A model generated the notes under the pieces. The model saw only the letters and a list, made by a program, of their open reading frames with translations, was not told the origin of the DNA and ran no database searches. From positions 124,001 through 188,000 of IMG/VR virus record IMGVR_UViG_3300032753_000003: a DNA stretch of 64,000 bases. One strand, written 5' to 3'. The DNA is from a virus. This document shows, piece by piece, positions 1 to 64,000 of the stretch (the first letter of the stretch is position 1; every line of letters starts with the position of its first letter). Position numbers and translations under genes: made by a program.

Positions 1-188
1 TCAAAGATGCCATCGAACGCAACAGTCTAAGCCGAGTTATTGGTAAGACTTGCGATTTAACTGTTCTTAGCAGAGAACAGCTAATTGCATTAGCCCAGGG
101 TAAAATTGATGTATTTAGAGCCAGTCATAGAGAAGTAACAGATCACGGCAAGACTCGAGACAGCAAACTGACCTTACGGTTAGACTAA
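1..188 (+). CDS. C-terminal end of an unidentified protein (partial)
   Basis: The frame beginning at base 3 is open to a TAA at 186-188, giving 61 residues; the start lies outside the window. The visible part is polar and lysine/arginine-rich and I do not recognise it. Its last codons overlap, in another frame, sequence that reads as the conserved N-terminal part of the transporter that follows (DLTVRL), so this gene and the transporter are abnormally close. It may be a genuine gene end, or an unrelated reading frame joined to the transporter by a deletion. Confidence 0.45.
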   Translation, partial: KDAIERNSLSRVIGKTCDLTVLSREQLIALAQGKIDVFRASHREVTDHGKTRDSKLTLRLD

Positions 189-229
189 GTGACAAATACA
201 AGGCGCGCAAGATTGTAGGTATTGCGTAT

Positions 230-634
230 GTGCCTGCAATTATTGCAAGTATTTTAGTGGTTTGGTATACTGGTGCTCCAACAAGTGTTGCTGTCCGTAT
301 CGGTATTGCTAGCGGAACTGCATATTTGCTCAGCAATCTTCTAGACGTCTATGTATTCCAAAAGGTTCGCGAGAGGTTGTCTCAGTGGTGGGCTGCACCT
401 GCACTAAGCTCTGTTGCTGCTAACATTATTGACACGTTTACGTTCTTTGGTGTTGCGTTCTATGCCAGCGAGAACGTGTTCATGCGCGAACATTGGGTTA
501 GTGTAGCAGAAGGACAGACACTAACTAAGATTGTTGTCAGTGCATTAGTAATTCTTCCAACTTATGGTGTATTGCTGAGTTATTTGACTAGTAAGCTAGG
601 AAAGTCTCTCACTGGTACTGTAAGTTCAAATTGA
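230..634 (+). CDS. queuosine-precursor transporter (YhhQ/VUT family), N-terminally truncated
   Basis: Members of this family are inner-membrane transporters that import preQ0/preQ1 for queuosine synthesis. The protein follows the E. coli YhhQ pattern from memory: a DLTVR segment, then a LLDVYVFQKVRER segment, a WWAAPALSS segment, a D-T-F-T-F-F helix, FMREHW, and LPTYGVLL near the end. The GTG at 230 is the only usable in-frame start, but the homology begins further upstream at about base 170 in the same frame, which is open back to a TAG at 128-130 without any ATG, GTG, TTG or CTG. About the first 50-55 residues of the family, including the first membrane helices, are therefore missing. It may be a decayed gene or may need an unusual start. 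Confidence 0.7.
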   Translation: MPAIIASILVVWYTGAPTSVAVRIGIASGTAYLLSNLLDVYVFQKVRERLSQWWAAPALSSVAANIIDTFTFFGVAFYASENVFMREHWVSVAEGQTLTKIVVSALVILPTYGVLLSYLTSKLGKSLTGTVSSN

Positions 635-656
635 CATAATAACAATTACAAATGCA

Positions 657-681
657 AACAGGAGCGCATTGCGCTCCTGTT
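657..681. terminator. hairpin terminator between convergent genes
   Basis: An 11-bp perfect stem (AACAGGAGCGC / GCGCTCCTGTT) with an ATT loop lies between the end of the plus-strand transporter and the end of the minus-strand nitroreductase-like gene. The flanking T-rich tracts are weak, so it may act on both strands or mainly protect RNA ends. Confidence 0.6.
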
Positions 682-705
682 CTAATTTCTAAATCTCTTG
701 TGAGA

Positions 706-1407
706 TCATGGAACCATAGTTACTTCCATGTGCTGCTTCTTAAATGAACCAAACACAATGTTATGATCCATATGATGAATCTTACGGTTCATATTCTTGT
801 TCCTAAATCCAACACCCATTAGCAAGGACGGAGGATTCTTCATACCTAGGATAGCTTGAATTTCGTCACCTTCCATGCACTGACAACAACCTGTTGCATA
901 TCCTAGCATATTTGAAATAAAATTAACATATCCAGCCGATATACCAAGTGCCAATGTAGCATCGCGTTCGATGCTCCATGCATGAATCTCGTCCAATTGT
1001 CCAATGCTCTTATTATATGTCTCAGCATTTCTTGGTGGACCTTCCTCGCCGTTGTCAATCTCGTCAATAGTTTTACGCTCATACACCAGCAGCAAATTTG
1101 CTAGAGTTTGAGGGTTGGTATATGAACGTCCGCGCGGAGGATAGCCTCCCTTGGGACCGCTATTATTTTCCTTGTCCATAATAGCACCTTGTGTGAGATT
1201 ATAAACTTTCTCTATGACTTCTCGATTGGTAATCATCTGCAGACGGAAATATGATATATTCTGTTTGCTCGGGCACTGTGTGGCTGCTTCTTTTATCAGC
1301 TCAATGTCTTCTTGCGGAATACTCTTTGATAGGTCCCAGTTGCGTTGGCAATGCTGGCTCCTATGTATTGCTTTTACTACTTCAGCATGTGTAAATTCGA
1401 TGCTCAT
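706..1407 (-). CDS. nitroreductase-like flavoprotein
   Basis: A 233-residue protein that looks like a divergent FMN-dependent nitroreductase. The N-terminal half has the AATQCPSKQN segment, which takes the place of the usual A-x-x-x-P-[ST]-x-x-N-x-Q motif that contacts FMN. The C-terminal half has the alternating Gly/Ala helix region (LALGISAGYVNFISNMLGYATGC, positions about 155-177) and a short motif E-x-x-x-I-L-G-M. The substrate cannot be predicted. It is transcribed divergently from a second nitroreductase, with 148 bases between them, so the two probably form an accessory redox pair. ATG start at 1407, preceded on its strand by an AGGAG-like site. Confidence 0.65.
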   Translation of the reverse strand: MSIEFTHAEVVKAIHRSQHCQRNWDLSKSIPQEDIELIKEAATQCPSKQNISYFRLQMITNREVIEKVYNLTQGAIMDKENNSGPKGGYPPRGRSYTNPQTLANLLLVYERKTIDEIDNGEEGPPRNAETYNKSIGQLDEIHAWSIERDATLALGISAGYVNFISNMLGYATGCCQCMEGDEIQAILGMKNPPSLLMGVGFRNKNMNRKIHHMDHNIVFGSFKKQHMEVTMVP

Positions 1408-1555
1408 GTATAACTCCTATATTAAACAAGCACAAGTCATGTTCATGTGCTCGCAAATATTTAGTTTAATGTTAACGAATAACATGGTATTATGATAGTT
1501 GCTAAATTAGATCATATATAATATAATTCAGTTATAAACAACTGAGGAAAATATT

Positions 1556-2161
1556 ATGGAATTCAATAAGCTAATAGAATCACGTCGAACCCGTAGAGAT
1601 TTTGATCCCGATCACAGCATGAGCGACAGTGATCTCAACTATATCATCAATGCCGCACGCAGCACTCCGACCAGTTTCAATATTCAAAATTGGAGGTTTG
1701 TTGCTATCCGTGATAGGGGTCTGAAGGAAAAGATCAAGCGATCAGCTTGGGATCAAGCCCAGGTAGCTACTAATTCTGTACTGATTGCAGTGTGTGCAGA
1801 TCTAAATGCATGGGACAAGGATGTTGGCCGTTATTGGGTCGCTAATGGTCCCGAAGTTGCTGAACGTATGGTTGGTATGACCCATAGTTTCTATAATGGT
1901 CGAGATCAGGTTCAGCGAGATGAGGCCATGCGTAGTGTAGGTATGGCAGCCACAGCTATCATGCTTGCAGCGACTGATCTAGGATATTCTTCAAGTCCGA
2001 TGATTGGATTTGATCCTGCAGCAGTAGGCGAAGTTATCAATCTTCCAGATGATCATGCAATTGGCATGTTGATTGCTATAGGTAAGAGCAACTCTGAACC
2101 ATTCCCTAAGACTCAATTGCCACTTTCAGAAGTTTTGATTTACGACTTCTTTCCTGCTTGA
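1556..2161 (+). CDS. nitroreductase family protein
   Basis: 201 residues, the normal length for the family. It opens with the classic F-x-x-x-I-x-x-R-R-[ST]-x-R-x-F pattern (residues 3-15), whose arginines bind FMN phosphate, followed by ARSTPTSFNIQNWRF (about 34-48), the flavin-contacting loop. The helix at about 140-157 with M-A-A-T-A-I-M-L-A-A and the GMLIAIGK strand near the end also fit. Such enzymes transfer hydride from NAD(P)H to nitro-compounds, quinones or flavins; the phage role is unknown. A GAGG ribosome site precedes ATG 1556. The transpeptidase gene follows after 15 bases, so they are probably co-transcribed. Confidence 0.85.
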   Translation: MEFNKLIESRRTRRDFDPDHSMSDSDLNYIINAARSTPTSFNIQNWRFVAIRDRGLKEKIKRSAWDQAQVATNSVLIAVCADLNAWDKDVGRYWVANGPEVAERMVGMTHSFYNGRDQVQRDEAMRSVGMAATAIMLAATDLGYSSSPMIGFDPAAVGEVINLPDDHAIGMLIAIGKSNSEPFPKTQLPLSEVLIYDFFPA

Positions 2162-2176
2162 TAGGAGAATATCAAA

Positions 2177-2629
2177 ATGTTGAAATCCATACTAGCTGCG
2201 GCCTTTTTGGCCGCAGCTACAAATACTGCTGTATCTGCAACTATTGATGTTGATACTACTGAACATGTACTGACTTTGACACAAGACGACGGAACAACTA
2301 TTAGCTATCCAGTTGGAACAGCTAGACCAGGATTTGGTTGGCAGGGAACTCTAATAGTGACTCGAAAAGCTGAATGGCCATCTTGGACACCTCCTGCTGA
2401 CATGCGACGTCGCAGGCCAGATATACCTGCTCATATGCTAGGTGGGTTAGATAACCCGTTGGGAGCTAGAGCACTGTATCTAGGCAACACGTTGTATAGG
2501 ATACACGGGAGCAACGATCCGGATACAATTGGCGAAGATGTTAGTTCTGGTTGTATCCGTATGACAAATGATGATGTGATAGACCTCTATGACAGAGTCC
2601 CAGTTGGCACTGTAGTAGTAGTACATTAA
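2177..2629 (+). CDS. secreted L,D-transpeptidase (YkuD / ErfK family)
   Basis: 150 residues with a signal peptide (about 1-21, ending AVSA). The catalytic motif is present: His110 in YRIHGS and Cys126 in SSGCIRM, with arginine two residues after the cysteine, as in ErfK/YbiS/YcfS/YnhG enzymes. These form meso-DAP to meso-DAP crosslinks in peptidoglycan or attach proteins to it, in the periplasm. No LysM or other binding domain is seen, so it is a bare catalytic domain. A phage-borne copy could remodel the wall during infection or resist other lytic enzymes; that is inference. The start is fixed by AGGAG seven bases upstream. Confidence 0.88.
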   Translation: MLKSILAAAFLAAATNTAVSATIDVDTTEHVLTLTQDDGTTISYPVGTARPGFGWQGTLIVTRKAEWPSWTPPADMRRRRPDIPAHMLGGLDNPLGARALYLGNTLYRIHGSNDPDTIGEDVSSGCIRMTNDDVIDLYDRVPVGTVVVVH

Positions 2630-2672
2630 TTGGATCGATCATATATGTGTTTGAGCTGTTAAAAACAAAGCC

Positions 2673-2700
2673 TTGACAAACGATCTACAGGCAGTATTAT
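2673..2700 (+). promoter_or_regulatory. sigma70-type promoter
   Basis: TTGACA (2673-2678), 16-bp spacer, TATTAT (2695-2700). It sits upstream of the 41-residue membrane peptide and the sirtuin gene, and has the same 16-bp spacing as the early promoters at 38-47 kb. Confidence 0.7.
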
Positions 2701-2770
2701 ATACAGAAGTATTTAGACGGTTATAAATCTGTCCAAATACACTTACCACATTAAAAATAGGAACCTCACT

Positions 2771-2896
2771 ATGTCAAATAACCTAGAGACAGAAGTAAAG
2801 AACAGTTTGATTTCTAGCATTAGCCGCCATTGGTATTGTTATCTTGGAACCGTAGCTATCTTTGCAGTTGGCGTTTGGATTGGAAATTCCATCTAA
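2771..2896 (+). CDS. small single-helix membrane protein (41 aa)
   Basis: An ATG at 2771, preceded by AGGAA, opens a 41-residue frame ending at TAA 2894-2896, one base before the sirtuin ATG. It has a polar, acidic N-terminus followed by a C-terminal hydrophobic stretch of about 18 residues (YLGTVAIFAVGVWIGNSI), typical of small phage membrane proteins. The tight spacing to the sirtuin supports real translation and coupling. Function unknown. Confidence 0.6.
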   Translation: MSNNLETEVKNSLISSISRHWYCYLGTVAIFAVGVWIGNSI

Positions 2897-2897
2897 A

Positions 2898-3623
2898 ATG
2901 AATGACAAGTCAGCAAAGCTAGTGATATTCAGCGGTGCTGGCTTGTCAGCAGATAGCGGAATTCCAACTTTTAGAGACAAAGGTGGCCTTTGGGAAGGCT
3001 ATGATGTTGATGTTGTTGCCAACGGATATACTTGGCGAAATAATTGGGATATAGTTAGACGGTTCTACAATGATCGTAGAACGCATCTAGCAAATGTACA
3101 ACCCAATGCCATGCATCTACAAATAGCCAATTGGCAACAGCGGTTTAATACAGTAGTGATGACCCAAAACATAGACGACCTGCTGGAAAGAGCAGGTTGC
3201 TGCGATGTTATACATTTGCACGGCGAGTTAACCAAAATGCAATGTGTAGCTTGCGGAAATGTCTGGGATGTTGGTTACAATGCTGTAGGTGAAGATGATA
3301 GATGCCGTTGTAATAGCCTCAAAGGTGTAAGACCTTATGTAGTATTCTTCAATGAGATTGCACCCAACTATCGCAAGATGCATGCTAGCTTTAGGGGTTT
3401 AACTGACCGCGACTGTGTTGTGGTGATTGGTACCAGCGGACAGGTTGTCAGTTTGGATCCGTTCTTGTTTGACTGCAAAGCTCTAAAAATTTTGAACAAC
3501 CTCGAACCTAACGCATTCATGAACGAATTGTATTTTGATCATGTGCTGTATGGTAAGGCATCTGATATGTCTTCAAAAATAAATGATTTGGTTACTTTAC
3601 ACATGACAAAGGTTGTTGTATAA
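2898..3623 (+). CDS. sirtuin (Sir2/CobB-type NAD-dependent deacylase)
   Basis: 241 residues from ATG 2898. It has the NAD-binding motif FSGAGLSADSGIPTFRD (11-27), TQNID (89-93), the catalytic His108 in HLHGE, and a zinc finger with Cys116, Cys119, Cys136 and Cys138. The late GTSGQV segment replaces the usual GTSLxV. Sirtuins remove acyl groups from lysines using NAD and can also cleave or transfer ADP-ribose. The longer frame starting at 2862 overlaps the small peptide upstream, so 2898 is the better start. Host targets are unknown; a link with the phage's predicted ADP-ribosyltransferases is possible but speculative. Confidence 0.88.
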   Translation: MNDKSAKLVIFSGAGLSADSGIPTFRDKGGLWEGYDVDVVANGYTWRNNWDIVRRFYNDRRTHLANVQPNAMHLQIANWQQRFNTVVMTQNIDDLLERAGCCDVIHLHGELTKMQCVACGNVWDVGYNAVGEDDRCRCNSLKGVRPYVVFFNEIAPNYRKMHASFRGLTDRDCVVVIGTSGQVVSLDPFLFDCKALKILNNLEPNAFMNELYFDHVLYGKASDMSSKINDLVTLHMTKVVV

Positions 3624-3639
3624 GTATTATTAAAAATAA

Positions 3640-3713
3640 GCCTCTATAGTTAAGTGGTATAACACAGTCTTGGTAAGACTGCATCGATCGTTCGATTCGA
3701 TCTAGAGGCACCA
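3640..3713 (+). tRNA. tRNA-Thr (GGT)
   Basis: Full cloverleaf: 7-bp acceptor GCCTCTA/TAGAGGC, anticodon stem CAGTC/GACTG with loop TTGGTAA (anticodon GGT), T-stem GATCG/CGATC with loop TTCGATT, and encoded ACCA. The D-stem is short, as in the Thr(TGT) gene at 14.8 kb. Confidence 0.9.
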
Positions 3714-3718
3714 TCCGC

Positions 3719-3724
3719 TAAATA
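3719..3724 (+). promoter_or_regulatory. late promoter box (TAAATA)
   Basis: TAAATA lies eight bases before ATG 3733, just after the tRNA-Thr. It matches the late-box core found before the fibre genes. If used, the transcript would begin almost at the start codon. Confidence 0.4.
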
Positions 3725-3732
3725 AATTCCAA

Positions 3733-4098
3733 ATGACTCGAAAGTTTCAAATGAAAGTGTCAGAGATAATTCGCTCTGTCATGGGCGATCGTATTGCACA
3801 AGGCGATCACCATGGTAAGTTATGCAAGCGAACAGAACACCATAAAAAACAGAAAATTGAAAAGTATCAATTACTAGGGTTCAATCTCAACGGTGTAGAC
3901 GGTCAAGTTCATACTTGCGACCACGAATATTACAAAAATTATTCAAATGACATCAAAGACTTACAACGGCAATTATGTGACGCTTTGAGATCAGCGGGCT
4001 ATGACGTAGAACGGTTGATATTAGTACCAACTGAAAATGACAACCATTGGAGCCTAAGTTTTACTGTAATTACATGTGATCAAGATCAAGACAAGTAA
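3733..4098 (+). CDS. unidentified late protein with MKVSEI N-terminus
   Basis: 121 residues from ATG 3733; I do not recognise the family. A second ATG at 3751 gives an N-terminus MKVSEIIRSV that resembles the M-[RK]-[LI]-x-E start shared by the ADP-ribosyltransferase-like cassette at 48-52 kb, so 3751 may be the true start. No ribosome site is clear for either; the TAAATA box is only eight bases upstream of 3733. The middle is His- and Lys-rich, and the C-terminal half looks like a compact alpha/beta domain. It could be another packaged protein; that is inference from the N-terminus alone. Confidence 0.6.
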   Translation: MTRKFQMKVSEIIRSVMGDRIAQGDHHGKLCKRTEHHKKQKIEKYQLLGFNLNGVDGQVHTCDHEYYKNYSNDIKDLQRQLCDALRSAGYDVERLILVPTENDNHWSLSFTVITCDQDQDK

Positions 4099-4105
4099 AT
4101 TTTGG

Positions 4106-4133
4106 TTGACAGACCAAAGTAAACGTGTTAAGT
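4106..4133 (+). promoter_or_regulatory. sigma70-type early promoter
   Basis: GGTTGACA with TTGACA at 4106-4111, 16-bp spacer and a weak TTAAGT at 4128-4133. The GGTTGACA start is shared with the strong early promoters further along. It serves the membrane-protein pair. Confidence 0.5.
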
Positions 4134-4161
4134 TACCAAAACTTACAACAGAGGACGACCA

Positions 4162-4689
4162 ATGTCAGACACAAATAACAGTATATCCAGTGCAATTGGT
4201 CGAGCTAGCGTTATCTTGATTATTGTAGGCACTCTTAGCTTGCCTGCAGTATATCCAGAACTAGCGGTGGTTTGCAGTTTAATTGGATGGCCTATAGTTT
4301 ACATTTATTTTCATTTTAACCCCATTGAGGTTGGACCTCACCTTCAGGGTGCATTACCTATGATATTGGTACTTGGAGTCATGGGATTATTTCTAGGCAA
4401 AGCAAATGGTAAACCGTTTATGAATGCGCTAGCTATGATATGTGTTTGGATACCATCATTTTTTGCCGACAATTGGATACCTTCTGTGCGGCATATCAGC
4501 CAAACTCAAACAGATGATACAGACGAAACCGTCAACAATCAAAACCAATCTTCAGCTGATTTACCAAACGAGCACGATTCCTCTCCTGATAAGAGAGACG
4601 AAATAACTTTTAAAAGCCAAGGTCGCACATGTCATGCGTATGTTGATATGGCTGCTAAACCGCCAGAATATGTCACACATTGTCGCTAA
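4162..4689 (+). CDS. membrane protein, paralogue of the next gene
   Basis: 175 residues. There are about three to four hydrophobic segments in residues 15-115, then a polar, acidic tail rich in Asp, Asn and Gln, ending with a short segment carrying two cysteines. The membrane part shares its plan with the 128-residue protein that follows (GR-x-x near the N-terminus, LPAVYPE / LPAIFPE, a glycine-rich helix ending GK-x-N, then A-x-A-M-I-x-x-W-x-P). The pair looks like a tandem duplication. GAGGA precedes the ATG. Function unknown. Confidence 0.7.
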   Translation: MSDTNNSISSAIGRASVILIIVGTLSLPAVYPELAVVCSLIGWPIVYIYFHFNPIEVGPHLQGALPMILVLGVMGLFLGKANGKPFMNALAMICVWIPSFFADNWIPSVRHISQTQTDDTDETVNNQNQSSADLPNEHDSSPDKRDEITFKSQGRTCHAYVDMAAKPPEYVTHCR

Positions 4690-4716
4690 CTAAAACTAAG
4701 AAATTGGAGATCCAAA

Positions 4717-5103
4717 GTGGAAGACCTAGGACGTAAAATTAGAACTGGAATAGCAATCTTGTTCATACTTGTGATATTTGTGTTGCCAGCTATCTTTCCA
4801 GAAGGATTCTTATTGATAAGTTTATTCTTACATCCATTGATGTATGGTATAGCTATATTCTCTCCGCCAACATATCTAGAACACGTACCGGACTTTAATC
4901 CTATAGGTTGCGCACTGTTTTGTGGAGTAGTTGGATTTGTTATCGGCAAAATTAATGACGCAAACGCAAAGATGAGTGCTATAGCTATGATTGTCTTTTG
5001 GGTTCCAATCATGGAGTGGTCCAGTTTTGTTTATATGATTCACCCCAATATAAGGATTGACCAACCAGAAACTGTTACGGAACAGTCAAACAACTCCAAC
5101 TAA
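4717..5103 (+). CDS. membrane protein, paralogue of the previous gene
   Basis: 128 residues from a GTG start, preceded by GGAG at a suitable distance. It has three to four hydrophobic segments and the same LPAIFPE and GK-x-N landmarks as the preceding protein, but lacks the long acidic tail. Its gene starts 27 bases after the paralogue ends, so they share a transcript. Function unknown; small polytopic phage proteins of this kind often change host membranes or block superinfection, but nothing in the sequence shows it. Confidence 0.65.
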   Translation: MEDLGRKIRTGIAILFILVIFVLPAIFPEGFLLISLFLHPLMYGIAIFSPPTYLEHVPDFNPIGCALFCGVVGFVIGKINDANAKMSAIAMIVFWVPIMEWSSFVYMIHPNIRIDQPETVTEQSNNSN

Positions 5104-5156
5104 AAATTTATCGAATTAACAAATCAAAGATATTGGCCAAATTGACATCTCCGAGT

Positions 5157-5178
5157 TAAATAACTGATAAGTTATCAG
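5157..5178 (+). promoter_or_regulatory. late box and small hairpin upstream of prkA
   Basis: TAAATA (5157-5162) is followed at once by a perfect inverted repeat, CTGATA/TATCAG (5164-5178), ending just before the GGCGGAG ribosome site of prkA. A TTGACA at 5142-5147 with a weak TGATAA could be an overlapping early promoter. A late box beside a hairpin also occurs before the GIY-YIG gene at 14.2 kb. Confidence 0.4.
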
Positions 5179-5190
5179 GCGGAGAAATCA

Positions 5191-7128
5191 ATGACCAATA
5201 TCTTTGACGATATCTTGCAAGAACAGAAAACCAAAAAGCGAGAAACATTTGGCTTTATAGATTGGTTGAAGCTATGCAAGAAGGATCCAAATACATATGC
5301 ATCTGCAGCAGAACGTATGTTAGCTGCAATAGGCGAACCAGAAACAGTAGATACCAGTAAGGATCCTCGACTAAGTAGGATATTCTTAAATCGCACATTG
5401 CGAGTATATCCCGCGTTCAGCGATTTCTATGGCATGGAAGAAACTATAGAAAGAATAGTTGGATACTTCAGGCATGCTGCACAGGGTCTAGAAGAAAAGA
5501 AGCAGATCCTATATCTACTTGGTCCAGTTGGCGGCGGTAAGAGCAGCTTAGCCGAACGCCTCAAGGAACTAATCACCAAACTTCCATTCTACGTTTTAAC
5601 AGCCGAAGACGGAACTCTTAGCCCCGTGTTTGAGAGCCCGCTAGGTGTTTTTGATCCCAACAAGCATGCTGCTAGATTGCAAAAAGATTATGGTATAGAT
5701 TCTAGATATCTAACAGGTATCATGAGTCCCTGGGCAGTCAAGAGGCTTGCAGAATATGACGGCGATGTAAGTCGCTTCAAAGTCACAAAGGTTTGGCCCA
5801 GCAAGCTAGAACAAATTGGTGTTGTTAAAACTGAACCAGGCGACGATAACAACCAAGACATCAGCAGCCTAGTTGGCAAGACCAACATACGCATGCTAGA
5901 GCATTTTAGCCAAAATGATCCAGACAGTTATTCATTCTCTGGAGCACTATGCCGTGGTAATCAGGGCATTATGGAATTTGTTGAAATGTTCAAAGCACCA
6001 ATCAAAATGCTGCATCCTCTGCTAACTGCTACGCAGGAAGGCAATTATATAGGTACTGAAGCTATTTCAGCTATACCTTTTACAGGTATTGTGCTAGCAC
6101 ATAGCAACGAAGCAGAATGGCAGAGTTTCAAAAACAACAAGAACAACGAAGCATTCATTGATCGTATCTATGTTGTCAAAGTACCATACTGCCTACGCAT
6201 CACTGATGAGACCAAGATCTATGAGAAGATGCTGGAACACAGCAGCTTAGGCAATGCCAATTGCGCGCCTCAGACACTTGATATGCTCAGCAAGTTCTGC
6301 GTATTGACTAGGTTAACACCCCATGAGAACAGCAGTGCATACAGCAAGATGCGAGTCTATGACGGAGAGACCATAAAGGATGTTGATCCAAAAGCTCGTA
6401 GCATGCAGGAATATCGTGATGCTGCAGGTGTTGATGAAGGCATGAGTGGTATCAGCACTCGCTTTGCATTCAAAGTGCTCAGCAAGACATTTAACTTTGA
6501 TCCAAATGAGATAGCAGCAGATCCTGTTCATCTCATGTATGTATTAGAAGACAGCATCCGCAGAGAGCAATTCAGTACCGATACAGAAGAGAAGTACATA
6601 AACTTCATCAAAGACTATCTGTCTCCCAAGTATGCTGAATTCATCGGCAATGAAATACAAAAAGCCTATCTTGCAAGTTATTCTGAATTTGGACAATCAA
6701 CTTTTGATAGGTATATTGAATATGCTGACGCATGGATACAAGAAATAGACTATAAGGACCCAGATACAGGTAATCTCTATGATAGAGATATACTTAACAA
6801 AGAATTAGAGAAAATTGAAAAACCAGCAGGCATAGCTAATCCAAAAGATTTTAGGCACGAAGTCGTTAACTTTGTATTAAGGGCTAGAGCAAGGAACGGC
6901 GGAATTGTAGTATGGACTAGCTATGAGAAACTTCGAGATGTTATCGAGAAGAAGATGTTTGCAAGTGTAGAAGATCTACTTCCGGTAATTAGTTTTGAAA
7001 GTAAAAAAGATAGAGATGTTGAAGTAAAACATGTTGATTTTGTTAATAGAATGATTGAGCGTGGATATACAGAAAAACAGGTGCGACGATTAGTTGAATG
7101 GCACATGAGAGTACAAAAATCAAGCTAA
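5191..7128 (+). CDS. prkA: PrkA-family serine protein kinase (AAA domain)
   Basis: 645 residues, the family length. The N-terminal half is an AAA+-type domain with Walker A GPVGGGKSS (111-119), preceded by YGMEETIERIV; the C-terminal half carries the PrkA C-terminal region. In bacteria PrkA (YeaG) is encoded with YeaH and, in many proteobacteria, SpoVR (YcgB); the three act together in starvation and stress responses. The same order is kept here, interrupted only by a GIY-YIG gene whose ATG overlaps the prkA stop. It starts at ATG 5191 with GGCGGAG upstream. A phage copy suggests control of host stress physiology late in infection, which is inference. Confidence 0.92.
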   Translation: MTNIFDDILQEQKTKKRETFGFIDWLKLCKKDPNTYASAAERMLAAIGEPETVDTSKDPRLSRIFLNRTLRVYPAFSDFYGMEETIERIVGYFRHAAQGLEEKKQILYLLGPVGGGKSSLAERLKELITKLPFYVLTAEDGTLSPVFESPLGVFDPNKHAARLQKDYGIDSRYLTGIMSPWAVKRLAEYDGDVSRFKVTKVWPSKLEQIGVVKTEPGDDNNQDISSLVGKTNIRMLEHFSQNDPDSYSFSGALCRGNQGIMEFVEMFKAPIKMLHPLLTATQEGNYIGTEAISAIPFTGIVLAHSNEAEWQSFKNNKNNEAFIDRIYVVKVPYCLRITDETKIYEKMLEHSSLGNANCAPQTLDMLSKFCVLTRLTPHENSSAYSKMRVYDGETIKDVDPKARSMQEYRDAAGVDEGMSGISTRFAFKVLSKTFNFDPNEIAADPVHLMYVLEDSIRREQFSTDTEEKYINFIKDYLSPKYAEFIGNEIQKAYLASYSEFGQSTFDRYIEYADAWIQEIDYKDPDTGNLYDRDILNKELEKIEKPAGIANPKDFRHEVVNFVLRARARNGGIVVWTSYEKLRDVIEKKMFASVEDLLPVISFESKKDRDVEVKHVDFVNRMIERGYTEKQVRRLVEWHMRVQKSS

Positions 7129-7862
7129 TGGTGCGTACAGGTCATCTATATAAGATTACTAGGTTGTCAACCGGTGAATACTATTACGGTATTCACCGGG
7201 GTGACAAATTTGACGGATACTGAGGCAGCGGGCGTATTATTAGAAATTATATTAAAACACACGGAACAGATGATTTAATCTATGAGATCATAGCAATAGG
7301 ATCATACGATGAAATGATTAAGCTTGAGGAACAGATAGTTAATGTTGATGAAATATCAAAAGAACTATGTTGGAATTTAAAAACAGGCGGATATAGAGGT
7401 TTACCTTCCAATGAATCGAGGATGCTTATATCTAAGGCCGGATTGGGTCGTAGATATTCAAAAGATAGGACTGATAAGATACAAAAATCTAGAGCGTTGC
7501 GAATAAAAGAAATTGGTCAAAAGATATCAGAATCCAATCGAGGTCAAATTAGATCTAATGAAGCTAGAAAAAAGATATCTGATCGAAAAAAAGAGAAGAT
7601 GACTCCCGAAATAAGAAAAAGAATATCTGCAGCAAAATTAGGAACATCTAATCCAGCTTGGCTGGGATATGTGAAGACGCCAGATGGTATATTTGAGAGC
7701 TCTATGGTTGCAGCATTGTATTACGGCAAGACAGATAAGACCATACGAGATAGGATCAAAAGTATAAATCCAAAATTTAACGGTTGGATGTTTATAAAAA
7801 CACTTGATATGGTATCTAAGATAATATCTAGGTCTGATATAAGAGGAGACGTAGGTGAGTGA
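7128..7862 (+). pseudogene. GIY-YIG homing endonuclease gene interrupted by an in-frame TGA
   Basis: From ATG 7128, which overlaps the prkA stop, the frame reads HLYKITRLSTGEYYYGIHRG, a GIY-YIG start, to GY-stop-GSGR: the TGA at 7221-7223 (codon 32) falls where relatives such as the gene at 14212 have Met (NYMGSG). Beyond it the frame stays open to 7862, with nuclease-associated NUMOD3-like repeats (KISESNRG, KISDRKKEK, RISAAKLG) and a NUMOD1-like segment (TPDGIFESSMVAALYYG...RDRIKS). Translation could resume at ATG 7314, but that part lacks the catalytic module. It looks like a homing gene newly inserted between prkA and yeaH and already inactivated. It overlaps the yeaH start by eight bases. 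Confidence 0.8.
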
Positions 7863-9126
7863 TTATCATATAATCGATAGACGAGAAAATCCCAAAGGCA
7901 AGAACCTTCCAAACAGGCAAAAATTCCTCAGGAAGGTTCGCGATCATCTCAAAACGCAAGTAAGAGATGCTATGGGCAAAAAGAAGATAACAGACACGGG
8001 CGGAACTGACATATCAGTACCGTCTGATGGTATCAACGAGCCTAGCTTTGATTACGACCGCAGCACTGGCGAATGGGACAGAATACTACCCGGCAACAGA
8101 GACTTTGTTGCCGGCGATCGAGTAAAAAAGCCGGATCAAAGTGGCGGCGGCGGCGGCGGAAGCAAAGCAGGCAAAGGTGGAGAAGGTGAGGATGATTTTA
8201 AATTCACTCTCACCCGCGACGAATACCTAGATATGGTGTTTGAAGATCTAGAACTACCCGATTTGGTCAAGACCAGCGAAAAGGCTGCAGTGGCTTGGCA
8301 TCGCATGCGTTCTGGATTCAAAACAGATGGCAGTCCCAGCCAACTTGATCTAGTACGCAGCCTGAAGAACAGTTTGGGTAGGAGACTGGCTCTTCGCAAA
8401 CCGATAGAAAATAAAATAGAAAATCTAGAGAAGATGTTAGAGGATGCCGATGAAGATCTATCTAACAAATTACAAGAAGAGATAGAAGGCCTCAAACGTA
8501 AAAAATCTGCGGTTCCTTGGGTAGATCCAATAGATTTACGCTATCGTAGATGGGATCAAAGACCAATACCAAACAGCCAAGCAGTGATGTTCTGCCTTAT
8601 GGACGTTAGCGGCAGTATGGGCGATAGAGAAAAAGAAATAGCCAAGAGATTTTATCTGTTGCTGTATTTGTTCCTTGAACGCCAATATGAAAAAGTACAA
8701 ATTGTGTTTGTAAGACATACAGATGTTGCTAAGGAAGTAGATGAGCAAGAATTCTTCTATGGAACAGAAAGCGGCGGAACAATTGTCAGTAGCGGATTAC
8801 AATTAGTGCATGACATTATAAATGAGAGATATCCAACTGACGCATGGAACATATATGTTGTGCAGGCATCAGACGGAGATAATTTCCCCAGTGACAACGA
8901 CGATTGTACTGAGTTAATGGGCAAGATTCTGCCTCTTGTGCAATATTATGTCTATGCAGAAGTAAAATCATATAATCCAATGTTTCAGAATTCTACCAAC
9001 CTTTGGGATATGATGGAAAGATTGGTGCGCAACTACGAGCAATTGGCGGTGGTATCAATACCATCTGTTGATAGAGTAGTGTCTATATTCAGGCAAGTGT
9101 TTGCCAAGGAGAGAACTAATGGTTGA
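7855..9126 (+). CDS. yeaH: YeaH-like protein (DUF444, von Willebrand A-type domain)
   Basis: 423 residues from a GTG start with AGGAG upstream; it overlaps the end of the GIY-YIG gene. After a charged N-terminus it has a glycine-rich linker (97-103, seven-residue run of G then S), a coiled-coil-like stretch (about 184-215) and a C-terminal von Willebrand A domain with the metal site D-V-S-G-S (250-254). YeaH-family proteins are partners of PrkA, encoded with it in enterobacteria and many other proteobacteria. The gene order prkA-yeaH-spoVR supports a conserved functional unit taken over by the phage. Confidence 0.92.
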   Translation: MSDYHIIDRRENPKGKNLPNRQKFLRKVRDHLKTQVRDAMGKKKITDTGGTDISVPSDGINEPSFDYDRSTGEWDRILPGNRDFVAGDRVKKPDQSGGGGGGSKAGKGGEGEDDFKFTLTRDEYLDMVFEDLELPDLVKTSEKAAVAWHRMRSGFKTDGSPSQLDLVRSLKNSLGRRLALRKPIENKIENLEKMLEDADEDLSNKLQEEIEGLKRKKSAVPWVDPIDLRYRRWDQRPIPNSQAVMFCLMDVSGSMGDREKEIAKRFYLLLYLFLERQYEKVQIVFVRHTDVAKEVDEQEFFYGTESGGTIVSSGLQLVHDIINERYPTDAWNIYVVQASDGDNFPSDNDDCTELMGKILPLVQYYVYAEVKSYNPMFQNSTNLWDMMERLVRNYEQLAVVSIPSVDRVVSIFRQVFAKERTNG

Positions 9127-10594
9127 ACCTTTGTTCACTAGTAACGAATGGGACTTTGATTTAATACGTCGTGCTATGGACGAATGCGGCATAATAGCTA
9201 GAGAAGAGCTGCGGCTCAACACCTATGAAAATCAAATTGAAATAGTAACTAGCGAACAAATGCTCGATGCATATGCAAGTTCAGGTTTACCTGTTATGTA
9301 TAAGCATTGGAGCTTTGGTAAGAAATTTAGCCATGAACGAGATCTATATCAAAAAGGCAAGCGAGGGTTGGCTTACGAACTGGTGTTGAATACTCAACCC
9401 ACAATCAATTACCTCATGGAAGAAAATACAGCTTGCATGCAAGTATTGGTTATAGCGCATGCTGCATACGGCCACAATCATGTATTCAAAAATAACTACA
9501 TGTTCAAACAATGGACTGATGCAGAAAGCATCGTTGACTATCTAATATTTGCAAAAAACTACATACAAAAATGCGAAGAACGTTATGGTGAAGATGTTGT
9601 GGAAGCCACACTCAATGCTGCGCATTCTCTAATGATGAACGGTATAGATCGTTACAAGAGGCCTAGAAAGCTCAGTATGGTTGAGGAACAGCTAAAACAA
9701 AAAGAACGCACAGAATATCTAGAACGCACAGTCAACGATCTGTGGAGGACTATTCCAAAAACTGAGCAAGATAAGGAAGAATATCCAAAGGGTAGATTTC
9801 CTGCAAACCCAGAAGAAAATATATTGTATTTCTTAGAGAAGAATAGCCCTGTACTAGAGACTTGGCAGCGAGAAATATTGCGTATAGTAAGAAAGTTAGC
9901 TCAATATTTCTATCCACAGTATCAGACCAAAGTACTAAACGAAGGTTGGGCTAGTTTTACGCACTATTACATAATGAATCGTTTGCATGACAAAGGGTTA
10001 CTAACAGACGGTGCTATGCTGGAGTTTTTACAGTCACATACCAGTGTGCTATTTCAACCCACATATGATAAACCCTACTACAACGGGCTAAACCCTTACT
10101 ATCTAGGATTTGAGATATTTGCAGACATACGCAGAATGTGTGAGAATCCAGACGATGAGGATAGAGAACTATTCCCACTTATTGTGGGTACAGATTGGGT
10201 AGATACTTGCCTAGATGCTGTTGCTAACTATCGCGACGAAAGTTTCATACGTCAATTCTTAGGACCAAAAGTAGTTCGCAAGATGAAATTGTTTAGATTG
10301 GTTGACGACAAACGAGAAGAAACCTATCTTATCAGTGCTATTCAAAATCGAGAAGGTTTCCGTGAAATAAGGAACAGTCTTGCCAACAGCTATGAACTTG
10401 ATGAATGGTGTCCAAAGATTGAAGTTACCGATGCTGACATAAAAGGCGATAGAACTTTGACTCTAACCTATCATAGAGAACACGGAAGGTCTATGGCAGA
10501 TAGCTGGAAGCCTGTAATGAAGCATGTTAGACACCTCTGGGGTCATAACGTCAAGCTGGTTACCAAAAGAGGTAATGTTATAGGAGAGATTTGA
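9119..10594 (+). CDS. spoVR: SpoVR family protein
   Basis: 491 residues from ATG 9119, with AAGGAG at 9105-9110 and an eight-base overlap with yeaH, so translation is coupled. A longer frame starting at TTG 9101 has no better signal. It shows the SpoVR/YcgB features: HWSFGKKF near residue 62, YELVLNTQP (about 84-92), a NEGWASFTHYYIMNRL segment with the conserved E-x-W-A-x-F-x-H-x-x-I, and HTSVLFQP. SpoVR was named for spore-cortex formation in Bacillus; in Gram-negative bacteria it is a stress protein linked to PrkA/YeaH and its biochemical role is not settled. Confidence 0.92.
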   Translation: MVEPLFTSNEWDFDLIRRAMDECGIIAREELRLNTYENQIEIVTSEQMLDAYASSGLPVMYKHWSFGKKFSHERDLYQKGKRGLAYELVLNTQPTINYLMEENTACMQVLVIAHAAYGHNHVFKNNYMFKQWTDAESIVDYLIFAKNYIQKCEERYGEDVVEATLNAAHSLMMNGIDRYKRPRKLSMVEEQLKQKERTEYLERTVNDLWRTIPKTEQDKEEYPKGRFPANPEENILYFLEKNSPVLETWQREILRIVRKLAQYFYPQYQTKVLNEGWASFTHYYIMNRLHDKGLLTDGAMLEFLQSHTSVLFQPTYDKPYYNGLNPYYLGFEIFADIRRMCENPDDEDRELFPLIVGTDWVDTCLDAVANYRDESFIRQFLGPKVVRKMKLFRLVDDKREETYLISAIQNREGFREIRNSLANSYELDEWCPKIEVTDADIKGDRTLTLTYHREHGRSMADSWKPVMKHVRHLWGHNVKLVTKRGNVIGEI

Positions 10595-10626
10595 TATTTG
10601 CTAAGTTGATTAAGTCTAGTAGTTGC

Positions 10627-10634
10627 CATAAATA
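10627..10634 (+). promoter_or_regulatory. late promoter box abutting the start codon
   Basis: CATAAATA, with five bases (TTGGC) before ATG 10640. T4 late transcripts begin about six or seven bases after the box, so the mRNA would have almost no leader. No ribosome site is seen upstream of this ATG. Confidence 0.6.
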
Positions 10635-10639
10635 TTGGC

Positions 10640-13600
10640 ATGACTTATTCAAGTGGAAATATCATAGCATCTAGCGACTTCAATAGTTTCAGAGGTCCTT
10701 ATAATATAAATCAAGCTTATACAACTCCTTCAAGCGCAATTGATGTTGCAACATCTTTGATAGGAATTGGTATTGGCGACAGAGGATATGGTCAACCAAC
10801 TCCTTTGATATCATCTGCTGTATCATGGAATGAAATTACTCACACAGAATGGAATGCTCTGCAAAGTGCAATGAGCAATATCAATATACACACAGGTAGT
10901 AATTTAAATTTACAGCCTGTGGTGTTTTCTGGCAACGTCATAATACCCGAGAATGGAATAGATGTTTCTGCTACAAGCAACATATCAATTAACTTAGAAT
11001 CTCTAGATCATAACAGGTTGTTATTTGATAATAGCCAGATGATAACCAATGCTGCTATAAGCAGCACTATGACACAATCATGGTCCGGTAATATAGTACA
11101 CGAATTTACAGTTGATTTTGGTACAGAAGATTCTGCTAGATTCTTTTTCAATAGCGGTGGTGCAATTATATTAAGTGCTAATTTATATGGTAGCAGCAAT
11201 AATGTTTCAGATGCTTATATAGGAGGATTGTTATCATCTAGCGGTAATGTTTATGTAAATGCATACGATGTGTCAACTGACGGCGACGGATTTGTAATTG
11301 GAGGAGGATATTATACTCTAACCAAATTATATAGCACTGTGTTTGCAAATTATGTATATTCTCCAGATCAAAATCTACCTCCTGATCAAATTGTATCATC
11401 TACTGTATATCAAACGCTTAATTCTATACCATACTGGAGCGATTTTATGAATCAGTATGCAGTTTGGATAGATCAAGGCGACACGCCCATTCAACCTGGA
11501 ATTTGGCATACATCACATAGAACCTTCACACCAGATAATACAGGTTATTATACGTTTACATATCAAGGCGGCCAGTCTATGAAGGTTTGGTGTGATAATT
11601 CACTAGTTGACATAGTTAACTCTACTAATGCGGCACCATCTTCATCTACACTATATCTATCTGCTCAAGAACATGTTATTAGATTTGATTGCTGCACTGA
11701 TCCTTCTAAACCAATAACGTCATGGTCAGATAATCCAGTAGGATGGGCATGTACGGTAACCGATAGTAATAGCAACATTGTATGGGACACTAGAACCTAT
11801 TCATTAGAAGAAACTATAACATATGATCCTAGCACATTTGTTGGCGAAGAACCAGTATCAACACAATCATTTAGCTACAGCTCAGCAAACACATTGCAAA
11901 CTTTTGTTGTACCGCCAAATGTAACCAAGATAACTGCAAAGTTATGGGGACCGGGCGGCGCTGGTGGTCCAAATTTTAATGGTATAACCAAAGTATACGA
12001 CGGCGGTGCAGGTGTTTTTGTACAGGCTACTATACCAGTAACACCTGGAGAAACTCTAATTATTTCTATAGGTGGGGGAGGATTAGCAGGCCAGATTGGT
12101 ACAAGTCCTCTAGGAGAGGATTGCATAGGCGGTGGTGGTGGAGGTTTCACTGCCATATACAGAGGTACAGAACCGTTGGTCATAGCCGGCGGCGGCGGCG
12201 GATCGCCTGCTAACAATCATAGAACTGATTTAGATGCAGGGTGGGGCGGAAATGCAGGTATTATAGAAGGATTTCACGGTGTTTCTTGTACGGGTAATGT
12301 AGTTGCAACTGGAGGTTCACAAACACAAGGAGGATTGGGCCAAAACGGAATATTTGGATCTTGGCTCAAGGGTGCATCGGGCGGATATACAAATCCTTAT
12401 GACAACGGAGGAATCAATAGCGGCGGACCAGGGGGCGGAACTTGGGGAGCAGCCGGCGGTGGTGCAGGTTATTGGGGAGGTGGTGCAGGCGATGCTCAAG
12501 ATCCAAACGTGTCAACCAGTAGATCTAGTTGCGGCGGCGGAGGTGGCAGCTCATATATAAGTCAAAGTTCTACAAATAGCATTGGATGCATTAGCCGAGA
12601 TCGTATCACAGCGCCAATGAATTTAGATCCAGATTGCAATGAAAATGTCGGATGCGGCGGTCAATGCGGTAAGAAAAAAGGGGATAATGGCTACGATGGC
12701 GGCGGAGGTGCCGTTGTGATTTATTGTATAAATGAGACTGCACCGGATACTCCTTATAGCTGGACCATACAGGCTAAAACAGATAATTATGTTGGGTTAA
12801 ACGAGGCCAACGGTAGCTTGTTACATTTCAAATCTATTATCTCTACAGGTTCAAGTAGTGTTATGGTAGATGGTACTACTGCTAGCAATGTTAGTCGTAG
12901 AAAAGCCTCAGGTGTATTAACCATAGCAGAACCAATATTCTCAACAATTAATGCATTATCAAATATACCAATACCTGTACCAGTTCAGTCACCGTTATTG
13001 GGTCCAGCAACAACACCTGTTCCAACACCAAATCCGCTACCGGCACCTGTTCCTGTACCAACACCTACTGCGATACCTATTCCAACAGTGCTTTCGATCA
13101 CTCCAACTAGTGGGCCAACTACGGGCGGTGCGCAAACTACTATCAGTGGCAATAACTTCATTGGTGCTACAACTGTAAATTTTGGGTCTACCGCTGCAAC
13201 AAGTTTCTCTGTTACTAACTCTACCACTATCACATCTGTAACACCTGCCGGCACTGTTGGTACTGTTAATGTTTCAGTGACAACATCTAGCGGTACTGGA
13301 ACCGGAATAAACTTGTTCACATATGTAGCACCGCCGCTACCTTCGCCGGCGTGTGTGCCTTCAAATATATATACTGCTGTATATTCTTATCCTCAACCAG
13401 GATGGACCGGAACTCCTGTACTGACATTTGATAACTTATTACCAATAAACATAACTTTAAATAATAGACAAGAGATGCTCAATTATTTTGGAATACCAAA
13501 CGATTCTAGTACGATCACAAACAGTTGGTGTACACGATGGTTAGGTTATATAGAAGTACCGGCAAGCGGCACATGGACTTTCACTTTAAATCATTCTCAT

Positions 13601-13876
13601 GGGCTTTGGTTATGGTTAAATGGAAATATTATCATAAACAATGACGATGTTGGTAACGATAGCTACGATGTTGCATTAACAGCAGGTAAGAAATATAGTT
13701 GGCAATTGGATATGGAACACGAGGAAAACGAAGGGTTCGAGTATCCTTTTTATGTAACTGCTTATTGGAAAGGTCCTACTGTTCCAAAACTAACAGTAAT
13801 ACCATCTAGTGCGTTCTGCTTTGATCCAAATAATCCACCTCCTGCAAAATTACCGGTTGACAAAGTTAACGATTGA
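10640..13876 (+). CDS. tail-fibre protein with glycine-rich, IPT/TIG and PA14-like domains
   Basis: 1078 residues. The N-terminus (MTYSSGNIIASSDFNSF, then YGQP and a HTEWNALQSAM segment) is of a type common in structural proteins of marine and freshwater myoviruses. Residues about 260-395 form a PA14/GLEYA-like sugar-binding module, shared with the 59.2-kb fibre. Next comes a glycine-rich domain (about 410-690, many G-G-G-G runs), a proline linker (about 780-815), an IPT/TIG immunoglobulin-like domain (SITPTSGPTTGGAQTTISG) and a second PA14-like domain near the C-terminus (SGTWTFTLNHSHGLWLWLNG). It is probably a receptor-binding fibre or baseplate spike, expressed from the late box at 10627. 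Confidence 0.85.
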   Translation: MTYSSGNIIASSDFNSFRGPYNINQAYTTPSSAIDVATSLIGIGIGDRGYGQPTPLISSAVSWNEITHTEWNALQSAMSNINIHTGSNLNLQPVVFSGNVIIPENGIDVSATSNISINLESLDHNRLLFDNSQMITNAAISSTMTQSWSGNIVHEFTVDFGTEDSARFFFNSGGAIILSANLYGSSNNVSDAYIGGLLSSSGNVYVNAYDVSTDGDGFVIGGGYYTLTKLYSTVFANYVYSPDQNLPPDQIVSSTVYQTLNSIPYWSDFMNQYAVWIDQGDTPIQPGIWHTSHRTFTPDNTGYYTFTYQGGQSMKVWCDNSLVDIVNSTNAAPSSSTLYLSAQEHVIRFDCCTDPSKPITSWSDNPVGWACTVTDSNSNIVWDTRTYSLEETITYDPSTFVGEEPVSTQSFSYSSANTLQTFVVPPNVTKITAKLWGPGGAGGPNFNGITKVYDGGAGVFVQATIPVTPGETLIISIGGGGLAGQIGTSPLGEDCIGGGGGGFTAIYRGTEPLVIAGGGGGSPANNHRTDLDAGWGGNAGIIEGFHGVSCTGNVVATGGSQTQGGLGQNGIFGSWLKGASGGYTNPYDNGGINSGGPGGGTWGAAGGGAGYWGGGAGDAQDPNVSTSRSSCGGGGGSSYISQSSTNSIGCISRDRITAPMNLDPDCNENVGCGGQCGKKKGDNGYDGGGGAVVIYCINETAPDTPYSWTIQAKTDNYVGLNEANGSLLHFKSIISTGSSSVMVDGTTASNVSRRKASGVLTIAEPIFSTINALSNIPIPVPVQSPLLGPATTPVPTPNPLPAPVPVPTPTAIPIPTVLSITPTSGPTTGGAQTTISGNNFIGATTVNFGSTAATSFSVTNSTTITSVTPAGTVGTVNVSVTTSSGTGTGINLFTYVAPPLPSPACVPSNIYTAVYSYPQPGWTGTPVLTFDNLLPINITLNNRQEMLNYFGIPNDSSTITNSWCTRWLGYIEVPASGTWTFTLNHSHGLWLWLNGNIIINNDDVGNDSYDVALTAGKKYSWQLDMEHEENEGFEYPFYVTAYWKGPTVPKLTVIPSSAFCFDPNNPPPAKLPVDKVND

Positions 13877-13879
13877 TTG

Positions 13880-13887
13880 TATAAATA
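13880..13887 (+). promoter_or_regulatory. late promoter box TATAAATA
   Basis: An exact T4 late-promoter consensus a few bases after the fibre gene stop. The only coding candidate downstream before a terminator is a 22-residue frame, so this transcript may be short. Confidence 0.6.
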
Positions 13888-13910
13888 CATTTAACATAGG
13901 AACTGTAAAA

Positions 13911-13979
13911 ATGATGACTCGACCAATGACACAACCTACTACATGCCCACGCTGTGGGAACGGGGGTTCTGTGACTTGA
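13911..13979 (+). CDS. possible 22-residue peptide with a CPRCG motif
   Basis: ATG 13911 follows AGGAAC at about nine bases and the TATAAATA box, and the frame ends at TGA 13977-13979, just before a strong terminator. The peptide contains a C-P-R-C-G knuckle, as in zinc ribbons. The promoter, ribosome site, short frame and terminator form a complete small transcription unit, but the length is too short to be sure. Confidence 0.3.
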   Translation: MMTRPMTQPTTCPRCGNGGSVT

Positions 13980-14008
13980 GCTAGTTATCTAATAGCTAAA
14001 GTTTAACA

Positions 14009-14043
14009 AACCCTCGAAACGAAAGTTTCGAGGGTTTTCTTTT
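14009..14043 (+). terminator. strong rho-independent terminator
   Basis: A 12-bp perfect stem (AACCCTCGAAAC / GTTTCGAGGGTT) capped by a GAAA tetraloop and followed by TTCTTTT. It ends the transcript of the fibre gene and the 22-residue frame. Confidence 0.9.
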
Positions 14044-14068
14044 ATGAAAGGAATGTAACGAAACAAAA

Positions 14069-14141
14069 CAGGGTAAAGCTCGTGCTAGAAGAGCACCGCT
14101 CTCGGAAAGCGGAGGTTGGTGGGCAGAACACCATACCCTGA
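14069..14141 (+). tRNA. tRNA-Pro(CGG)-shaped element with non-standard D- and T-loops
   Basis: A complete cloverleaf of 73 bases with 21 unbroken Watson-Crick pairs: acceptor CAGGGTA/TACCCTG (14069-14075, 14134-14140), D-stem GCTC/GAGC, anticodon stem CCGCT/AGCGG with loop CTCGGAA (T33, anticodon CGG, purine 37), and T-stem TGGTG/CACCA. However, the T-loop is GGCAGAA instead of TTCRANY, the D-loop GTGCTAGAA lacks the G18-G19 pair, and the 3' end is ACA rather than ACCA. D-loop TGC could pair with T-loop GCA, replacing the usual elbow contacts. It may be a divergent tRNA, a tRNA mimic or a decoy. A standard tRNA search might miss it. Confidence 0.5.
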
Positions 14142-14147
14142 CATCAA

Positions 14148-14193
14148 GTGTGTTATTTGTATAAATAACTGAGACGTTATACAAATAACACAC
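14148..14193 (+). repeat. 17-bp perfect inverted repeat embedding a late promoter
   Basis: GTGTGTTATTTGTATAA (14148-14164) and its exact reverse complement (14177-14193) are separated by 12 bases. The TATAAATA late box (14160-14167) lies across the left arm and loop. A transcript coming from upstream would fold into a long hairpin just before the GIY-YIG gene, while a late transcript starting inside would lack the left arm. T4 uses this design to silence homing-endonuclease genes early in infection (as for I-TevI). Confidence 0.75.
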
Positions 14194-14211
14194 TTTATAT
14201 AATGAGGCCAG

Positions 14212-14799
14212 ATGTTTTATACAGTATACAAAATAACAAATATAGTAAATGAGAAATATTATATAGGTAAGCATCAAACTAAAGAGTTAGATGACAATTA
14301 TATGGGATCAGGTAAAGCATTAAAGGTTGCTATAAACAAATACGGTATTGAAAGTTTCAAAAAGGAAGTACTTTACATATTTGATAATGAATCAGACATG
14401 AACGCTAAGGAAAAAGAATTAGTTGTTATAAATGACCAAACATACAATTTATGCGACGGCGGAAAAGGTGGGTTCTCTTATATCAATAGAAATAAATTGA
14501 ATGTAGCACATATAACAACTGAAAATGCAAAAGAATTAAGTAGGAAAGCAAACGAAGCTAAGTTACATAAGGCTAAAACTGACCCAGCATGGAAGGAAGA
14601 ATATAATAAGAAATTAAGTGACTCACGACGTGGAAATAAAAATCACAGGTATGGTAAACCTGCGTCGAACAAAGGTAAAAAATTAAGTAATGAGGTGCGA
14701 GAGCGAATGCGATTGGCATCTATTAAGCGCGAAGCTGAACGAAGAGAGTCAGGGTATTATTTAGAAAAATATCCAAAAAAAGATAGGAATGTACACTAA
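14212..14799 (+). CDS. GIY-YIG homing endonuclease
   Basis: 195 residues. The catalytic GIY-YIG module is at the N-terminus: TVYKITNIVNEKYYIGKHQT, then DNYMGSGKAL with the conserved glycine-serine-glycine, and the EKELV glutamate region (about 67-72). The C-terminal half is basic, with NUMOD3-like DNA-binding segments (KKLSDSRRG, KPASNKGKKLS). It starts at ATG 14212 with GAGG upstream. It follows the inverted-repeat late promoter and precedes a tRNA cluster, a common site for mobile endonuclease genes in T4-like phages. It is a relative of, but not close to, the broken copy at 7128. Confidence 0.9.
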   Translation: MFYTVYKITNIVNEKYYIGKHQTKELDDNYMGSGKALKVAINKYGIESFKKEVLYIFDNESDMNAKEKELVVINDQTYNLCDGGKGGFSYINRNKLNVAHITTENAKELSRKANEAKLHKAKTDPAWKEEYNKKLSDSRRGNKNHRYGKPASNKGKKLSNEVRERMRLASIKREAERRESGYYLEKYPKKDRNVH

Positions 14800-14827
14800 G
14801 AAGTATTATATATAGATTGAAAATTTA

Positions 14828-14901
14828 GCTCTTATAGTTAAATGGTATAACAGTTGCCTTGTAAGCATCAATTCCTAGTTCGATTCTAGGTGGGAGCACC
14901 A
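14828..14901 (+). tRNA. tRNA-Thr (TGT)
   Basis: Acceptor GCTCTTA/TGGGAGC (with two G-T pairs), anticodon loop CTTGTAA (anticodon TGT), T-stem CCTAG/CTAGG with loop TTCGATT, encoded ACCA. The anticodon stem has one T-T mismatch. The D-arm is nearly the same as in tRNA-Thr(GGT) at 3640, suggesting common origin. Confidence 0.85.
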
Positions 14902-14906
14902 AATTT

Positions 14907-14985
14907 GCCGTCGTAGCTCAACTGGAATTAGAGCGCTGGTCTACGAAACCGGAGGTTGGGGGTTCGAGTCCCTCCGACGGCACCA
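14907..14985 (+). tRNA. tRNA-Arg (ACG)
   Basis: Acceptor GCCGTCG/CGACGGC, anticodon loop CTACGAA (anticodon ACG, presumably edited to ICG by host TadA), T-loop TTCGAGT, encoded ACCA. It lies five bases after tRNA-Thr, in a three-tRNA cluster. Confidence 0.93.
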
Positions 14986-14990
14986 TTAAT

Positions 14991-15064
14991 GTTCCGGTGG
15001 CAGAGTAGTAATGTGCCAAGCTGCAACCTTGGTTATGAGTGTGCGATTCACTCCCGGAACTCCA
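14991..15064 (+). tRNA. tRNA-Cys (GCA)
   Basis: Acceptor GTTCCGG/CCGGAAC, anticodon stem CCAAG/CTTGG with loop CTGCAAC (anticodon GCA), T-stem GAGTG/CACTC with a slightly unusual loop TGCGATT, and 3' TCCA. The stop of the minus-strand gene begins at the next base. Confidence 0.88.
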
Positions 15065-16063
15065 TCAACCATCTTCCTTCCTTAGAAAGAAATATTTGCG
15101 AAGATCACTGGCTAGTGTACCCTGTGGATCACTCCATTCCCATGTTCGATTGCTTGCCAATCGTATATCTCGATTGGGATCAAATCCGTATTCTGCTAAT
15201 ATCTTATGCCTGCCTCTATAATTCCTATCAGACATTTGACCATGCCACAAATGATAGATAGCACCGTCTAGATCATCCAGTTTAGATAATAGGCCAGCAT
15301 CAGTTGCTCGTTGTGCCCAATCTTCTATAGTTTGTTTGTGTGCTGCACTAACTGCTCTTAATTCAAAGAACTTGTTTAAATTTCCCAGCAGCGAGAACAC
15401 TTGTGCAGAATCACCTCCGCCTATGATATTAACGTCATGTAACCCACACAGTTCTAATTGTGACCTGAGAGCTACCCATGCCATACCGTATGCATTGTAT
15501 TGATACAAACCATTGTGGTAATTGGTGAAATTACCAGTAGATCTAGCCTGAACTATTTTTATTTCATTGTCATAAAACTCGTCGTTGCGTATTGCCTTAG
15601 CTATCGATGCTGAAGAAAACATCGGTTTTACTGTTCTACATTTTATTGCATCAACATCGCTGGTTATTAATTCGTTTGGTAGATAATAGTTTATTCTAAA
15701 TGGCTGCAACAAGCCTCCGCCATTAGCATCTAGCTTGGCCATAGCCTTATTAGCCCAATTGACATCTTCCCAGATTATGTCGCAGTCTGCCCATGCTACA
15801 TATCTAACATGTTTTGGTAACTTAGATATGCCTATGTTGATTAGTCGTTCCTTTTGCCATATGGCATCTTCACCTACCAGTTGGATCACAATATCAGCAT
15901 CTGTTGAGCTTAATTGGAATTCGCCTGATTTTGATAATTCAACTACCATGAGAGGAACACCAAGGTTCCTTCTAAACGCACAGAAGTTCTCAAATCTTTT
16001 CTTGTAACCTGCAGGATTATAATATGAGGTTATGACCCACAGTGGATAATTTAAGTCGCGCAT
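15065..16063 (-). CDS. glycosyltransferase-like protein
   Basis: 332 residues. The N-terminus (LWVITSYYNPAGYKKRFENF) and the WADCDIIW segment (91-98), which would hold the acidic D-x-D metal site, fit a GT-A-type glycosyltransferase that uses a nucleotide sugar. A later GGGDSAQVFSL segment and YHLWHG near the C-terminus also resemble this group. It is the last gene of the minus-strand fibre operon, five bases after the PaaK-like gene, so it may glycosylate a fibre, DNA base or cell-surface sugar. The target is not shown by the sequence. Confidence 0.65.
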   Translation of the reverse strand: MRDLNYPLWVITSYYNPAGYKKRFENFCAFRRNLGVPLMVVELSKSGEFQLSSTDADIVIQLVGEDAIWQKERLINIGISKLPKHVRYVAWADCDIIWEDVNWANKAMAKLDANGGGLLQPFRINYYLPNELITSDVDAIKCRTVKPMFSSASIAKAIRNDEFYDNEIKIVQARSTGNFTNYHNGLYQYNAYGMAWVALRSQLELCGLHDVNIIGGGDSAQVFSLLGNLNKFFELRAVSAAHKQTIEDWAQRATDAGLLSKLDDLDGAIYHLWHGQMSDRNYRGRHKILAEYGFDPNRDIRLASNRTWEWSDPQGTLASDLRKYFFLRKEDG

Positions 16064-16068
16064 GTGTA

Positions 16069-17448
16069 TTATATCTTTGATATGAATGGACGCAGTTTGC
16101 CTGCTGCTGTTCTAGGTAATTCATTGTGATAGGTGACAGATATATCAAACTCATTTCGAGCCAATAATTCTGCACATCTTTTTATCTTGGCATCTTCTTG
16201 GATGGTCAATGGTCTAGATACTGCTACTTTTAATTCCAATTGATCATAAGATTCTTGCACGATTTGATATTCCTTAACGGCTGTGATCGAAGACATAGAA
16301 TAATGATTGATATCAACTCGACGTTTATGCCCAGATCTAGATATTAAGTAATCACCTGTTCTACCTATTATAGATTTTAATGTAGGTAATCCTCTTCTGC
16401 AAGAACAGGGTTCGCCAAACATAGATTCATCGCCAAGTTCATATCGCAACAGCGGCATTGCAAAATTATGCAATGGTGTTACCACAACTTTGCCAGTTTG
16501 TCCAATAGCACAAGGGTTGTTGTGTTCATCTAGTATTTCTAACAGCACAGCTTCTGATTGTACATGATAGTGATAGTGTTGCGGACATTGTAATGCAAGA
16601 TATCCAGTTTCTGCAGATGAATAATTATCTATTATTTTGCAATTCAATATTTCCATACAACGCATTCTCAATGATTCATTTACCAATTCGCTAGCTGTCC
16701 AAACTGATCTAACTGAAGGTAGTTTGATTTTATTTTCCGCGCAATAAGACAGCAATAATTGTAGATGGCTGGGAAATGTGAATATGTAACTGGCATTCAA
16801 TCGCTGTATGAATTCAATTTGATATTCTATTGGTTGTTTTGGATTCATCAATCCCATCTTACCTGTATGCCACACTAGGTTAGCAGGTCTTCCCCAATCT
16901 GGCAATACTACTCCTTGTCGAGAATTTATAGCATTTACTACGTCCCTAGGGATACCATCTGGTACACCTCTCAATCTAACAATTGTACCATCAAATGTGG
17001 GCCTATGCCAAAGTTCTTCTCTGATGTTTAAACTTTCCCAAACGAGGCTATCTAATCCTGATTTTTTAATGCGAACAGGAATACCGCTGGATCCTCCAGA
17101 CGCTATGATATTGGTGTCACCAAATGCTGAAGACAAATTAACAGCATGCAAGCTATCGCCTAAGGTTTGCACATCTTTTCTTGTTAGCGTTGGTAAGCGT
17201 AACCATGCAGCAGGATCTATTGGCAAATTGGGCACAATGCCAACTGATTTCAATCTATCTGCATAAAATGGTATTTTGGCAGCGTGTTCTACTAAAACTG
17301 ATAACTGTTTCCATTGAGCATCTTTGATCTCATCAGATGACCAATATTGAGTACTGTCGTATTGCCGTTGCAAACTCATCAATTCGGCAGCACGGCCGCC
17401 TTGAAATGCTGGCCATTTGATAGCATCAAGTGCCGATTTAAGCGTCAT
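16069..17448 (-). CDS. adenylate-forming enzyme of the PaaK/CapK family
   Basis: 459 residues with the core motifs of the ANL (acyl-CoA synthetase) superfamily in order: SGGSSGIPV (117-125, phosphate loop), NYSSAETGY (about 268-276), YELGD (about 334-338), a GRTGD segment, and RTAAGKLRP at the C-terminus, which supplies the catalytic lysine. PaaK/CapK-type enzymes activate a carboxylate as an acyl-adenylate and often pass it to CoA; CapK relatives occur in polysaccharide loci. Its ATG shares a base with the stop of the gene before it, so it is translationally coupled within the tail-fibre operon. An intact adenylating enzyme here is unusual and might modify a fibre or surface sugar. Confidence 0.85.
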   Translation of the reverse strand: MTLKSALDAIKWPAFQGGRAAELMSLQRQYDSTQYWSSDEIKDAQWKQLSVLVEHAAKIPFYADRLKSVGIVPNLPIDPAAWLRLPTLTRKDVQTLGDSLHAVNLSSAFGDTNIIASGGSSGIPVRIKKSGLDSLVWESLNIREELWHRPTFDGTIVRLRGVPDGIPRDVVNAINSRQGVVLPDWGRPANLVWHTGKMGLMNPKQPIEYQIEFIQRLNASYIFTFPSHLQLLLSYCAENKIKLPSVRSVWTASELVNESLRMRCMEILNCKIIDNYSSAETGYLALQCPQHYHYHVQSEAVLLEILDEHNNPCAIGQTGKVVVTPLHNFAMPLLRYELGDESMFGEPCSCRRGLPTLKSIIGRTGDYLISRSGHKRRVDINHYSMSSITAVKEYQIVQESYDQLELKVAVSRPLTIQEDAKIKRCAELLARNEFDISVTYHNELPRTAAGKLRPFISKI

Positions 17449-17801
17449 TAAACGGTGAATACATTACTTAGATCACTCTGCACAATCACGTTGTTCTGAG
17501 ATAATACAGATTGAACTGCAGTTGTGTCAGGTGAGTTGAGATTTATTACCATTCCAAATTTGGTATTGCGTACCCATGTAGCTAGAGTCTTAGAACCGGC
17601 TGCCCACTGTTTAGCAGCTTCTGCTTGTATAGCAGCTTGTTGATCAGATGTAAATCGAGACCAAATTGTAGTACCCAGCACCAGAGGTTGAACAGGAGGT
17701 GTCGGAACCGCATTTATTTGATTGGTAGCATCGGTTATCTGTTGAGCAGTGGGTTCAGCAGTTGGTGATATAGTTGTTCCATTAAGTAAATTCCAAGTCA
17801 T
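17448..17801 (-). CDS. small fibre-operon protein, possible fibre accessory or chaperone
   Basis: 117 residues, not recognised. It is Ala-, Gln- and Thr-rich, with a proline-rich stretch (about 33-40) and an amphipathic helix (SDQQAAIQAEAAKQWAAG, about 52-69). It lies 11 bases after the leucine-rich-repeat fibre and overlaps the PaaK-like gene by one base. The position suggests a fibre tip, adaptor or assembly factor. Confidence 0.65.
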   Translation of the reverse strand: MTWNLLNGTTISPTAEPTAQQITDATNQINAVPTPPVQPLVLGTTIWSRFTSDQQAAIQAEAAKQWAAGSKTLATWVRNTKFGMVINLNSPDTTAVQSVLSQNNVIVQSDLSNVFTV

Positions 17802-17812
17802 ATCAAATTCCT

Positions 17813-19969
17813 TTAATTATAATATACCGACCAATTTTTTGCGATAAGGTTAGCCAAAGCTGATGCACTAGCTCCTGTTGGTGATCCGTTTGAACCGCCG
17901 CTTAGATCCACATAACCAAAAGATTGACCATATGTATCTAACAATATTATTATGTTATCAACTGCAGTTGAAGTCAAAGAGTTGCTGCCAAAATATAAAG
18001 TTTTTAAAGAATAACATCCTGTAATATCAACTGTAGTCAGTAAATTCTCAATACAACTTAATGTTGAAAGTGATTGATTATTGTTAAGAGACAACGTTGT
18101 TAATGAATTGTTAAAACAAGATACTATGTTCCAACCAACAGGTATAGAAAGTGTAGAAAGAGCGCAACTATAGCAGTAGAGTTCAGTTGATGTATTGGAA
18201 GTCTTTGCAGCACCCAATGTCAAAGTACCCAAACTTGAGTTATTTGATACGTCTAGATATGTCAACGACAATATGCTAACATCAAGAGTTGTAAAAGAAT
18301 TGTTATTTAAGGTTAAACTTGTTAATGCTGTATCTCCGTAAAAATCAATAGAAGATAATGAGTTGTGGCTTGCATCTACTGTGGTAAGCAGTGGTTTACC
18401 GCTAATGCTCAGAGACGTTAAACTATTATTATTACAAAACAGTGAAGTTAACGGTGTATTAGCCAAATTTAACGAAGTGATAGAATTATAATTGCAATAT
18501 ACAGTTGCTAGATAATGCAGCGAAGATAAGTCTAAGCTGGTTATTGAGTTAGATTCGCAACTGAGATAATTCAAATAGGTAGTACTTGAAAAGTCTAATG
18601 CAGTTAGAGAATTACTACCACAATATAATGTATATAATCCGGAACATCCTGCTAATGTTAAACTGGTTAAACTGTTTGACATACAACGGAGTGAACAATT
18701 GAACGAAGTAAAACAGTTGGTTGCATCTAAACTTGTGAGCAAATTATTGGAACATTCTAAATAGACTAGAGATCCATTTATATTATCAAGTGTTAAGGTT
18801 GTTAGTTGGTTTGTTTGGCAATACAATAACTGTAACGAGGAACATGTGGAAACATCTAGTGTTGAAATTGTGTTATACGAACAATTAATGTATACTAATG
18901 AAGTATCATTGGCGACATTTAATGATGTCATAGACGGATAATTATCGAAACATTTTAGATTGTATAAATTAGTAAATCCAGATAGATCAATAGTTGATAT
19001 TCCGGTGTAAGAAATATTTAATGTTTCTAAACTTGAATCGCCAGTCAAAGTAAGTGATGTTAACGAAGTGTTAAATGATAAATCAAGATATGTAAGATTT
19101 GATAATCCCGTAGCATCAACTGCGGTCAAATTGTTATCATTGCAATCTAAATAAGTTAAGCTAGTGCATCCGGCAACATTCAAATTGGTCAAATCGTTAT
19201 AATAGGCTTTTACAGTTGTTAAATTAGTCATGCTACCTAGATCTAATGACTGCAAATTGTTATTATTACATATCAACGTTCGTAAAATTGGAGCAGCATT
19301 TGCAGTCAAAGATGTTAGTCGATTTTCATAGCATGTCAATGTAGTTAGTGCCGTTAACCCTGTTAGATCGATCGTTGTTAGCAGGTTTGAAGCTACATTT
19401 ACATTTGATAAAACAATGTCGCCGGTTAGATTTATTGTGCTGAGTTGATTTCCTTCGGCACCTATGTAATTCAATGATGTGCAATTTGAAACATCTAGAG
19501 ATGTAAAATTGTTATTAACAACATACCTGCTATTAGGATCGTGGAATGCTCCCATAACTAGTTGTTCTAGTTGTCGATCATTAGCAAAGCTTACAGCACC
19601 AGAGAAACCGCCGCCTTCTAGATAAACATACTGATAATTAGGGCCCGTAGGTCCAGTTGGTCCGGTTGGACCGGTTGCACCTGCACCCATACTTGAACCG
19701 GGAGGTCCAGGAGGTCCTGGAGGTCTTTCTGCACCTGCAGGACCAGTTGGGCCATAATTACCGGTTGCTACAGTACAATTTATAACAACGTCAGCAGAAC
19801 CGCTATCGATAATAGCATTGCCAGTTACATCACCGGTTAATGTGATATGTTTACCTTGGAGAGCTTCGATCTCAGTCTTAATAGTACTGAAATTGTCCCT
19901 GAACCCTCGGCTGCTTTGATCAATGCCTGGTATTGGAAAGTTTGGATTTACTCTGCTGATTGCTACCAT
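17813..19969 (-). CDS. tail fibre with collagen-like region and leucine-rich repeats
   Basis: 718 residues. The N-terminus (about 1-70) is a short structural head, followed by a Gly-X-Y collagen-like stretch (about 74-112, with PGPPGPPG and GPTG repeats). Residues about 155-690 are some twenty to twenty-five leucine-rich repeats of about 21 residues with the pattern L-x-x-L-x-[CV]-x-x-N-x-L-[TS]-[ST]-L-[DN], often with a cysteine, like those in internalin-type and Bacteroidetes surface proteins. A collagen shaft with a leucine-rich-repeat blade would be well suited to bind a receptor and to change by repeat recombination. AGGAA precedes the ATG; a late box lies further upstream. Confidence 0.85.
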   Translation of the reverse strand: MVAISRVNPNFPIPGIDQSSRGFRDNFSTIKTEIEALQGKHITLTGDVTGNAIIDSGSADVVINCTVATGNYGPTGPAGAERPPGPPGPPGSSMGAGATGPTGPTGPTGPNYQYVYLEGGGFSGAVSFANDRQLEQLVMGAFHDPNSRYVVNNNFTSLDVSNCTSLNYIGAEGNQLSTINLTGDIVLSNVNVASNLLTTIDLTGLTALTTLTCYENRLTSLTANAAPILRTLICNNNNLQSLDLGSMTNLTTVKAYYNDLTNLNVAGCTSLTYLDCNDNNLTAVDATGLSNLTYLDLSFNTSLTSLTLTGDSSLETLNISYTGISTIDLSGFTNLYNLKCFDNYPSMTSLNVANDTSLVYINCSYNTISTLDVSTCSSLQLLYCQTNQLTTLTLDNINGSLVYLECSNNLLTSLDATNCFTSFNCSLRCMSNSLTSLTLAGCSGLYTLYCGSNSLTALDFSSTTYLNYLSCESNSITSLDLSSLHYLATVYCNYNSITSLNLANTPLTSLFCNNNSLTSLSISGKPLLTTVDASHNSLSSIDFYGDTALTSLTLNNNSFTTLDVSILSLTYLDVSNNSSLGTLTLGAAKTSNTSTELYCYSCALSTLSIPVGWNIVSCFNNSLTTLSLNNNQSLSTLSCIENLLTTVDITGCYSLKTLYFGSNSLTSTAVDNIIILLDTYGQSFGYVDLSGGSNGSPTGASASALANLIAKNWSVYYN

Positions 19970-19997
19970 TTCATCATATTCCTATCTGGATGCGCAA

Positions 19998-20003
19998 TAT
20001 TTA
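19998..20003 (-). promoter_or_regulatory. late promoter box in the fibre operon
   Basis: Minus-strand GCTAAATATTG between the end of the long repeat fibre and the start of the leucine-rich-repeat fibre, 28 bases before the ATG at 19969. The same GCTAAATATTGC string occurs at 63585, before another late gene. Confidence 0.55.
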
Positions 20004-20021
20004 GCCATGTTAATGGCACTA

Positions 20022-23000
20022 TCAAGCCCATGTTCCAACACTGGTATTACCGCCGCCTATAGAAACTGGTGAGATGTACATCCTGCTCAGCGCACCAACT
20101 GTAACTGTTCCTGGATTTCCACTCCATCCTAGTTCTGGTATAAAAGTACCACCACTTGCGCCAACATCAACCATTCCAAATAGCGTAAAAGATAAAGGAG
20201 TACCTGCGGCGGGTTGTCCTGCACCACCAGCTGCTGTTATATTAACCCCAGTTGAAAAGTTAGATGTTATGGTATTGTCTAAGTTCTCCCCGTTAATGGT
20301 TGCAGTTCCCAATGCTGCAATAAACGTTGTGATCTGATAATTGACTTGTGTTAGTGTAGCATTGCCACCCCATGCTATATTTGGAGAAACGCCGCCGGCT
20401 GAGTTAGATGCATTAGCAATGATTGTAAACTGGTAACGTGTGTTAGCAGTAAGTGTCACACCTACTCCAAATATACTACTTACTGCGCCACTACCAGGTG
20501 TATATGTTCTATTGGAGTTGAGCACGTAATATTGATTTACAGGTATAACACCTCTCTGTAATCCACTTGGTGTAGCATAGAATACTGTGCCGTCATAGTT
20601 AACTACACCAGCTTGTGTTGGGTTTAGCAGTGCTGATGCTGAGGTAAATTTGAGAGGATATTGAGATGCAGTTCCTGCACTCAATGTTACGGATTGAGCA
20701 TAAACATTACCCTGTATTCCAACACCTCCTGCTACAGTCAATGCACCAGTTGATGTGCTGATAGATGTGTTGGTAGATGATACACTTACATTTTGACCAA
20801 ATGCACCATAAACATTGCTAACAAGTGTGTTAACGGTTGCTGTACCTATACCTTGTATAGTGGTGTTACTGATCAAACTGTTGACTTGTGCAGCACCTGT
20901 ACTATTCAACGTAGCAGTGGTAGTGTTAGCATTACTGACCAATGATGCAACAGTAGTTTGTCCTGTACTCTGCAGGTTTGTAGCAACTACATTGGTATTG
21001 CTGTTCAAACTTTGTACTAGCGTAGTACCGCTGCTCTGTAATGAAGTAAATGTACCAGCTGTACCGGTTACTGAAGTTCCGCTAATTGCACCATTACTGA
21101 CCAATGATGCAACAGTAGTTTGTCCGGTGCTGTTTAGATTAGTAGTGGTAATGTTTGTGTTGTTAACAATACTATTGATCGTAGCTTGACCGCTCGAAAT
21201 TAAAGTTGCAGTTTGTACAACACCGTTGCTGATTAATGAATTAGTTAATGTCTGTCCGCTGCTCTGAACACTTGTTACTGTGAGTGCAGTTCCAGATATA
21301 GACCCATTGCTGGTCAATGTTCCAGATATTGATGCACCTGCTATATTCAGCGACTGTGCAAATATGCTAGAATTGCTGAATAGCGTTTGAGCAACAACTC
21401 CAGATGCAGCTTGTATTGTGCTATTGCTTGTGATAGCACCGGCTAGTACTGAACTACTACCAACAACAGCAGGCGCACTTACTACAACATTACCAAACAC
21501 AGAATTAGCTATTACGCTAGTTGCTGCCTGCACAATACTATTGCTATAAAGAGCACTAACAATACCACTACCGCTAGCTACTAGAGTGACGCTAGATACA
21601 GAGGTGTTTGATACTATGCTGTTTATTAACGCAGTTGATCCTTGGAAACTACCACTGTAAATGGTTGTTGCCTGTATTGAGCTGTTGCTTACCAAACTTG
21701 CTACAGATGCAAGGCCTGTGCTGTTTAGATTGGATGCCACTACATCTGTATTACTGACTAACCTATTGACCTGAGCATAGTTGGTAACATTTAAGAACTG
21801 AGATGTAGTCATAACGTTGCTGATCAAACTGGCTACAGTTACAGCACCTTCGCTTTGTATGGTACCGTTGCTAATGATGCTGGCAAATTGTGCTGCACCA
21901 GTTCCGTTAATAGTTGATGCAGTTATGCTGGCATTGCTGACTAGATTCTGAGTTATTATAGTATCTATGCTCTGTATACCGGCGTTGGCAATCAAACTGT
22001 TTACAGTAGCAGCGCCTGCTGTCTGCAATGTGTTTGTATTGACATTGAGATTGCTAGTCAGTTGATTGACTGTTACTGCCCCTGCTACATTAAGCGATTG
22101 TGTAAATGCGCCAGCATTTACAACTAGGCTATTAACTCTAGCATAGTTAGCGACGCTTATGTTGGTGGCAAATCCTGCATCGCTGCCAACACTCAAACCG
22201 TTTAGCACACCAAGACTTGTGATATTAGGTTGGCTAGCTTGTGAGATAGTGCCATTCAAGTTGGTTACAGTTACACTGGTACCATTGAAGTTGCTTGCTG
22301 TAACATTACCTGTAGCAGACACAGCACCATTTACTTGTACTTTGGTAATACCATCATCAGCGCCGCCAAATATCCAGCGACCACCTGTAACGAATCCAGC
22401 TATATTTGAACTGGTTGTACCATCAGTATGGAACACTAACTTTTTGCCAGTAGTCTGTGTTCCAACAGTTAAATTACCACCGTTTATATAGAGGTAGCCG
22501 TCGAGAGCATGACCAATGCTGTATGCAACTTGATTGTAATTGCTGCTGTTAATACCAAAGTCAATGTAATAGTTACTATCATCACCAATATCTGCCGTAG
22601 CTATATAATCAGTACTTGCATTGGTACCATTATTTAGGTTTTGATTGTTGAGCTGTTGACTGGTATTGTCACTACTAGCAACCTGAATTGGCGCGTTAGT
22701 AAAATAATTAGGTGGCTGTATGCCAACCAATAGATTACCAGTTACATATGCAAATTGCGTTGTGCTAGTATATGCCGCAGTGACATTGTTAACATTTAGG
22801 TCTTTGTTGAGATTCCAGCTATCATTCAATTGAGTGTATATAAGACTTGCGGCAAACCCATCGCTACCCAACACAAATCCGCCGCCATCCATTGCGCTTG
22901 TTGATACTGCACCGTTGGCTGCATAAATGGTCTTGTCAGCAACATTTAAAGTGGTAGCCTCTGACGATGTTACATTGCCAGTGACTGTTAAATTGCCAAC

Positions 23001-23906
23001 GGTGAGATTTTTAAACTGTGGACTGCTGGTGGTTGCTATGCTTTGTGGCAAGCTAAGAGTAACTGCACCACTTAGGTTAGTAACTGATACTTGATTGGTT
23101 GTACCAGTTATGCTGATAATACCTGTGTTGTCTATGGATACACTATATCCTGCTCCCGGTACAACTGAGATGCCTGTGCCAGCTGTTATGGTGCTTACAC
23201 CTGCGGTTTGTATGTTGCTACCATCAGGCAATACTATTCCTTTGGTTGCGATCGTGTCTCCTAAAAATTGAGAAGTGCCACTTATTTGAGTGTGGCCGTA
23301 AGTGATCAAACTGCCGTGTGTTATGGTATTACCGTATGCAAGAAGATTACCGTATGCAATAGCATCGCCGCGACTGACGATAGCACCTGTGCTAATAATA
23401 GCGCCGGTTACATTTAGGTTACTGTTGATTGTAACATTGCTCGAAATGTTAAACGTAACACCTTCGGCACTCATGCTCACGATGTTGGCAACCACGTTGC
23501 TGCCAATTGGAGTCGTCCAAAATTCTATCCTAGACCCTCTAGTAGTACCAGTTTGATTTTCACTGCTTACCATATCTATTCTAGCGGTGCTGTATGCAGC
23601 ATAACCCGGTCCATTGTTTGGTCCACCGCTGGTAGCATAGGGATTGGCACCAAATCTAGCTATGATATCTCCCGGTCCGTATGCAAGAGGAACCTCAGCA
23701 GTACCGTTAGCACTGCGACCTATGAACGCAGAATAAGTTCTCGAACCATAACTGTCTGTATATACCCTAGCGTTGCTAGCATCATTACCAACTAGTTGTA
23801 GCATTACACCTGTATTATACGGAGCAACATAACTACCTGTTTGATTTCCTATTATACTCACAGCCGATTGTAGAGGACTTAATGATACATTGCTTCTAAC
23901 AAACAA
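20022..23906 (-). CDS. long tail fibre with about 28-residue repeats (main frame)
   Basis: 1294 residues counted from an in-frame TTG at 23906, though the open frame runs up to 24020 and the real N-terminus is in another frame (see 24013-24159). The first third has beta-rich fibre-like segments, including a DKTIYAANGA-type motif seen in phage fibres. From about residue 600 to 1130 there are many degenerate repeats of the form S-N-x-x-[IV]-x-[AT]-x-x-[LV]-x-S-x-G, giving a long shaft. The C-terminal 170 residues form a separate globular tip (TANTRYQFTIIAN ... FTLFGMVDVG) like those of other phage tail fibres. Confidence 0.85.
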   Translation of the reverse strand: MFVRSNVSLSPLQSAVSIIGNQTGSYVAPYNTGVMLQLVGNDASNARVYTDSYGSRTYSAFIGRSANGTAEVPLAYGPGDIIARFGANPYATSGGPNNGPGYAAYSTARIDMVSSENQTGTTRGSRIEFWTTPIGSNVVANIVSMSAEGVTFNISSNVTINSNLNVTGAIISTGAIVSRGDAIAYGNLLAYGNTITHGSLITYGHTQISGTSQFLGDTIATKGIVLPDGSNIQTAGVSTITAGTGISVVPGAGYSVSIDNTGIISITGTTNQVSVTNLSGAVTLSLPQSIATTSSPQFKNLTVGNLTVTGNVTSSEATTLNVADKTIYAANGAVSTSAMDGGGFVLGSDGFAASLIYTQLNDSWNLNKDLNVNNVTAAYTSTTQFAYVTGNLLVGIQPPNYFTNAPIQVASSDNTSQQLNNQNLNNGTNASTDYIATADIGDDSNYYIDFGINSSNYNQVAYSIGHALDGYLYINGGNLTVGTQTTGKKLVFHTDGTTSSNIAGFVTGGRWIFGGADDGITKVQVNGAVSATGNVTASNFNGTSVTVTNLNGTISQASQPNITSLGVLNGLSVGSDAGFATNISVANYARVNSLVVNAGAFTQSLNVAGAVTVNQLTSNLNVNTNTLQTAGAATVNSLIANAGIQSIDTIITQNLVSNASITASTINGTGAAQFASIISNGTIQSEGAVTVASLISNVMTTSQFLNVTNYAQVNRLVSNTDVVASNLNSTGLASVASLVSNSSIQATTIYSGSFQGSTALINSIVSNTSVSSVTLVASGSGIVSALYSNSIVQAATSVIANSVFGNVVVSAPAVVGSSSVLAGAITSNSTIQAASGVVAQTLFSNSSIFAQSLNIAGASISGTLTSNGSISGTALTVTSVQSSGQTLTNSLISNGVVQTATLISSGQATINSIVNNTNITTTNLNSTGQTTVASLVSNGAISGTSVTGTAGTFTSLQSSGTTLVQSLNSNTNVVATNLQSTGQTTVASLVSNANTTTATLNSTGAAQVNSLISNTTIQGIGTATVNTLVSNVYGAFGQNVSVSSTNTSISTSTGALTVAGGVGIQGNVYAQSVTLSAGTASQYPLKFTSASALLNPTQAGVVNYDGTVFYATPSGLQRGVIPVNQYYVLNSNRTYTPGSGAVSSIFGVGVTLTANTRYQFTIIANASNSAGGVSPNIAWGGNATLTQVNYQITTFIAALGTATINGENLDNTITSNFSTGVNITAAGGAGQPAAGTPLSFTLFGMVDVGASGGTFIPELGWSGNPGTVTVGALSRMYISPVSIGGGNTSVGTWA

Positions 23907-24012
23907 TGTTCCTATTGGATCAAGTTGGAACGTATCAAACGTACCACTGTTACCTCGAACTGCAAATCCGCCTCTGGTAATTGTTATTAGATTGCCAGAA
24001 CTAACATTTATT

Positions 24013-24159
24013 TCAGTTGCTCATTACTATTGAGCCAGATCCTACATATAGATTGCCAAAAGTATTTGTTGGAGATCCTAGAGATAAAATATTGCTCGAT
24101 GGGACGATATCACCCGTGGTGGTCGTCTCGCCAATAAGTTTATTAGTGATATAGCTCAT
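24013..24159 (-). pseudogene. N-terminal fragment of the long tail fibre, separated by a frameshift
   Basis: ATG 24159, one base after the stop of the preceding fibre gene, opens a 48-residue frame starting MSYITNKLIGETTTTGD and ending at TGA 24013-24015. The next frame (+1) continues without a gap as A-T-E-I-N-V-S-S-G-N-L-I-T into the 1294-residue fibre frame. The two frames overlap only within about 24016-24020, so a single extra base there splits the gene. It may be a sequencing error, a real inactivating or phase-variable mutation, or a programmed +1 shift; AAC-TGA is not an obvious slippery site. Confidence 0.75.
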
Positions 24160-24160
24160 G

Positions 24161-26920
24161 TTATATGATGCTCCAATTGCTGTTACCGGTGTATACCAAA
24201 GTGTAACTGTTATAATTAGCGGTGAGGCTTATTGAACTATCACCATCGATGGTATCTAAGCCTGCCGGTGTAATGTTGATGTTGTATGTACCCGCTTGTC
24301 CTGCAGTGTCTTTTATGATAAGTTGCGCACCCAGCGTAACACTAGATGATGTAGCAAGCGTTATGCTGCATGGTCCAGGACCACTGTAATTTACAGCTAG
24401 GAATCTATCAGTTGACACACAGGAATAACTGGATCCAGTTACAGGTGTTATGTTGGATGTGCCATTGGCTGTGATTTGTTTAGTTCCGTCTGGGAATATT
24501 ATACCAGTACCTGCTGACGGTAAGGTTATACCCGAAGTATCAACATTGGCTACAATATTTGGATAAAGACTGCCAACAGGTGTTGCTGCAAATACTATCC
24601 TAGTAGGTATACTAGTATCAGTTGCGTTTGCTAATAAGTTAAACTCTATATATGCCGGCGCAACAGTCGTTGGTGCAAACCCATAGGTTGGAGTATAAAC
24701 TCCTGAACTGACTCGCACTATTGCTCCTGCAGGTGTAGCACTTGGTGATAATGCAGTGCCGCCTGCATGTCGACCTGTAAATGCCGAGATCACACCGCTA
24801 GAACCATAGCTATCGTTAATCACTCTGCTAGAAATGCCATCATGACCAGTTATTTGTAGCATACCTCCCAAGTTAGTTGGAGGTTGATAATACGGACCAT
24901 TGTTTCCTACTATGTTAACAACACTTGAATGATCGGGATTTTGATATGAAGTAGATATGTAAACTTGACCTAATCTGTTGGTACTGAATACTACATTGCC
25001 AGAGTTGTTAGTAACTTGAAGGCTGCGATTGATCACAACATTAGCTGTACTATTAACACGTCCTATGCTGATATCAACATTACCACTTGCGCTTTGGATA
25101 ACACTGTCTGACATCTGTATGTCGCCAACTATCAAACTGTTATCTCTGAACGTGGCATTAACTACAGCAGTATTACCACCTGTGGGAACTGTTAGTATTT
25201 GTACCATCGATCCCATGTTGGTAGTTGAAAAATTCTCAGTAGCTATTACTTGTATTGCGCTGCTATTGTTTGTACCAAACCCAACTCCATTGTAACCTTG
25301 AGCAACAAACGTACCGAGAGTTTGTCCGGACAATATTGCAGTTGGTGCAGAACTAAATCCACCAAAACGTCTCATGGCTATGGTACCAGATTCGTCAGTG
25401 GGCGCATCACCGTATGCATCTATCAACATGGTTGTGGGATATTGGTCTTGACTTTGTATGCGGAATGCTACACCTGGTATATTTGGTGGATAAAGAGTGC
25501 TCACAGCCGGAGCTTGCACAAAGGTGTTGCCTTGCATGATTATAGCACCAGTACCATTTGGAGCTATAACAATGTTGCCATTTGGATCAGTTCCCGAGAT
25601 AGTCTGATCAGTTATAACTATATTTCCGGTGGTTGCAGCAGCACCAGTTGGACCAATTATCTTACCAACGTCTACCCATGTTGACCCGTTCCAAACCCAG
25701 AGGTCTCCTGTATCTTCTACTATTTCACCGTCGCCAATGTCACCGCCATATCCAGCTGGTAGATCTGCAGATGTTGGAACACTGCCAACTATTCTAACTG
25801 ATTGACCTGCAGCACCTGTTGAACCAGTGGCACCAGCAGTGCCTGCAGCACCAGTTGGACCAGTTACTGTGCTTGCAGCACCAGTTGATCCTGTTGGACC
25901 TGTAGAACCTCTTGATCCTGTTGGACCTATAACACCAGTTGGTCCAATTGAACCAGTTGGTCCAACCGGACCTGTAGAACCAGGCGCACCTGTAACACCA
26001 GTTGATCCTGTTGCACCTGCAGTACCTGCAGCACCAGTTGGACCGGTTATTGTACTAGCAGCACCTGGGAAACCTTGTGGTCCGGTTGCGCCTGTATAAC
26101 CAGTTGGTCCCGTTGGTCCAGTTGGACCTGTAGCACCTGTATTAGTAGCAAATCCGGGCGCACCAGTTGGACCAGTTATTGTGCTAGCTGCACCTGTTGG
26201 ACCTATAATAGGTCCAACATTTGTCCATGTTGAACCTGTCCAAACCCAGAGATTGCCGGTACTAGAATCTATTTCGCCATCGCCAGTTGGACCTGTGTAA
26301 CCAGTTGGATATCCAGGTAAATTGGTATATCCATTAACACTACCAACTACATTAACGCTGGTACCGGCAGGACCTGTTGATCCAGTAAATCCAGTTGGAC
26401 CCGTTGGTCCGGTTGCACCAGTTAATCCAGTTGCACCCGTGGCACCTGTTGAACCTGTAGCGCCTGTATTGGTAGCATAACCTGGTATACCTGTTGGACC
26501 AATTGAACCAGTTGGGCCTGTTAGTCCTGTAGCACCGATACTACCTGTTGGACCAACTATTGGGCCTACATTTGTCCATACAGATCCTGTCCAAACCCAG
26601 AGATTTCCAGTATCTGCTGTGATTTCACCATCACCTATATTACCACCATAACCTGTTGGTAAATTACTAGAACTTGGTACGCTTCCCACTATGACAACGG
26701 ATTGTCCTGGTGCACCAGTTGGTCCAGTAAATCCGGTAGGACCTGTTGATCCAGTAGCACCAGTATTGGTTGATGATCCTGCTGGCCCTGTAGGACCTTG
26801 CGGACCAATAACCGCAGTGTATATGCTGATCTGATCGTTGTTGATATAAAGGTTACCGCTTATATAAACATTGCTGTTTATAAAAAGCTGTTCGTCGCTG
26901 CTGTTTTGGAATGTAGACAT
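24161..26920 (-). CDS. collagen-like tail fibre with three repeated W-V-W modules
   Basis: 919 residues. After a 35-residue N-terminus come long Gly-Pro-Thr/Gly-Ala-Thr collagen-like runs, broken by three copies of a module of about 55 residues (V-G-S-V-x(5)-L-P-x-G-Y-x-G ... G-D-G-E-I ... G-[ND]-L-W-V-W-x-G-S-x-W), at about 80-125, 195-240 and 375-420. The last 500 residues are a beta-rich tip with fibre-like repeats, ending in a lattice of Thr/Asn-rich strands. It is the first gene of the minus-strand fibre operon, with a late box five bases before its ATG. Confidence 0.85.
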
Positions 26921-26925
26921 GCTGT

Positions 26926-26931
26926 TATTTA
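26926..26931 (-). promoter_or_regulatory. late promoter box abutting the fibre start codon
   Basis: Minus-strand AATAAATA followed by five bases (ACAGC... read on the minus strand) and ATG 26920. Same arrangement as at 10627 and 52945; a leaderless mRNA is implied. Confidence 0.6.
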
Positions 26932-27016
26932 TTATGTGGAGCTGCCAGAAAGACGCATATGATAACTTGAGTTAATGTTGACACATATAAACAAATATGA
27001 TAAATTAATTAACTAG

Positions 27017-27094
27017 CCCCACATAGCTCAGCTGGACAGAGCGCAGGTTTCCTAAACCTGAGGTCGGCGTGTTCGAATCACCCTGTGGGGACCA
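27017..27094 (+). tRNA. tRNA-Arg (CCT)
   Basis: Acceptor CCCCACA/TGTGGGG, anticodon stem CAGGT/ACCTG with loop TTCCTAA (anticodon CCT), T-loop TTCGAAT with one C-C mismatch in the T-stem, encoded ACCA. Confidence 0.9.
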
Positions 27095-27246
27095 AAGTTT
27101 CTTAAAGTATTCTTTGGTATTTGAATAAAAATTCATTAAATTTAAAAATTTCACTTGCATTAATAATTGGACGGTTATATAGTTTGCATACAAGGAAATG
27201 ACTCCTTGAGTGTATTTTTACTGACTCAAACAACGGAAACAGACAT

Positions 27247-27804
27247 ATGAAGAACACGTTTTTGTCACTTATCGCCGTCTTTGGAATGACTTCTGCGGCT
27301 GTTGCTGCTGATCTTCCAACCAATAAGGGCCTTCCTCCGGCTCCAACTGTTAATAACAGTACATCCGGCTGGTATGTTGGCGGCAATGCTGATCTCAACG
27401 CTGTAAACAACCCAGCATTTGGCGATAGCCAGACTGGTTTTGGTGCAGTAGCAGGTTATGAGTTTAACCCTTGGCTACGCGGCGAAGCTGACTTCAACTA
27501 TTGGTTCAAGTCCCCAAACAGCAACGTTGGATCTGGTCAGGCTCTAACTGCTAACGCAATTGTCCAGTCTCCCGTGCAGTTCTATCGCATTACACCATAC
27601 GCTCTAGTAGGTGTTGGTTCTGGATGGAACGGTATGGGTAATGCTAGCGGAAATGCGCAGGCCATTTACAACCTTGGACTTGGTGCTCGTTATGCACTAA
27701 CCAACCGAGTTGATCTTGATGCTCGTTATACTCAAGTTAATGCCTGGCAGAATAGCAATACTCAGGCTGATCAGTTTACGATTGGAGCAGAGTTCAAGTT
27801 CTAA
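27247..27804 (+). CDS. outer-membrane beta-barrel protein (Omp25/porin-like)
   Basis: 185 residues with a signal peptide (1-20, ending AVAA-D). The start of the mature protein (ADLPTNKGLPPAP, then GWYVGGN) follows the pattern of alphaproteobacterial Omp25/RopB-type small barrels. Alternating strands run to a C-terminal phenylalanine (EFKF), the usual signal for outer-membrane assembly. A phage-made barrel might mask or replace a receptor, blocking superinfection, or alter permeability. It is a single-gene unit, with its own ribosome site and a terminator directly behind it. Confidence 0.82.
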   Translation: MKNTFLSLIAVFGMTSAAVAADLPTNKGLPPAPTVNNSTSGWYVGGNADLNAVNNPAFGDSQTGFGAVAGYEFNPWLRGEADFNYWFKSPNSNVGSGQALTANAIVQSPVQFYRITPYALVGVGSGWNGMGNASGNAQAIYNLGLGARYALTNRVDLDARYTQVNAWQNSNTQADQFTIGAEFKF

Positions 27805-27833
27805 TACTAGAACTTACTGCTAGGTCAAATACA

Positions 27834-27863
27834 AGAGAGATAGCTGAGCTATCTCTCTTTTTC
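27834..27863 (+). terminator. rho-independent terminator after the barrel gene
   Basis: An 11-bp perfect stem AGAGAGATAGC/GCTATCTCTCT with a TGA loop, followed by TTTTC. Confidence 0.88.
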
Positions 27864-27915
27864 TATTGTTTATAGCTCAAATATCTATTACAATAATCAG
27901 AAAGAAGATAATTCA

Positions 27916-28455
27916 ATGGACATATTCATATCAAATATAAAAGACGTCCCTAGCATGATAGATCAGCATGGCATTACGCATGTACTCACAGTAATCACAA
28001 TTTATGAAATAGATTATGTCAAGCCCAAGCTACCAGCTAGCTTCGATAAAAACAACTGGTTGTTCCTAAACATGGATGATGTCATCGATGCCGACGTACC
28101 ATTGGCACCACAAAAAGAACAAGTAGCACAGATATTAGAATGGGGGCGATCATTGCCCGCAGATGCCAAAGTACTTGTGCATTGTTTCGCTGGGGTCAGT
28201 AGGTCTACAGCCAGTGCATTGGCTTTGAAGGTTCAGGAACTTGGAGTAGACAAGCTTGACGAGTGCATCGAATGGCTAGTTAATCATCGCCCTATTGCTT
28301 GCCCAAATCCAGTAATAACTAAACATGCAGACGAACTGTTATGTGCTAACGGATTGCTGCATCAAAAAGCCGAAGCGGTTGCATCGGCTAAGCTTATTAA
28401 AGGATTTGGTACAGACTGGAAGAATCATATTGAAAGAACTCACTTAAAGGAATGA
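27916..28455 (+). CDS. dual-specificity protein phosphatase
   Basis: 179 residues. It has the C-x5-R signature VHCFAGVSRS with Cys90 and Arg96, and upstream acidic residues in LNMDDVIDAD that can supply the general acid, as in the dual-specificity/tyrosine phosphatase fold. After the domain (about 1-150) there is a short Lys/Ala-rich tail. It removes phosphate from Tyr or Ser/Thr on proteins, or from a nucleotide or RNA cap-like substrate in some relatives. Two methyltransferase-like genes follow closely in what looks like one operon. Confidence 0.87.
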   Translation: MDIFISNIKDVPSMIDQHGITHVLTVITIYEIDYVKPKLPASFDKNNWLFLNMDDVIDADVPLAPQKEQVAQILEWGRSLPADAKVLVHCFAGVSRSTASALALKVQELGVDKLDECIEWLVNHRPIACPNPVITKHADELLCANGLLHQKAEAVASAKLIKGFGTDWKNHIERTHLKE

Positions 28456-28468
28456 TGAAAGGACGTTC

Positions 28469-29113
28469 ATGTCAGACCCTTTTGAAGATTTAGCAGCTAC
28501 CATTAAACCAAAAACAACAGATATATGGGGATTGAAATTCTTCCCGGATCTAGAACCAGATACTCCCAACACCCAAGACCATCCAAACTGCGGTTGGATA
28601 TCTAGACAAGAAGTTACTGATTGCAATATCGAAGTAGTTAGAAATATAGTCAAAGATCTTGGAGATAGATTGAAGACTGTTGTTGAGATAGGCGTCAACA
28701 GAAATGGAGAACGCAGCATGAGTAGGATACTCATGGATGAGCGCCCTAAAGGTAGCTATTATCTCGGAATAGATATAGAAGATAAGAGCTATCTAGATGA
28801 TCCAGAATCTAATACTTGGACCATTAAGTGCAATAGCATGGAACAAGATTTGATTAGGAATTTTATGAGTGGTATTGGAATCAAAGAGATAGATTTGCTT
28901 TTTATTGATGGAGATCATTCTGTCAATGCATGTGTCAACGATTGGCGCTATTCAGATATGTTAAGCGCACACGGCATAGTTATTCTTCACGATACCAACA
29001 GTCATCCCGGATGTGTTGCACTGTTTCAAGCTGTAGATGAGAATTTGTTTGATAAGGAAAGATCATGCTTAGAGGATGACTTTGGTATAGCAGTATTTAG
29101 GAGGAAGTCATGA
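28469..29113 (+). CDS. class I SAM-dependent methyltransferase (Methyltransf_24-like)
   Basis: 214 residues. The VVEIGVNRNGERSMSRIL segment (about 70-87) is a motif I-like glycine region, YYLGIDIEDKSYL provides the acidic residue of motif II, and IDLLFIDGDHSVNACVND-W (about 146-163) is typical of this family and of cephalosporin-hydroxylase-like methyltransferases of sugar loci. HDTNSHPG follows. The substrate is unknown, perhaps a sugar. It overlaps the next methyltransferase by four bases (ATGA), so the two are translated together. Confidence 0.75.
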   Translation: MSDPFEDLAATIKPKTTDIWGLKFFPDLEPDTPNTQDHPNCGWISRQEVTDCNIEVVRNIVKDLGDRLKTVVEIGVNRNGERSMSRILMDERPKGSYYLGIDIEDKSYLDDPESNTWTIKCNSMEQDLIRNFMSGIGIKEIDLLFIDGDHSVNACVNDWRYSDMLSAHGIVILHDTNSHPGCVALFQAVDENLFDKERSCLEDDFGIAVFRRKS

Positions 29114-29853
29114 ATACAAATCACATGGACCTGTTGATCAATCCAACCGGACATAATATGAATGTAATGGCCGAGAGGTTCATGCACGTAATCAATAAGA
29201 TTAATCCAGCTGAGATCAAAGTATTATTAGAAATAGGCAGCATGGACGCTTGGGAAAGCGCGAATATGGCAAGAGTGTTTACTGATGCACATATTCATTG
29301 TTTTGAACCAGTAGCTTATAACTTTGGTCAGTGTAGAGCTAGAATAGCTGAACAGCCGTCTGATATATCCAACCGCATACACTTGCACAATATCGCAATG
29401 AACGATGCTACAGGTCCTATGGAATTTTGGGAATTGGATATAGAAGCTGCTAGTATAAAGAAACTTAATCATGGTATTGCTAGTAAGTTTAAGTTAATTG
29501 ATCCAGATATGTGGCCATGGGAACATAACCAACAGAGAATGGTTACTGTAGAGGGTTGGCGATTAGACGACTGGTGCAACGCTAATAACATAGCTCGCGT
29601 TGACGGAATATGGATGGATGCACAGGGCGCTGAGTTAGATATATTAAAGGGTGCAGGCACAGTCTTGAACGGTATACAGTTTGTAATGACTGAAGCAGGA
29701 CTCAAACCTTACTATCACGGACATACTATGAAGTCTGATATGGATGCCTATATGGCAGGATTTGGATTTACTGAGTGGAAACCAGCAACTGTAAAGGCTC
29801 ATGAATTTGAAGTAGATCTAATATATCTCAATACCAATCTAGTAAATTTTTAA
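29110..29853 (+). CDS. FkbM-family methyltransferase
   Basis: 247 residues. LLEIGSMDAWESANMARVF is the SAM-binding region, HCFEPVAYNF the conserved FEP motif of FkbM proteins, and RLDDWCNANNIARVDGIWMDAQGAELDILKGA carries the typical L-D-x-W/D-x-[QE]-G-x-E pattern. FkbM enzymes O-methylate sugars or small molecules. With the preceding gene it may decorate a glycan on the virion or host surface. Confidence 0.87.
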   Translation: MNTNHMDLLINPTGHNMNVMAERFMHVINKINPAEIKVLLEIGSMDAWESANMARVFTDAHIHCFEPVAYNFGQCRARIAEQPSDISNRIHLHNIAMNDATGPMEFWELDIEAASIKKLNHGIASKFKLIDPDMWPWEHNQQRMVTVEGWRLDDWCNANNIARVDGIWMDAQGAELDILKGAGTVLNGIQFVMTEAGLKPYYHGHTMKSDMDAYMAGFGFTEWKPATVKAHEFEVDLIYLNTNLVNF

Positions 29854-29858
29854 TTCAA

Positions 29859-29888
29859 TTGACTTTTTACGATTAAATATCTTATAAA
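29859..29888 (+). promoter_or_regulatory. sigma70-type promoter
   Basis: TTGACT (29859-29864), 18-bp spacer, TATAAA (29883-29888), upstream of the low-complexity protein at 29931. Confidence 0.5.
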
Positions 29889-29930
29889 CTAGTTAGAGCG
29901 CATACAACTCGATACATATAAGGAGAAGAC

Positions 29931-30296
29931 ATGTTCAACGCAATCAAGAGGCTGTTTGGATTCAATACATCAACGCCTGCCTCATCAACAAACACTTCGT
30001 CAGAATTATCTACATCAACTGCCGAATCAGTAACCAATTCAACACCTGCTGTTACTACTTCTGCATCAATAGAGTCCTATACACCGGTAGCGGAAGTAAA
30101 GGCAGAATCAGATACTGCTGTTAATAACACTGCTAAAACCAAGACAGCAAAGGCCCTGCGTAAGCCAAAGACTATTAAGTCTAATACTTCGGCTGTTATT
30201 ACAAAGGAAATTGCAACATCTAGCAGTGGTACTGGATCTACAGCAACTAAGACCAAGCGTGCTGCTAAGTCAACAGCAAAGTCAACTGCAAGTTGA
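29931..30296 (+). CDS. low-complexity Ser/Thr/Lys-rich protein
   Basis: 121 residues. A short N-terminal amphipathic helix (MFNAIKRLFGF) is followed by a Ser/Thr/Ala/Asn-rich spacer and a Lys/Ala-rich C-terminal half (KTKTAKALRKPKTIK, TKRAAKSTAKS) resembling histone H1 tails. It may bind DNA or RNA, or form an internal virion protein. It has AGGAG before the ATG, its own promoter and a terminator, so it is a monocistronic unit. No family recognised. Confidence 0.65.
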   Translation: MFNAIKRLFGFNTSTPASSTNTSSELSTSTAESVTNSTPAVTTSASIESYTPVAEVKAESDTAVNNTAKTKTAKALRKPKTIKSNTSAVITKEIATSSSGTGSTATKTKRAAKSTAKSTAS

Positions 30297-30323
30297 TTAT
30301 TAAATTAATAATTTGATATTCAA

Positions 30324-30354
30324 GGGGCATGATTGATCAATCATGCCTCTTTTT
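30324..30354 (+). terminator. rho-independent terminator
   Basis: A near-perfect palindrome around TGATCA (stem GGCATGATTG... to ...CATGCC, 30324-30349) followed by TTTTT. Confidence 0.85.
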
Positions 30355-30376
30355 ATGAACGCCGGGAGACCTTACA

Positions 30377-30595
30377 ATGAAATACCTTTTGCCATTATTA
30401 ACACCGTTTGTAATATTGATCTCTTTGATTATTTTAGATCTAATAGGATATATAGCTATTTCGCATATTCTGTTTGTAACTATATCTATAGTAATCGTTG
30501 TGTTAAGTTATTGCATATATAAAGAACTTACCAAACCTAAAACTCTAGATCCCTATCAAGAATACCTAGACGATCTTGCCAAAGGTAACGATTGA
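30377..30595 (+). CDS. small membrane protein (72 aa)
   Basis: Two hydrophobic helices (about 3-25 and 30-50), then a polar, acidic tail (PYQEYLDDLAKGND). GGGAG before the ATG. No family recognised. Confidence 0.6.
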   Translation: MKYLLPLLTPFVILISLIILDLIGYIAISHILFVTISIVIVVLSYCIYKELTKPKTLDPYQEYLDDLAKGND

Positions 30596-30619
30596 TATTT
30601 TTGCAAATTCTGCTATTAT
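30593..30619 (+). promoter_or_regulatory. extended -10 promoter
   Basis: TTGATA (30593-30598), 15-bp spacer, and TGC-TATTAT (-10 at 30614-30619), the same TGCTAT extended -10 as the early promoters. It drives the gene at 30643. Confidence 0.55.
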
Positions 30620-30642
30620 ATAGCAGCAAAGGAGAATTTTAG

Positions 30643-30945
30643 ATGCAGAAGATCACAGCTGATCTAAGTGAATTGCCAAGACAATTTGGTCCAGATATTG
30701 TTGCTGGACGAGTGGAAACTGGACCATTGGTAATCAACGATGATTGGCCGGGTGTATTCATTAGAGGCGACAATGCTGCATGGTATGCTATGCAATTGAA
30801 CATACTGATGAGCAATTTGCCAGACACAATTGATGTGTTTACTAGATCTAGCATCAATGGGCTAATTTCTACATTAGAAAGCTGTTTGGTTAAATCCAAT
30901 ATAAATCAAGATACTGACAATTTTGACGACTCAGTTGGATGTTAA
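30643..30945 (+). CDS. unidentified protein (100 aa)
   Basis: A small soluble protein with a DDWPGVFIRGDNAAWYAMQL segment and a helical C-terminal half, then an acidic end. GGAG precedes the ATG. No family recognised. It starts an early-type run leading to the YqeY gene. Confidence 0.6.
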   Translation: MQKITADLSELPRQFGPDIVAGRVETGPLVINDDWPGVFIRGDNAAWYAMQLNILMSNLPDTIDVFTRSSINGLISTLESCLVKSNINQDTDNFDDSVGC

Positions 30946-30965
30946 ATTCCAAAGGATCATTTGAA

Positions 30966-31364
30966 ATGAAAAAATGGTACTTGAATCCTCCATTAGGTTT
31001 ACCATATAGAGGCGACTATAGAGTTTCACTACGTTGGCATTTATATGGGTTATTATGGTTCTTGATGCCGCAATGGTTTAGGCGGTGGCTAACCAACGGT
31101 GTATATGTGTACTTGAAGGATTACCAAGGTGAAATTACAATTACTATGGCATGGCCTCGAGACGATAATACGCCCATTCGCAGTATAATATACAATCGTG
31201 TTATGGTTGGACCGTTACTGTTACACGACGATGGTACAGTAACCAATGACGACGGTAGTGATAGTTATGTACACAATTGGATGCCCGTTGATCGAAACTG
31301 GCGTACAGAAATGATCCTTAAAGGATTACAGGGATTTGATACGAAAGGATCAAAATACAGTTGA
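30966..31364 (+). CDS. unidentified protein (132 aa)
   Basis: The start at ATG 30966 fits AAAGGA about nine bases upstream; a longer frame from ATG 30939 overlaps the previous gene. It contains a Trp-rich hydrophobic segment (WHLYGLLWFLMPQWFRRWL, about 24-42), which may lie on a membrane, and a beta-rich second half. Its stop overlaps the promoter of the next gene. No family recognised. Confidence 0.55.
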   Translation: MKKWYLNPPLGLPYRGDYRVSLRWHLYGLLWFLMPQWFRRWLTNGVYVYLKDYQGEITITMAWPRDDNTPIRSIIYNRVMVGPLLLHDDGTVTNDDGSDSYVHNWMPVDRNWRTEMILKGLQGFDTKGSKYS

Positions 31365-31388
31365 CAAGTTTAGCATCTATGCTATAAT
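31361..31388 (+). promoter_or_regulatory. consensus sigma70 promoter
   Basis: TTGACA (31361-31366), 16-bp spacer, TGC-TATAAT (-10 at 31383-31388): a perfect -35 and -10 with the extended TGC shared by the early promoters. Confidence 0.85.
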
Positions 31389-31410
31389 GATCCTAACGAT
31401 GGAGAATATC

Positions 31411-31839
31411 ATGTTGATGCAAACACTACAAGCTGATCAACTCAAAGCACGTAAAGCCAAAGATACTGTAGCTATTGGCCTGCTCACAGCTCTAGTTGGA
31501 GAAGCTGCTATGGTTGGCAAGAATGCAGGCAATCGAACTAGCACTGATGAAGAAGTCCTAGCAACCGTCCGTAAGTTTCTAAAGAATGCTGAAGAGACTC
31601 ATGCACGACTGATCGCAGCCAACAAGGATGCTGCTGCAATTACAGAAGAGATCAAAATCCTTAAGAGTTATATGCCGCAGCAGATGACTGACGATCAGCT
31701 GCGTGCTGCTATCAGTGCTATCAAAGATACCAATGCCAATGCCAATATGGGATTAGTTATGAAGGTACTCAAGGAGCAGCATGCCGGATTGTATGACGGC
31801 AAGCGAGCTAATGAGATTGCCAAAGAAGTGCTAGCATAA
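31411..31839 (+). CDS. YqeY / GatB-YqeY domain protein
   Basis: 142 residues from ATG 31411 (GGAG upstream); an upstream in-frame extension to 31336 would overlap the promoter and is rejected. It has the YqeY pattern: LKARKAKDTVAIGLLTAL at the N-terminus, E-x-x-I-L-x-x-Y-M-P-Q-Q-M (about 86-98) and the C-terminal MGLVMKVLKEQHAG with GKRANEIAKEVL. YqeY relates to the tail domain of the GatB amidotransferase subunit and may bind tRNA; its exact role is unknown. It is found in several phages and fits the tRNA theme of this genome. Confidence 0.85.
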   Translation: MLMQTLQADQLKARKAKDTVAIGLLTALVGEAAMVGKNAGNRTSTDEEVLATVRKFLKNAEETHARLIAANKDAAAITEEIKILKSYMPQQMTDDQLRAAISAIKDTNANANMGLVMKVLKEQHAGLYDGKRANEIAKEVLA

Positions 31840-31877
31840 GCTAACACTAATTAATCTAGCACAAACGGAGACAGCAA

Positions 31878-32459
31878 ATGAAAATTGAAGTTTGGGGCCG
31901 CGGTGGCGAAATCGTATTGGGCGGTATCACCCGTGAGCAGTATATCTATTGGGCATTGCGAAATTCTGAAGATGACGAAGAATTCTCAAACATGATCCAG
32001 GGGGATCCCCTAGAAGAGGATCATCCACCAGAACTTTTGCTGGGCGCTTGGTATGATATTGATAACATTGCACATGAAGCCGGACCAGGATTTGAGGATA
32101 GTGGTATCACTGTAACTGACAGCAAAGGCAATGTGATCTTTGACCATAGCTTCACTGCTATCCAAAAGATGGACGGTTGTGAAAATATTGCTCAAGAAAC
32201 CAACGAATATTATTTTATTGAGACTGAGTACGAATATGGGTTTTTGGCAGTTGATACACAAAAGGGTGTATTTGAACAGTATGAAGTACCCGGTGACGAG
32301 TTTGATCCCACGTTATTCAAAGTCTCAACTACTGATGTTGAAGGTCTGTCACTTATAACCAGCATCAGTTATAACGGCAAGGAATTGGAAGGTCTCGGCA
32401 TGCTGGATACCGAGAGCAAGAATTTTGACTGGAATTTTATTTCCAGCGTGGAGGATTGA
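31878..32459 (+). CDS. unidentified acidic protein (193 aa)
   Basis: A strongly acidic protein with an N-terminal beta region (MKIEVWGRGGEIVLGGI) and a repeated aromatic-acidic pattern. No motif that I can name. CGGAG precedes the ATG. It is followed at once by two further genes in the same direction. Acidic, compact early proteins of phages sometimes mimic DNA; that is only a thought. Confidence 0.6.
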   Translation: MKIEVWGRGGEIVLGGITREQYIYWALRNSEDDEEFSNMIQGDPLEEDHPPELLLGAWYDIDNIAHEAGPGFEDSGITVTDSKGNVIFDHSFTAIQKMDGCENIAQETNEYYFIETEYEYGFLAVDTQKGVFEQYEVPGDEFDPTLFKVSTTDVEGLSLITSISYNGKELEGLGMLDTESKNFDWNFISSVED

Positions 32460-32461
32460 AA

Positions 32462-32677
32462 ATGCTGTTGTGGGATGATACTTCAAATCTATGGCTACTA
32501 ACTCCTGCAGAGCTTGAGCGAATACCCAATGGCACTGTACTGACTTGCATTGATGGCACTACCGCAGTAAAAGGTCGAGATTACATTGACGACGATACTC
32601 GCGCTGGTCATATTGCATACGGTATCCTTAGGTACGAGCAGGACAAGCTGTTTACAGAGTTTTATCTCAAGCGCTAA
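32462..32677 (+). CDS. unidentified small protein (71 aa)
   Basis: Start at ATG 32462 with GGAGGA upstream, two bases after the previous stop. A compact, acidic protein with beta-strand character (NGTVLTCIDGTTAVKG). Function unknown. Confidence 0.6.
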   Translation: MLLWDDTSNLWLLTPAELERIPNGTVLTCIDGTTAVKGRDYIDDDTRAGHIAYGILRYEQDKLFTEFYLKR

Positions 32678-32686
32678 GGAACAATC

Positions 32687-33361
32687 GTGACTATTCCTGC
32701 AATCAACGTGAATATTGTTGAAATTGAGCCGGGTGTGTTCTATGCTCAGTTTGACAACCAAAAGGATCTCGGGCACTGTCTCATGCGATTGCAGGAATAT
32801 TACGAGGGTGTTAGCGATGATATCCGCGGCAAATATTTCACCTTAGAAGAGTTTTTGCATCATTTTACCGCAGACGATGGGGTATTTGATTATACACATA
32901 CATGGCGAGGATTTAATGTTCCCGGCCATGTAGTGGAGGAGTGGTTTGATCTATTTGCTAATAGTGATCAAGGTCTTACGGATAAAGAACGTCAGTTTAC
33001 CAACCGTTTATTGGATGCCAAGAAAGGCAGCGACAAATGGTACCTGATTGCAACTCGCAAAGGTTCAGATGAACTGGCTGTTGTGAATCACGAAATTGCT
33101 CACGCTCGCTATTATCTCGACGACTTATATTTTACCAACTGCAATCGTCTAATAACTGAAATACCCAGAGCTGAGTTTGATCATATGTGTGAGAGCTTGA
33201 CAAAAATGGGTTATACAGATAAAGTACTGCTAGACGAAGTTCAGGCTTATTTGAGCACCAGTAAGAAGCCAGAACTCAAACATTGGTTTGGCAAGCTTAG
33301 TCCTGAGACATATAACGTAGTTAATAAATTTCGCAATCTATTCAAAGGTAAGAAAGTTTAG
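32687..33361 (+). CDS. putative zinc metalloprotease (HExxH)
   Basis: 224 residues from GTG 32687 with AAGGAA upstream. The helix VVNHEIAHARYYL carries His135-Glu136-x-x-His139, and a later DEVQAYL segment could give the third, glutamate, zinc ligand, as in gluzincin-type peptidases. The remainder is not recognised. It would act in the cytoplasm, since no signal peptide is seen. It lies between unknown genes and the Thg1-like gene, nine bases before the latter. Confidence 0.65.
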   Translation: MTIPAINVNIVEIEPGVFYAQFDNQKDLGHCLMRLQEYYEGVSDDIRGKYFTLEEFLHHFTADDGVFDYTHTWRGFNVPGHVVEEWFDLFANSDQGLTDKERQFTNRLLDAKKGSDKWYLIATRKGSDELAVVNHEIAHARYYLDDLYFTNCNRLITEIPRAEFDHMCESLTKMGYTDKVLLDEVQAYLSTSKKPELKHWFGKLSPETYNVVNKFRNLFKGKKV

Positions 33362-33369
33362 GAGTTGAT

Positions 33370-34170
33370 ATGACTAGCAAAGATGATCTGGGAGACAGAA
33401 TGAAACTGCTAGAAGCTGTGGAAACTTCTAGAAAGTTTGATTCCAAACTACCAGTATATGCTAGAATTGATGGTAGAGGTTTCAGCAAGTTTACAAAATA
33501 TATGCAAAGACCTTTTGATCCTCTTATGACTCGTGCTATGATTGAGACCACTCGCTATTTGGTTGACAAAACACATGCTGCTGCAGGATATGTTCAGTCA
33601 GACGAAATATCGTTGGTTTGGGATGGCAGCAAAACCAATAGCAATCACTTCTTTGATGGCAAGGTACAGAAGTCGTGTTCTGTGCTAGCCAGCATGGCGG
33701 CTGCTAGATTTGCGATTGAGTATTTTACTAGCTTTGGTCAATGGTCATTTGACTGTCCGCACTTTGATTGCAGAGTTATTCAGATGCCTAGCAGAATCGA
33801 AGCTGCCAACATGATGCTGTGGAGGTGGTTAGATTGCAGGAAGAATGCAATCAGTATGGCTGCACGCCATTGGTTCAGCCATAAAGAGTTGCAAAATCAA
33901 AACAGCCGAGAAATGGTACAGATGCTCGCTGAACGAGGTATCAACATGCAGGATTTCCCTGTGGCATTTACAGCTGGTACTTGGTTGCAACGTGTCACCG
34001 AGGACAGAACTATGACCCAGGATGAGCTAGCAGCTATTCCGCCGCGCCATCGACCTGCAGCCGATACTGTAATCACTCGCAGCTCAATCAAAGAAGTTGA
34101 GATGCCGGACTTCCTAGAGGTTAAAAATCGTGAAGCAGTGATATTTGAAAATGCTGCTCCTATAACATAA
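33370..34170 (+). CDS. Thg1-like 3'-5' nucleotidyltransferase
   Basis: 266 residues. Clear Thg1/TLP landmarks: VYARIDGRGFSKFTK (29-43) with metal ligand Asp34, YVQSDEISLVW (74-84) with Asp78-Glu79, and DCRVIQMPSRIEAANMMLWRWLDCRKNAISM, ending FSHKEL. Thg1 adds G-1 to tRNA-His; bacterial and archaeal Thg1-like proteins add nucleotides 3' to 5' to repair 5'-truncated tRNAs. With eight tRNA or tRNA-like genes, an RNA ligase and YqeY here, a role in repairing tRNAs cut by host defence is plausible but inferred. AGGAG before ATG. Confidence 0.92.
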   Translation: MTSKDDLGDRMKLLEAVETSRKFDSKLPVYARIDGRGFSKFTKYMQRPFDPLMTRAMIETTRYLVDKTHAAAGYVQSDEISLVWDGSKTNSNHFFDGKVQKSCSVLASMAAARFAIEYFTSFGQWSFDCPHFDCRVIQMPSRIEAANMMLWRWLDCRKNAISMAARHWFSHKELQNQNSREMVQMLAERGINMQDFPVAFTAGTWLQRVTEDRTMTQDELAAIPPRHRPAADTVITRSSIKEVEMPDFLEVKNREAVIFENAAPIT

Positions 34171-34185
34171 GAAGGAAATTACAAC

Positions 34186-34455
34186 ATGTTAAAGTATAAA
34201 GTTCCTAGGATCGTATTTTACACAGCATTACGACTGTCAATTATTATCGCAGCGGTATTTGGTATGCTTGCGTTTGTTGCATTCCTTGTTGGAATTGTGA
34301 TGCTATCAGTTGAGTTTACTGACACACCTCTGCCTGCGTTAGGTCTTATTATGTTTGGCCTTGCTGTATTTTTAGCATATAACTTTGCTAAAGACGATGT
34401 AAAAGATGAAGAACGCAGAAATGGTAAAACTTTTGATCAATTGAGTAAGGATTAA
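34186..34455 (+). CDS. small membrane protein (89 aa)
   Basis: Two long hydrophobic helices (about 14-40 and 50-68) and a charged C-terminal tail (KDDVKDEERRNGKTFDQL). AAGGAA before ATG. It pairs with the next membrane protein, four bases downstream. No family recognised. Confidence 0.6.
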   Translation: MLKYKVPRIVFYTALRLSIIIAAVFGMLAFVAFLVGIVMLSVEFTDTPLPALGLIMFGLAVFLAYNFAKDDVKDEERRNGKTFDQLSKD

Positions 34456-34459
34456 TTAC

Positions 34460-34750
34460 ATGATGAAGATAGATTTAGAACCCTATACAGTACGTATTAT
34501 CAAGATGTCGGCGCTGGTATTCGCTTGTATAACGGCGGTAGGTGCTGCCACTATCAGTGGGATCCGGTTTATGGTACTCGAGTACGGACCAGAATCTCTG
34601 GTAATACTATGTGGTATTGCTGCCCTAGGATGGGTTAGTTTTTGGATAGGTAAACAAATAGTTAGTAAGCAAATCGCTCGAGAAGAATTTATGACTGATG
34701 TGCTAACCCAAGGGTATGTAAAAGAATATAACAGGAAATACCGGCGCTAA
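34460..34750 (+). CDS. small membrane protein (96 aa)
   Basis: Two hydrophobic helices (about 12-32 and 42-64) followed by a basic tail (ends KEYNRKYRR). ATG 34460 or 34463 could start it. Same layout as the previous gene, perhaps a diverged copy. Function unknown. Confidence 0.6.
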   Translation: MMKIDLEPYTVRIIKMSALVFACITAVGAATISGIRFMVLEYGPESLVILCGIAALGWVSFWIGKQIVSKQIAREEFMTDVLTQGYVKEYNRKYRR

Positions 34751-34771
34751 ACGTTCTCGGATATAATCCAC

Positions 34772-34800
34772 TTGACTTTGATATTGGTGCATGCTAAGCT
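34772..34800 (+). promoter_or_regulatory. possible early promoter
   Basis: TTGACT (34772-34777), 17-bp spacer, TGC-TAAGCT. The extended TGC-TA is present but the -10 is weak. Confidence 0.4.
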
Positions 34801-34824
34801 TACTGAAATTGGAGAGCTATTCGA

Positions 34825-35235
34825 ATGCATATGGAACGTCCATTCTTGACCACTACGAAGTATAACAGCAAAGGCAAGAAGCCTGCTAATACTGCTGCTG
34901 CTCGAGAAGCCAAAGCCAAACATGAAGCTTGGCTTCGCAAACAGGGCTTACTTCCAGAGCAGGTCGAGATGAAGCGCATGCGAACAAAAAGTTCTAGTAT
35001 TTCTCTGCCAAATCTCAAAGTTGATAATCCAATTCCGCTAAGTAATAACGTAGCAGTTAAGGGTGGGTTCCGTAATGGTATTATGGATAACCTACACAAG
35101 GAGTCTGAGGCTGTGAAGCAAGAGATTCTAGATAAAGCATCTAGGTGTATGCCACTCTTCAATAAAGGCGGAATACAATATGCTACCCCTGCAACTGACA
35201 TGACTACCGTAGGCAGCAAGAGTAGGAGGGGATAG
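34825..35235 (+). CDS. unidentified basic phage protein (136 aa)
   Basis: A Lys/Arg-rich N-terminal half with a PFLTTTKYNSKGKKPANTAA start and a helix AAREAKAKHEAWLRKQGL, then a disordered-looking middle. It resembles a conserved but unnamed protein seen in many T4-like phages. GGAG precedes the ATG. Its stop overlaps the GTG of the next gene. Confidence 0.65.
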   Translation: MHMERPFLTTTKYNSKGKKPANTAAAREAKAKHEAWLRKQGLLPEQVEMKRMRTKSSSISLPNLKVDNPIPLSNNVAVKGGFRNGIMDNLHKESEAVKQEILDKASRCMPLFNKGGIQYATPATDMTTVGSKSRRG

Positions 35236-35474
35236 TGCCCAATCTATCGTACAATTGGGATTCAATATTTTTGATATTCCTAGGGACGTTTTTAATCATT
35301 GGTGCTATAGTTTTAAACCTGCCCGAATTTCATCGCGATGACGCTGATCCGCCTCTAGGTCAAAGCGGATTGATGCTGTTGACTGATTATGGTACTGGAT
35401 GCCAATATCTCTATTATAGAGGTAATCTTATTCCCCGCGCAGATGCAAGCGGAAAACAAATTTGTAAAAAGTGA
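35235..35474 (+). CDS. small membrane-anchored protein (79 aa)
   Basis: GTG start overlapping the previous stop, AGGAGG upstream. One hydrophobic helix (about 11-28, IFLIFLGTFLIIGAIVL), then a polar domain with two cysteines, probably outside the cytoplasm. Function unknown. Confidence 0.6.
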   Translation: MPNLSYNWDSIFLIFLGTFLIIGAIVLNLPEFHRDDADPPLGQSGLMLLTDYGTGCQYLYYRGNLIPRADASGKQICKK

Positions 35475-35668
35475 GCGCATACTTGAAACCACAATATGCT
35501 AGAACCAATTATTATTACAGTAAGAACGGATCTAGAACTAGAACCACTTGGACACTCAGTGTCAATCAGCATCTACAGGGAGCCACAACCGAAAATGCTG
35601 TACTGAATTTCTTGCGCAGACATCACTCTGGATATGAAATTGAACTCATGAACATAGAATGGATGTAA
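35471..35668 (+). CDS. unidentified small protein (65 aa)
   Basis: GTG start in a four-base overlap (GTGA) with the previous stop. Tyr/Arg-rich N-terminus, then a helix-rich C-terminal half ending in IEWM. Coupling supports that it is real. Function unknown. Confidence 0.55.
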   Translation: MSAYLKPQYARTNYYYSKNGSRTRTTWTLSVNQHLQGATTENAVLNFLRRHHSGYEIELMNIEWM

Positions 35669-35671
35669 ACA

Positions 35672-35965
35672 ATGGCATGGAGTATGTTGAACCTGCATTA
35701 TGCAGAAACAATCAAAAATCTACTAGATGACATTGAGAAAAGTAACGAAGGTCGTCCAGAGTTTACTCCATCTATACCAAGAGAACAAGTAGAGAGCATT
35801 ATACATGCACTAATTTGGGCTATGAGTTCTAGGTCAAGTGACTTTGCAAGCGCATATGCGTTTGATGCACTTGCAAATGCAATTGGTATTGATCTAGCCA
35901 ATTGGATTATTAAAAAACACGAGTTTGATCAAAAATGCAAGGAAAGCACTAATGAGCAAAAGTGA
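35672..35965 (+). CDS. unidentified small protein (97 aa)
   Basis: Mostly helical, with an Ala/Ser-rich segment in the middle (FASAYAFDALANAIG) and a charged C-terminus. It overlaps the next gene by 14 bases. No family recognised. Confidence 0.55.
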   Translation: MAWSMLNLHYAETIKNLLDDIEKSNEGRPEFTPSIPREQVESIIHALIWAMSSRSSDFASAYAFDALANAIGIDLANWIIKKHEFDQKCKESTNEQK

Positions 35966-36233
35966 TAGGTCAATAAATCTCGTTTGGTATAATCAATTGC
36001 CAGCAGGACGCGAAGAAGAGATCAATCAGCTGGTCTGCGAAGACTTAGAGCGCAACCTAGGTGGCAGCTTAGAGAAGCCAAGCGAACTGATATTTCATAC
36101 TGCGTTCATTGGCAATACAATGTATGATGAAGCTGTGGCAGTTTGGGGAAATCCCAACGACAACAAAAACTTCCATTGCGAATATGTTGATAAAATTGAA
36201 TGGGTTAATTTATCTGAGGAAGAATCAAAATGA
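35952..36233 (+). CDS. unidentified small protein (93 aa)
   Basis: Start at ATG 35952 with AAGGAAAG upstream, inside the end of the previous gene; a longer frame from 35925 lacks a site. Acidic, with LVWYNQLPAGREEEINQLV near the N-terminus. Function unknown. Its TGA overlaps the ATG of the following gene (ATGA). Confidence 0.55.
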   Translation: MSKSDRSINLVWYNQLPAGREEEINQLVCEDLERNLGGSLEKPSELIFHTAFIGNTMYDEAVAVWGNPNDNKNFHCEYVDKIEWVNLSEEESK

Positions 36234-36523
36234 TTGAGACACTAGAAGATCCTGGTATTTGGATCGTTACATTTATGCTGATGGGTATGATTTGGCTCCA
36301 GCAGCGCTGGTCGTGGAAGGCCGGATTTTCTATGGGTGCCAATGATGGATTTAAACTTGGGGTGCAAGAGACTGTCGATGCACTATCAACAGGTAAGTTT
36401 ATTATTACTGATAGTCTAAACGGTTCTAGATGCACTGACGAAGAATTGCGAGAGTTCCTTGCAGATCAGATCCTGGATCAAATTGAAAGAAAGAAGCAGG
36501 AGATCATCAATGGAATCAAATGA
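36230..36523 (+). CDS. small protein with one N-terminal membrane helix (97 aa)
   Basis: ATG 36230 overlaps the previous stop. A hydrophobic segment at about 9-26 is followed by a soluble domain with GFKLGVQETVDAL and a charged C-terminal helix. Function unknown. Confidence 0.55.
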   Translation: MIETLEDPGIWIVTFMLMGMIWLQQRWSWKAGFSMGANDGFKLGVQETVDALSTGKFIITDSLNGSRCTDEELREFLADQILDQIERKKQEIINGIK

Positions 36524-36899
36524 TATCAACCTTCTTATAAAAGTTTTGGACAAGGCTATCACTAGCGATAGCGAAACTGTTAAACAGTTGTTACAAAGTC
36601 TGCTAGTGACTGTGAGTCTAGTTCATGCTGACAATCCCAATAATAAAGGTCCTCTGGCCGAGATGCTAGATGATCTTGCCTATTATGAGGAGAGAATATC
36701 TGCTCTTGAATATTCAATGCAAAACATGAATCAAATTATGGAAAGAAATGAAAGAGAACACAGATACAAGCGAAGTATCGACGACGAGTATGGGTACAAG
36801 AGAGATCATAACTATCCAAGTTGGCCAAACCTATACAGAAATGACCATTACGACACAATAAATACCTACTTAAAAGGCAAATGGAATGAGAAAGACTAA
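36510..36899 (+). CDS. unidentified coiled-coil protein (129 aa)
   Basis: Start at ATG 36510, with CAGGAG nine bases upstream; it overlaps the previous gene by 14 bases. Helical N-terminal half, a heptad-like region (MLDDLAYYEERISALEYSM), then an Arg/Tyr/Asp-rich tail. No family recognised. A TAAATA box at 36859-36864 lies in its last codons and may serve the next gene. Confidence 0.55.
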   Translation: MESNDINLLIKVLDKAITSDSETVKQLLQSLLVTVSLVHADNPNNKGPLAEMLDDLAYYEERISALEYSMQNMNQIMERNEREHRYKRSIDDEYGYKRDHNYPSWPNLYRNDHYDTINTYLKGKWNEKD

Positions 36900-37947
36900 C
36901 AAAGTGGCTAAGATTGGAATTTTAGGCGCAGGTAAGATTGGTAAAACACTAGCTACCATGCTGTCGCATATAACAAGCTGCACTGTCACATTGGCTGACA
37001 AGTTTGCATCAACAAATGTTACACAAGTTGATGTTACCAATCCTGCAGAATTAGAAGCGTTCGTAATTGGCCAGCATGCAATTGTCAATGCTATGCCTTA
37101 CACTATGAACAAGCTAGTTGCTGCTAGCTGTGCAACTCACCATAAGAGCTACTTTGACTTCAGTGAGGATGTTGAGACTACTGAGTTTGTAAAGAATCTA
37201 GCAGCGTCTGGCAACATGCGACCAGGGCAGGTTATGATTCCACAGAGTGGACTGGCACCCGGTGCCATCAACATCATCGGCGCAGATCTTATCAAAGGGT
37301 TTGATTCTGTTAAGACTCTAGAAATGCGCGTGGGTGCATTGCCCTGCCATGCCAACAATGAAATGAAGTATTACCTATCATGGAGTGGTGCAGGATTAGT
37401 TAACGAGTATAACAAACCATGTGATGCACTGTGGCGGGGTCAGCATGTTAAGACTATGCCACTGGATGGTCTAGAACATATTGTACTGGATGGTATTCCC
37501 TATGAGGCATTTAACACCTCGGGTGGTGTAGCAACCATGTGCGAGACCTACGAGGGCAAGGTACAGGAGCTAGACTACAAGACCATACGTTATCCTGGTC
37601 ATTGTGAGCGTATGAAGTTTGTGATGCATGATCTCAATTTTGGGGAACATCCAGAACTACTCACGCAGATATTTGAGCAGCAGGTTCCCAGCACCAATCA
37701 GGATGTGGTTGTGATTTATGTAAATGCAGTTGGTGTTGTTAACGGCAAGTCAACTCAACGCAGTTACCTCAAGAAGGTTTCTCACAGCCTGTCTCACACC
37801 GCCATTCAGAATACTACCGCTGCAGGTATGTCCGCTGTAGTTGAGCTGTGGCTGAGTGGCAAGCTCGCAGATGGATTTGTTAGACAGGAAAACATCAACT
37901 TTGACGAGTTTACCAAAACCATTTGGGGTAGCAAGATATATGGCTGA
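36886..37947 (+). CDS. saccharopine-dehydrogenase-like NAD(P)-binding protein
   Basis: 353 residues. Rossmann motif GAGKIG (14-19) in IGILGAGKIGKTLATML, then NAMPYTMNKLVAASCATHHKSYFDFSED, a pattern of the saccharopine dehydrogenase/homospermidine synthase group, and a GLAPGAINIIG segment typical of the second domain. Relatives act in lysine or polyamine metabolism. The start at ATG 36886 overlaps the previous gene and has AAAAGG upstream. It is an unusual auxiliary metabolic gene for a phage; the substrate cannot be told from sequence. Confidence 0.85.
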   Translation: MRKTNKVAKIGILGAGKIGKTLATMLSHITSCTVTLADKFASTNVTQVDVTNPAELEAFVIGQHAIVNAMPYTMNKLVAASCATHHKSYFDFSEDVETTEFVKNLAASGNMRPGQVMIPQSGLAPGAINIIGADLIKGFDSVKTLEMRVGALPCHANNEMKYYLSWSGAGLVNEYNKPCDALWRGQHVKTMPLDGLEHIVLDGIPYEAFNTSGGVATMCETYEGKVQELDYKTIRYPGHCERMKFVMHDLNFGEHPELLTQIFEQQVPSTNQDVVVIYVNAVGVVNGKSTQRSYLKKVSHSLSHTAIQNTTAAGMSAVVELWLSGKLADGFVRQENINFDEFTKTIWGSKIYG

Positions 37948-38043
37948 TTGACATATGCCTTGTTGAGAGCAATTGCACAGATTAAAATTGCAAAAATAGC
38001 TATTGCACGTTTTAGAGATATAAAATTTGCGGTATTTTTTTGG

Positions 38044-38071
38044 TTGACAATTGCCAAATAGGTGCTATTGT
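38044..38071 (+). promoter_or_regulatory. early promoter
   Basis: GGTTGACA with TTGACA at 38044-38049, 16-bp spacer, TGC-TATTGT (-10 38066-38071). It serves the 31-residue membrane peptide. Confidence 0.85.
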
Positions 38072-38099
38072 ACGGCATCAAACGTAGATAGGGTCAATT

Positions 38100-38195
38100 A
38101 TGTCTGAGGAAGAAGCCCAAAACATCCTTTTGGCTGTGATTTTTGCAATTGCCATCTTTGGCACTGTGATTAACTATGCGTGCGGTAGCGGCTAA
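38100..38195 (+). CDS. 31-residue single-helix membrane peptide
   Basis: ATG 38100 follows AGGG and a strong early promoter 28 bases upstream. The peptide has an acidic start (MSEEEAQN), a hydrophobic core (ILLAVIFAIAIFGTVI) and ends in ACGSG. It has its own promoter, and the next gene has another, so it is a separate early unit. Function unknown; such peptides can act on the host membrane or on membrane enzymes. Confidence 0.65.
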   Translation: MSEEEAQNILLAVIFAIAIFGTVINYACGSG

Positions 38196-38234
38196 TTCAC
38201 AAATACACAATATAAATTGTGATTTAGATTTTGG

Positions 38235-38262
38235 TTGACAACCGCTCTATAGATGCTATTGT
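38235..38262 (+). promoter_or_regulatory. early promoter
   Basis: GGTTGACA with TTGACA at 38235-38240, 16-bp spacer, TGC-TATTGT (38257-38262). It serves the gene at 38291. Confidence 0.85.
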
Positions 38263-38290
38263 AACGGTATAGCGCAAGGGAGACACGCTT

Positions 38291-38662
38291 ATGTTGACTC
38301 GTGAAGCTCGCAACGAAATGCTGCAGATTATCTCGGATCTGTCTAAGGAAGCGTATGGATATCGGGTGCGCTTTGACTACGCGGCAATGTCGGATGATGA
38401 ACTTCAGCGTACCTGGGACAGATTCATTAACGCTGCTGATGCAGCGATGGCGCATGAGAAGGCTGAGAAGGAGCGTACCCAGCAGGCTTGGGAACAGCAC
38501 ATTGCTACCCTGATTGCTATGGGCGCTGGCGACCGTGCTACGGCCATCTGCTGGGACATGCAGGCCGAGGGCACCGACGGATACGACATCGGCTATTACT
38601 ACTACCGCAAGGGTATTGATTACAGCAACGAGAACACCATCAAGCAGCTTTTGGCTGCTTGA
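38291..38662 (+). CDS. unidentified early protein upstream of rIIA (123 aa)
   Basis: A mostly helical protein with LTREARNEMLQIISDLSKEAYGYRVRFDY at the N-terminus, an Ala/Glu-rich middle helix and a Tyr-rich C-terminal part (GYDIGYYYYRKG). Homologues of this kind occur beside rII genes in large T4-like phages, as far as I recall, but have no known function. Its codon usage is more GC-rich than the surroundings, as in rIIA, suggesting strong expression. GGGAG before ATG. Confidence 0.7.
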   Translation: MLTREARNEMLQIISDLSKEAYGYRVRFDYAAMSDDELQRTWDRFINAADAAMAHEKAEKERTQQAWEQHIATLIAMGAGDRATAICWDMQAEGTDGYDIGYYYYRKGIDYSNENTIKQLLAA

Positions 38663-38669
38663 TTTTTGG

Positions 38670-38697
38670 TTGACAATTTAGCACCGTGTGCTAATGT
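38670..38697 (+). promoter_or_regulatory. early promoter of rIIA
   Basis: GGTTGACA with TTGACA at 38670-38675, 16-bp spacer, TGC-TAATGT (38692-38697). Confidence 0.85.
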
Positions 38698-38726
38698 ACA
38701 GAATGATCCAACAGGAGATCCACTAA

Positions 38727-40886
38727 ATGAAGATTCAAACTACGGCGATTGACGAGATTGAACGCTACGGCGTTGGTACTGATCGTGCGTTCTCGATCAA
38801 GTTTGATGCTAAGATGGCCAAGATCCTCGCAGACGGATTGTATTCGGATAAGATCAAGAGTGTGATCCGCGAGCTGAGTTGCAATGCATATGACTCACAT
38901 GTTGAGGCTGGCAAGGCTCATGTGCCGTTTGAAGTTCATATTCCCAACAACCTTGAACCTTGGTTTGAAGTCAAGGACTTTGGTGTTGGTCTTAGCGATC
39001 AGCAGATTCTAGATATCTACACCTGTTACGGTGTTAGCACCAAAACCAATAGCAATGCTGTGATTGGTCAGCTGGGTCTCGGCAGCAAGAGTCCATTCAG
39101 CCTCACTGATGCATTCAACGTGAGTGCTCGCAAGGATGGCATTGAGAACCATTACAGCATGTACAAGGACGAGTATGGTATGCCCAGCGTGGCACATCTT
39201 GGCAGCAATCCTACCACTGATCCCAACGGCGTAACGGTAAAGGTGCCAGTACGCAACGACCAGCGATCAGACTTTGTACTTAAGGCAGGCGACATCTACA
39301 AGTGGTTCCCAGTCAAGCCCGTCATTACTGGTGCTAGCCAGCGAGATGTCAACTATATCAATTCAACCAGCGTCACTAAGGCTGAATTTGAAGGTAACGA
39401 ATGGGCAGTGTGTGGCGCTCATTCAAAAAGCATTGCTCTCATGGGCACTGTGGCATATCCGCTGCAGGCTGAGAGCATCAACGGTATTACCAGGACGCAT
39501 CGGCAGATCCTTCAGGCAGGTGTGGTGCTGAAGTTCAACATTGGTGATCTTGAGGTTGCTGCTAACCGTGAGGCTATTGGTTACGATGAACGCACCTGTG
39601 CCAACATCCTAGCCAAGCTCGACTTGCTGATTGATGAGTTAGGTGCAATGCTCAAGCAAAAGCTCACCAGTGCTACTACTGAATGGGAAGCGCAGAATCT
39701 GTATGAAAAGGTGTATGGATACAGTGCTAAGCTAGGGTATGTGTTGCGTAGCATCTATGCCACGGCTGGAGTTGAATGGAATGGTATTATCCTTTCCGGC
39801 GCCGTTCATACAAAGGTCAATGACCTATATGCTATGGATGCAGATGCCAAGAAGATTCTGGGTAGCATTGGATGTTTAAGGTCTGGGTATTCCCGAGCGC
39901 ATTATATCACAGATAATCAGCTTGGCATTACGTGCTCGGACAATACTGTGATCGTCTTCAACGATCTCGAGCGCGGCGGAATTGCTAGGATCTATAATCA
40001 TTATCGAAACAAGAAGGTATCAGCTGATCTAAACCATAAAGACCTGTGGATCTTCAGCCCTAGCACGTCTCTTACCTGGGACGAAATGAAGGCTAAGCTG
40101 GGCAATCCCCAGGTGATTTTTACCAGCTCGTTGCCAAAGACAGAGGTCAAGCGTGCCACTGCTAAGGTGTTGCACTGGACCAAGCATAGCTATTCTCGAG
40201 GCCTGCAGAGCGAGTGGAAAACTTGCTCAGTAGATCTTGAAAACGGTGGATTCTATGTGGATATCGTTGGTTGGGACGTGCAGATGTTTGGCAAGACTTC
40301 TCATTGCGATATGATCCGCTCTGTACTTAGCGATGCCAAGCTTGCTGGCATTATTGACAGCAATGTTGAAATTTATGCCATGCGCAAAAATTTCAAGGCT
40401 ACGGTGCAGAAGAATCCCAAGTGGAAAGAACTGTTTAGCTATGTCAAGGACCAAGTTGAAAAGAACCTTGTTAACAACAACGTGATTCAGGTCATTGCCG
40501 ATCACGACGAGTTGAATACATTTGTTGGTAATCATTGGAATTCTTGGGATCACGATCTCAATATCCAAGATCAGACCAGTCCAATGCTGGAATTTGACAA
40601 TCTTGTGCGTAGCATCAATCACAGTGCCAAAGCATTGAACAAGACGGATCGTGCGCTGCGGTCACTATGCTACGCACTTGAACCGAATGTTAAACCCGCA
40701 GCTTCGTGTGGTGTAGCTAAGATGGCCCGCGATATCAGTGCTCGTTATCCAATGTTGAGCTTTCTCAAGCGACACACTCGCTATGATAACACCTACAAGG
40801 ATGACATCAGGAAGGCGGCGGATTACATCAACTTTGTTGATGCTACTGATGCTGAATTCCGCAGGGAAGAACTAAAGGTAGCGTAA
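38727..40886 (+). CDS. rIIA: rIIA-like protein (GHKL ATPase fold)
   Basis: 719 residues, about the length of T4 rIIA. The GHKL ATP-binding motifs are at the N-terminus: the N box ELSCNAYDSH (about 47-56), FEVKDFGVGLS (G1, D-x-G-x-G) and QLGLGSKSPFSLTDAF (G2). In T4, rIIA and rIIB affect lysis inhibition and protect against the RexAB exclusion system of lambda lysogens. The gene has its own early promoter and is followed by rIIB with another one. GGAG before ATG 38727. Confidence 0.93.
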   Translation: MKIQTTAIDEIERYGVGTDRAFSIKFDAKMAKILADGLYSDKIKSVIRELSCNAYDSHVEAGKAHVPFEVHIPNNLEPWFEVKDFGVGLSDQQILDIYTCYGVSTKTNSNAVIGQLGLGSKSPFSLTDAFNVSARKDGIENHYSMYKDEYGMPSVAHLGSNPTTDPNGVTVKVPVRNDQRSDFVLKAGDIYKWFPVKPVITGASQRDVNYINSTSVTKAEFEGNEWAVCGAHSKSIALMGTVAYPLQAESINGITRTHRQILQAGVVLKFNIGDLEVAANREAIGYDERTCANILAKLDLLIDELGAMLKQKLTSATTEWEAQNLYEKVYGYSAKLGYVLRSIYATAGVEWNGIILSGAVHTKVNDLYAMDADAKKILGSIGCLRSGYSRAHYITDNQLGITCSDNTVIVFNDLERGGIARIYNHYRNKKVSADLNHKDLWIFSPSTSLTWDEMKAKLGNPQVIFTSSLPKTEVKRATAKVLHWTKHSYSRGLQSEWKTCSVDLENGGFYVDIVGWDVQMFGKTSHCDMIRSVLSDAKLAGIIDSNVEIYAMRKNFKATVQKNPKWKELFSYVKDQVEKNLVNNNVIQVIADHDELNTFVGNHWNSWDHDLNIQDQTSPMLEFDNLVRSINHSAKALNKTDRALRSLCYALEPNVKPAASCGVAKMARDISARYPMLSFLKRHTRYDNTYKDDIRKAADYINFVDATDAEFRREELKVA

Positions 40887-40893
40887 TTTACGG

Positions 40894-40921
40894 TTGACAG
40901 ACTAGCAGCATAGTGTAATAT
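40894..40921 (+). promoter_or_regulatory. early promoter of rIIB
   Basis: GGTTGACA with TTGACA at 40894-40899, 16-bp spacer, TAATAT (40916-40921). Confidence 0.8.
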
Positions 40922-40945
40922 AACTGAAACTTAGGAGAATCCAAA

Positions 40946-41932
40946 ATGGCAGTTGCAGGTATTATTGTTGGTAAGAGCTTCATCACTCTCATGGTTGATG
41001 GTACTACGCATACCGTAACGGAACAGCATCCAAATTATGCTGCGATCCGTGAGGCAGTCAAGACCAAGCAGTTAGACGGTATCGAATCGTTGATCAACAT
41101 CAGCAGCAAGGTTGCTGCATTTGGCGACGGTAAGGTCACTGTTGATAATGGACGAGTTCTCTATGAAGGTGAGGAGCTACACGGTGCGGTAGTTGATCGC
41201 ATCCTGGATATGATCCGAGAGGGATTTGATGCTGATCCCATGCTGGCGTTCCTCGAGAACCTCATGAAGAATCCCAGCAAGCGAGCAGTGGACGAGCTGT
41301 ATCTTTGGCTCGAGAAGACCTCGCTGCCAATTACCGAGGACGGTTACTTCCTGGCTTACAAGAAGGTGCGAGACGACTACAAGGACTATTACACCGGCAC
41401 TATGGATAACAGTGTTGGACAGGTCCTTGAGATGCCCCGCAACAAGGTTGATGACAATCGCGATCAGACCTGCAGCTACGGCTTGCATTTCTGTAGCCTA
41501 AGTTATCTTCCGAGCTATTATGGAGGTCAGGGCAAGGTAATGATCGTCAAGGTCAATCCGGCAGATGTTGTTAGCATCCCAAGCGATTACAACAATGCCA
41601 AGGGTCGCGCTTGCCGCTATGAGGTAATTGGCGAGCATGTAAGCGAGACTACTGAAGCATTCAACACGCCGGTTTGGACTGACCTGCATGAGGATGAGGA
41701 TGATTTTGCAAGCGACGATGACGAGTTTCCAGATGAAGCTCGCGATACATTTGCAGAGGGTTATGACGATGGCTATGAGGCTGCACAGAGTGGTTTCTCA
41801 TATGAACCGGATCCCTATGATCAGGATAGCTTAGATGATTGCAGCATTGCTGAATATCGTCGAGGTTATGCCAAAGGTTGGAAGGAACGCAAGGTAGAAG
41901 AAGCGTCTGAAGCTGACGGCGATATTGACTAA
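40946..41932 (+). CDS. rIIB: rIIB-like protein
   Basis: 328 residues. The core RAVDELYLWLEKTSLPITEDGYFLAYKKV, the SYGLHFCSLSYL segment and VVSIPSDYNNAKGRACRYEV are typical of rIIB. The C-terminal 80 residues are an acidic extension (DEDDFASDDDEFPD and a D/Y-rich helix) beyond the usual core. It acts with rIIA. TAGGAG precedes the ATG and a long hairpin follows the stop. Confidence 0.92.
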   Translation: MAVAGIIVGKSFITLMVDGTTHTVTEQHPNYAAIREAVKTKQLDGIESLINISSKVAAFGDGKVTVDNGRVLYEGEELHGAVVDRILDMIREGFDADPMLAFLENLMKNPSKRAVDELYLWLEKTSLPITEDGYFLAYKKVRDDYKDYYTGTMDNSVGQVLEMPRNKVDDNRDQTCSYGLHFCSLSYLPSYYGGQGKVMIVKVNPADVVSIPSDYNNAKGRACRYEVIGEHVSETTEAFNTPVWTDLHEDEDDFASDDDEFPDEARDTFAEGYDDGYEAAQSGFSYEPDPYDQDSLDDCSIAEYRRGYAKGWKERKVEEASEADGDID

Positions 41933-41960
41933 CCGCATTAACCGCATGTAAATTAAACCA

Positions 41961-41992
41961 ACACAAGCGCAGTGTAAAAACTGCGCTTGTGT
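41961..41992 (+). terminator. hairpin after rIIB
   Basis: A 13-bp perfect stem ACACAAGCGCAGT/ACTGCGCTTGTGT with a six-base loop, followed by a mixed, then T-rich, sequence. It probably ends the rII transcript, though the U-tract is delayed. Confidence 0.7.
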
Positions 41993-42010
41993 CTTGGTCT
42001 AAATTTTTGG

Positions 42011-42038
42011 TTGACAACGCCGCTAGAGATGCTATTGT
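42011..42038 (+). promoter_or_regulatory. early promoter
   Basis: GGTTGACA with TTGACA at 42011-42016, 16-bp spacer, TGC-TATTGT (42033-42038). It drives the dCMP-deaminase-like gene. Confidence 0.87.
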
Positions 42039-42061
42039 AGATCATCAAGCAAGGAGCCGCA

Positions 42062-42487
42062 ATGATCAAACCTCGTGATATTCGAGCTATGCAATTGGTG
42101 CGCCGCCATGCTATTGACACTGAGCCTGCGTACAATTGCAAGATGGCTGCTGCTATCGCTATCAAGGGGCAGGTGATCAGTTTGGGGCGAAACAGTCGCC
42201 GCACTCATCCAATGGCTGCTAGGTTCAGTAAACATCGAGAAGCCATTTATTTGCATGCAGAAGTCGCAGCAATTGCCAATACTCTCAACCATGTAGACAA
42301 GGAACAATTGCGCCGTAGCACCCTGTACATCCACCGGGTCAAACGGCCTGCGTCTCAGAGTGCAGAATGGGTGGACGGAATGGCCAAACCCTGCCCTGGG
42401 TGCATGGCTGCTATAGCAGCGTTTGGTATCGAAAAGGTAATCTACAGCACTGATGTGCAGAATGAATATCAACAGCTTTTTGCGTGA
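42062..42487 (+). CDS. cytidine/deoxycytidylate deaminase family protein
   Basis: 141 residues. The zinc site is complete: His65-Ala-Glu67 in LHAEVAAI, and Cys111 and Cys114 in PCPGC. It fits small dCMP deaminases, which make dUMP for dTMP synthesis, but lacks obvious allosteric extensions; a tRNA- or nucleobase-editing role is possible. It has its own early promoter and GGAG site. Confidence 0.85.
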   Translation: MIKPRDIRAMQLVRRHAIDTEPAYNCKMAAAIAIKGQVISLGRNSRRTHPMAARFSKHREAIYLHAEVAAIANTLNHVDKEQLRRSTLYIHRVKRPASQSAEWVDGMAKPCPGCMAAIAAFGIEKVIYSTDVQNEYQQLFA

Positions 42488-42558
42488 AATAGCATTTACA
42501 CAGTTATTGTGTATATTAAAAATAATGAAAAAAAGAATGAAAATTCTGCAAATTTTGG

Positions 42559-42586
42559 TTGACTAATCTGCTAAACGTGCTATTAT
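42559..42586 (+). promoter_or_regulatory. early promoter
   Basis: GGTTGACT with -35 at 42559-42564, 16-bp spacer, TGC-TATTAT (42581-42586). Confidence 0.85.
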
Positions 42587-42620
42587 GCATCATAGACGCT
42601 GCGAACAAAGGAGCTTGCAG

Positions 42621-43172
42621 ATGGATAAGGTTTTTGCGGTTGCTGGTGTTTCCACTCTCGAGGGTGTTGTTAAGGCTCGCTTTGCCAAGGACTTGGCTCG
42701 CGTGAAGGTGCTCGAGAAGAACGGGCATACGGCGATCCGATTGGTTGAGCTTCCGTCGGAGATGACCAAGGATGCTGCGCTGGCTTGGCTGCGTGGTCAC
42801 AAGGACTTCCAGGACGCTGCGGCGCAGGCTGCGTTTGCCAAGGATGACGATGTCAAGAAGCCTGCGGCTGTGAAGGCTGTGCCTGCGCCGGCCAAGAAGG
42901 CGGTTGTGGCGCCCGAAGCACCCAAGGTCAAGGTCGAGGTCAAGGTCCGTGAGCCGGTTGCTAAGGTTGCTGTGGCAGCGACCAAGAAGACCACCAAGGT
43001 CTCTCCCGAGAACAAAGATCGTGACACGTTCCTCGCTGAACGCCGCGAGCTGATGCGGCAGACCTTTGCTCGTATCAAGGAGCGCGAGGCTGAGGAGATT
43101 GAGGCCGCTGCTGAGCTCCGCCGTGAGGAGCGCGAGCTTGGTGTTGATAACTACCTCAATGGCATTGCCTGA
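42621..43172 (+). CDS. early protein with Ala/Lys/Pro/Val-rich linker (183 aa)
   Basis: Start at ATG 42621 with AAGGAG upstream; the frame extends further back only across the promoter. A globular N-terminal part (about 1-72, VFAVAGVSTLEGVVKARFAK) is joined by a basic Ala/Pro/Val linker (about 75-130, KKPAAVKAVPAPAKKAVVAP) to a charged helix rich in Glu and Arg. The gene is clearly more GC-rich than its surroundings, suggesting high expression. It may bind nucleic acid; no family recognised. Confidence 0.72.
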   Translation: MDKVFAVAGVSTLEGVVKARFAKDLARVKVLEKNGHTAIRLVELPSEMTKDAALAWLRGHKDFQDAAAQAAFAKDDDVKKPAAVKAVPAPAKKAVVAPEAPKVKVEVKVREPVAKVAVAATKKTTKVSPENKDRDTFLAERRELMRQTFARIKEREAEEIEAAAELRREERELGVDNYLNGIA

Positions 43173-43200
43173 GATTGCTATAACTGCGGAGGAGGTACTG

Positions 43201-43569
43201 GTGGCCAACGTCAAGCATGGTAATATCACTCCTCCTCCGCAATGGTGGAAGCATCTTAGAGATTGGAAGCGTATCTTTTGGAAGAGGGAACGCATGGCGC
43301 AGCAACGCAATATTGCAAATGATACCGATGTGTTGGTTCGTGAAGAAGAGTTCGAATGGAAGTTGATTAGACCGCAGGATGACGTTTACACAATAGACGA
43401 ATTCCTTGAACACGTTGACGATCGGCTATTTGTTGATAGCGATGGATTTGGAGAACTTGCGATCGAAGATCACAAGTCCAACATTGTGGTCTATCCCAGC
43501 CGAGCTAGAAAGATTCTAGCCAAATATAATCATCTTGGTATTACGCATATCGTTTGGTATAACCGTTAA
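43201..43569 (+). CDS. unidentified protein (122 aa)
   Basis: The best start is GTG 43201, just after a near-perfect GGAGGAGG site; the frame is open further upstream but overlaps the previous gene. It has a Trp-rich, basic N-terminus (PPPQWWKHLRDWKRIFWKRE) and an acidic middle (VYTIDEFLEHVDD). No family recognised. Confidence 0.6.
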   Translation: MANVKHGNITPPPQWWKHLRDWKRIFWKRERMAQQRNIANDTDVLVREEEFEWKLIRPQDDVYTIDEFLEHVDDRLFVDSDGFGELAIEDHKSNIVVYPSRARKILAKYNHLGITHIVWYNR

Positions 43570-43573
43570 TTGG

Positions 43574-43601
43574 TTGACACTCGCGCAAACGATGCTAGTA
43601 T
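43574..43601 (+). promoter_or_regulatory. early promoter of the RNA ligase gene
   Basis: GGTTGACA with TTGACA at 43574-43579, 16-bp spacer, TGC-TAGTAT (43596-43601). Confidence 0.85.
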
Positions 43602-43626
43602 ACAGTTTAAGAAATAGGGGATGCAG

Positions 43627-44670
43627 ATGAGAAAGCTAGCAACTGTACGCAGGATTGATGATATTCGATATATCCAGGATGCAGACTCTATTGAGTGTGC
43701 AGTTGTTGGCGGGTGGACTGTGGTTGTCAAGAAGGGTGATTACATCGTTGGCGATCTAGCTGTATACGTTGAGATTGACTCTTGGGTTCCACATGACATT
43801 GCACCGTTCCTGTCTAAGGGACAGGAGCCTCGTGAGTATGAGGGCATCAAGGGCGAACGGCTGCGAACTGTTAAACTCAGAGGTCAGTTGAGTCAGGGCT
43901 TGCTATTGCCATTGTCGGTCGTGATTGGTAGAGAAAAGTCTGGCAATTTTGAATACACCAGTGAAGATGATCTCTATGAGGGTGAGGACGTTAGTGACCT
44001 GCTGGGTATTGTCAAGTGGGAGGCTCCCATCCCTGCTCAGCTTGCCGGAACGGTGCGCGGGCCATTCCCATCCGGCATCCCCAAGACTGATCAGGAACGT
44101 ATCCAGAACCTGTCAGCAGAGTTAGAGGACTGGAAGGCGCGCAGGCTCAACTGGGAAGTTACCGAGAAGCTGGACGGAACCAGCATGACTGTGTTCCTTG
44201 ATAGCAACGGACAGTTTGGAGTGTGCGGCCGCAATTGGGAGCTTGCTGAAACTGATACCAACAGTCTATGGCGTGCTGCCCGTGCGGATGACCTCGAAAC
44301 CAAGATGCGCAAATTTGGCAGGGCTATTGCTATCCAAGGAGAACTTGTTGGCGAAGGTATCCAGGGTAACCCATACAAGCTCAAGGGTCAGCAGTTCTAC
44401 GTCTATGATGTCTACGATATTGCAGAAGGTCGCTACTGGTCTGCTATGGATCGCTGGGTCTTGACTGCCAACTTTGACATCAAGCAGGTACCGTTTATTG
44501 GTTCAGGCGAGCTTGATGCGGATATTCCCACGCTATTGCGCTGGGCGGAAGGCAAGAGCAAGCTGTGTGAGACTGCTGAGCGCGAGGGACTGGTTTACAA
44601 GTGCATGGAGGATCCCAGCATCAGTTTCAAAGCTATCTCAAACAAGTTCTTGATCAAGACCGGCGGCTGA
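43627..44670 (+). CDS. RNA ligase (DraRnl/Rnl5-like)
   Basis: 347 residues from ATG 43627, six bases after AGGGG; ATG 43621 is too close to that site. An N-terminal OB-like domain (about 1-130) precedes the nucleotidyltransferase domain with motif I EKLDGTS (Lys181 forms the lysyl-AMP), QGELVGEGIQ (motif III region), EGLVYK (motif IV) and FKAISNKFLIK (motif V). This layout matches the Deinococcus RNA ligase family, which seals 3'-OH/5'-phosphate RNA ends. With phage tRNAs and a Thg1-like enzyme it may repair cut tRNAs. Confidence 0.9.
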   Translation: MRKLATVRRIDDIRYIQDADSIECAVVGGWTVVVKKGDYIVGDLAVYVEIDSWVPHDIAPFLSKGQEPREYEGIKGERLRTVKLRGQLSQGLLLPLSVVIGREKSGNFEYTSEDDLYEGEDVSDLLGIVKWEAPIPAQLAGTVRGPFPSGIPKTDQERIQNLSAELEDWKARRLNWEVTEKLDGTSMTVFLDSNGQFGVCGRNWELAETDTNSLWRAARADDLETKMRKFGRAIAIQGELVGEGIQGNPYKLKGQQFYVYDVYDIAEGRYWSAMDRWVLTANFDIKQVPFIGSGELDADIPTLLRWAEGKSKLCETAEREGLVYKCMEDPSISFKAISNKFLIKTGG

Positions 44671-44679
44671 TTGAGTTTT

Positions 44680-44895
44680 ATGTCAGCTGCAACTCAGTTC
44701 AAATATCGAGTTAAAATTCTAGACGGTACTCCAACTTTGAAACCAACATACAATGCGTTGCTTTGGTTGGAATCAAAAGATCTAGAGGCTTGGATAGATT
44801 ATGATATAGACCTGCACGCAGGACGGTTGGGATACACTAGCTTTTGGTTCCATAACAAAGAACTTGCATTAGAATTTGCGTTGGTTAATCTCTAA
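44680..44895 (+). CDS. unidentified small protein (71 aa), tandem paralogue pair
   Basis: Start at ATG 44680. It ends FWFHNKELALEFALVNL, much like the end of the next protein (YSFKNREDKMLFALTWK), so the two are probably diverged tandem copies. Found beside the RNA ligase gene; function unknown. Confidence 0.6.
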   Translation: MSAATQFKYRVKILDGTPTLKPTYNALLWLESKDLEAWIDYDIDLHAGRLGYTSFWFHNKELALEFALVNL

Positions 44896-44896
44896 T

Positions 44897-45139
44897 ATGG
44901 TTGATGTAGAATACAATGATAAATTTCTCGGGATCCTAGAAACTAGAGAGATTCAAATGTGGCCTTATTCAATCTTCGTCGATAATCCTGCTACCAAAGA
45001 TATCCAATCATGGCTGTTAGCTCACATAGGTTCAGAAGGCGACAGATGGAAGATGAATTATTTGTATATGACCGAAGGCGGTTTGTATAGTTTCAAAAAT
45101 AGAGAAGATAAGATGCTGTTTGCATTGACTTGGAAGTGA
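44897..45139 (+). CDS. unidentified small protein (80 aa), tandem paralogue pair
   Basis: Start at ATG 44897, one base after the previous stop. An aromatic-rich small domain sharing the F-x-x-x-x-x-x-x-F-A-L end with its neighbour. Function unknown. Confidence 0.6.
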   Translation: MVDVEYNDKFLGILETREIQMWPYSIFVDNPATKDIQSWLLAHIGSEGDRWKMNYLYMTEGGLYSFKNREDKMLFALTWK

Positions 45140-45153
45140 AATTAGTGTATAAG
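45125..45153 (+). promoter_or_regulatory. possible promoter
   Basis: TTGACT (45125-45130), 17-bp spacer, TATAAG (45148-45153), in front of the gene at 45185. Confidence 0.45.
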
Positions 45154-45184
45154 TATCAGATAATTCTAGCTTAGGAGATCAATC

Positions 45185-45676
45185 ATGCCAGTAGATGCAG
45201 ATACGTTGAAAGGATGGTTAGAGCTAATTGCTAAATCAGAAAATGTGCAATATGCCGCTATGGCACAAATGGCATTGTCTGGGCACTCTGTAGAGAATCA
45301 TATGCCGGCTGCATCGGGTCAGGAAGTTGAAATAGATCTACCACCTACGGTTTTCTTCTTTGGCAACTATGATGCATACTATTGTACTAAAATAAAGAAG
45401 AAGGGTAACCTGATAACTTGCCATGTTGAGAACGGTAATTGGCCTATGATCTATAATTCTGCAAGCAAGACAATCTATTTCAACTACAACGGTGCAGGTA
45501 TGGTTATTGAAAACGTCGCAGGGTTTAATAAAGAAATTACGTTTGAATTGGTTGTTGACCAAGATCAAGTTAACGCTTGGTTTGATGCTAACCCAAATTA
45601 TTATGGTCCGCTCAATGATAATATAACTAAAGTTATAGATTGGGCATGGTATGTCAAAGATAACCTCCCACATTGA
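45185..45676 (+). CDS. unidentified protein (163 aa)
   Basis: An acidic protein with a helical N-terminus and a beta-rich middle (TVFFFGNYDAYYCTKIKKKGNLITCHVENGNW). TAGGAG precedes the ATG. No family recognised. Confidence 0.6.
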   Translation: MPVDADTLKGWLELIAKSENVQYAAMAQMALSGHSVENHMPAASGQEVEIDLPPTVFFFGNYDAYYCTKIKKKGNLITCHVENGNWPMIYNSASKTIYFNYNGAGMVIENVAGFNKEITFELVVDQDQVNAWFDANPNYYGPLNDNITKVIDWAWYVKDNLPH

Positions 45677-45724
45677 ATTGCATACAGATTAAATACGCTA
45701 TTGTTTTTAACAGGGAATAATAAT

Positions 45725-46141
45725 ATGCAGATCACTTGCGGAGTATTAGTAACAAACGGCACTGAACTATTGATATGTCATCCAACCAACGGTGTTATGT
45801 GGGATCTACCTAAAGGTAAACGCGATCAAGATGAAGAACTTGTGGATGCTGCTGTTAGAGAACTTTGGGAAGAAACCAGTTTAAAGGTCCGCCCTGAGCA
45901 GCTAGAACCTATTGGTACCTTTCACTACAAGCCCAGCAAGAGACTCTGTTTGTTTTGGTATCGAGTGTCAGAGATGCCTTCTATAGATGACTGTTATTGC
46001 ATCAGCATGTTCAATTGGTACGGTAAATCTACTCCAGAGATGGACGGGTTTGACATAGTATCATATGCTGAAGCTATGAAACGATTTAACTCTGACATGC
46101 GTAGAGTATTAACACCTATTCTTTTTATATCAAATAAATGA
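45725..46141 (+). CDS. Nudix hydrolase
   Basis: 138 residues from ATG 45725. The Nudix box G-x5-E-x7-R-E-L-x-E-E is complete (GKRDQDEELVDAAVRELWEE, 31-50). Nudix enzymes cleave nucleoside diphosphates linked to another group: dNTPs, ADP-ribose, NAD, RNA caps or alarmones. In a phage with several predicted NAD-using enzymes, ADP-ribose turnover is an attractive but untested role. Its stop overlaps the next ATG. Confidence 0.9.
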   Translation: MQITCGVLVTNGTELLICHPTNGVMWDLPKGKRDQDEELVDAAVRELWEETSLKVRPEQLEPIGTFHYKPSKRLCLFWYRVSEMPSIDDCYCISMFNWYGKSTPEMDGFDIVSYAEAMKRFNSDMRRVLTPILFISNK

Positions 46142-46497
46142 GCAACTGTTACATGACATTTCATAAGACTATTTCGCTAGCAGCTATTTCCGTGTGTCTG
46201 TCAATTGGCATTTCTCGTGCGGACGAATGCAACACTTCAAACACGCAACTGGAATTAAACGAATGTGTTGCATCTAAATACAAGGACGCTGACACAAAGC
46301 TGAATGCATTATATGCATCTATTCCAAAGTCTCCAAAACTAGTAGCAGCCGAACGAGCATGGTTAGCTTACCGAGACGCCGAATGCAGTTACCAAGCTAA
46401 CCAATATACTGGTGGTTCGCTTGAACTTGTGACCAAGTTGTATTGTTTAAAGTACCTAACTGAACAAAGAATTAAAGACTTATCAAACGGTCATTGA
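46138..46497 (+). CDS. LprI-like periplasmic protein (DUF1311)
   Basis: 119 residues with a signal peptide (about 1-28). The mature part has the LprI N-terminal-domain pattern: C-x(5)-TQLELNECV, A-D-x-x-L-N-x-x-Y, LVAAERAWLAYRDAECSYQ, and C-x(4)-T-E-Q-R, with four cysteines that can form two disulfides. Some members of this family inhibit lysozyme. A phage copy could shield peptidoglycan against early lysis or against a superinfecting phage's lysozyme. ATG 46138 overlaps the Nudix stop (ATGA); ATG 46153 is another possible start. Confidence 0.82.
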   Translation: MSNCYMTFHKTISLAAISVCLSIGISRADECNTSNTQLELNECVASKYKDADTKLNALYASIPKSPKLVAAERAWLAYRDAECSYQANQYTGGSLELVTKLYCLKYLTEQRIKDLSNGH

Positions 46498-46509
46498 AAG
46501 GTAAATCCT

Positions 46510-47076
46510 GTGACTCACATTATGATAGATATTGAAACTAAAGGCAAGAGAGCTGATACTGTAGTGCTCAGCATTGGTGCGGTAAGATTTGATCCTTATT
46601 CCAATGCTGAAATCACAGATACCCTATACCTGCATCCCAATCTAGATCAGCAGGATCTCATGGGCCGTACTTGTGATCCAGCCACAATGGAATGGTGGGA
46701 TAAACAGAATAGCATGGTCAAGAACGAAGCATTTATGACAGAAGGTCGATTGCCAGTAGGAGAAGTGTTAACCAAATTGTCTGAGTTCTGTATGGATGCA
46801 GATGCTATCTGGTCCCAGGGTCCACAATTTGATATGGTTATTCTAGAAGATCTCTATCGCAGCCTTAGCATAAAGAAGCCTTGGCGTTATAATCAAGTTA
46901 GGGATAGTAGAACGTTGTTTGCAGTGCTAGGCGACCGTAGGATGAAGGATTCAGCAGATGCGCATAACGCATTGATGGATGCCGTTAGCCAAGCTTGGGC
47001 TGTGCAACAATGCATGTTGCGTTATCGAGATGTGTTGTCATTGTGGAAACTAACTTACGGTGAAAAAGACTCTTGA
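46510..47076 (+). CDS. DEDD-family 3'-5' exonuclease (DexA-like)
   Basis: 188 residues from GTG 46510. Exo I MIDIETKG (Asp7, Glu9), exo II QGPQFDMVILEDL and exo III DAHNALMDAVSQA (H-x(3)-D/x-D) form the DEDDh active site. It resembles T4 DexA and the phage exoribonuclease group that trims single-stranded DNA or RNA. Possible roles are host RNA or tRNA processing. It is followed by an early promoter and a tRNA gene. Confidence 0.85.
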   Translation: MTHIMIDIETKGKRADTVVLSIGAVRFDPYSNAEITDTLYLHPNLDQQDLMGRTCDPATMEWWDKQNSMVKNEAFMTEGRLPVGEVLTKLSEFCMDADAIWSQGPQFDMVILEDLYRSLSIKKPWRYNQVRDSRTLFAVLGDRRMKDSADAHNALMDAVSQAWAVQQCMLRYRDVLSLWKLTYGEKDS

Positions 47077-47100
47077 CAATAGCGTTAAATATGCTAGTAT
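47073..47100 (+). promoter_or_regulatory. early promoter of the tRNA-Arg region
   Basis: TTGACA (47073-47078), 16-bp spacer, TGC-TAGTAT (47095-47100), 14 bases before tRNA-Arg. It may also drive transcription through the 47.2-kb gene, tRNA-Ser and the structured region beyond. Confidence 0.85.
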
Positions 47101-47113
47101 AAGTTAACAAATT

Positions 47114-47191
47114 GGTCCCGTAGCTCAGCTGGACTAGAGCAACAGCCTTCTAAGCTGTGGGTCGCAGGTTCGAGTCCTGCCGGGATCGCCA
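47114..47191 (+). tRNA. tRNA-Arg (TCT)
   Basis: Acceptor GGTCCCG/CGGGATC (one G-T pair), anticodon stem ACAGC/GCTGT with loop CTTCTAA (anticodon TCT), T-loop TTCGAGT, encoded GCCA. Confidence 0.93.
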
Positions 47192-47212
47192 ATTTTTTAG
47201 ATAGGAAATCAG

Positions 47213-47440
47213 ATGGGTACCATTAATACCAGTAACTTTGGCAGGCGTGATACAGTACAAGTGTATTGTACCGATACTGGCAAAACCGTAACTGCTGAAT
47301 TGGTACGGATGGAAAAGGATAAGATTATTGTGATCCTTCCTGGTCACCAAAAGATGATCCTACACAAGACTGCAAAGACAGGATTCTATACCACTACAGT
47401 TGCAGGAATGGAATTTACTTGCAATACTCAAGCCAAGTAA
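47213..47440 (+). CDS. unidentified small beta-rich protein (75 aa)
   Basis: Start at ATG 47213 with AGGAAA upstream. It is beta-rich with TDTGKTVTAELVRMEKDKIIVILPG, resembling a small SH3- or OB-like barrel. It sits between two tRNA genes and was probably transcribed with them. Function unknown. Confidence 0.6.
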   Translation: MGTINTSNFGRRDTVQVYCTDTGKTVTAELVRMEKDKIIVILPGHQKMILHKTAKTGFYTTTVAGMEFTCNTQAK

Positions 47441-47495
47441 GTTTGTTATTGACGTAAGATAAATATAGTTGTATATTATTGCATGATAGCAATGT

Positions 47496-47584
47496 GGAAG
47501 GGTGGCTGAGTGGTCGAAAGCGGCACCCTGCTAAGGTGTTGTACCTGGTAACGGGTACCGAGGGTTCGAATCCCTCCCCTTCCA
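47496..47584 (+). tRNA. tRNA-Ser (GCT)
   Basis: Acceptor GGAAGGG/CCCTTCC, anticodon loop CTGCTAA (anticodon GCT), the long variable arm of class II tRNAs (TACCTGGTAACGGGTA), T-stem GAGGG/CCCTC with loop TTCGAAT. CCA is not encoded (the sequence continues ACAT). Confidence 0.93.
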
Positions 47585-48021
47585 CATTGCCATTAGTTAG
47601 ACTTTCAAACGAGTCAAATCTCTTTTTTCTGCACAAGCGAACTATTGCGTAGAAAGCTATTGCGGGCTTCGGCCAACCTTTCAAAAATCCACTAAAAATT
47701 TATGGCAATCTTTCAGGTAGACGGATTGCGATTCTAGTTACATACTGAAGCTTACATAGCCCCTTATATGTATATCTAGAAGGTTGCTAGCACTCCGACA
47801 ATTGCTAGATTTGGGCACAGTACGACCACGCTTTAGGTTGAATGATCGCGGCTCTGAGAAAAAGCAACCGCAACGGTACTTCTGTTTGATTGACTAGGCA
47901 CAGTACCGTCCCGTTGGATACCAATCGGCTGGAATAATCGGGTACAGGCCAACCGCCCGTCTTGCTATGCAAGTCTCCTCAGTCTTTTATGGCTAAAGAA
48001 CTCATCATGATGCTCTTTACA

Positions 48022-48050
48022 CATACTGATCCCATAAAGGGATCAGTATG
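48022..48050. repeat. 12-bp perfect hairpin
   Basis: CATACTGATCCC and its reverse complement around an ATAAA loop. No U-tract follows, so it is not a simple terminator; it may cap the structured RNA region. Confidence 0.8.
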
Positions 48051-48054
48051 GTTG

Positions 48055-48110
48055 AATCTATCATGATACATAAAAGAATATAAATCTATCATGATACATA
48101 AAAGAATATA
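48055..48110. repeat. 28-bp tandem duplication
   Basis: Two exact, adjacent copies of a 28-base unit (48055-48082 and 48083-48110) that begins AATCTATCATGATACAT. AT-rich, within the non-coding interval. It could be a protein-binding iteron pair or a recent slippage duplication. Confidence 0.9.
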
Positions 48111-48193
48111 AAATTGTCGAAGTGAGGATAGCGAGCTTGTCGAGCGTTAGACTCACTGAAGACTGGTTCGATGCTACGCATCGACCATATAAA

Positions 48194-48934
48194 TTACATT
48201 TGTTTCTCTACATCCTTAACATGGGACATAAACAAATTGGGATGCATCAATAAACAAGGCGCACTGAGCCATACTTCTCTAGGACCAGCTGGTTTAAAAT
48301 TATTCCAATCAGTCAACCAAAAACTATTAGCATCTGGATCAAATATCTCATCCATTAGCTTTACACCGTTGGTTGCATTTGATAATAATTCTTGATTGGT
48401 AAACGTATAAATCTTTTCTTTGGGTACTTCCATGTTTCCTAGCAAGTGTAGAAGCTCTGTATAAGTGAGGTTCTTTGGATCGTGTTTAGATACCTTTGAT
48501 AACTTATCCTGTAGCCAATCAGAGAAGTCGCCAAGACTACTTACAGATTTTCTAAAACTTCTCCAGATATCAACAGTTAGACATACACCTATCTTGGTAT
48601 TAACTAATGGGATGACTACCCTCACTGTTCCGTAAGAGCCTGCATAGGATCTGTCTGTACAGCATATCAAACTACGACTACGTTTGGGGTATTCTCGCCA
48701 CTTTGGGCTATTGTCCATCCACAACGTATAATAGTTACCTATTCTCATAGCGCTTTTTCGAGCAGTAGTTCTAGCAGTAGGATCTGTGAGCATTACGTCT
48801 GCTCGGCTATAAGTTTCGCTGCCTCGATATATTGCAACGTTATGCTCAATAAACTTGTCAGCAGCAAAGCGAATTTCTTTCTGATACTTTTCAAGTAGCT
48901 CTTTTTCGTTAGTCTCTATCTCATGTAGTCTCAT
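48194..48934 (-). CDS. predicted ADP-ribosyltransferase-like protein, paralogue A
   Basis: 246 residues starting MRLHEIE. The order of motifs fits the R-S-E class of ADP-ribosyltransferases: Arg37 in AIYRGS, an S-x-S in KRSRSLICCT (Ser86, Ser88), and Glu220 in REVWLSAPCLLM, which matches the E-V-[ML]-[IL] catalytic strand of these toxins. The region DPTARTTARKSAM...NYYTLWMDN is conserved with paralogue B. ATG 48934 overlaps the stop of paralogue B (ATGA). It is the last gene of a minus-strand late operon. The fold assignment is inferred from motifs; activity is unproven. Confidence 0.6.
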   Translation of the reverse strand: MRLHEIETNEKELLEKYQKEIRFAADKFIEHNVAIYRGSETYSRADVMLTDPTARTTARKSAMRIGNYYTLWMDNSPKWREYPKRSRSLICCTDRSYAGSYGTVRVVIPLVNTKIGVCLTVDIWRSFRKSVSSLGDFSDWLQDKLSKVSKHDPKNLTYTELLHLLGNMEVPKEKIYTFTNQELLSNATNGVKLMDEIFDPDANSFWLTDWNNFKPAGPREVWLSAPCLLMHPNLFMSHVKDVEKQM

Positions 48935-49669
48935 GATTTTAATCCAGTTAGATTTATAAATTTATCAACGTCCATTAATACGCAAGGTGCGCTCAGCCAT
49001 ACTTCTTCTCTGGACAAATGTTCAAAATTTTTCCAGGTGGTTAAAATAAACTTATTTTTGACAGGATCCATAATGTCCTTCATCATACCAATTCCACCAT
49101 CGTGTTCCAACTTTTCATTAAACTTGTCGTACATACGCAAGTTGGTTCCTTGAGATTTAATATTTAGATCTTTTTAACTTTCTAATTAATTCCTGATAGT
49201 TCATATTTTCATTATCATCATTGGGCCATTGAATCTCAAATTTTTTATGCAACCAGTAAGTTAGATCACTTAACCATCCAAATCTAAAACTTTCCCAAAG
49301 GTCTGCAGCCGAACAAACACCTATTGTGCAATTTTCTACTGGTATCACTACCATTGGTTTGCCTCCCTGACCTTTGTATGACGATGCTATATTGAGACTG
49401 GTGCTGCATATCAAACTGCGGCTGCGCTTGGGGAATGATGCCCATGCCGGATCATTGTCCATCCATAATGTGTAATAGTTATAGGTGTTGGCGCTTTTGC
49501 GTTCAGTTGTGCGTGCAGTTGGATCAACAAACATAACATCACCGCTGTAAGTTTTGCTGCCGCGATATATAACTGCCTTTTGAGTTTTAAATTTATCAAC
49601 AGCAAAATCAATTGCAGATTTATAACGTTCTATTAATCCGCTGTTATCTTCAATTTCATGTAGCCTAAT
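48931..49669 (-). pseudogene. ADP-ribosyltransferase-like paralogue B: ATT start and frameshift
   Basis: The N-terminal part runs in one frame from codon ATT at 49669, reading on as RLHEIEDNSGLIERY, to a stop at 49157, with AVIYRGSKTYS, DPTARTTERKS, NYYTLWMDN and KRSRSLIC as in paralogue A. The C-terminal part continues in the +1 frame (48931 to about 49175) with MKDIMDPVKNKF and REEVWLSAPCVLM. The shift lies at a run of five A on the coding strand (49171-49175). There is no ATG, GTG, TTG or CTG in frame before ATG 49534, and the ATT overlaps the upstream stop exactly as the ATGs of its neighbours do. Probably a decaying copy, unless both features are recoded. Confidence 0.75.
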
Positions 49670-50300
49670 CGTTATCGCCTTTTTGACTTTTAATCCATTC
49701 TGCAGCAGCGGGTTTCATAGGCTTTTGAGCTAACCATCTACTTAACTTAGATTCAACAAAACTTAAATTTGGCTGGTTTGTGTTGTCTACAATATAAAAA
49801 TTCCTGCCAAACATGCTTTGCAGTTGACTAAGATTGTTCTGTGTGGCTATCCAAAAGTCTTTGACTGTATCTGAGTCTATTACTCTTCCAGTAGCTTCTC
49901 CGCGACTTTTAACTCTAGCCAGTGCAGTTTCCATATTGGTGTTTACAAACACTATAGCAGTATCATACCCCATTTGATCTAGCTCTTCTTTGATAGCTTT
50001 GATTCTATCTATCCTACGTCCTGTGCCATCTATCAGCAAACCCAACCTACCATTGAGATAGTTGAGTTTTTGTTTTTGTGTGAGTTGGTAAAATCTAGGA
50101 TAATTTTCACCTTTGCCTATTCGGTTATAGATTTCCCAAAATCTATCAACATTGAGTTCTTTGAGACCAGTACCTGCAAACAGTTTGTGTGCAATTGTGC
50201 TTTTACCAGATCCGGGTGATCCTGCTGTAAACACAGCTTTGAATATGTGAGGATCATGTAGTCCTTCTGTAACATTAGATACGACTTCTTGGATTTTCAT
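49665..50300 (-). CDS. P-loop kinase (zeta-toxin / AAA_33-like)
   Basis: 211 residues from ATG 50300 (AGGAA upstream); GTG 50306 overlapping the previous stop is an alternative. N-terminus MKIQEVV shares the M-K-I-x-E pattern of the cassette. Walker A is GSPGSGKS (27-34); LLIDGTGRRIDRI looks like Walker B plus the following arginines, and ALARVKSRG...TGRVID resembles the lid of zeta-toxin or polynucleotide-kinase-like enzymes. It could phosphorylate a nucleotide sugar, a nucleic acid or a protein. It sits between the ADP-ribosyltransferase-like genes, so the set probably acts together. Confidence 0.75.
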   Translation of the reverse strand: MKIQEVVSNVTEGLHDPHIFKAVFTAGSPGSGKSTIAHKLFAGTGLKELNVDRFWEIYNRIGKGENYPRFYQLTQKQKLNYLNGRLGLLIDGTGRRIDRIKAIKEELDQMGYDTAIVFVNTNMETALARVKSRGEATGRVIDSDTVKDFWIATQNNLSQLQSMFGRNFYIVDNTNQPNLSFVESKLSRWLAQKPMKPAAAEWIKSQKGDND

Positions 50301-50302
50301 AA

Positions 50303-51064
50303 TCACATTTCCTGTAATTTATCTTTGATGACGGATTTATATATGCCTGCATTAAATGCATAGTATGATCTTGAAATCATAACTTCTCTAGCAGGTTTGA
50401 TTCTAATTACTTCATCTAATCCATCATTTCTAGGGTTGAAGTATTCCTTAAATGCATTTAAATCAACCAAATCTTCTGGGCTGATCTTGTTATGACCTGA
50501 TTCAGTTAATAACTTGTTGATCTTCGACATAGCAGTTTGTAGAGATTCGTTGTTGGGAATTAAGTCAAATACCCAGTCATTTTTAGCATGATGGTATTTC
50601 TCAACCCATAGCTTATCTATCAAATCAGTAACATCCTTGTTTGCCCAATTTTTTAAGAATATCCATTCTGCTAATGTTATATCAATTTGGGTTGTCCAAG
50701 TATATGCGAATCCATTGATTGGAAAGATCACATATGGTTGTCCAAACGCCTCACTGCTTTCCATATTACCAACTACAAACGTGCTGTTTGATCTTAACGC
50801 AGTCATACCTAGTTTTTTGAGACTGAGCTCAAATAACTCGCTAAGTATTTGATTACTATCTCGAGGGCGACGATCAGTCCTACTAGAACCTCTGTATATA
50901 AGTCTAGTCATATTCATCATACCCCTGTAAAAAATTTTACCAGTTGAAAGATAAACATCAAGTATATCTGTGCAATTTGGCAGCACCAGCTTCTCCCACA
51001 CTGAATCAAAATTTTGTATTTGTAGGTTGCGTTTTTGACCGGGAGCAATTTCACTTAGTCGCAT
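50303..51064 (-). CDS. predicted ADP-ribosyltransferase-like protein, paralogue C
   Basis: 253 residues starting MRLSEIAPGQ. Motifs: Arg47 in KIFYRG, a second IYRGSSRTDRRPRDS segment, Ser92-x-Ser94 in ALRSNSTFV, a YVIFPINGFAYTW core strand, and Glu227 in AREVMISRSYYAF, which follows the E-V-M-I-x(4)-[YF] form of the catalytic ADP-ribosyltransferase strand. It is clearly paralogous to D (same MTALRSNSTFV and KINKLLT segments) and more distantly to A and B. ATG 51064 overlaps gene D by 14 bases. No signal peptide. Confidence 0.6.
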   Translation of the reverse strand: MRLSEIAPGQKRNLQIQNFDSVWEKLVLPNCTDILDVYLSTGKIFYRGMMNMTRLIYRGSSRTDRRPRDSNQILSELFELSLKKLGMTALRSNSTFVVGNMESSEAFGQPYVIFPINGFAYTWTTQIDITLAEWIFLKNWANKDVTDLIDKLWVEKYHHAKNDWVFDLIPNNESLQTAMSKINKLLTESGHNKISPEDLVDLNAFKEYFNPRNDGLDEVIRIKPAREVMISRSYYAFNAGIYKSVIKDKLQEM

Positions 51065-51812
51065 TTAATTTTTCCAATATTTTTGAACTATAATAGTAAT
51101 TTGAAAATGCATAGTACTGACCTTTGATCATTACTTCGTTACGCAATATTAGCGGATCATTTAGATCAGTGTTAGTTAGCTCAAAGTATCTTTTAAACCT
51201 TGCTTGGTCTACGAGGTCAAGGGGATCAATTGGTTCATACCCGTGCTTTGTTAGCAAGCGATTTATCTTTTGCATATTGAATTCTAAGTCTTGCCGTAGA
51301 TTTGTAAATTCCTCTAGCCAATAGTCGCCGTTATCGCCAGACTCTTTTGCCCATGCATCTTTTATTTTGATATAGGTTTCAGAGTTTTTCCAATGCGAAC
51401 CATAACTTCCTAAATCAATTTCAATATCTCTAAAACTGGTATGTGTGTAGCTGAAACCATCAACTGGAAATACAATATATACTTCTCCAAATAGTCCAGC
51501 ATAACGATAGTCACTAATAACAAACGTGCTGTTGGACCTAAGTGCCGTCATACCTAGATTTTTCAATTCTAAATCAAACAATTCGCTGAGCATCAACAAA
51601 CTGTCTTTAGGTCTGCGATCAGTTCTGCTTGAACCTCTAAACATTCTCTTGGGTGCTGTAGCAGACCCTCGATAGAAAAATTTATCTGGGTAAGACCTGT
51701 ACAATTCCAGTATCTGTTTGCAGTTTGGTTCTATCAAACGACTCCATATATTGTCAAATTCTGTCCAATGTAAACTTTTGGTTTGACCAGGTGCTAATTC
51801 ACTTATTCTCAT
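51051..51812 (-). CDS. predicted ADP-ribosyltransferase-like protein, paralogue D
   Basis: 253 residues starting MRISELAPGQ. Motifs as in C: Arg48 in FFYRGS, SSRTDRRPKDS, Ser93-x-Ser95 in LRSNSTFV, VYIVFPVDGFSYTH, and Glu226 in LRNEVMIKGQYYAF. It is the first gene of the minus-strand cassette, with a TAAATA late box seven bases before the ATG and no clear ribosome site. The N-terminal I-S-E fits the T4 prohead-protease site [LI]-x-E, which suggests packaging and injection like T4 Alt (an injected ADP-ribosyltransferase); this is inference. Confidence 0.6.
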   Translation of the reverse strand: MRISELAPGQTKSLHWTEFDNIWSRLIEPNCKQILELYRSYPDKFFYRGSATAPKRMFRGSSRTDRRPKDSLLMLSELFDLELKNLGMTALRSNSTFVISDYRYAGLFGEVYIVFPVDGFSYTHTSFRDIEIDLGSYGSHWKNSETYIKIKDAWAKESGDNGDYWLEEFTNLRQDLEFNMQKINRLLTKHGYEPIDPLDLVDQARFKRYFELTNTDLNDPLILRNEVMIKGQYYAFSNYYYSSKILEKLNATK

Positions 51813-51819
51813 AGTAGGT

Positions 51820-51825
51820 TATTTA
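51820..51825 (-). promoter_or_regulatory. late promoter box of the ADP-ribosyltransferase-like cassette
   Basis: Minus-strand GATAAATA, seven bases before ATG 51812. It makes the cassette a late operon with a very short leader. Confidence 0.55.
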
Positions 51826-51833
51826 TCTGCTGG

Positions 51834-51862
51834 TTGACGGTATTGCAAATGCGTGCTAACAT
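51834..51862 (+). promoter_or_regulatory. early promoter
   Basis: GGTTGACG with -35 at 51834-51839, 17-bp spacer, TGC-TAACAT (51857-51862). It faces away from the cassette and drives the HD hydrolase gene. Confidence 0.7.
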
Positions 51863-51880
51863 AAGTCATAGGAGGTCCTA

Positions 51881-52492
51881 ATGGAAGGTTACGCCAAGAA
51901 AGAGATCAGCCTACGCTATTGGTTGCTAGGACGCGGTTATCACAAAGCGTCTGAAGCTATGGAATTTGGCAAGAGGCATCACAAAGGTGTGCGCAAGGAC
52001 GGTGCCCCGGAATTCAGCCACCAAGTTGCTATTGCATTGTTTGCCCGCACATTGATTGACAGCTTGATGTATCCTGAAGAGACTATCACTACCATCTTCT
52101 TGCATGACATTCGAGAGGACTATGACATCAGCGACGGAGAGATTCGTACCCTGTTTGGCGACACTGTCGCAAATGCCGTAGCAGCTATGACCAAGGTCTA
52201 TCGCAGTCACAAGCGAGATCCATTTGAAGTATTTGACAATTTATCTCAAGATCCGGTGGCTAGCATTGCCAAAGGGATGGATCGAATCCATAACTTCTCT
52301 ACTATGCTGGGAGCATTTAATGTAGCCAAGCAAGAAGAATATATTGCAGAAGCCGAGCTGCATTTTATACCAATGCTCAAGCGTGCGCGTCGTATGTTCC
52401 CTCAACAAGAAGCAGCATATGAGAACGTCAAATGGGCATTGCGTAGTCAGATTGATCTAATCAAAGCTATTCATGCAGCTAAGAATTCATAA
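51881..52492 (+). CDS. HD-domain hydrolase of the SpoT/Mesh1 type ((p)ppGpp hydrolase-like)
   Basis: 203 residues. The HD-domain ligands are present in the SpoT arrangement: HHKGVRKDGAPEFSHQ (His47), LHDIREDYD (His75-Asp76, Glu79-Asp80), a FGDTVANAVAAMTKV segment as in the L-x-x-x-T-K motif, and KGMDRIHNF (Asp134), which matches the K-x-x-D-R-x-H-N of (p)ppGpp hydrolases. No synthetase or TGS/ACT domains, so it is a small alarmone hydrolase. It could switch off the host stringent response early in infection. AGGAGG before ATG. Confidence 0.82.
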   Translation: MEGYAKKEISLRYWLLGRGYHKASEAMEFGKRHHKGVRKDGAPEFSHQVAIALFARTLIDSLMYPEETITTIFLHDIREDYDISDGEIRTLFGDTVANAVAAMTKVYRSHKRDPFEVFDNLSQDPVASIAKGMDRIHNFSTMLGAFNVAKQEEYIAEAELHFIPMLKRARRMFPQQEAAYENVKWALRSQIDLIKAIHAAKNS

Positions 52493-52502
52493 GGAGTAAC
52501 AG

Positions 52503-52913
52503 ATGTTAAACAGTATTCCGCTAGTTATGGTATTGTGTTTGTTAGTTTCTCATTGGCTAGCTGATTTTGTTGCACAAACTGACAAAATGGCTGTTAACAA
52601 GAGCAGCAGCAATTATTGGTTAACTGTTCATGTGGTAGTTTATACAGTTGTTATTTTTGCTGCAACAATGTTTTTTAACATTGTATTTTATTACTTGGTC
52701 GTGACACCTTTAGTCGCTTTGGTTGTATTGAAGTGGAGCATCCTAAACGGACTGTTGCATTGGCCAACTGATTATGTAACCAGTCGCATCAATTCTCTGT
52801 TATGGAAAAATGAACAGCGTCATTGGTTCTTTGTGATGATTGGTTTTGATCAGATCATACATTATACATGTTTGTTTGTTACATTCTCTTATATTGGTAC
52901 GTTGCTAATCTAA
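52503..52913 (+). CDS. DUF3307 membrane protein
   Basis: 136 residues with three to four membrane helices. The SHWLADFVAQTDKMA start, HWPTDYVTSRIN and IGFDQIIHYTCLF segments follow the DUF3307 pattern. In other phages and bacteria the family is uncharacterised; conserved His and Asp residues inside the membrane region suggest a catalytic or metal site. AAGGAG before ATG; ten bases after the HD hydrolase. Confidence 0.72.
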   Translation: MLNSIPLVMVLCLLVSHWLADFVAQTDKMAVNKSSSNYWLTVHVVVYTVVIFAATMFFNIVFYYLVVTPLVALVVLKWSILNGLLHWPTDYVTSRINSLLWKNEQRHWFFVMIGFDQIIHYTCLFVTFSYIGTLLI

Positions 52914-52944
52914 TCATTGCATCGAACAAGACCGGCAATGCGAT

Positions 52945-52952
52945 TATAAATA
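52945..52952 (+). promoter_or_regulatory. late promoter box abutting the amidoligase start
   Basis: Exact TATAAATA with only four bases (TCGC) before ATG 52957; no ribosome site. Confidence 0.65.
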
Positions 52953-52956
52953 TCGC

Positions 52957-54699
52957 ATGCTAATACAACATCTCCTAGAAACTACCTCCCTCACTGAAAT
53001 AAAAATGAGTCCTTCAAATTTGAAGGCTATGGCTGCTAGGCTTAGCGGTGTAACAGTCGGTATGGAATTTGAGATGTATGTTCCCAACGTAGAGTCCGGA
53101 GAACTTGAACCCAATTGGGAACCGGATTACGAATATGACGGCTATATCAATACAGGCAGTCGGAATGCTTTTAGGAAAGATGTTGCTCAGTTCTTCTCAA
53201 GCGGAGACTTTGCAACGGCTGGTAAAAGTTATTTTGAACGTATTATAGATCGAGATGTTTATACTGAATTTCAGTCATGGTTGGATGACGCTTGGCAAAA
53301 GCATGCAGAGGAGGAATTTTCCTCATGGTGGGAAGAAAATCACGACGCTGATGAGGCTGAACCTGAGCCGGGTACCAGAGACTATGATCGAGCCATGGGT
53401 GAGTTTCGAGACGCTGCGTTTGACGAGTGGGCCAACGATGGTGACAAAATAAACGACTGGTTGGAAGACGAAGGAATTGACAAATACCGTACATTTGGCG
53501 ATCGCTATGGTCTTGATTGGCCTCATATGATTGGCGAATTGGATTTAGAGACGGTTGCTAACGATTTTAGTGATGCAGTGGGTATGCCAGTTAAAACCAG
53601 TTCAGAATATCATGGCAGAAAGAAACCCGGCGATGCCTACATGATAGAACCTGATAGCAGTCTCGATAGCCCAGAAACTGACGAGGACAGTGGTTTAGAA
53701 TTTGTAAGTCCTCCGTTATCTCTAACTGATATGATAGATCAATTGCATAAGGTTAAAGATTGGGCAGGTCAATTTGGCTGCTACACAAACAGAAGTACCG
53801 GCCTACATATAAACGTTAGCATGCCTAGCTATAGCATGGAAAATTTAGATTATGTTAAGTTGGCTTTGTTTTTAGGCGACGAGTGGGTTAGTGACCAGTT
53901 TGGCCAACTGGGAAATTCATATGCTCGAAGTGCAATGGAAAAGATACGCGAAAATATAAGATCCAATCAAACTCAGCTGCCGGGCATATTGAGTGCTATG
54001 AAGAGCGGGTTGTCTAAAGTAGCTAGCAAGATTATACACAGTGGCGAAACCAATAAGTACACGTCTATCAACACCAAAGACAATCGTATCGAATTCCGCA
54101 GTCCAGGAGGCGATTGGCTTGACGCAGATTTAGACAGGGTGATCAATACCATGTTGAGATTTGTAGTAGCTATGGACATTGCTCTTGATCCAAAGAAAGA
54201 GCAACAGGAATATGCTAAGAAATTCTATAAGTTGATGGCAGCTAATGCTAAAACTGAGGATCTAGATACTCTCAAATACTTTGCACAATATGCATCTGGT
54301 TCTCTTCCCAAGACAGCTCTAAAGAGCTTTGTAAGGAATATACAACAAAAGAGGCAAGAGAAGAAGAATCCGCCGCAAGCAATGACTAAGGGCGGTACAG
54401 AAGTTTATAACATTGTTAGAATACCAGATGAATTGAAGGTGCATGAATTCCTAGCAAAAGATTTAGATCATGCTATCAAGATAAAAGATGCATGGTTAAC
54501 AGATCGCGGATTACAACCTGCAAATTACAGGTTAAAACACATTACTAACGAGGAAAATACATATAGGATATCATATGAAACACCAACAGGTGATAGAAGT
54601 GATGTAGACATACGTGCCGATTCTAGAAGAGAAGCACACGATTCGTTTATGAGTATGTTCCCGTTAAATTATAGTATAGTTGGATTCACACAGATTTAA
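52957..54699 (+). CDS. amidoligase-family protein
   Basis: 580 residues. After an N-terminal helix (MLIQHLLETTSLTEIKMS) comes TVGMEFEMYVP with the first acidic ligands, a long acidic insertion (about 110-175), then the core: SGLEFVSPPLSL, TNRSTGLHINVSMP, and NRIEFRSPGGDWL near residue 375. These match the putative amidoligase (glutamine-synthetase-like) family, which would form an amide bond between peptides or amino groups with ATP. The C-terminal 110 residues are an extra domain. It may modify virion or cell-wall material. Late gene, leaderless by position. Confidence 0.8.
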   Translation: MLIQHLLETTSLTEIKMSPSNLKAMAARLSGVTVGMEFEMYVPNVESGELEPNWEPDYEYDGYINTGSRNAFRKDVAQFFSSGDFATAGKSYFERIIDRDVYTEFQSWLDDAWQKHAEEEFSSWWEENHDADEAEPEPGTRDYDRAMGEFRDAAFDEWANDGDKINDWLEDEGIDKYRTFGDRYGLDWPHMIGELDLETVANDFSDAVGMPVKTSSEYHGRKKPGDAYMIEPDSSLDSPETDEDSGLEFVSPPLSLTDMIDQLHKVKDWAGQFGCYTNRSTGLHINVSMPSYSMENLDYVKLALFLGDEWVSDQFGQLGNSYARSAMEKIRENIRSNQTQLPGILSAMKSGLSKVASKIIHSGETNKYTSINTKDNRIEFRSPGGDWLDADLDRVINTMLRFVVAMDIALDPKKEQQEYAKKFYKLMAANAKTEDLDTLKYFAQYASGSLPKTALKSFVRNIQQKRQEKKNPPQAMTKGGTEVYNIVRIPDELKVHEFLAKDLDHAIKIKDAWLTDRGLQPANYRLKHITNEENTYRISYETPTGDRSDVDIRADSRREAHDSFMSMFPLNYSIVGFTQI

Positions 54700-54706
54700 T
54701 TCAAGA

Positions 54707-54712
54707 TAAATA
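54707..54712 (+). promoter_or_regulatory. late promoter box of the Dps gene
   Basis: GATAAATA ending 17 bases before ATG 54730; a GAGGAA site lies between. Confidence 0.55.
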
Positions 54713-54729
54713 TATCTGAGGAAATTATT

Positions 54730-55173
54730 ATGGACACTCTAGTAAACGGATATAAGGTATATATTGCTAGCAATTTTGCACTGTATACAAAAACACATGG
54801 TGCACACTTCAACGTGACAGGCATGTTCTTCCCCCAACTACATAAACTGTTCAAAGATCAATACGAAGATCTTTGGGATGCCCATGACACAATAGGTGAG
54901 AATATACGCAAGCTAGATGCGTTTACACCAGCAGGACTTTCAATATACAGCAAGAACAGCATTATAGATGATGTTGACGGTGTAATGAGTGCAAGCGGCT
55001 ATGTTGAAAGATTGTTCATGGATCATGAGCGTATGATTGTTTTGATTAACAAAGTATTTCATCTTGCCGAAGCAGACGACAAACAAGATCATATGAACTT
55101 CCTTGCAGAGAGATTGGATGCACACGGCAAGCATCGCTGGATGCTAAAGACATTGCTGCACAGCATAGCTTGA
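54730..55173 (+). CDS. Dps-like ferritin-fold protein
   Basis: 147 residues. The ferroxidase ligands sit at the exact Dps spacing: His26 in THGAHFNVTG, His38, Asp53 and Glu57 (12, 15 and 4 residues apart, as His51/His63/Asp78/Glu82 of E. coli Dps). The protein therefore forms the Dps di-iron site between subunits. Dps stores iron, detoxifies peroxide and can coat DNA. No basic DNA-binding tail is seen. A late gene; it may protect phage DNA or control iron during lysis. Confidence 0.85.
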   Translation: MDTLVNGYKVYIASNFALYTKTHGAHFNVTGMFFPQLHKLFKDQYEDLWDAHDTIGENIRKLDAFTPAGLSIYSKNSIIDDVDGVMSASGYVERLFMDHERMIVLINKVFHLAEADDKQDHMNFLAERLDAHGKHRWMLKTLLHSIA

Positions 55174-55198
55174 TACTTGTGCATTTTTGCATTATAGT
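55170..55198 (+). promoter_or_regulatory. possible promoter
   Basis: TTGATA (55170-55175), 17-bp spacer, TATAGT (55193-55198), immediately before the gene at 55205. It partly overlaps the Dps stop. Confidence 0.45.
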
Positions 55199-55204
55199 AA
55201 GTTT

Positions 55205-55528
55205 ATGTCTGATATTAGATTCAACATACGCTGGGTAGGACACTGCGAACACAACGATAAGTTGTGGGGATGGTTCACAGATCTCAATCAAGAAGTTCCA
55301 AAATATAAAGTAGCAACACGCTATTGTTTTTGGGGAACAAGAGGAAAAGGTTTGAGTATGAATTCACATCCTAATTCATTTGGTCATTCTATGACTGATA
55401 TAATCAGTCGTAAGAAATCTAATGGATATTCTGCTATAGAAGTAAATGATCTATTGAACATGTGGCCTACCTTCTATGAAGATTTAGAGCGTAAATTTAT
55501 ATGGATGAAACTTTCAGAACAGATATAG
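55205..55528 (+). CDS. unidentified protein (107 aa)
   Basis: Start at ATG 55205; an upstream in-frame start at 55187 would fall in the promoter. Small protein with KLWGWFTDL and ATRYCFWGTRGKGL, which slightly resembles WGR-type domains, and a helical C-terminal half. The similarity is too weak to name it. Confidence 0.55.
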   Translation: MSDIRFNIRWVGHCEHNDKLWGWFTDLNQEVPKYKVATRYCFWGTRGKGLSMNSHPNSFGHSMTDIISRKKSNGYSAIEVNDLLNMWPTFYEDLERKFIWMKLSEQI

Positions 55529-55535
55529 GAGAATT

Positions 55536-55895
55536 ATGATGAGCAATGTCATCACTATAACAGAAGCAGCACAAGGCTTCATAGGCAATATATTAAAGCA
55601 GAATCCAGGTGCTGCACTGGTAGTTGGCTATGACAACAAAGGTTGTAGTGGTCACAAGTACACTTTTAACTTATGCATGGATGAAGAGATTCCAGCAGAC
55701 ACAGATAGCGTAACTATCCCTGAGGGCAGAGTGGTAATAGCGCCATGGAGTGTTATGGGATTACTTGGTGCTACCTTAGATCTACATGTTGATCAGTTTG
55801 ATCAATTTTTAGTGTGGGACAATCCTATGGCTGTTAGTTCTTGTGGATGTGGAGATAGTTTTCAACTGCCTGGCGAAGAAGGATGCGGTTCATGA
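55536..55895 (+). CDS. A-type Fe-S carrier (IscA/HesB family)
   Basis: 119 residues. The three cysteines that hold the cluster are present: Cys37 in KGCSGHKYTF, and Cys103 and Cys105 in SSCGCGDSF. LLGATLDLHVDQFDQFLVWDNP is the usual strand pair. These proteins transfer [2Fe-2S] or [4Fe-4S] clusters to apo-enzymes. A phage copy could support Fe-S enzymes during infection. ATG 55536 or 55539, with AGGAG upstream. Its stop overlaps the next start. Confidence 0.9.
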   Translation: MMSNVITITEAAQGFIGNILKQNPGAALVVGYDNKGCSGHKYTFNLCMDEEIPADTDSVTIPEGRVVIAPWSVMGLLGATLDLHVDQFDQFLVWDNPMAVSSCGCGDSFQLPGEEGCGS

Positions 55896-56533
55896 CGATC
55901 AATCACGAATATACATATAGGATGCTATATGGAAAATATGCGTGGAAAGTCAAGCTTGTTTTGCCATCTTCTAAAATTAGAGATCCCAAAACTAAAAGAA
56001 GATTGTATAATCAAAGCAAGACAGATATCTTAAGGCCAGTTATGAATTGGTTAACAACTAATCACTTGCAGCAATATAGATTACTGAAAAGTTGGCGAGT
56101 AAAGAGATCTCAATCTAAAGACTTAATTGATGTTTGTTACCTAACTGTATTCTTAGATAACCAAGATGCATATGATGGTCTAGTATCAAAATTCAACGCC
56201 AATGTACAAGCCACAATGGCTCCTGCAAATGAGCATCATGCTGATCTAATTAAGCAAGGTGCTCATATAGAAATAAGAAGCAAGCTCTACTATAATCTGT
56301 ATAGATATCGTGTTTCATTTTGGGGAGGTTGGTGGGGAGATACTCGCAAAGAGATACTACACACCATCAATAATTGCCTAAATGACGATACCAAAAAGGT
56401 TCAAGATTATAGAGTCTATGACAGTGATTGCACTCTCTATCTAAAAGAATCAAAAGATCTCATGATGATTAAATTATCTCTAAGTGAAAAGATAAGAGAT
56501 ACTAGAGCAATAGCACTAACAAGTGAGATCTGA
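55892..56533 (+). CDS. unidentified protein (213 aa)
   Basis: Start at ATG 55892, in a four-base overlap (ATGA) with the IscA-like gene; the frame opens at 55883. Basic, Tyr- and Trp-rich protein, perhaps with two similar halves (Y-R-M-L-Y-G-K-Y-A-W-K-V near the N-terminus and Y-N-L-Y-R-Y-R-V-S-F-W-G-G-W-W in the middle). No family recognised. Confidence 0.65.
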   Translation: MTINHEYTYRMLYGKYAWKVKLVLPSSKIRDPKTKRRLYNQSKTDILRPVMNWLTTNHLQQYRLLKSWRVKRSQSKDLIDVCYLTVFLDNQDAYDGLVSKFNANVQATMAPANEHHADLIKQGAHIEIRSKLYYNLYRYRVSFWGGWWGDTRKEILHTINNCLNDDTKKVQDYRVYDSDCTLYLKESKDLMMIKLSLSEKIRDTRAIALTSEI

Positions 56534-56586
56534 AACCCATATGACCCTTGACATTGTAAATAAGCAGTCAACAAAGGCTGCTAACA

Positions 56587-59187
56587 ATGTCATCTGCACA
56601 GTGGGTAACACTTTCAAATCTTGGTAGTTATCAAGATAACTATGATTTTAACATCTATCCTATTGTAATAGAATTTGAATCTGACGCAGGTAGTACAGTT
56701 TCAACTCTAAACGGAAGTTTACCTTTTGGTCTTAGATATTCTAGATCAGGTAATACTTTATCTATTCTTGGAGAAAGTACAGGAGTTTCTGTATCTACAA
56801 CGTCTGAAATAACTTTTAGGGTCAAAGATCTAGATGGTACTATAGCTGATAGAACCTATTCTATAACAATTAATCCGTATGTTATATTGCCAACATGGAT
56901 CTCTCAAGAACCTTTCTTGGGATATATGACTGCAAATACCACTGCACAATTTACAGTTAGAGCTTTAACTACGGCAAATACACGGAAACATATAGAATAT
57001 AGGTTAGTTAGAGCACCGGGTTATCTTTTACCAACTGGTATTGTTATTGATTCTAAATCAGGTGTTATCACTTTTAAACACACTGCACCTAATCCAATAC
57101 CAATTGCATACGAAGAAACCTATACATTTGTAGTTAGAGCTATACTTGGTTCTGTTTTTGAAGACATTACATGTAACTTAACTGTGATAGGTACAGATCA
57201 TGTACCTGGATGGTTAACGGAATCCGGATCTCTCGGAAGTTATATAGTCGGATATACAGTTGAAGTAGGTCTATCAGTTTATGAGCCAAATGGTAATACC
57301 GTAACCTTTTCATTGATAAACTCATCACCTACATTCCCGTTTACATTGACCAGTACTGGTTTCATATACGGAAAAGCGCCGTTTACTAGCAACGAAACTA
57401 CATATAATTTCACTATTGGTGCTACAAGTAATGTTGGTACATCTACTCGTAATTTTAGCATAGTTTCTTATCAATCTGCTACCAGTGGTCTATTACAGTG
57501 GACCAGTAATGTTACAAATCTTGGTTCATTTGTAGATGGTAGATTTGTTAGCATAAATGTTGGTGCAGCAAGTCTGCGTAATAATACAGTAGTGCATTCT
57601 TTTGTAGGAGGAACATTACCTCCAAGTTTAGTGCTCAATAGTACTCAAGGGTATATAGCAGGTTATATAGAATTTCATCCGCAGCCTAGAGATTATAGAT
57701 TTGAAATAAAAGCAGACGACGGTTATCAAACATTGACAAGACAATATCATATTAGCATTGCAAAAGGTGCTAAGAGTATGTATTTTGATGTTGCTATACC
57801 AATAGAAGGTGATATCAAAAAATCAGCTATTGATACTAGAAGCGAGTTAATCCCTCAACCGTATTTGTATCCATTTGCTGGTACTCAACCTCAATCTATT
57901 CCTTCTAGCATGCTACTAATATCTGGGTTAAATTATCAAATAGATGATCCGTTTATGGCAATATCAGTAGCTAACGCACAATTAAACAGCACTACACTTT
58001 TAATTGGCGATATTGGAAATGACAATGTTGGTACATCTTCATATACAATCTTTTATAAGAATATCATTGATCCTCAGGCAAATGCATCATTTACTTCTTC
58101 TAGGGTAGTTGGCAATTTGACATCTAGTTCTACATTATTAGATTTTAATCCAACTAGTTTGGATAATATGAGAACAGCTATTGCAAATGGTCAAGGATTT
58201 ATCAATAGTGGGTTAGGTAGTGGAGCAATTCTTCTTCCAATTGTTGATGTAGAAACAACTAGTATTTCTAACGTACTGATAGTTAATTCTGGATCAGGGT
58301 TTTATTTCTCACCTAAGATAACTATAACAGGATCAGGCAACGGTGCATTATTAGGTAGCACACTTTCTGTACAATCAGTAACTGTAACTAATTCTGGATC
58401 AGGATGGATTCAAGATACTCAATTTAATGTTAGAATAGACAGCGGTAATGTTGTTGTTTTATCTGCATCTGTTGTTAGTGAGAATGGAGGACTTGAATCA
58501 GTATCTGTTATAGATGGAGGAGAATTTTATATTTTTCCTCAAGGCAGCAAATTTGTAACTGATGGAAATTTAGCAACTGCAGAAGTTACTTTTGATCTTG
58601 GTATATCAAATGTTACTGTATTAAATTCTGGGTCTGGATATATTTCTGGTCAAACAACGCTTTCAACCTTAGGCACAGAAGCACTACCGGCATGGCAAAC
58701 AGAGTGGATGCCATATATTGAAATAGGTACTGTATTTTCCCAGTATGTATCACAGATACAATATAAAATTACTCCTGCAATTGAATCTATTATGAGTTCA
58801 TATGATTGGCCTATAAAGCATATATCAGTAATAGCTAAAGGTAGGTCGTGGACAGGAAATACCATGTTTGACCAAGACTTATTAAGTCTCGATGGCGGAC
58901 AAACTAGATTTGTAGAATGGTTAGAACCAACTGATACTATTTTTGATGAAGACAATACTACATTTGATATAGATGGTACAGTATTTGATTATAACGATAA
59001 TGCAGGTTACGGATCACAAGCTTGGGCAGTTTGGAACAATACATTACTAGAGCCAACAACAAGTATATTTGATATATACGGTCTATTAATTGAAAATATA
59101 GATCCTACTGTAGCCAGCGTTACAACTGTTAGCAAAGTTTATAGATTGTTGAGCCAAAGCGAAGGAGACTATAACCAACGATTTTAA
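56587..59187 (+). CDS. virion structural protein with immunoglobulin-like (He_PIG/cadherin-like) repeats
   Basis: 866 residues. At least four tandem beta domains of about 95 residues in the first 400 (for example PTWISQEPFLGYMTANTTAQFTV, PGWLTESGSLGSYIVGYTVEV, LQWTSNVTNLGSFVDGRFV) share the putative immunoglobulin (He_PIG) pattern with an N-terminal W and G-[SY]. The second half has repeated I-x-N-S-G-S-G-[FWY] segments and a C-terminal part with alternating F-D-x-D. It looks like a baseplate or tail-fibre component of T4-like phages. Late promoter-like GTAAATAAG at about 56558. Confidence 0.82.
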   Translation: MSSAQWVTLSNLGSYQDNYDFNIYPIVIEFESDAGSTVSTLNGSLPFGLRYSRSGNTLSILGESTGVSVSTTSEITFRVKDLDGTIADRTYSITINPYVILPTWISQEPFLGYMTANTTAQFTVRALTTANTRKHIEYRLVRAPGYLLPTGIVIDSKSGVITFKHTAPNPIPIAYEETYTFVVRAILGSVFEDITCNLTVIGTDHVPGWLTESGSLGSYIVGYTVEVGLSVYEPNGNTVTFSLINSSPTFPFTLTSTGFIYGKAPFTSNETTYNFTIGATSNVGTSTRNFSIVSYQSATSGLLQWTSNVTNLGSFVDGRFVSINVGAASLRNNTVVHSFVGGTLPPSLVLNSTQGYIAGYIEFHPQPRDYRFEIKADDGYQTLTRQYHISIAKGAKSMYFDVAIPIEGDIKKSAIDTRSELIPQPYLYPFAGTQPQSIPSSMLLISGLNYQIDDPFMAISVANAQLNSTTLLIGDIGNDNVGTSSYTIFYKNIIDPQANASFTSSRVVGNLTSSSTLLDFNPTSLDNMRTAIANGQGFINSGLGSGAILLPIVDVETTSISNVLIVNSGSGFYFSPKITITGSGNGALLGSTLSVQSVTVTNSGSGWIQDTQFNVRIDSGNVVVLSASVVSENGGLESVSVIDGGEFYIFPQGSKFVTDGNLATAEVTFDLGISNVTVLNSGSGYISGQTTLSTLGTEALPAWQTEWMPYIEIGTVFSQYVSQIQYKITPAIESIMSSYDWPIKHISVIAKGRSWTGNTMFDQDLLSLDGGQTRFVEWLEPTDTIFDEDNTTFDIDGTVFDYNDNAGYGSQAWAVWNNTLLEPTTSIFDIYGLLIENIDPTVASVTTVSKVYRLLSQSEGDYNQRF

Positions 59188-59201
59188 CTATTGTTGAATA
59201 A

Positions 59202-59207
59202 TAAATA
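59202..59207 (+). promoter_or_regulatory. late promoter box
   Basis: AATAAATA 25 bases before ATG 59233, with a GAGG site between. Confidence 0.6.
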
Positions 59208-59232
59208 GTAAACTTACTGAGGTTTTTATCAT

Positions 59233-62200
59233 ATGGCTGTTCAAAACAAACATCAAAACTCATCTACTATTGACACTAGCAATTTTAATGTCAAATTCCC
59301 TGTTCAGGGAGTAACGACTATTATGAGGAGTAATTTTCAAGAAACTCAAAATAATCTAGACAATGCTAAGAGTGATATAGATGATTTGTACTATAAAGTA
59401 AGTGACCTAAATAATAAAGTAACGGCTGCAGCAGGCAATGTCATATGGGACACTAGAACTTATGCGGGATCAGAAATAATACCTCCTACAGATGTAGTTT
59501 CTCCTCAGGTCTATCCAGTTACTAATCAAAATTGGGATTCATTTTTAAATACCTATGGCGTTTGGATAGATGATGATCTTGATTCTGATCAGATAAATGT
59601 TAATTATACCATATATAGAAATTTTGATTCTCCTTCTACAGGACCTTACATCTTCTCAGTTGAAGCCGATAATCAATTGTCAGTGTATCTAGATGGAAAT
59701 TTAGTAATAGAAACGACTAGTTTTTCACAGACTACAACAGCAGTTGTATATGTAACCAGCGGCAATCATATACTCACGTTTAACGCTGAGAAAAATACCA
59801 GCAGTCTTTCATCAGATTCAACTAGATCTGCAGGGTGGGCATTAACTATTAGTTCTTCTAACACTGGATTAACAGGCCCAACTGGTGCATTTGGTGGGCC
59901 AACTGGTGCAATGGGACCAACAGGAGCAGATAGTACAGTAACAGGTCCAACTGGTTATACAGGTCCCACTGGACCTGCAGGTCCTCAGGGAGCGTCATCT
60001 GTTGGTGGGTCATACATTTATCAACAGAGTTCACCTGCTGTTCAATGGACAGTTCAACATAATCTAGGCGAACAGTATGTAAATGTTGAAGTGATAAATC
60101 AAAGTAATATAAGTTTAAGCGGCACATATGATTATCCTGTTATAAGTTTTGTAGACAGCAACAATCTAATATTAACCTTCACTAGTCCCATAGCCGGACA
60201 TGCAGCCGTAACATCGGGTGGAGGGCAAGTTGGTCCTACCGGAACAACAGGCAATACAGGCCCAACTGGTCCTCTTGGTCCAACTGGTCCAGAAAATGGT
60301 CCTACAGGTCCAACTGGTATGACAGGTTATACTGGACCAACAGGTCCTCAAGGTATTCCGGGTACAGCCGCAGCACAGGGTGATACAGGTCCAACTGGTG
60401 CAAGCGGTGTTGGTCCAACAGGTCCCACGGGTACTATTACTCGTAGCGGATTAACGGGTCCAACTGATTCAGTAGGAGCCGATGGCGATTTATATATCGA
60501 TACAAGTGTGGGATATATATTCCAAAGAATAAGCGGATCATATGTTAAACAAGGTAGCTTGTTAGGACCAACGGGTCCTCAAGGCATCATTGGTCTTCAA
60601 GGTTATACAGGACCAACAGGTCCTGCTAGCCAGCTAACAGGTCCAACAGGGCCATTAGGTGGCCCAACTGGACCAACAGGTCCAAATAGCATAATAACTG
60701 GTCCAACTGGTGCAAGCGGTGTTGGACCAACAGGCTATACTGGTCCAACTGGAGCAACTGGTGCACCGAGCAACATTACAGGTCCAACTGGTAGAGCTGG
60801 TTTAGTTGGACAAACAGGAGCAACCGGTGCAACTGGTGCAACAGGTATACCAGGTTCTGCTACCAATACGGGTGCTACTGGTCCAACCGGTGCAGCTAGT
60901 ACAGTCACAGGACCAACTGGATATACAGGACCAACTGGATATACAGGACCGACTGGTCTTGTTGGAGTAACAGGTCCCACAGGGTTAACAGGTGCTACAG
61001 GACCAGGTAGTTTGATTCCCGGTCCTACTGGCCCTCAAGGCCTGCGCGGTGCAACAGGTTCACAAGGTATTCAGGGAATACAAGGTCCAAGAGGTTTTAC
61101 TGGACCTCAAGGTTTTAGCGTAACTGGGCCAATAGGTCCACAAGGAACTCAAGGACCAACTGGGCCAACTGGTATTAGTATAACAGGTCCTACTGGACCA
61201 AAAGGTGGACCAACTGGACCATATGGGCCAACTGGTCCTCAGGGAAACGCTGGCACTACAGGGCCAACTGGTGCGACAGGACCAACTAGCACAATACCAG
61301 GGCCAACAGGTCCTGCAGGTGCATTTGGCGGGCCAACTGGACCATACGGATCAACAGGGGATACTGGTTCTACTGGTGCAACTGGTAGTACTGGTCCAAC
61401 TGGCCCTAGTGGCGCTGACAGTACAGTTACAGGTCCTACTGGCCCAAGTGGAGTAGGACCTACTGGACCTAGTGGTCCTACTGGTTCAGTAGGAACTCAA
61501 GGACCAACTGGCCGCACAGGTCCTATTGGATTAACCGGTTCAACTGGTCCAACTGGCCCACAGAGTAATATTACTGGACCACAAGGTAGGACAGGACCAA
61601 CGGGTGCTGATAGCACAATTACAGGTCCAACAGGGCCAAGTGGAGGACCAATAGGACCAACAGGTCCAACAGGTCCACTAGGCGGGCCAAGCGGACCAAC
61701 AGGACCAACCGGTGTTACGGGTCCATTTGGTCCCCCAGGTGCACCAAGTTTAATTACTGGCCCAACAGGTTATACCGGTCCAACCGGTGCAAATAGCACA
61801 GTTACAGGTCCAACAGGTTATACCGGTCCAACCGGTGCAGCAAGTATTGTAACAGGACCAACAGGTTCAGATAGTACAGTAACAGGTCCAACTGGATATA
61901 CAGGACCAGCTGGGTATACAGGCTCAACAGGACCAACTGGTCCTAATACGCTAGCAGGCGACACTGATGTTTTGATTAACTCACCGAGCGACGGTCAGTT
62001 ACTTAGATATAACGCCACAGCTAGCGTTTGGGAAAATTGGTCATCTATCAATCCTCCGTCTACTGCCTTGTTTAATACAATAGCCGGAGCCAGCGGTGTC
62101 ACATTTTCAACAGTTTACGATGCTAACAAAGGTCTTAGCGTTAGACGCACTGATACACAGGTCAGCGGCGATACTGCAGGATTTATTGGTACTGCTGTAC

Positions 62201-62640
62201 CTCTTACTACACCATGGACTGTGCGTATGCGTATTGAGCATCATAACCTTGATGTAATATGGGGCAAAGTGGGAATTGCATTGTTAGATAGTACGGAAAC
62301 TAATCTCATAGCTTTTGGAACAAATGAACAAAGTGGCAATCCAGGACTAAATTGTTTCTATATGAATGGATTAAATACTATTACATCACTCATTAAGACT
62401 CAAAATTTTGGAACTGTTGGATCACAATGGCCAGAATGGTTCAAGATAGCCTTTGACGGAACAACATATACTTTCTATTTCTCATGGGATGATAATGACT
62501 ATATAGAGTTTACCACAGCAACAGCTAATAGTTATTTTACAGCATCTTATATAGGGGTAGCATTGGAGTTGTATGGTAGCTACAATCCATCTAGCTTCCA
62601 GTTCCTTTCTGCAACTGTGACTGATTTTATAGTAGGTTAA
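59233..62640 (+). CDS. collagen-like tail fibre with PA14-like and lectin-like domains
   Basis: 1135 residues. N-terminal head (about 1-70) with a short coiled-coil, then a PA14/GLEYA-like module (about 75-200) paralogous to that in the 10.6-kb fibre (both contain IVWDTRTY or VIWDTRTY and Y-x-V-W-I-D). Residues about 215-910 are G-P-T/G-A-T collagen-like triplets, broken by a small beta domain (about 260-320). The last 200 residues form a lectin/LamG-like tip ([24 protein letters not shown] ... [17 protein letters not shown]). Probably a trimeric fibre that binds surface sugars. Confidence 0.87.
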
Positions 62641-62707
62641 GATTTGATTAATGTAAAGACGAGGATTTATCAAACTAGCAGTAGCGGAGAAATTAATATT
62701 AATTTGG

Positions 62708-62713
62708 TAAATA
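62708..62713 (+). promoter_or_regulatory. late promoter box
   Basis: GGTAAATA 22 bases before ATG 62736, with AGAGGA between. Confidence 0.5.
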
Positions 62714-62735
62714 TACGGCATCAAGAGGATCGTAT

Positions 62736-63578
62736 ATGACAACTTTTTATTCACTTACGGTATCATACGGATATGCCGGCTATGGTAACGTTGCTATAAA
62801 CAGCAATTATGAAGCAGTAACTATCAACAGCATTGGGTCATATCCGTTACAATTTCAAATGGACAATAACCCTGTTGTTGGAATAGGTCCATCTGGTGTA
62901 GCTATAGGATATAATACTAATCCTGCAACTAGACAGTTGGATGTTGCATCATATCAACCAGATGTTGCTAGGTTTTACGGTGGATTGAATTATACAGATA
63001 ATGGAGTTCGATTAACTACAGATCAATCCAATAGCAGCATTGGGCTTATATTAGAACAACGATCTGCTGATAGTGCAGGCGGTATAAGAATTGACAATGC
63101 TGGTAACGTCAGTATACATGCTGGGGAAAGTATGGATGCACAGCTTAGTACCAGTACCGCAAGAATAGTTGTATTACCAACCGGTCGAATTGGTATGAAT
63201 ACAGAAACACCTCAAAACATGCTACATGTTGTTGGTGGTATAAGAACTACTGCGTACAGTGATATAGATCCGTTTGCTAACACAATACCAACTGTCAATA
63301 TAGATGTTGTTCTAGACACATGGTTAAATATACAATATAGAACAGCAAAATATATAGTACAAATAACTGATCCTGTTTCAGGCAATATTGATATCAGTGA
63401 AGTTTTACTTGCACATTCAAACGGTGTTGGGCATTTTACAGTATATAATAATGTCAATAGCAACGGATCTCTAGGTACCATAGGATATAATATAAACGGT
63501 GATCTAGTGAATTTAACCTTGAATAATAATATTGCTGGTGTAATAGTTAAGGTATCTGTGTTTTATATAACCATTTGA
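62736..63578 (+). CDS. tail-fibre-like structural protein
   Basis: 280 residues. Beta-rich with a G-[IV]-G-P-S-G-V-A-I-G-Y-N-T-N-P segment and TGRIGMNTETPQNMLHVVGG (about 149-168), a motif of phage fibre trunks that usually precedes the tip. The C-terminal 100 residues form a separate beta domain. It is in the same direction as, and follows, the collagen-like fibre. Confidence 0.75.
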   Translation: MTTFYSLTVSYGYAGYGNVAINSNYEAVTINSIGSYPLQFQMDNNPVVGIGPSGVAIGYNTNPATRQLDVASYQPDVARFYGGLNYTDNGVRLTTDQSNSSIGLILEQRSADSAGGIRIDNAGNVSIHAGESMDAQLSTSTARIVVLPTGRIGMNTETPQNMLHVVGGIRTTAYSDIDPFANTIPTVNIDVVLDTWLNIQYRTAKYIVQITDPVSGNIDISEVLLAHSNGVGHFTVYNNVNSNGSLGTIGYNINGDLVNLTLNNNIAGVIVKVSVFYITI

Positions 63579-63586
63579 TCAAATGC

Positions 63587-63592
63587 TAAATA
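63587..63592 (+). promoter_or_regulatory. late promoter box
   Basis: GCTAAATATTGC, 22 bases before ATG 63615, with ACGAGGAA between. Confidence 0.6.
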
Positions 63593-63614
63593 TTGCAAAT
63601 ATACGAGGAAACAT

Positions 63615-63944
63615 ATGTCGACTACAGTGCCAAGCATATTAGGGCAAAACAAACCAAACCCAAACGTAGATACCAATCTGTTTACTGTCGCAACCGGCAC
63701 GCAGGTACAATTTAGCATATTTGTATGCAATCAATCTAATTCAGTTGATAACTTTACTATAGCGCTAGTACCAAATGGCGGCATAGAAGGCTCTGAAAGT
63801 TTTATAGCTTATAACACTCCTTTAACTGCTAACGGTGTTTTTTCAGCTAGCGGGTTATATCTGAACTCTGGAGATCAAGTAAGAGTATTGAGCGTAGGCG
63901 GTAACATGAGCTTTACTGCTACTGGCATGATCATCTCAAATTGA
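63615..63944 (+). CDS. small structural protein (109 aa)
   Basis: A Thr/Asn-rich beta protein with TQVQFSIFVCNQSNSVDNFTIALVP and GDQVRVLSVGGNMSFTATG, like the small tail or capsid-decoration beta proteins of T4-like phages. It has its own late box and GAGGAA site. Confidence 0.7.
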   Translation: MSTTVPSILGQNKPNPNVDTNLFTVATGTQVQFSIFVCNQSNSVDNFTIALVPNGGIEGSESFIAYNTPLTANGVFSASGLYLNSGDQVRVLSVGGNMSFTATGMIISN

Positions 63945-63989
63945 ATGAAGTTTTAGACCATTTTACCCAGCAACTAGTACCTCCTTAAG

Positions 63990-63995
63990 TAAATA
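63990..63995 (+). promoter_or_regulatory. late promoter box at the window end
   Basis: AGTAAATATTG in the last bases, like the box at 63587. Another late gene probably starts just outside the window. Confidence 0.45.
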
Positions 63996-64000
63996 TTGTA

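Follow-up and report, generated by a model that had tools for sequence, protein, structure and literature searches.

What does a phage encode in a 608-nt stretch that holds no gene and lies between a tRNA gene and a convergent protein gene? The stretch belongs to the window, the 64,000 nt analysed here, which are bases 124001–188000 of a 199,865-base virus record. The record, with rIIA/rIIB-type genes and about 37 tRNAs, appears to be part of the genome of a large T4-like phage. The answer that we consider probable is that the gap encodes an uncatalogued structured RNA of large T4-like phages, located at about 47759–48050 on the plus strand and proposed to act in trans. The 608-nt gap as a whole is not one single RNA. 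In window coordinates, its borders and flanking parts are as follows.

47449–47477, plus strand: predicted sigma-70-like promoter (TTGACG-17-TATATT), predicted start about 12 nt before tRNA-Ser
47496–47585, plus strand: tRNA-Ser (GCU), identified by ARAGORN and Rfam
47586–47758, plus strand: spacer with a weak UUCG hairpin, no homolog in relatives, folding z −0.8 to −1.6
48055–48112: AT-rich, 28-bp perfect tandem duplication with the palindrome TATCATGATA
48117–48185, minus strand: a pair of hairpins immediately 3′ of the convergent gene, judged by position relative to its stop codon at 48194
48194–48934, minus strand: convergent protein gene, PHROG 12810, stop codon at 48194

The gap (47586–48193) starts directly after the tRNA, which ends at 47585, and it lacks a credible protein frame; both points agree with the preliminary description. 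Its frames score −25 to +6 in a codon model trained on the same phage, in which neighbouring genes of at least 125 codons score about 37–82. Six-frame translations found nothing in PHROG better than E 0.16. A pseudogene, a degenerate tRNA or an intron has no support from Rfam at E≤10 or from the six-frame PHROG comparison. Similarly, the GC skew tracks gene direction and gives no signal of a replication origin. Nearly all of the rest of the genome had been described as packed with genes. This gap does rank with the larger gaps of the record, but others of 400–900 nt are present.

The region had been proposed as a ROOL/GOLLD-type RNA of about 600 bases. Over the whole window, Rfam at gathering scores yields tRNAs only. 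At E≤10 in the gap region, only the tRNA rises above a family threshold, and the remaining matches are sub-threshold, belong to unrelated families and lie mostly on the tRNA. The covariance models of ROOL, GOLLD, HEARO and OLE have no match in the gap even at E≤10, and Rfam 15 gave nothing credible for the window or for two relatives described below, L053 and G008. The same search method finds a true GOLLD (RF02032, 169 bits, a full-length model match) in the same phage at record positions 119300–119697 (L008:19300–19697), about 4.3 kb before the window start, which serves as the positive control. This GOLLD is preceded by a promoter of the same form as that before tRNA-Ser (TTGACC-17-TATATT) and followed by a hairpin terminator, and the full RNA is likely to cover about 118895–119735. 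The phage carries a GOLLD, located elsewhere than the gap.

Blastn of the gap against 50,697 phage and 72,556 plasmid records returned chance or tRNA matches only, and scans of IMG/VR with the flanking proteins gave no close relative. An 18-nt pattern from the A-rich positions 47857–47874 matched only three IMG/VR contigs, L052, L053 and L054. The choice of this pattern was a guess; it was one of four tried in IMG/VR, and the other three gave chance or no matches. A UUCG-hairpin pattern retrieved 4 contigs in which the shared part is only 18–19 nt, and a 17-mer from 47911–47927 had no match in IMG/VR. An exact 20-mer match in one Bacillota genome is likely chance. As judged from the sequences, the weight of the homology rests on its extension past the 18-nt pattern. 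The three contigs resemble the gap well beyond it: blastn gives 80–82% identity over 57–62 nt, nhmmer aligns up to 231 nt with E values between 1e-5 and 1e-4, and in L052 the similarity reaches the hairpin at 48050.

A covariance model, R1, was built from the window and L052–L054, with a core of 177 positions. Over 39 viral records it identified a fifth member in the 302-kb record G008 (44.2 bits, E 8.5e-12), the next-best match reaching 17 bits. Within the window's own record the gap alone scores, at 136.6 bits, a value that has to be read with the window being a training row of R1; the next match has 12. When the window or G008 is left out of the profile, it is still retrieved, with E 4.3e-9 and E 6.8e-14, respectively. 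There are thus five members in three phage lineages, three of the five being close relatives with 84–92% identity. The homologous part spans about 47759–48050 only, so that the conserved RNA measures about 230–290 nt and not the 600 bases first supposed. Among the relatives whose records were searched with R1, Atu_ph07, SCTP-2, Melnitz and megaphages of 484–642 kb included, none held a convincing member; weak matches in G014, LR745206 and Melnitz looked like coding sequence or chance on inspection. Junctions at hub genes, in six records as well as in Phosso, 121Q and BF, contain no significant model match, and blastn of the L053 and G008 RNAs against named phages found no homologs.

The conserved RNA can be divided into the following elements, all on the plus strand.

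47759–47816: 5′ domain P1, putative pairing of GCCC (47759–47762) with GGGC (47813–47816)
47814–47985: conserved core of the RNA (R1, 136.6 bits; window-free profile, E 4.3e-9)
47848–47871: 24-nt core GCGGCUCUGAGAAAAAGCAACCGC, stem GCGG/CCGC and A-rich loop
47874–47908: hairpin H2, CGGUA/UACCG and CUGU/ACAG, compensatory changes across members
47888–47984: proposed pseudoknot PK2, H2 loop GAUUGA (47888–47893) with UCAGUC (47979–47984)
47939–47959: proposed pseudoknot helix PK3, putative pairing of CGGG (47939–47942) with CCCG (47956–47959)
47961–47973: hairpin H5, CUUGC-UAU-GCAAG, two pairs changed on both sides
48022–48050: hairpin H6, 12 bp perfect, counterpart in all five members, compensatory changes

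The window, L052, L053 and L054 share the 24-base core (GCGGCTCTGAGAAAAAGCAACCGC) without a single difference, and in G008 its stem reads GCAG/CUGC, a compensatory change from G-C to A-U. P1 occupies a consistent position in all five members, with GUGUC/GACAC in L052–L054 and CCAGC/GCUGG in G008, and encloses a variable insert with the hairpin CUAGCA/UGCUAG at 47787–47808. PK3 would pair as GGGGG/CCUCC in the other members. PK2 takes the form CUGUUAU/AUAACAG in L052–L054 and is not evident in G008, while H5 appears as UGUA/UACA in L052 and L053 and as UACA/UGUA in L054 and is not seen in G008. The CGGUA strand of H2 has an alternative partner in the window (GGAUACCA), and H2 and H3 have competing partners there. 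H6 is probably the 3′ end or terminator of the RNA and, being symmetric, can also be used from the other strand.

On the alignment fitted to the model, 87% of cells are paired, against 25–43% in slid versions, and 8 pairs are changed on both sides. The covariation score is 0.364, compared with at most 0.17 after sliding, and none of 500 shuffles reaches it; this check, which the preliminary description had called for, favours structure. RNAalifold, given no structure but an alignment that had been fitted to the one proposed, likewise predicts H2 with both sides of pairs changed. P1, H2, H5, PK2, PK3 and H6 can each be drawn by hand with different letters in different members. Since the structure was drawn from these same sequences, the covariation counts lean towards it, and the few sequences give moderate support for compensatory base-pair changes. 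Sequence comparison thereby establishes a homologous sequence in three lineages, with no protein frame and no Rfam match, whose pairs appear to be kept by compensatory changes. The earlier expectation of a structured non-coding RNA is upheld, and so is the choice to leave a new class as an option; no catalogued family matches, and the RNA looks like a new small family or class. A literature search of incomplete coverage found no description of such an RNA, and an unlisted description may exist.

The preliminary description counted nine perfect or near-perfect hairpins. An excess of long stems over shuffles stands, but the count is lower and the spread uneven. Perfect stems of at least 5 bp number 7 (5.3 in shuffles), and those of at least 6 bp number 6 (1.4 in shuffles, with 0 of 100 reaching 6). 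The whole 608 nt has a folding z of −6.7, alike on both strands, because of its last 206 nt (−7.9; −6.6 on the other strand). The first 402 nt, at −1.65/−1.9, stay inside the range of other gaps and of coding windows (mean −0.8, sd 1.3). Several further convergent junctions in this phage carry long symmetric hairpins as well, and the 3′ hairpins of the gap are therefore best read as terminators. Those across 48022–48190 are probably terminators of the convergent junction, the pair at 48117–48185 probably serving the PHROG 12810 gene. The duplication at 48055–48112 is recent and lies outside the RNA, and its palindrome is a single site in the whole record. Two features once thought meaningful lose that standing: the UUCG tetraloop sits on a stem of 3 bp that is not part of the conserved RNA, and the repeated decamer is not conserved in the relatives, its pattern having matched only unrelated contigs, 10 in all.

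In L053 and G008 the gene order is an Hc1-like gene, a nuclease-type gene, the RNA, a convergent small gene and a baseplate hub gene. The nuclease-type gene is GIY-YIG in L053 and RusA-like in G008, and the Hc1-like gene of G008 was assigned by sequence resemblance to that of L053. By eye, the upstream and downstream sequence of L052 and L054 is the same. In L053 and G008 the RNA stands at the 3′ end of a plus-strand gene block and faces the convergent gene. ARAGORN found no tRNA near the RNA in the relatives; the tRNA neighbour in the window is therefore not a family trait, and the supposed tRNA link gives way, in L053 and G008, to a place behind the nuclease-type gene. In G008, tandem repeats built on TTAGGCACA and ATTAGGCGATCTAGGCACA lie immediately before the RNA (L091:2060–2195), and TAGGCACA of these repeats also occurs inside the RNA of L052–L054.

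The promoter at 47449–47477 is likely to start the unit that runs into the RNA, as far as its predicted form indicates. Transcription would proceed from it through tRNA-Ser into the RNA; release of the RNA from this precursor would take place at the 3′ end of the tRNA, and the RNA itself would end at H6. It may then persist in a compact pseudoknotted form acting in trans, with its invariant A-rich loop, CUCUGAGAAAAAGCAA, available for contact with a molecule of the host or the phage; the ribosome, RNA polymerase and a nuclease are conceivable partners. Trans action is probable, the argument for it being confined to the absent downstream sense gene and the invariant core. As no sense gene lies behind the RNA, a riboswitch is disfavoured.

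The main rival is a role in cis. The element would then belong to a 3′-untranslated region, where it would terminate the upstream transcript or make it more stable and would shield it from the opposite unit, and it would have no function in trans. The inspected members all lie at the 3′ end of a plus-strand unit, face a minus-strand gene and end in H6, and the long symmetric hairpins at convergent junctions of this phage fit the same role. Nevertheless, an element for termination or stability needs neither a 24-nt invariant core nor two pseudoknots, and the upstream genes vary (tRNA-Ser, GIY-YIG, RusA-like); we regard the cis role as unlikely, but with a real chance of being right. It is quite unlikely that no RNA function exists and that the gap is a spacer with terminators between convergent units, its similarity to the relatives reflecting a DNA element that they have in common, for instance a site of replication or recombination. 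The strong hairpins at 48000–48190 with average folding upstream, and the DNA-processing genes upstream in the relatives, would suit such a site, but the changes are compensatory in RNA helices and the GC skew of the gap follows gene direction without a sign of an origin.

A tmRNA typically contains pseudoknots with A-rich loops. Some aquatic phages encode tmRNAs (PMC9004378). For the present RNA, too, several pseudoknots with A-rich loops are proposed, and a one-piece tmRNA is found in a phage contig (L033:5271–5527, 73.9 bits, tag AKSFAVAA). It is nevertheless very improbable that the RNA is a tmRNA or RNase P-like RNA so highly derived that the parts recognised by the models have been lost. 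At E≤10 there is no Rfam match to one-piece tmRNA (RF00023), permuted tmRNA (RF04321) or RNase P, ARAGORN reports no tmRNA in the members, and neither a tRNA-like domain with T arm nor a tag frame ending in alanines was found by ARAGORN and Rfam. A divergent GOLLD or ROOL is hardly credible, although phage origin, the adjoining tRNA, the long gene-free stretch and the GOLLD elsewhere in the phage would all suit one. GOLLD (RF02032) is likewise phage-encoded, structured and often near tRNA genes, but exceeds 800 nt in many members and has a conserved 3′ domain. In place of a single RNA above about 700–800 nt, homology here covers less than 300 nt, no match to the RF02032 model with its 3′ domain appears at E≤10, and the gap does not resemble the phage's own GOLLD in any meaningful way. 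ROOL, a phage or prophage RNA often near tRNA islands, is also larger; its model has no match at E≤10, and the present relatives are not at tRNA islands.

To our knowledge, a function has been assigned to few large RNAs of phages. The structures of GOLLD and ROOL are recent, the latter an RNA-only nanocage and the former an RNA whose expression rises at lysis (PMC12286853); their functions are still open. A compact, conserved RNA with an invariant 24-nt core, such as the one proposed here for large T4-like phages, has a size that permits expression, pull-down and structure determination, and the conserved gene neighbourhood provides a handle for more members, cultured phages included. As a tentative extension, the five members may be the first known examples of a novel class of pseudoknotted RNAs acting in trans, broadly spread in jumbo and other T4-like phages and fast-changing around an invariant A-rich core, which would bind a central host machine while the phage infects. 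A functional counterpart might then lie in an 800-nt stretch of phages 121Q and BF.

These are gene-free stretches of about 800 nt on the minus strand, L109:2538–3373 in Escherichia phage 121Q, where gene 595 adjoins, and L110:2544–3346 in Serratia phage BF. They lie beside baseplate hub genes, the same place as that of the new RNA in L053 and G008, and are 65% identical over most of their length. They have no Rfam match at gathering scores and no detectable homology to the new RNA, and likely represent an unannotated structured RNA in cultured jumbo phages.

Several other features were observed. Window positions 5191–10594 contain a PrkA/YeaG-type serine kinase gene followed by two genes that resemble its bacterial partners YeaH and SpoVR, this likeness being one of sequence appearance only; the kinase is 67% identical to that of Enterobacter phage LAU1 and about 60% to those of megaphages of 635–642 kb. 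Dispersed gene-poor elements of the record pair 97928–98249 with 110203–110444 and 90701–91308 with 165933–166379, sharing 54–84 nt at 75–85% identity. Two copies of a 150-base repeat, 98.7% identical, stand at the very end of the record (199438–199864), perhaps an assembly edge. In L003:2135–5990 the DNA polymerase is split into two separately encoded parts.
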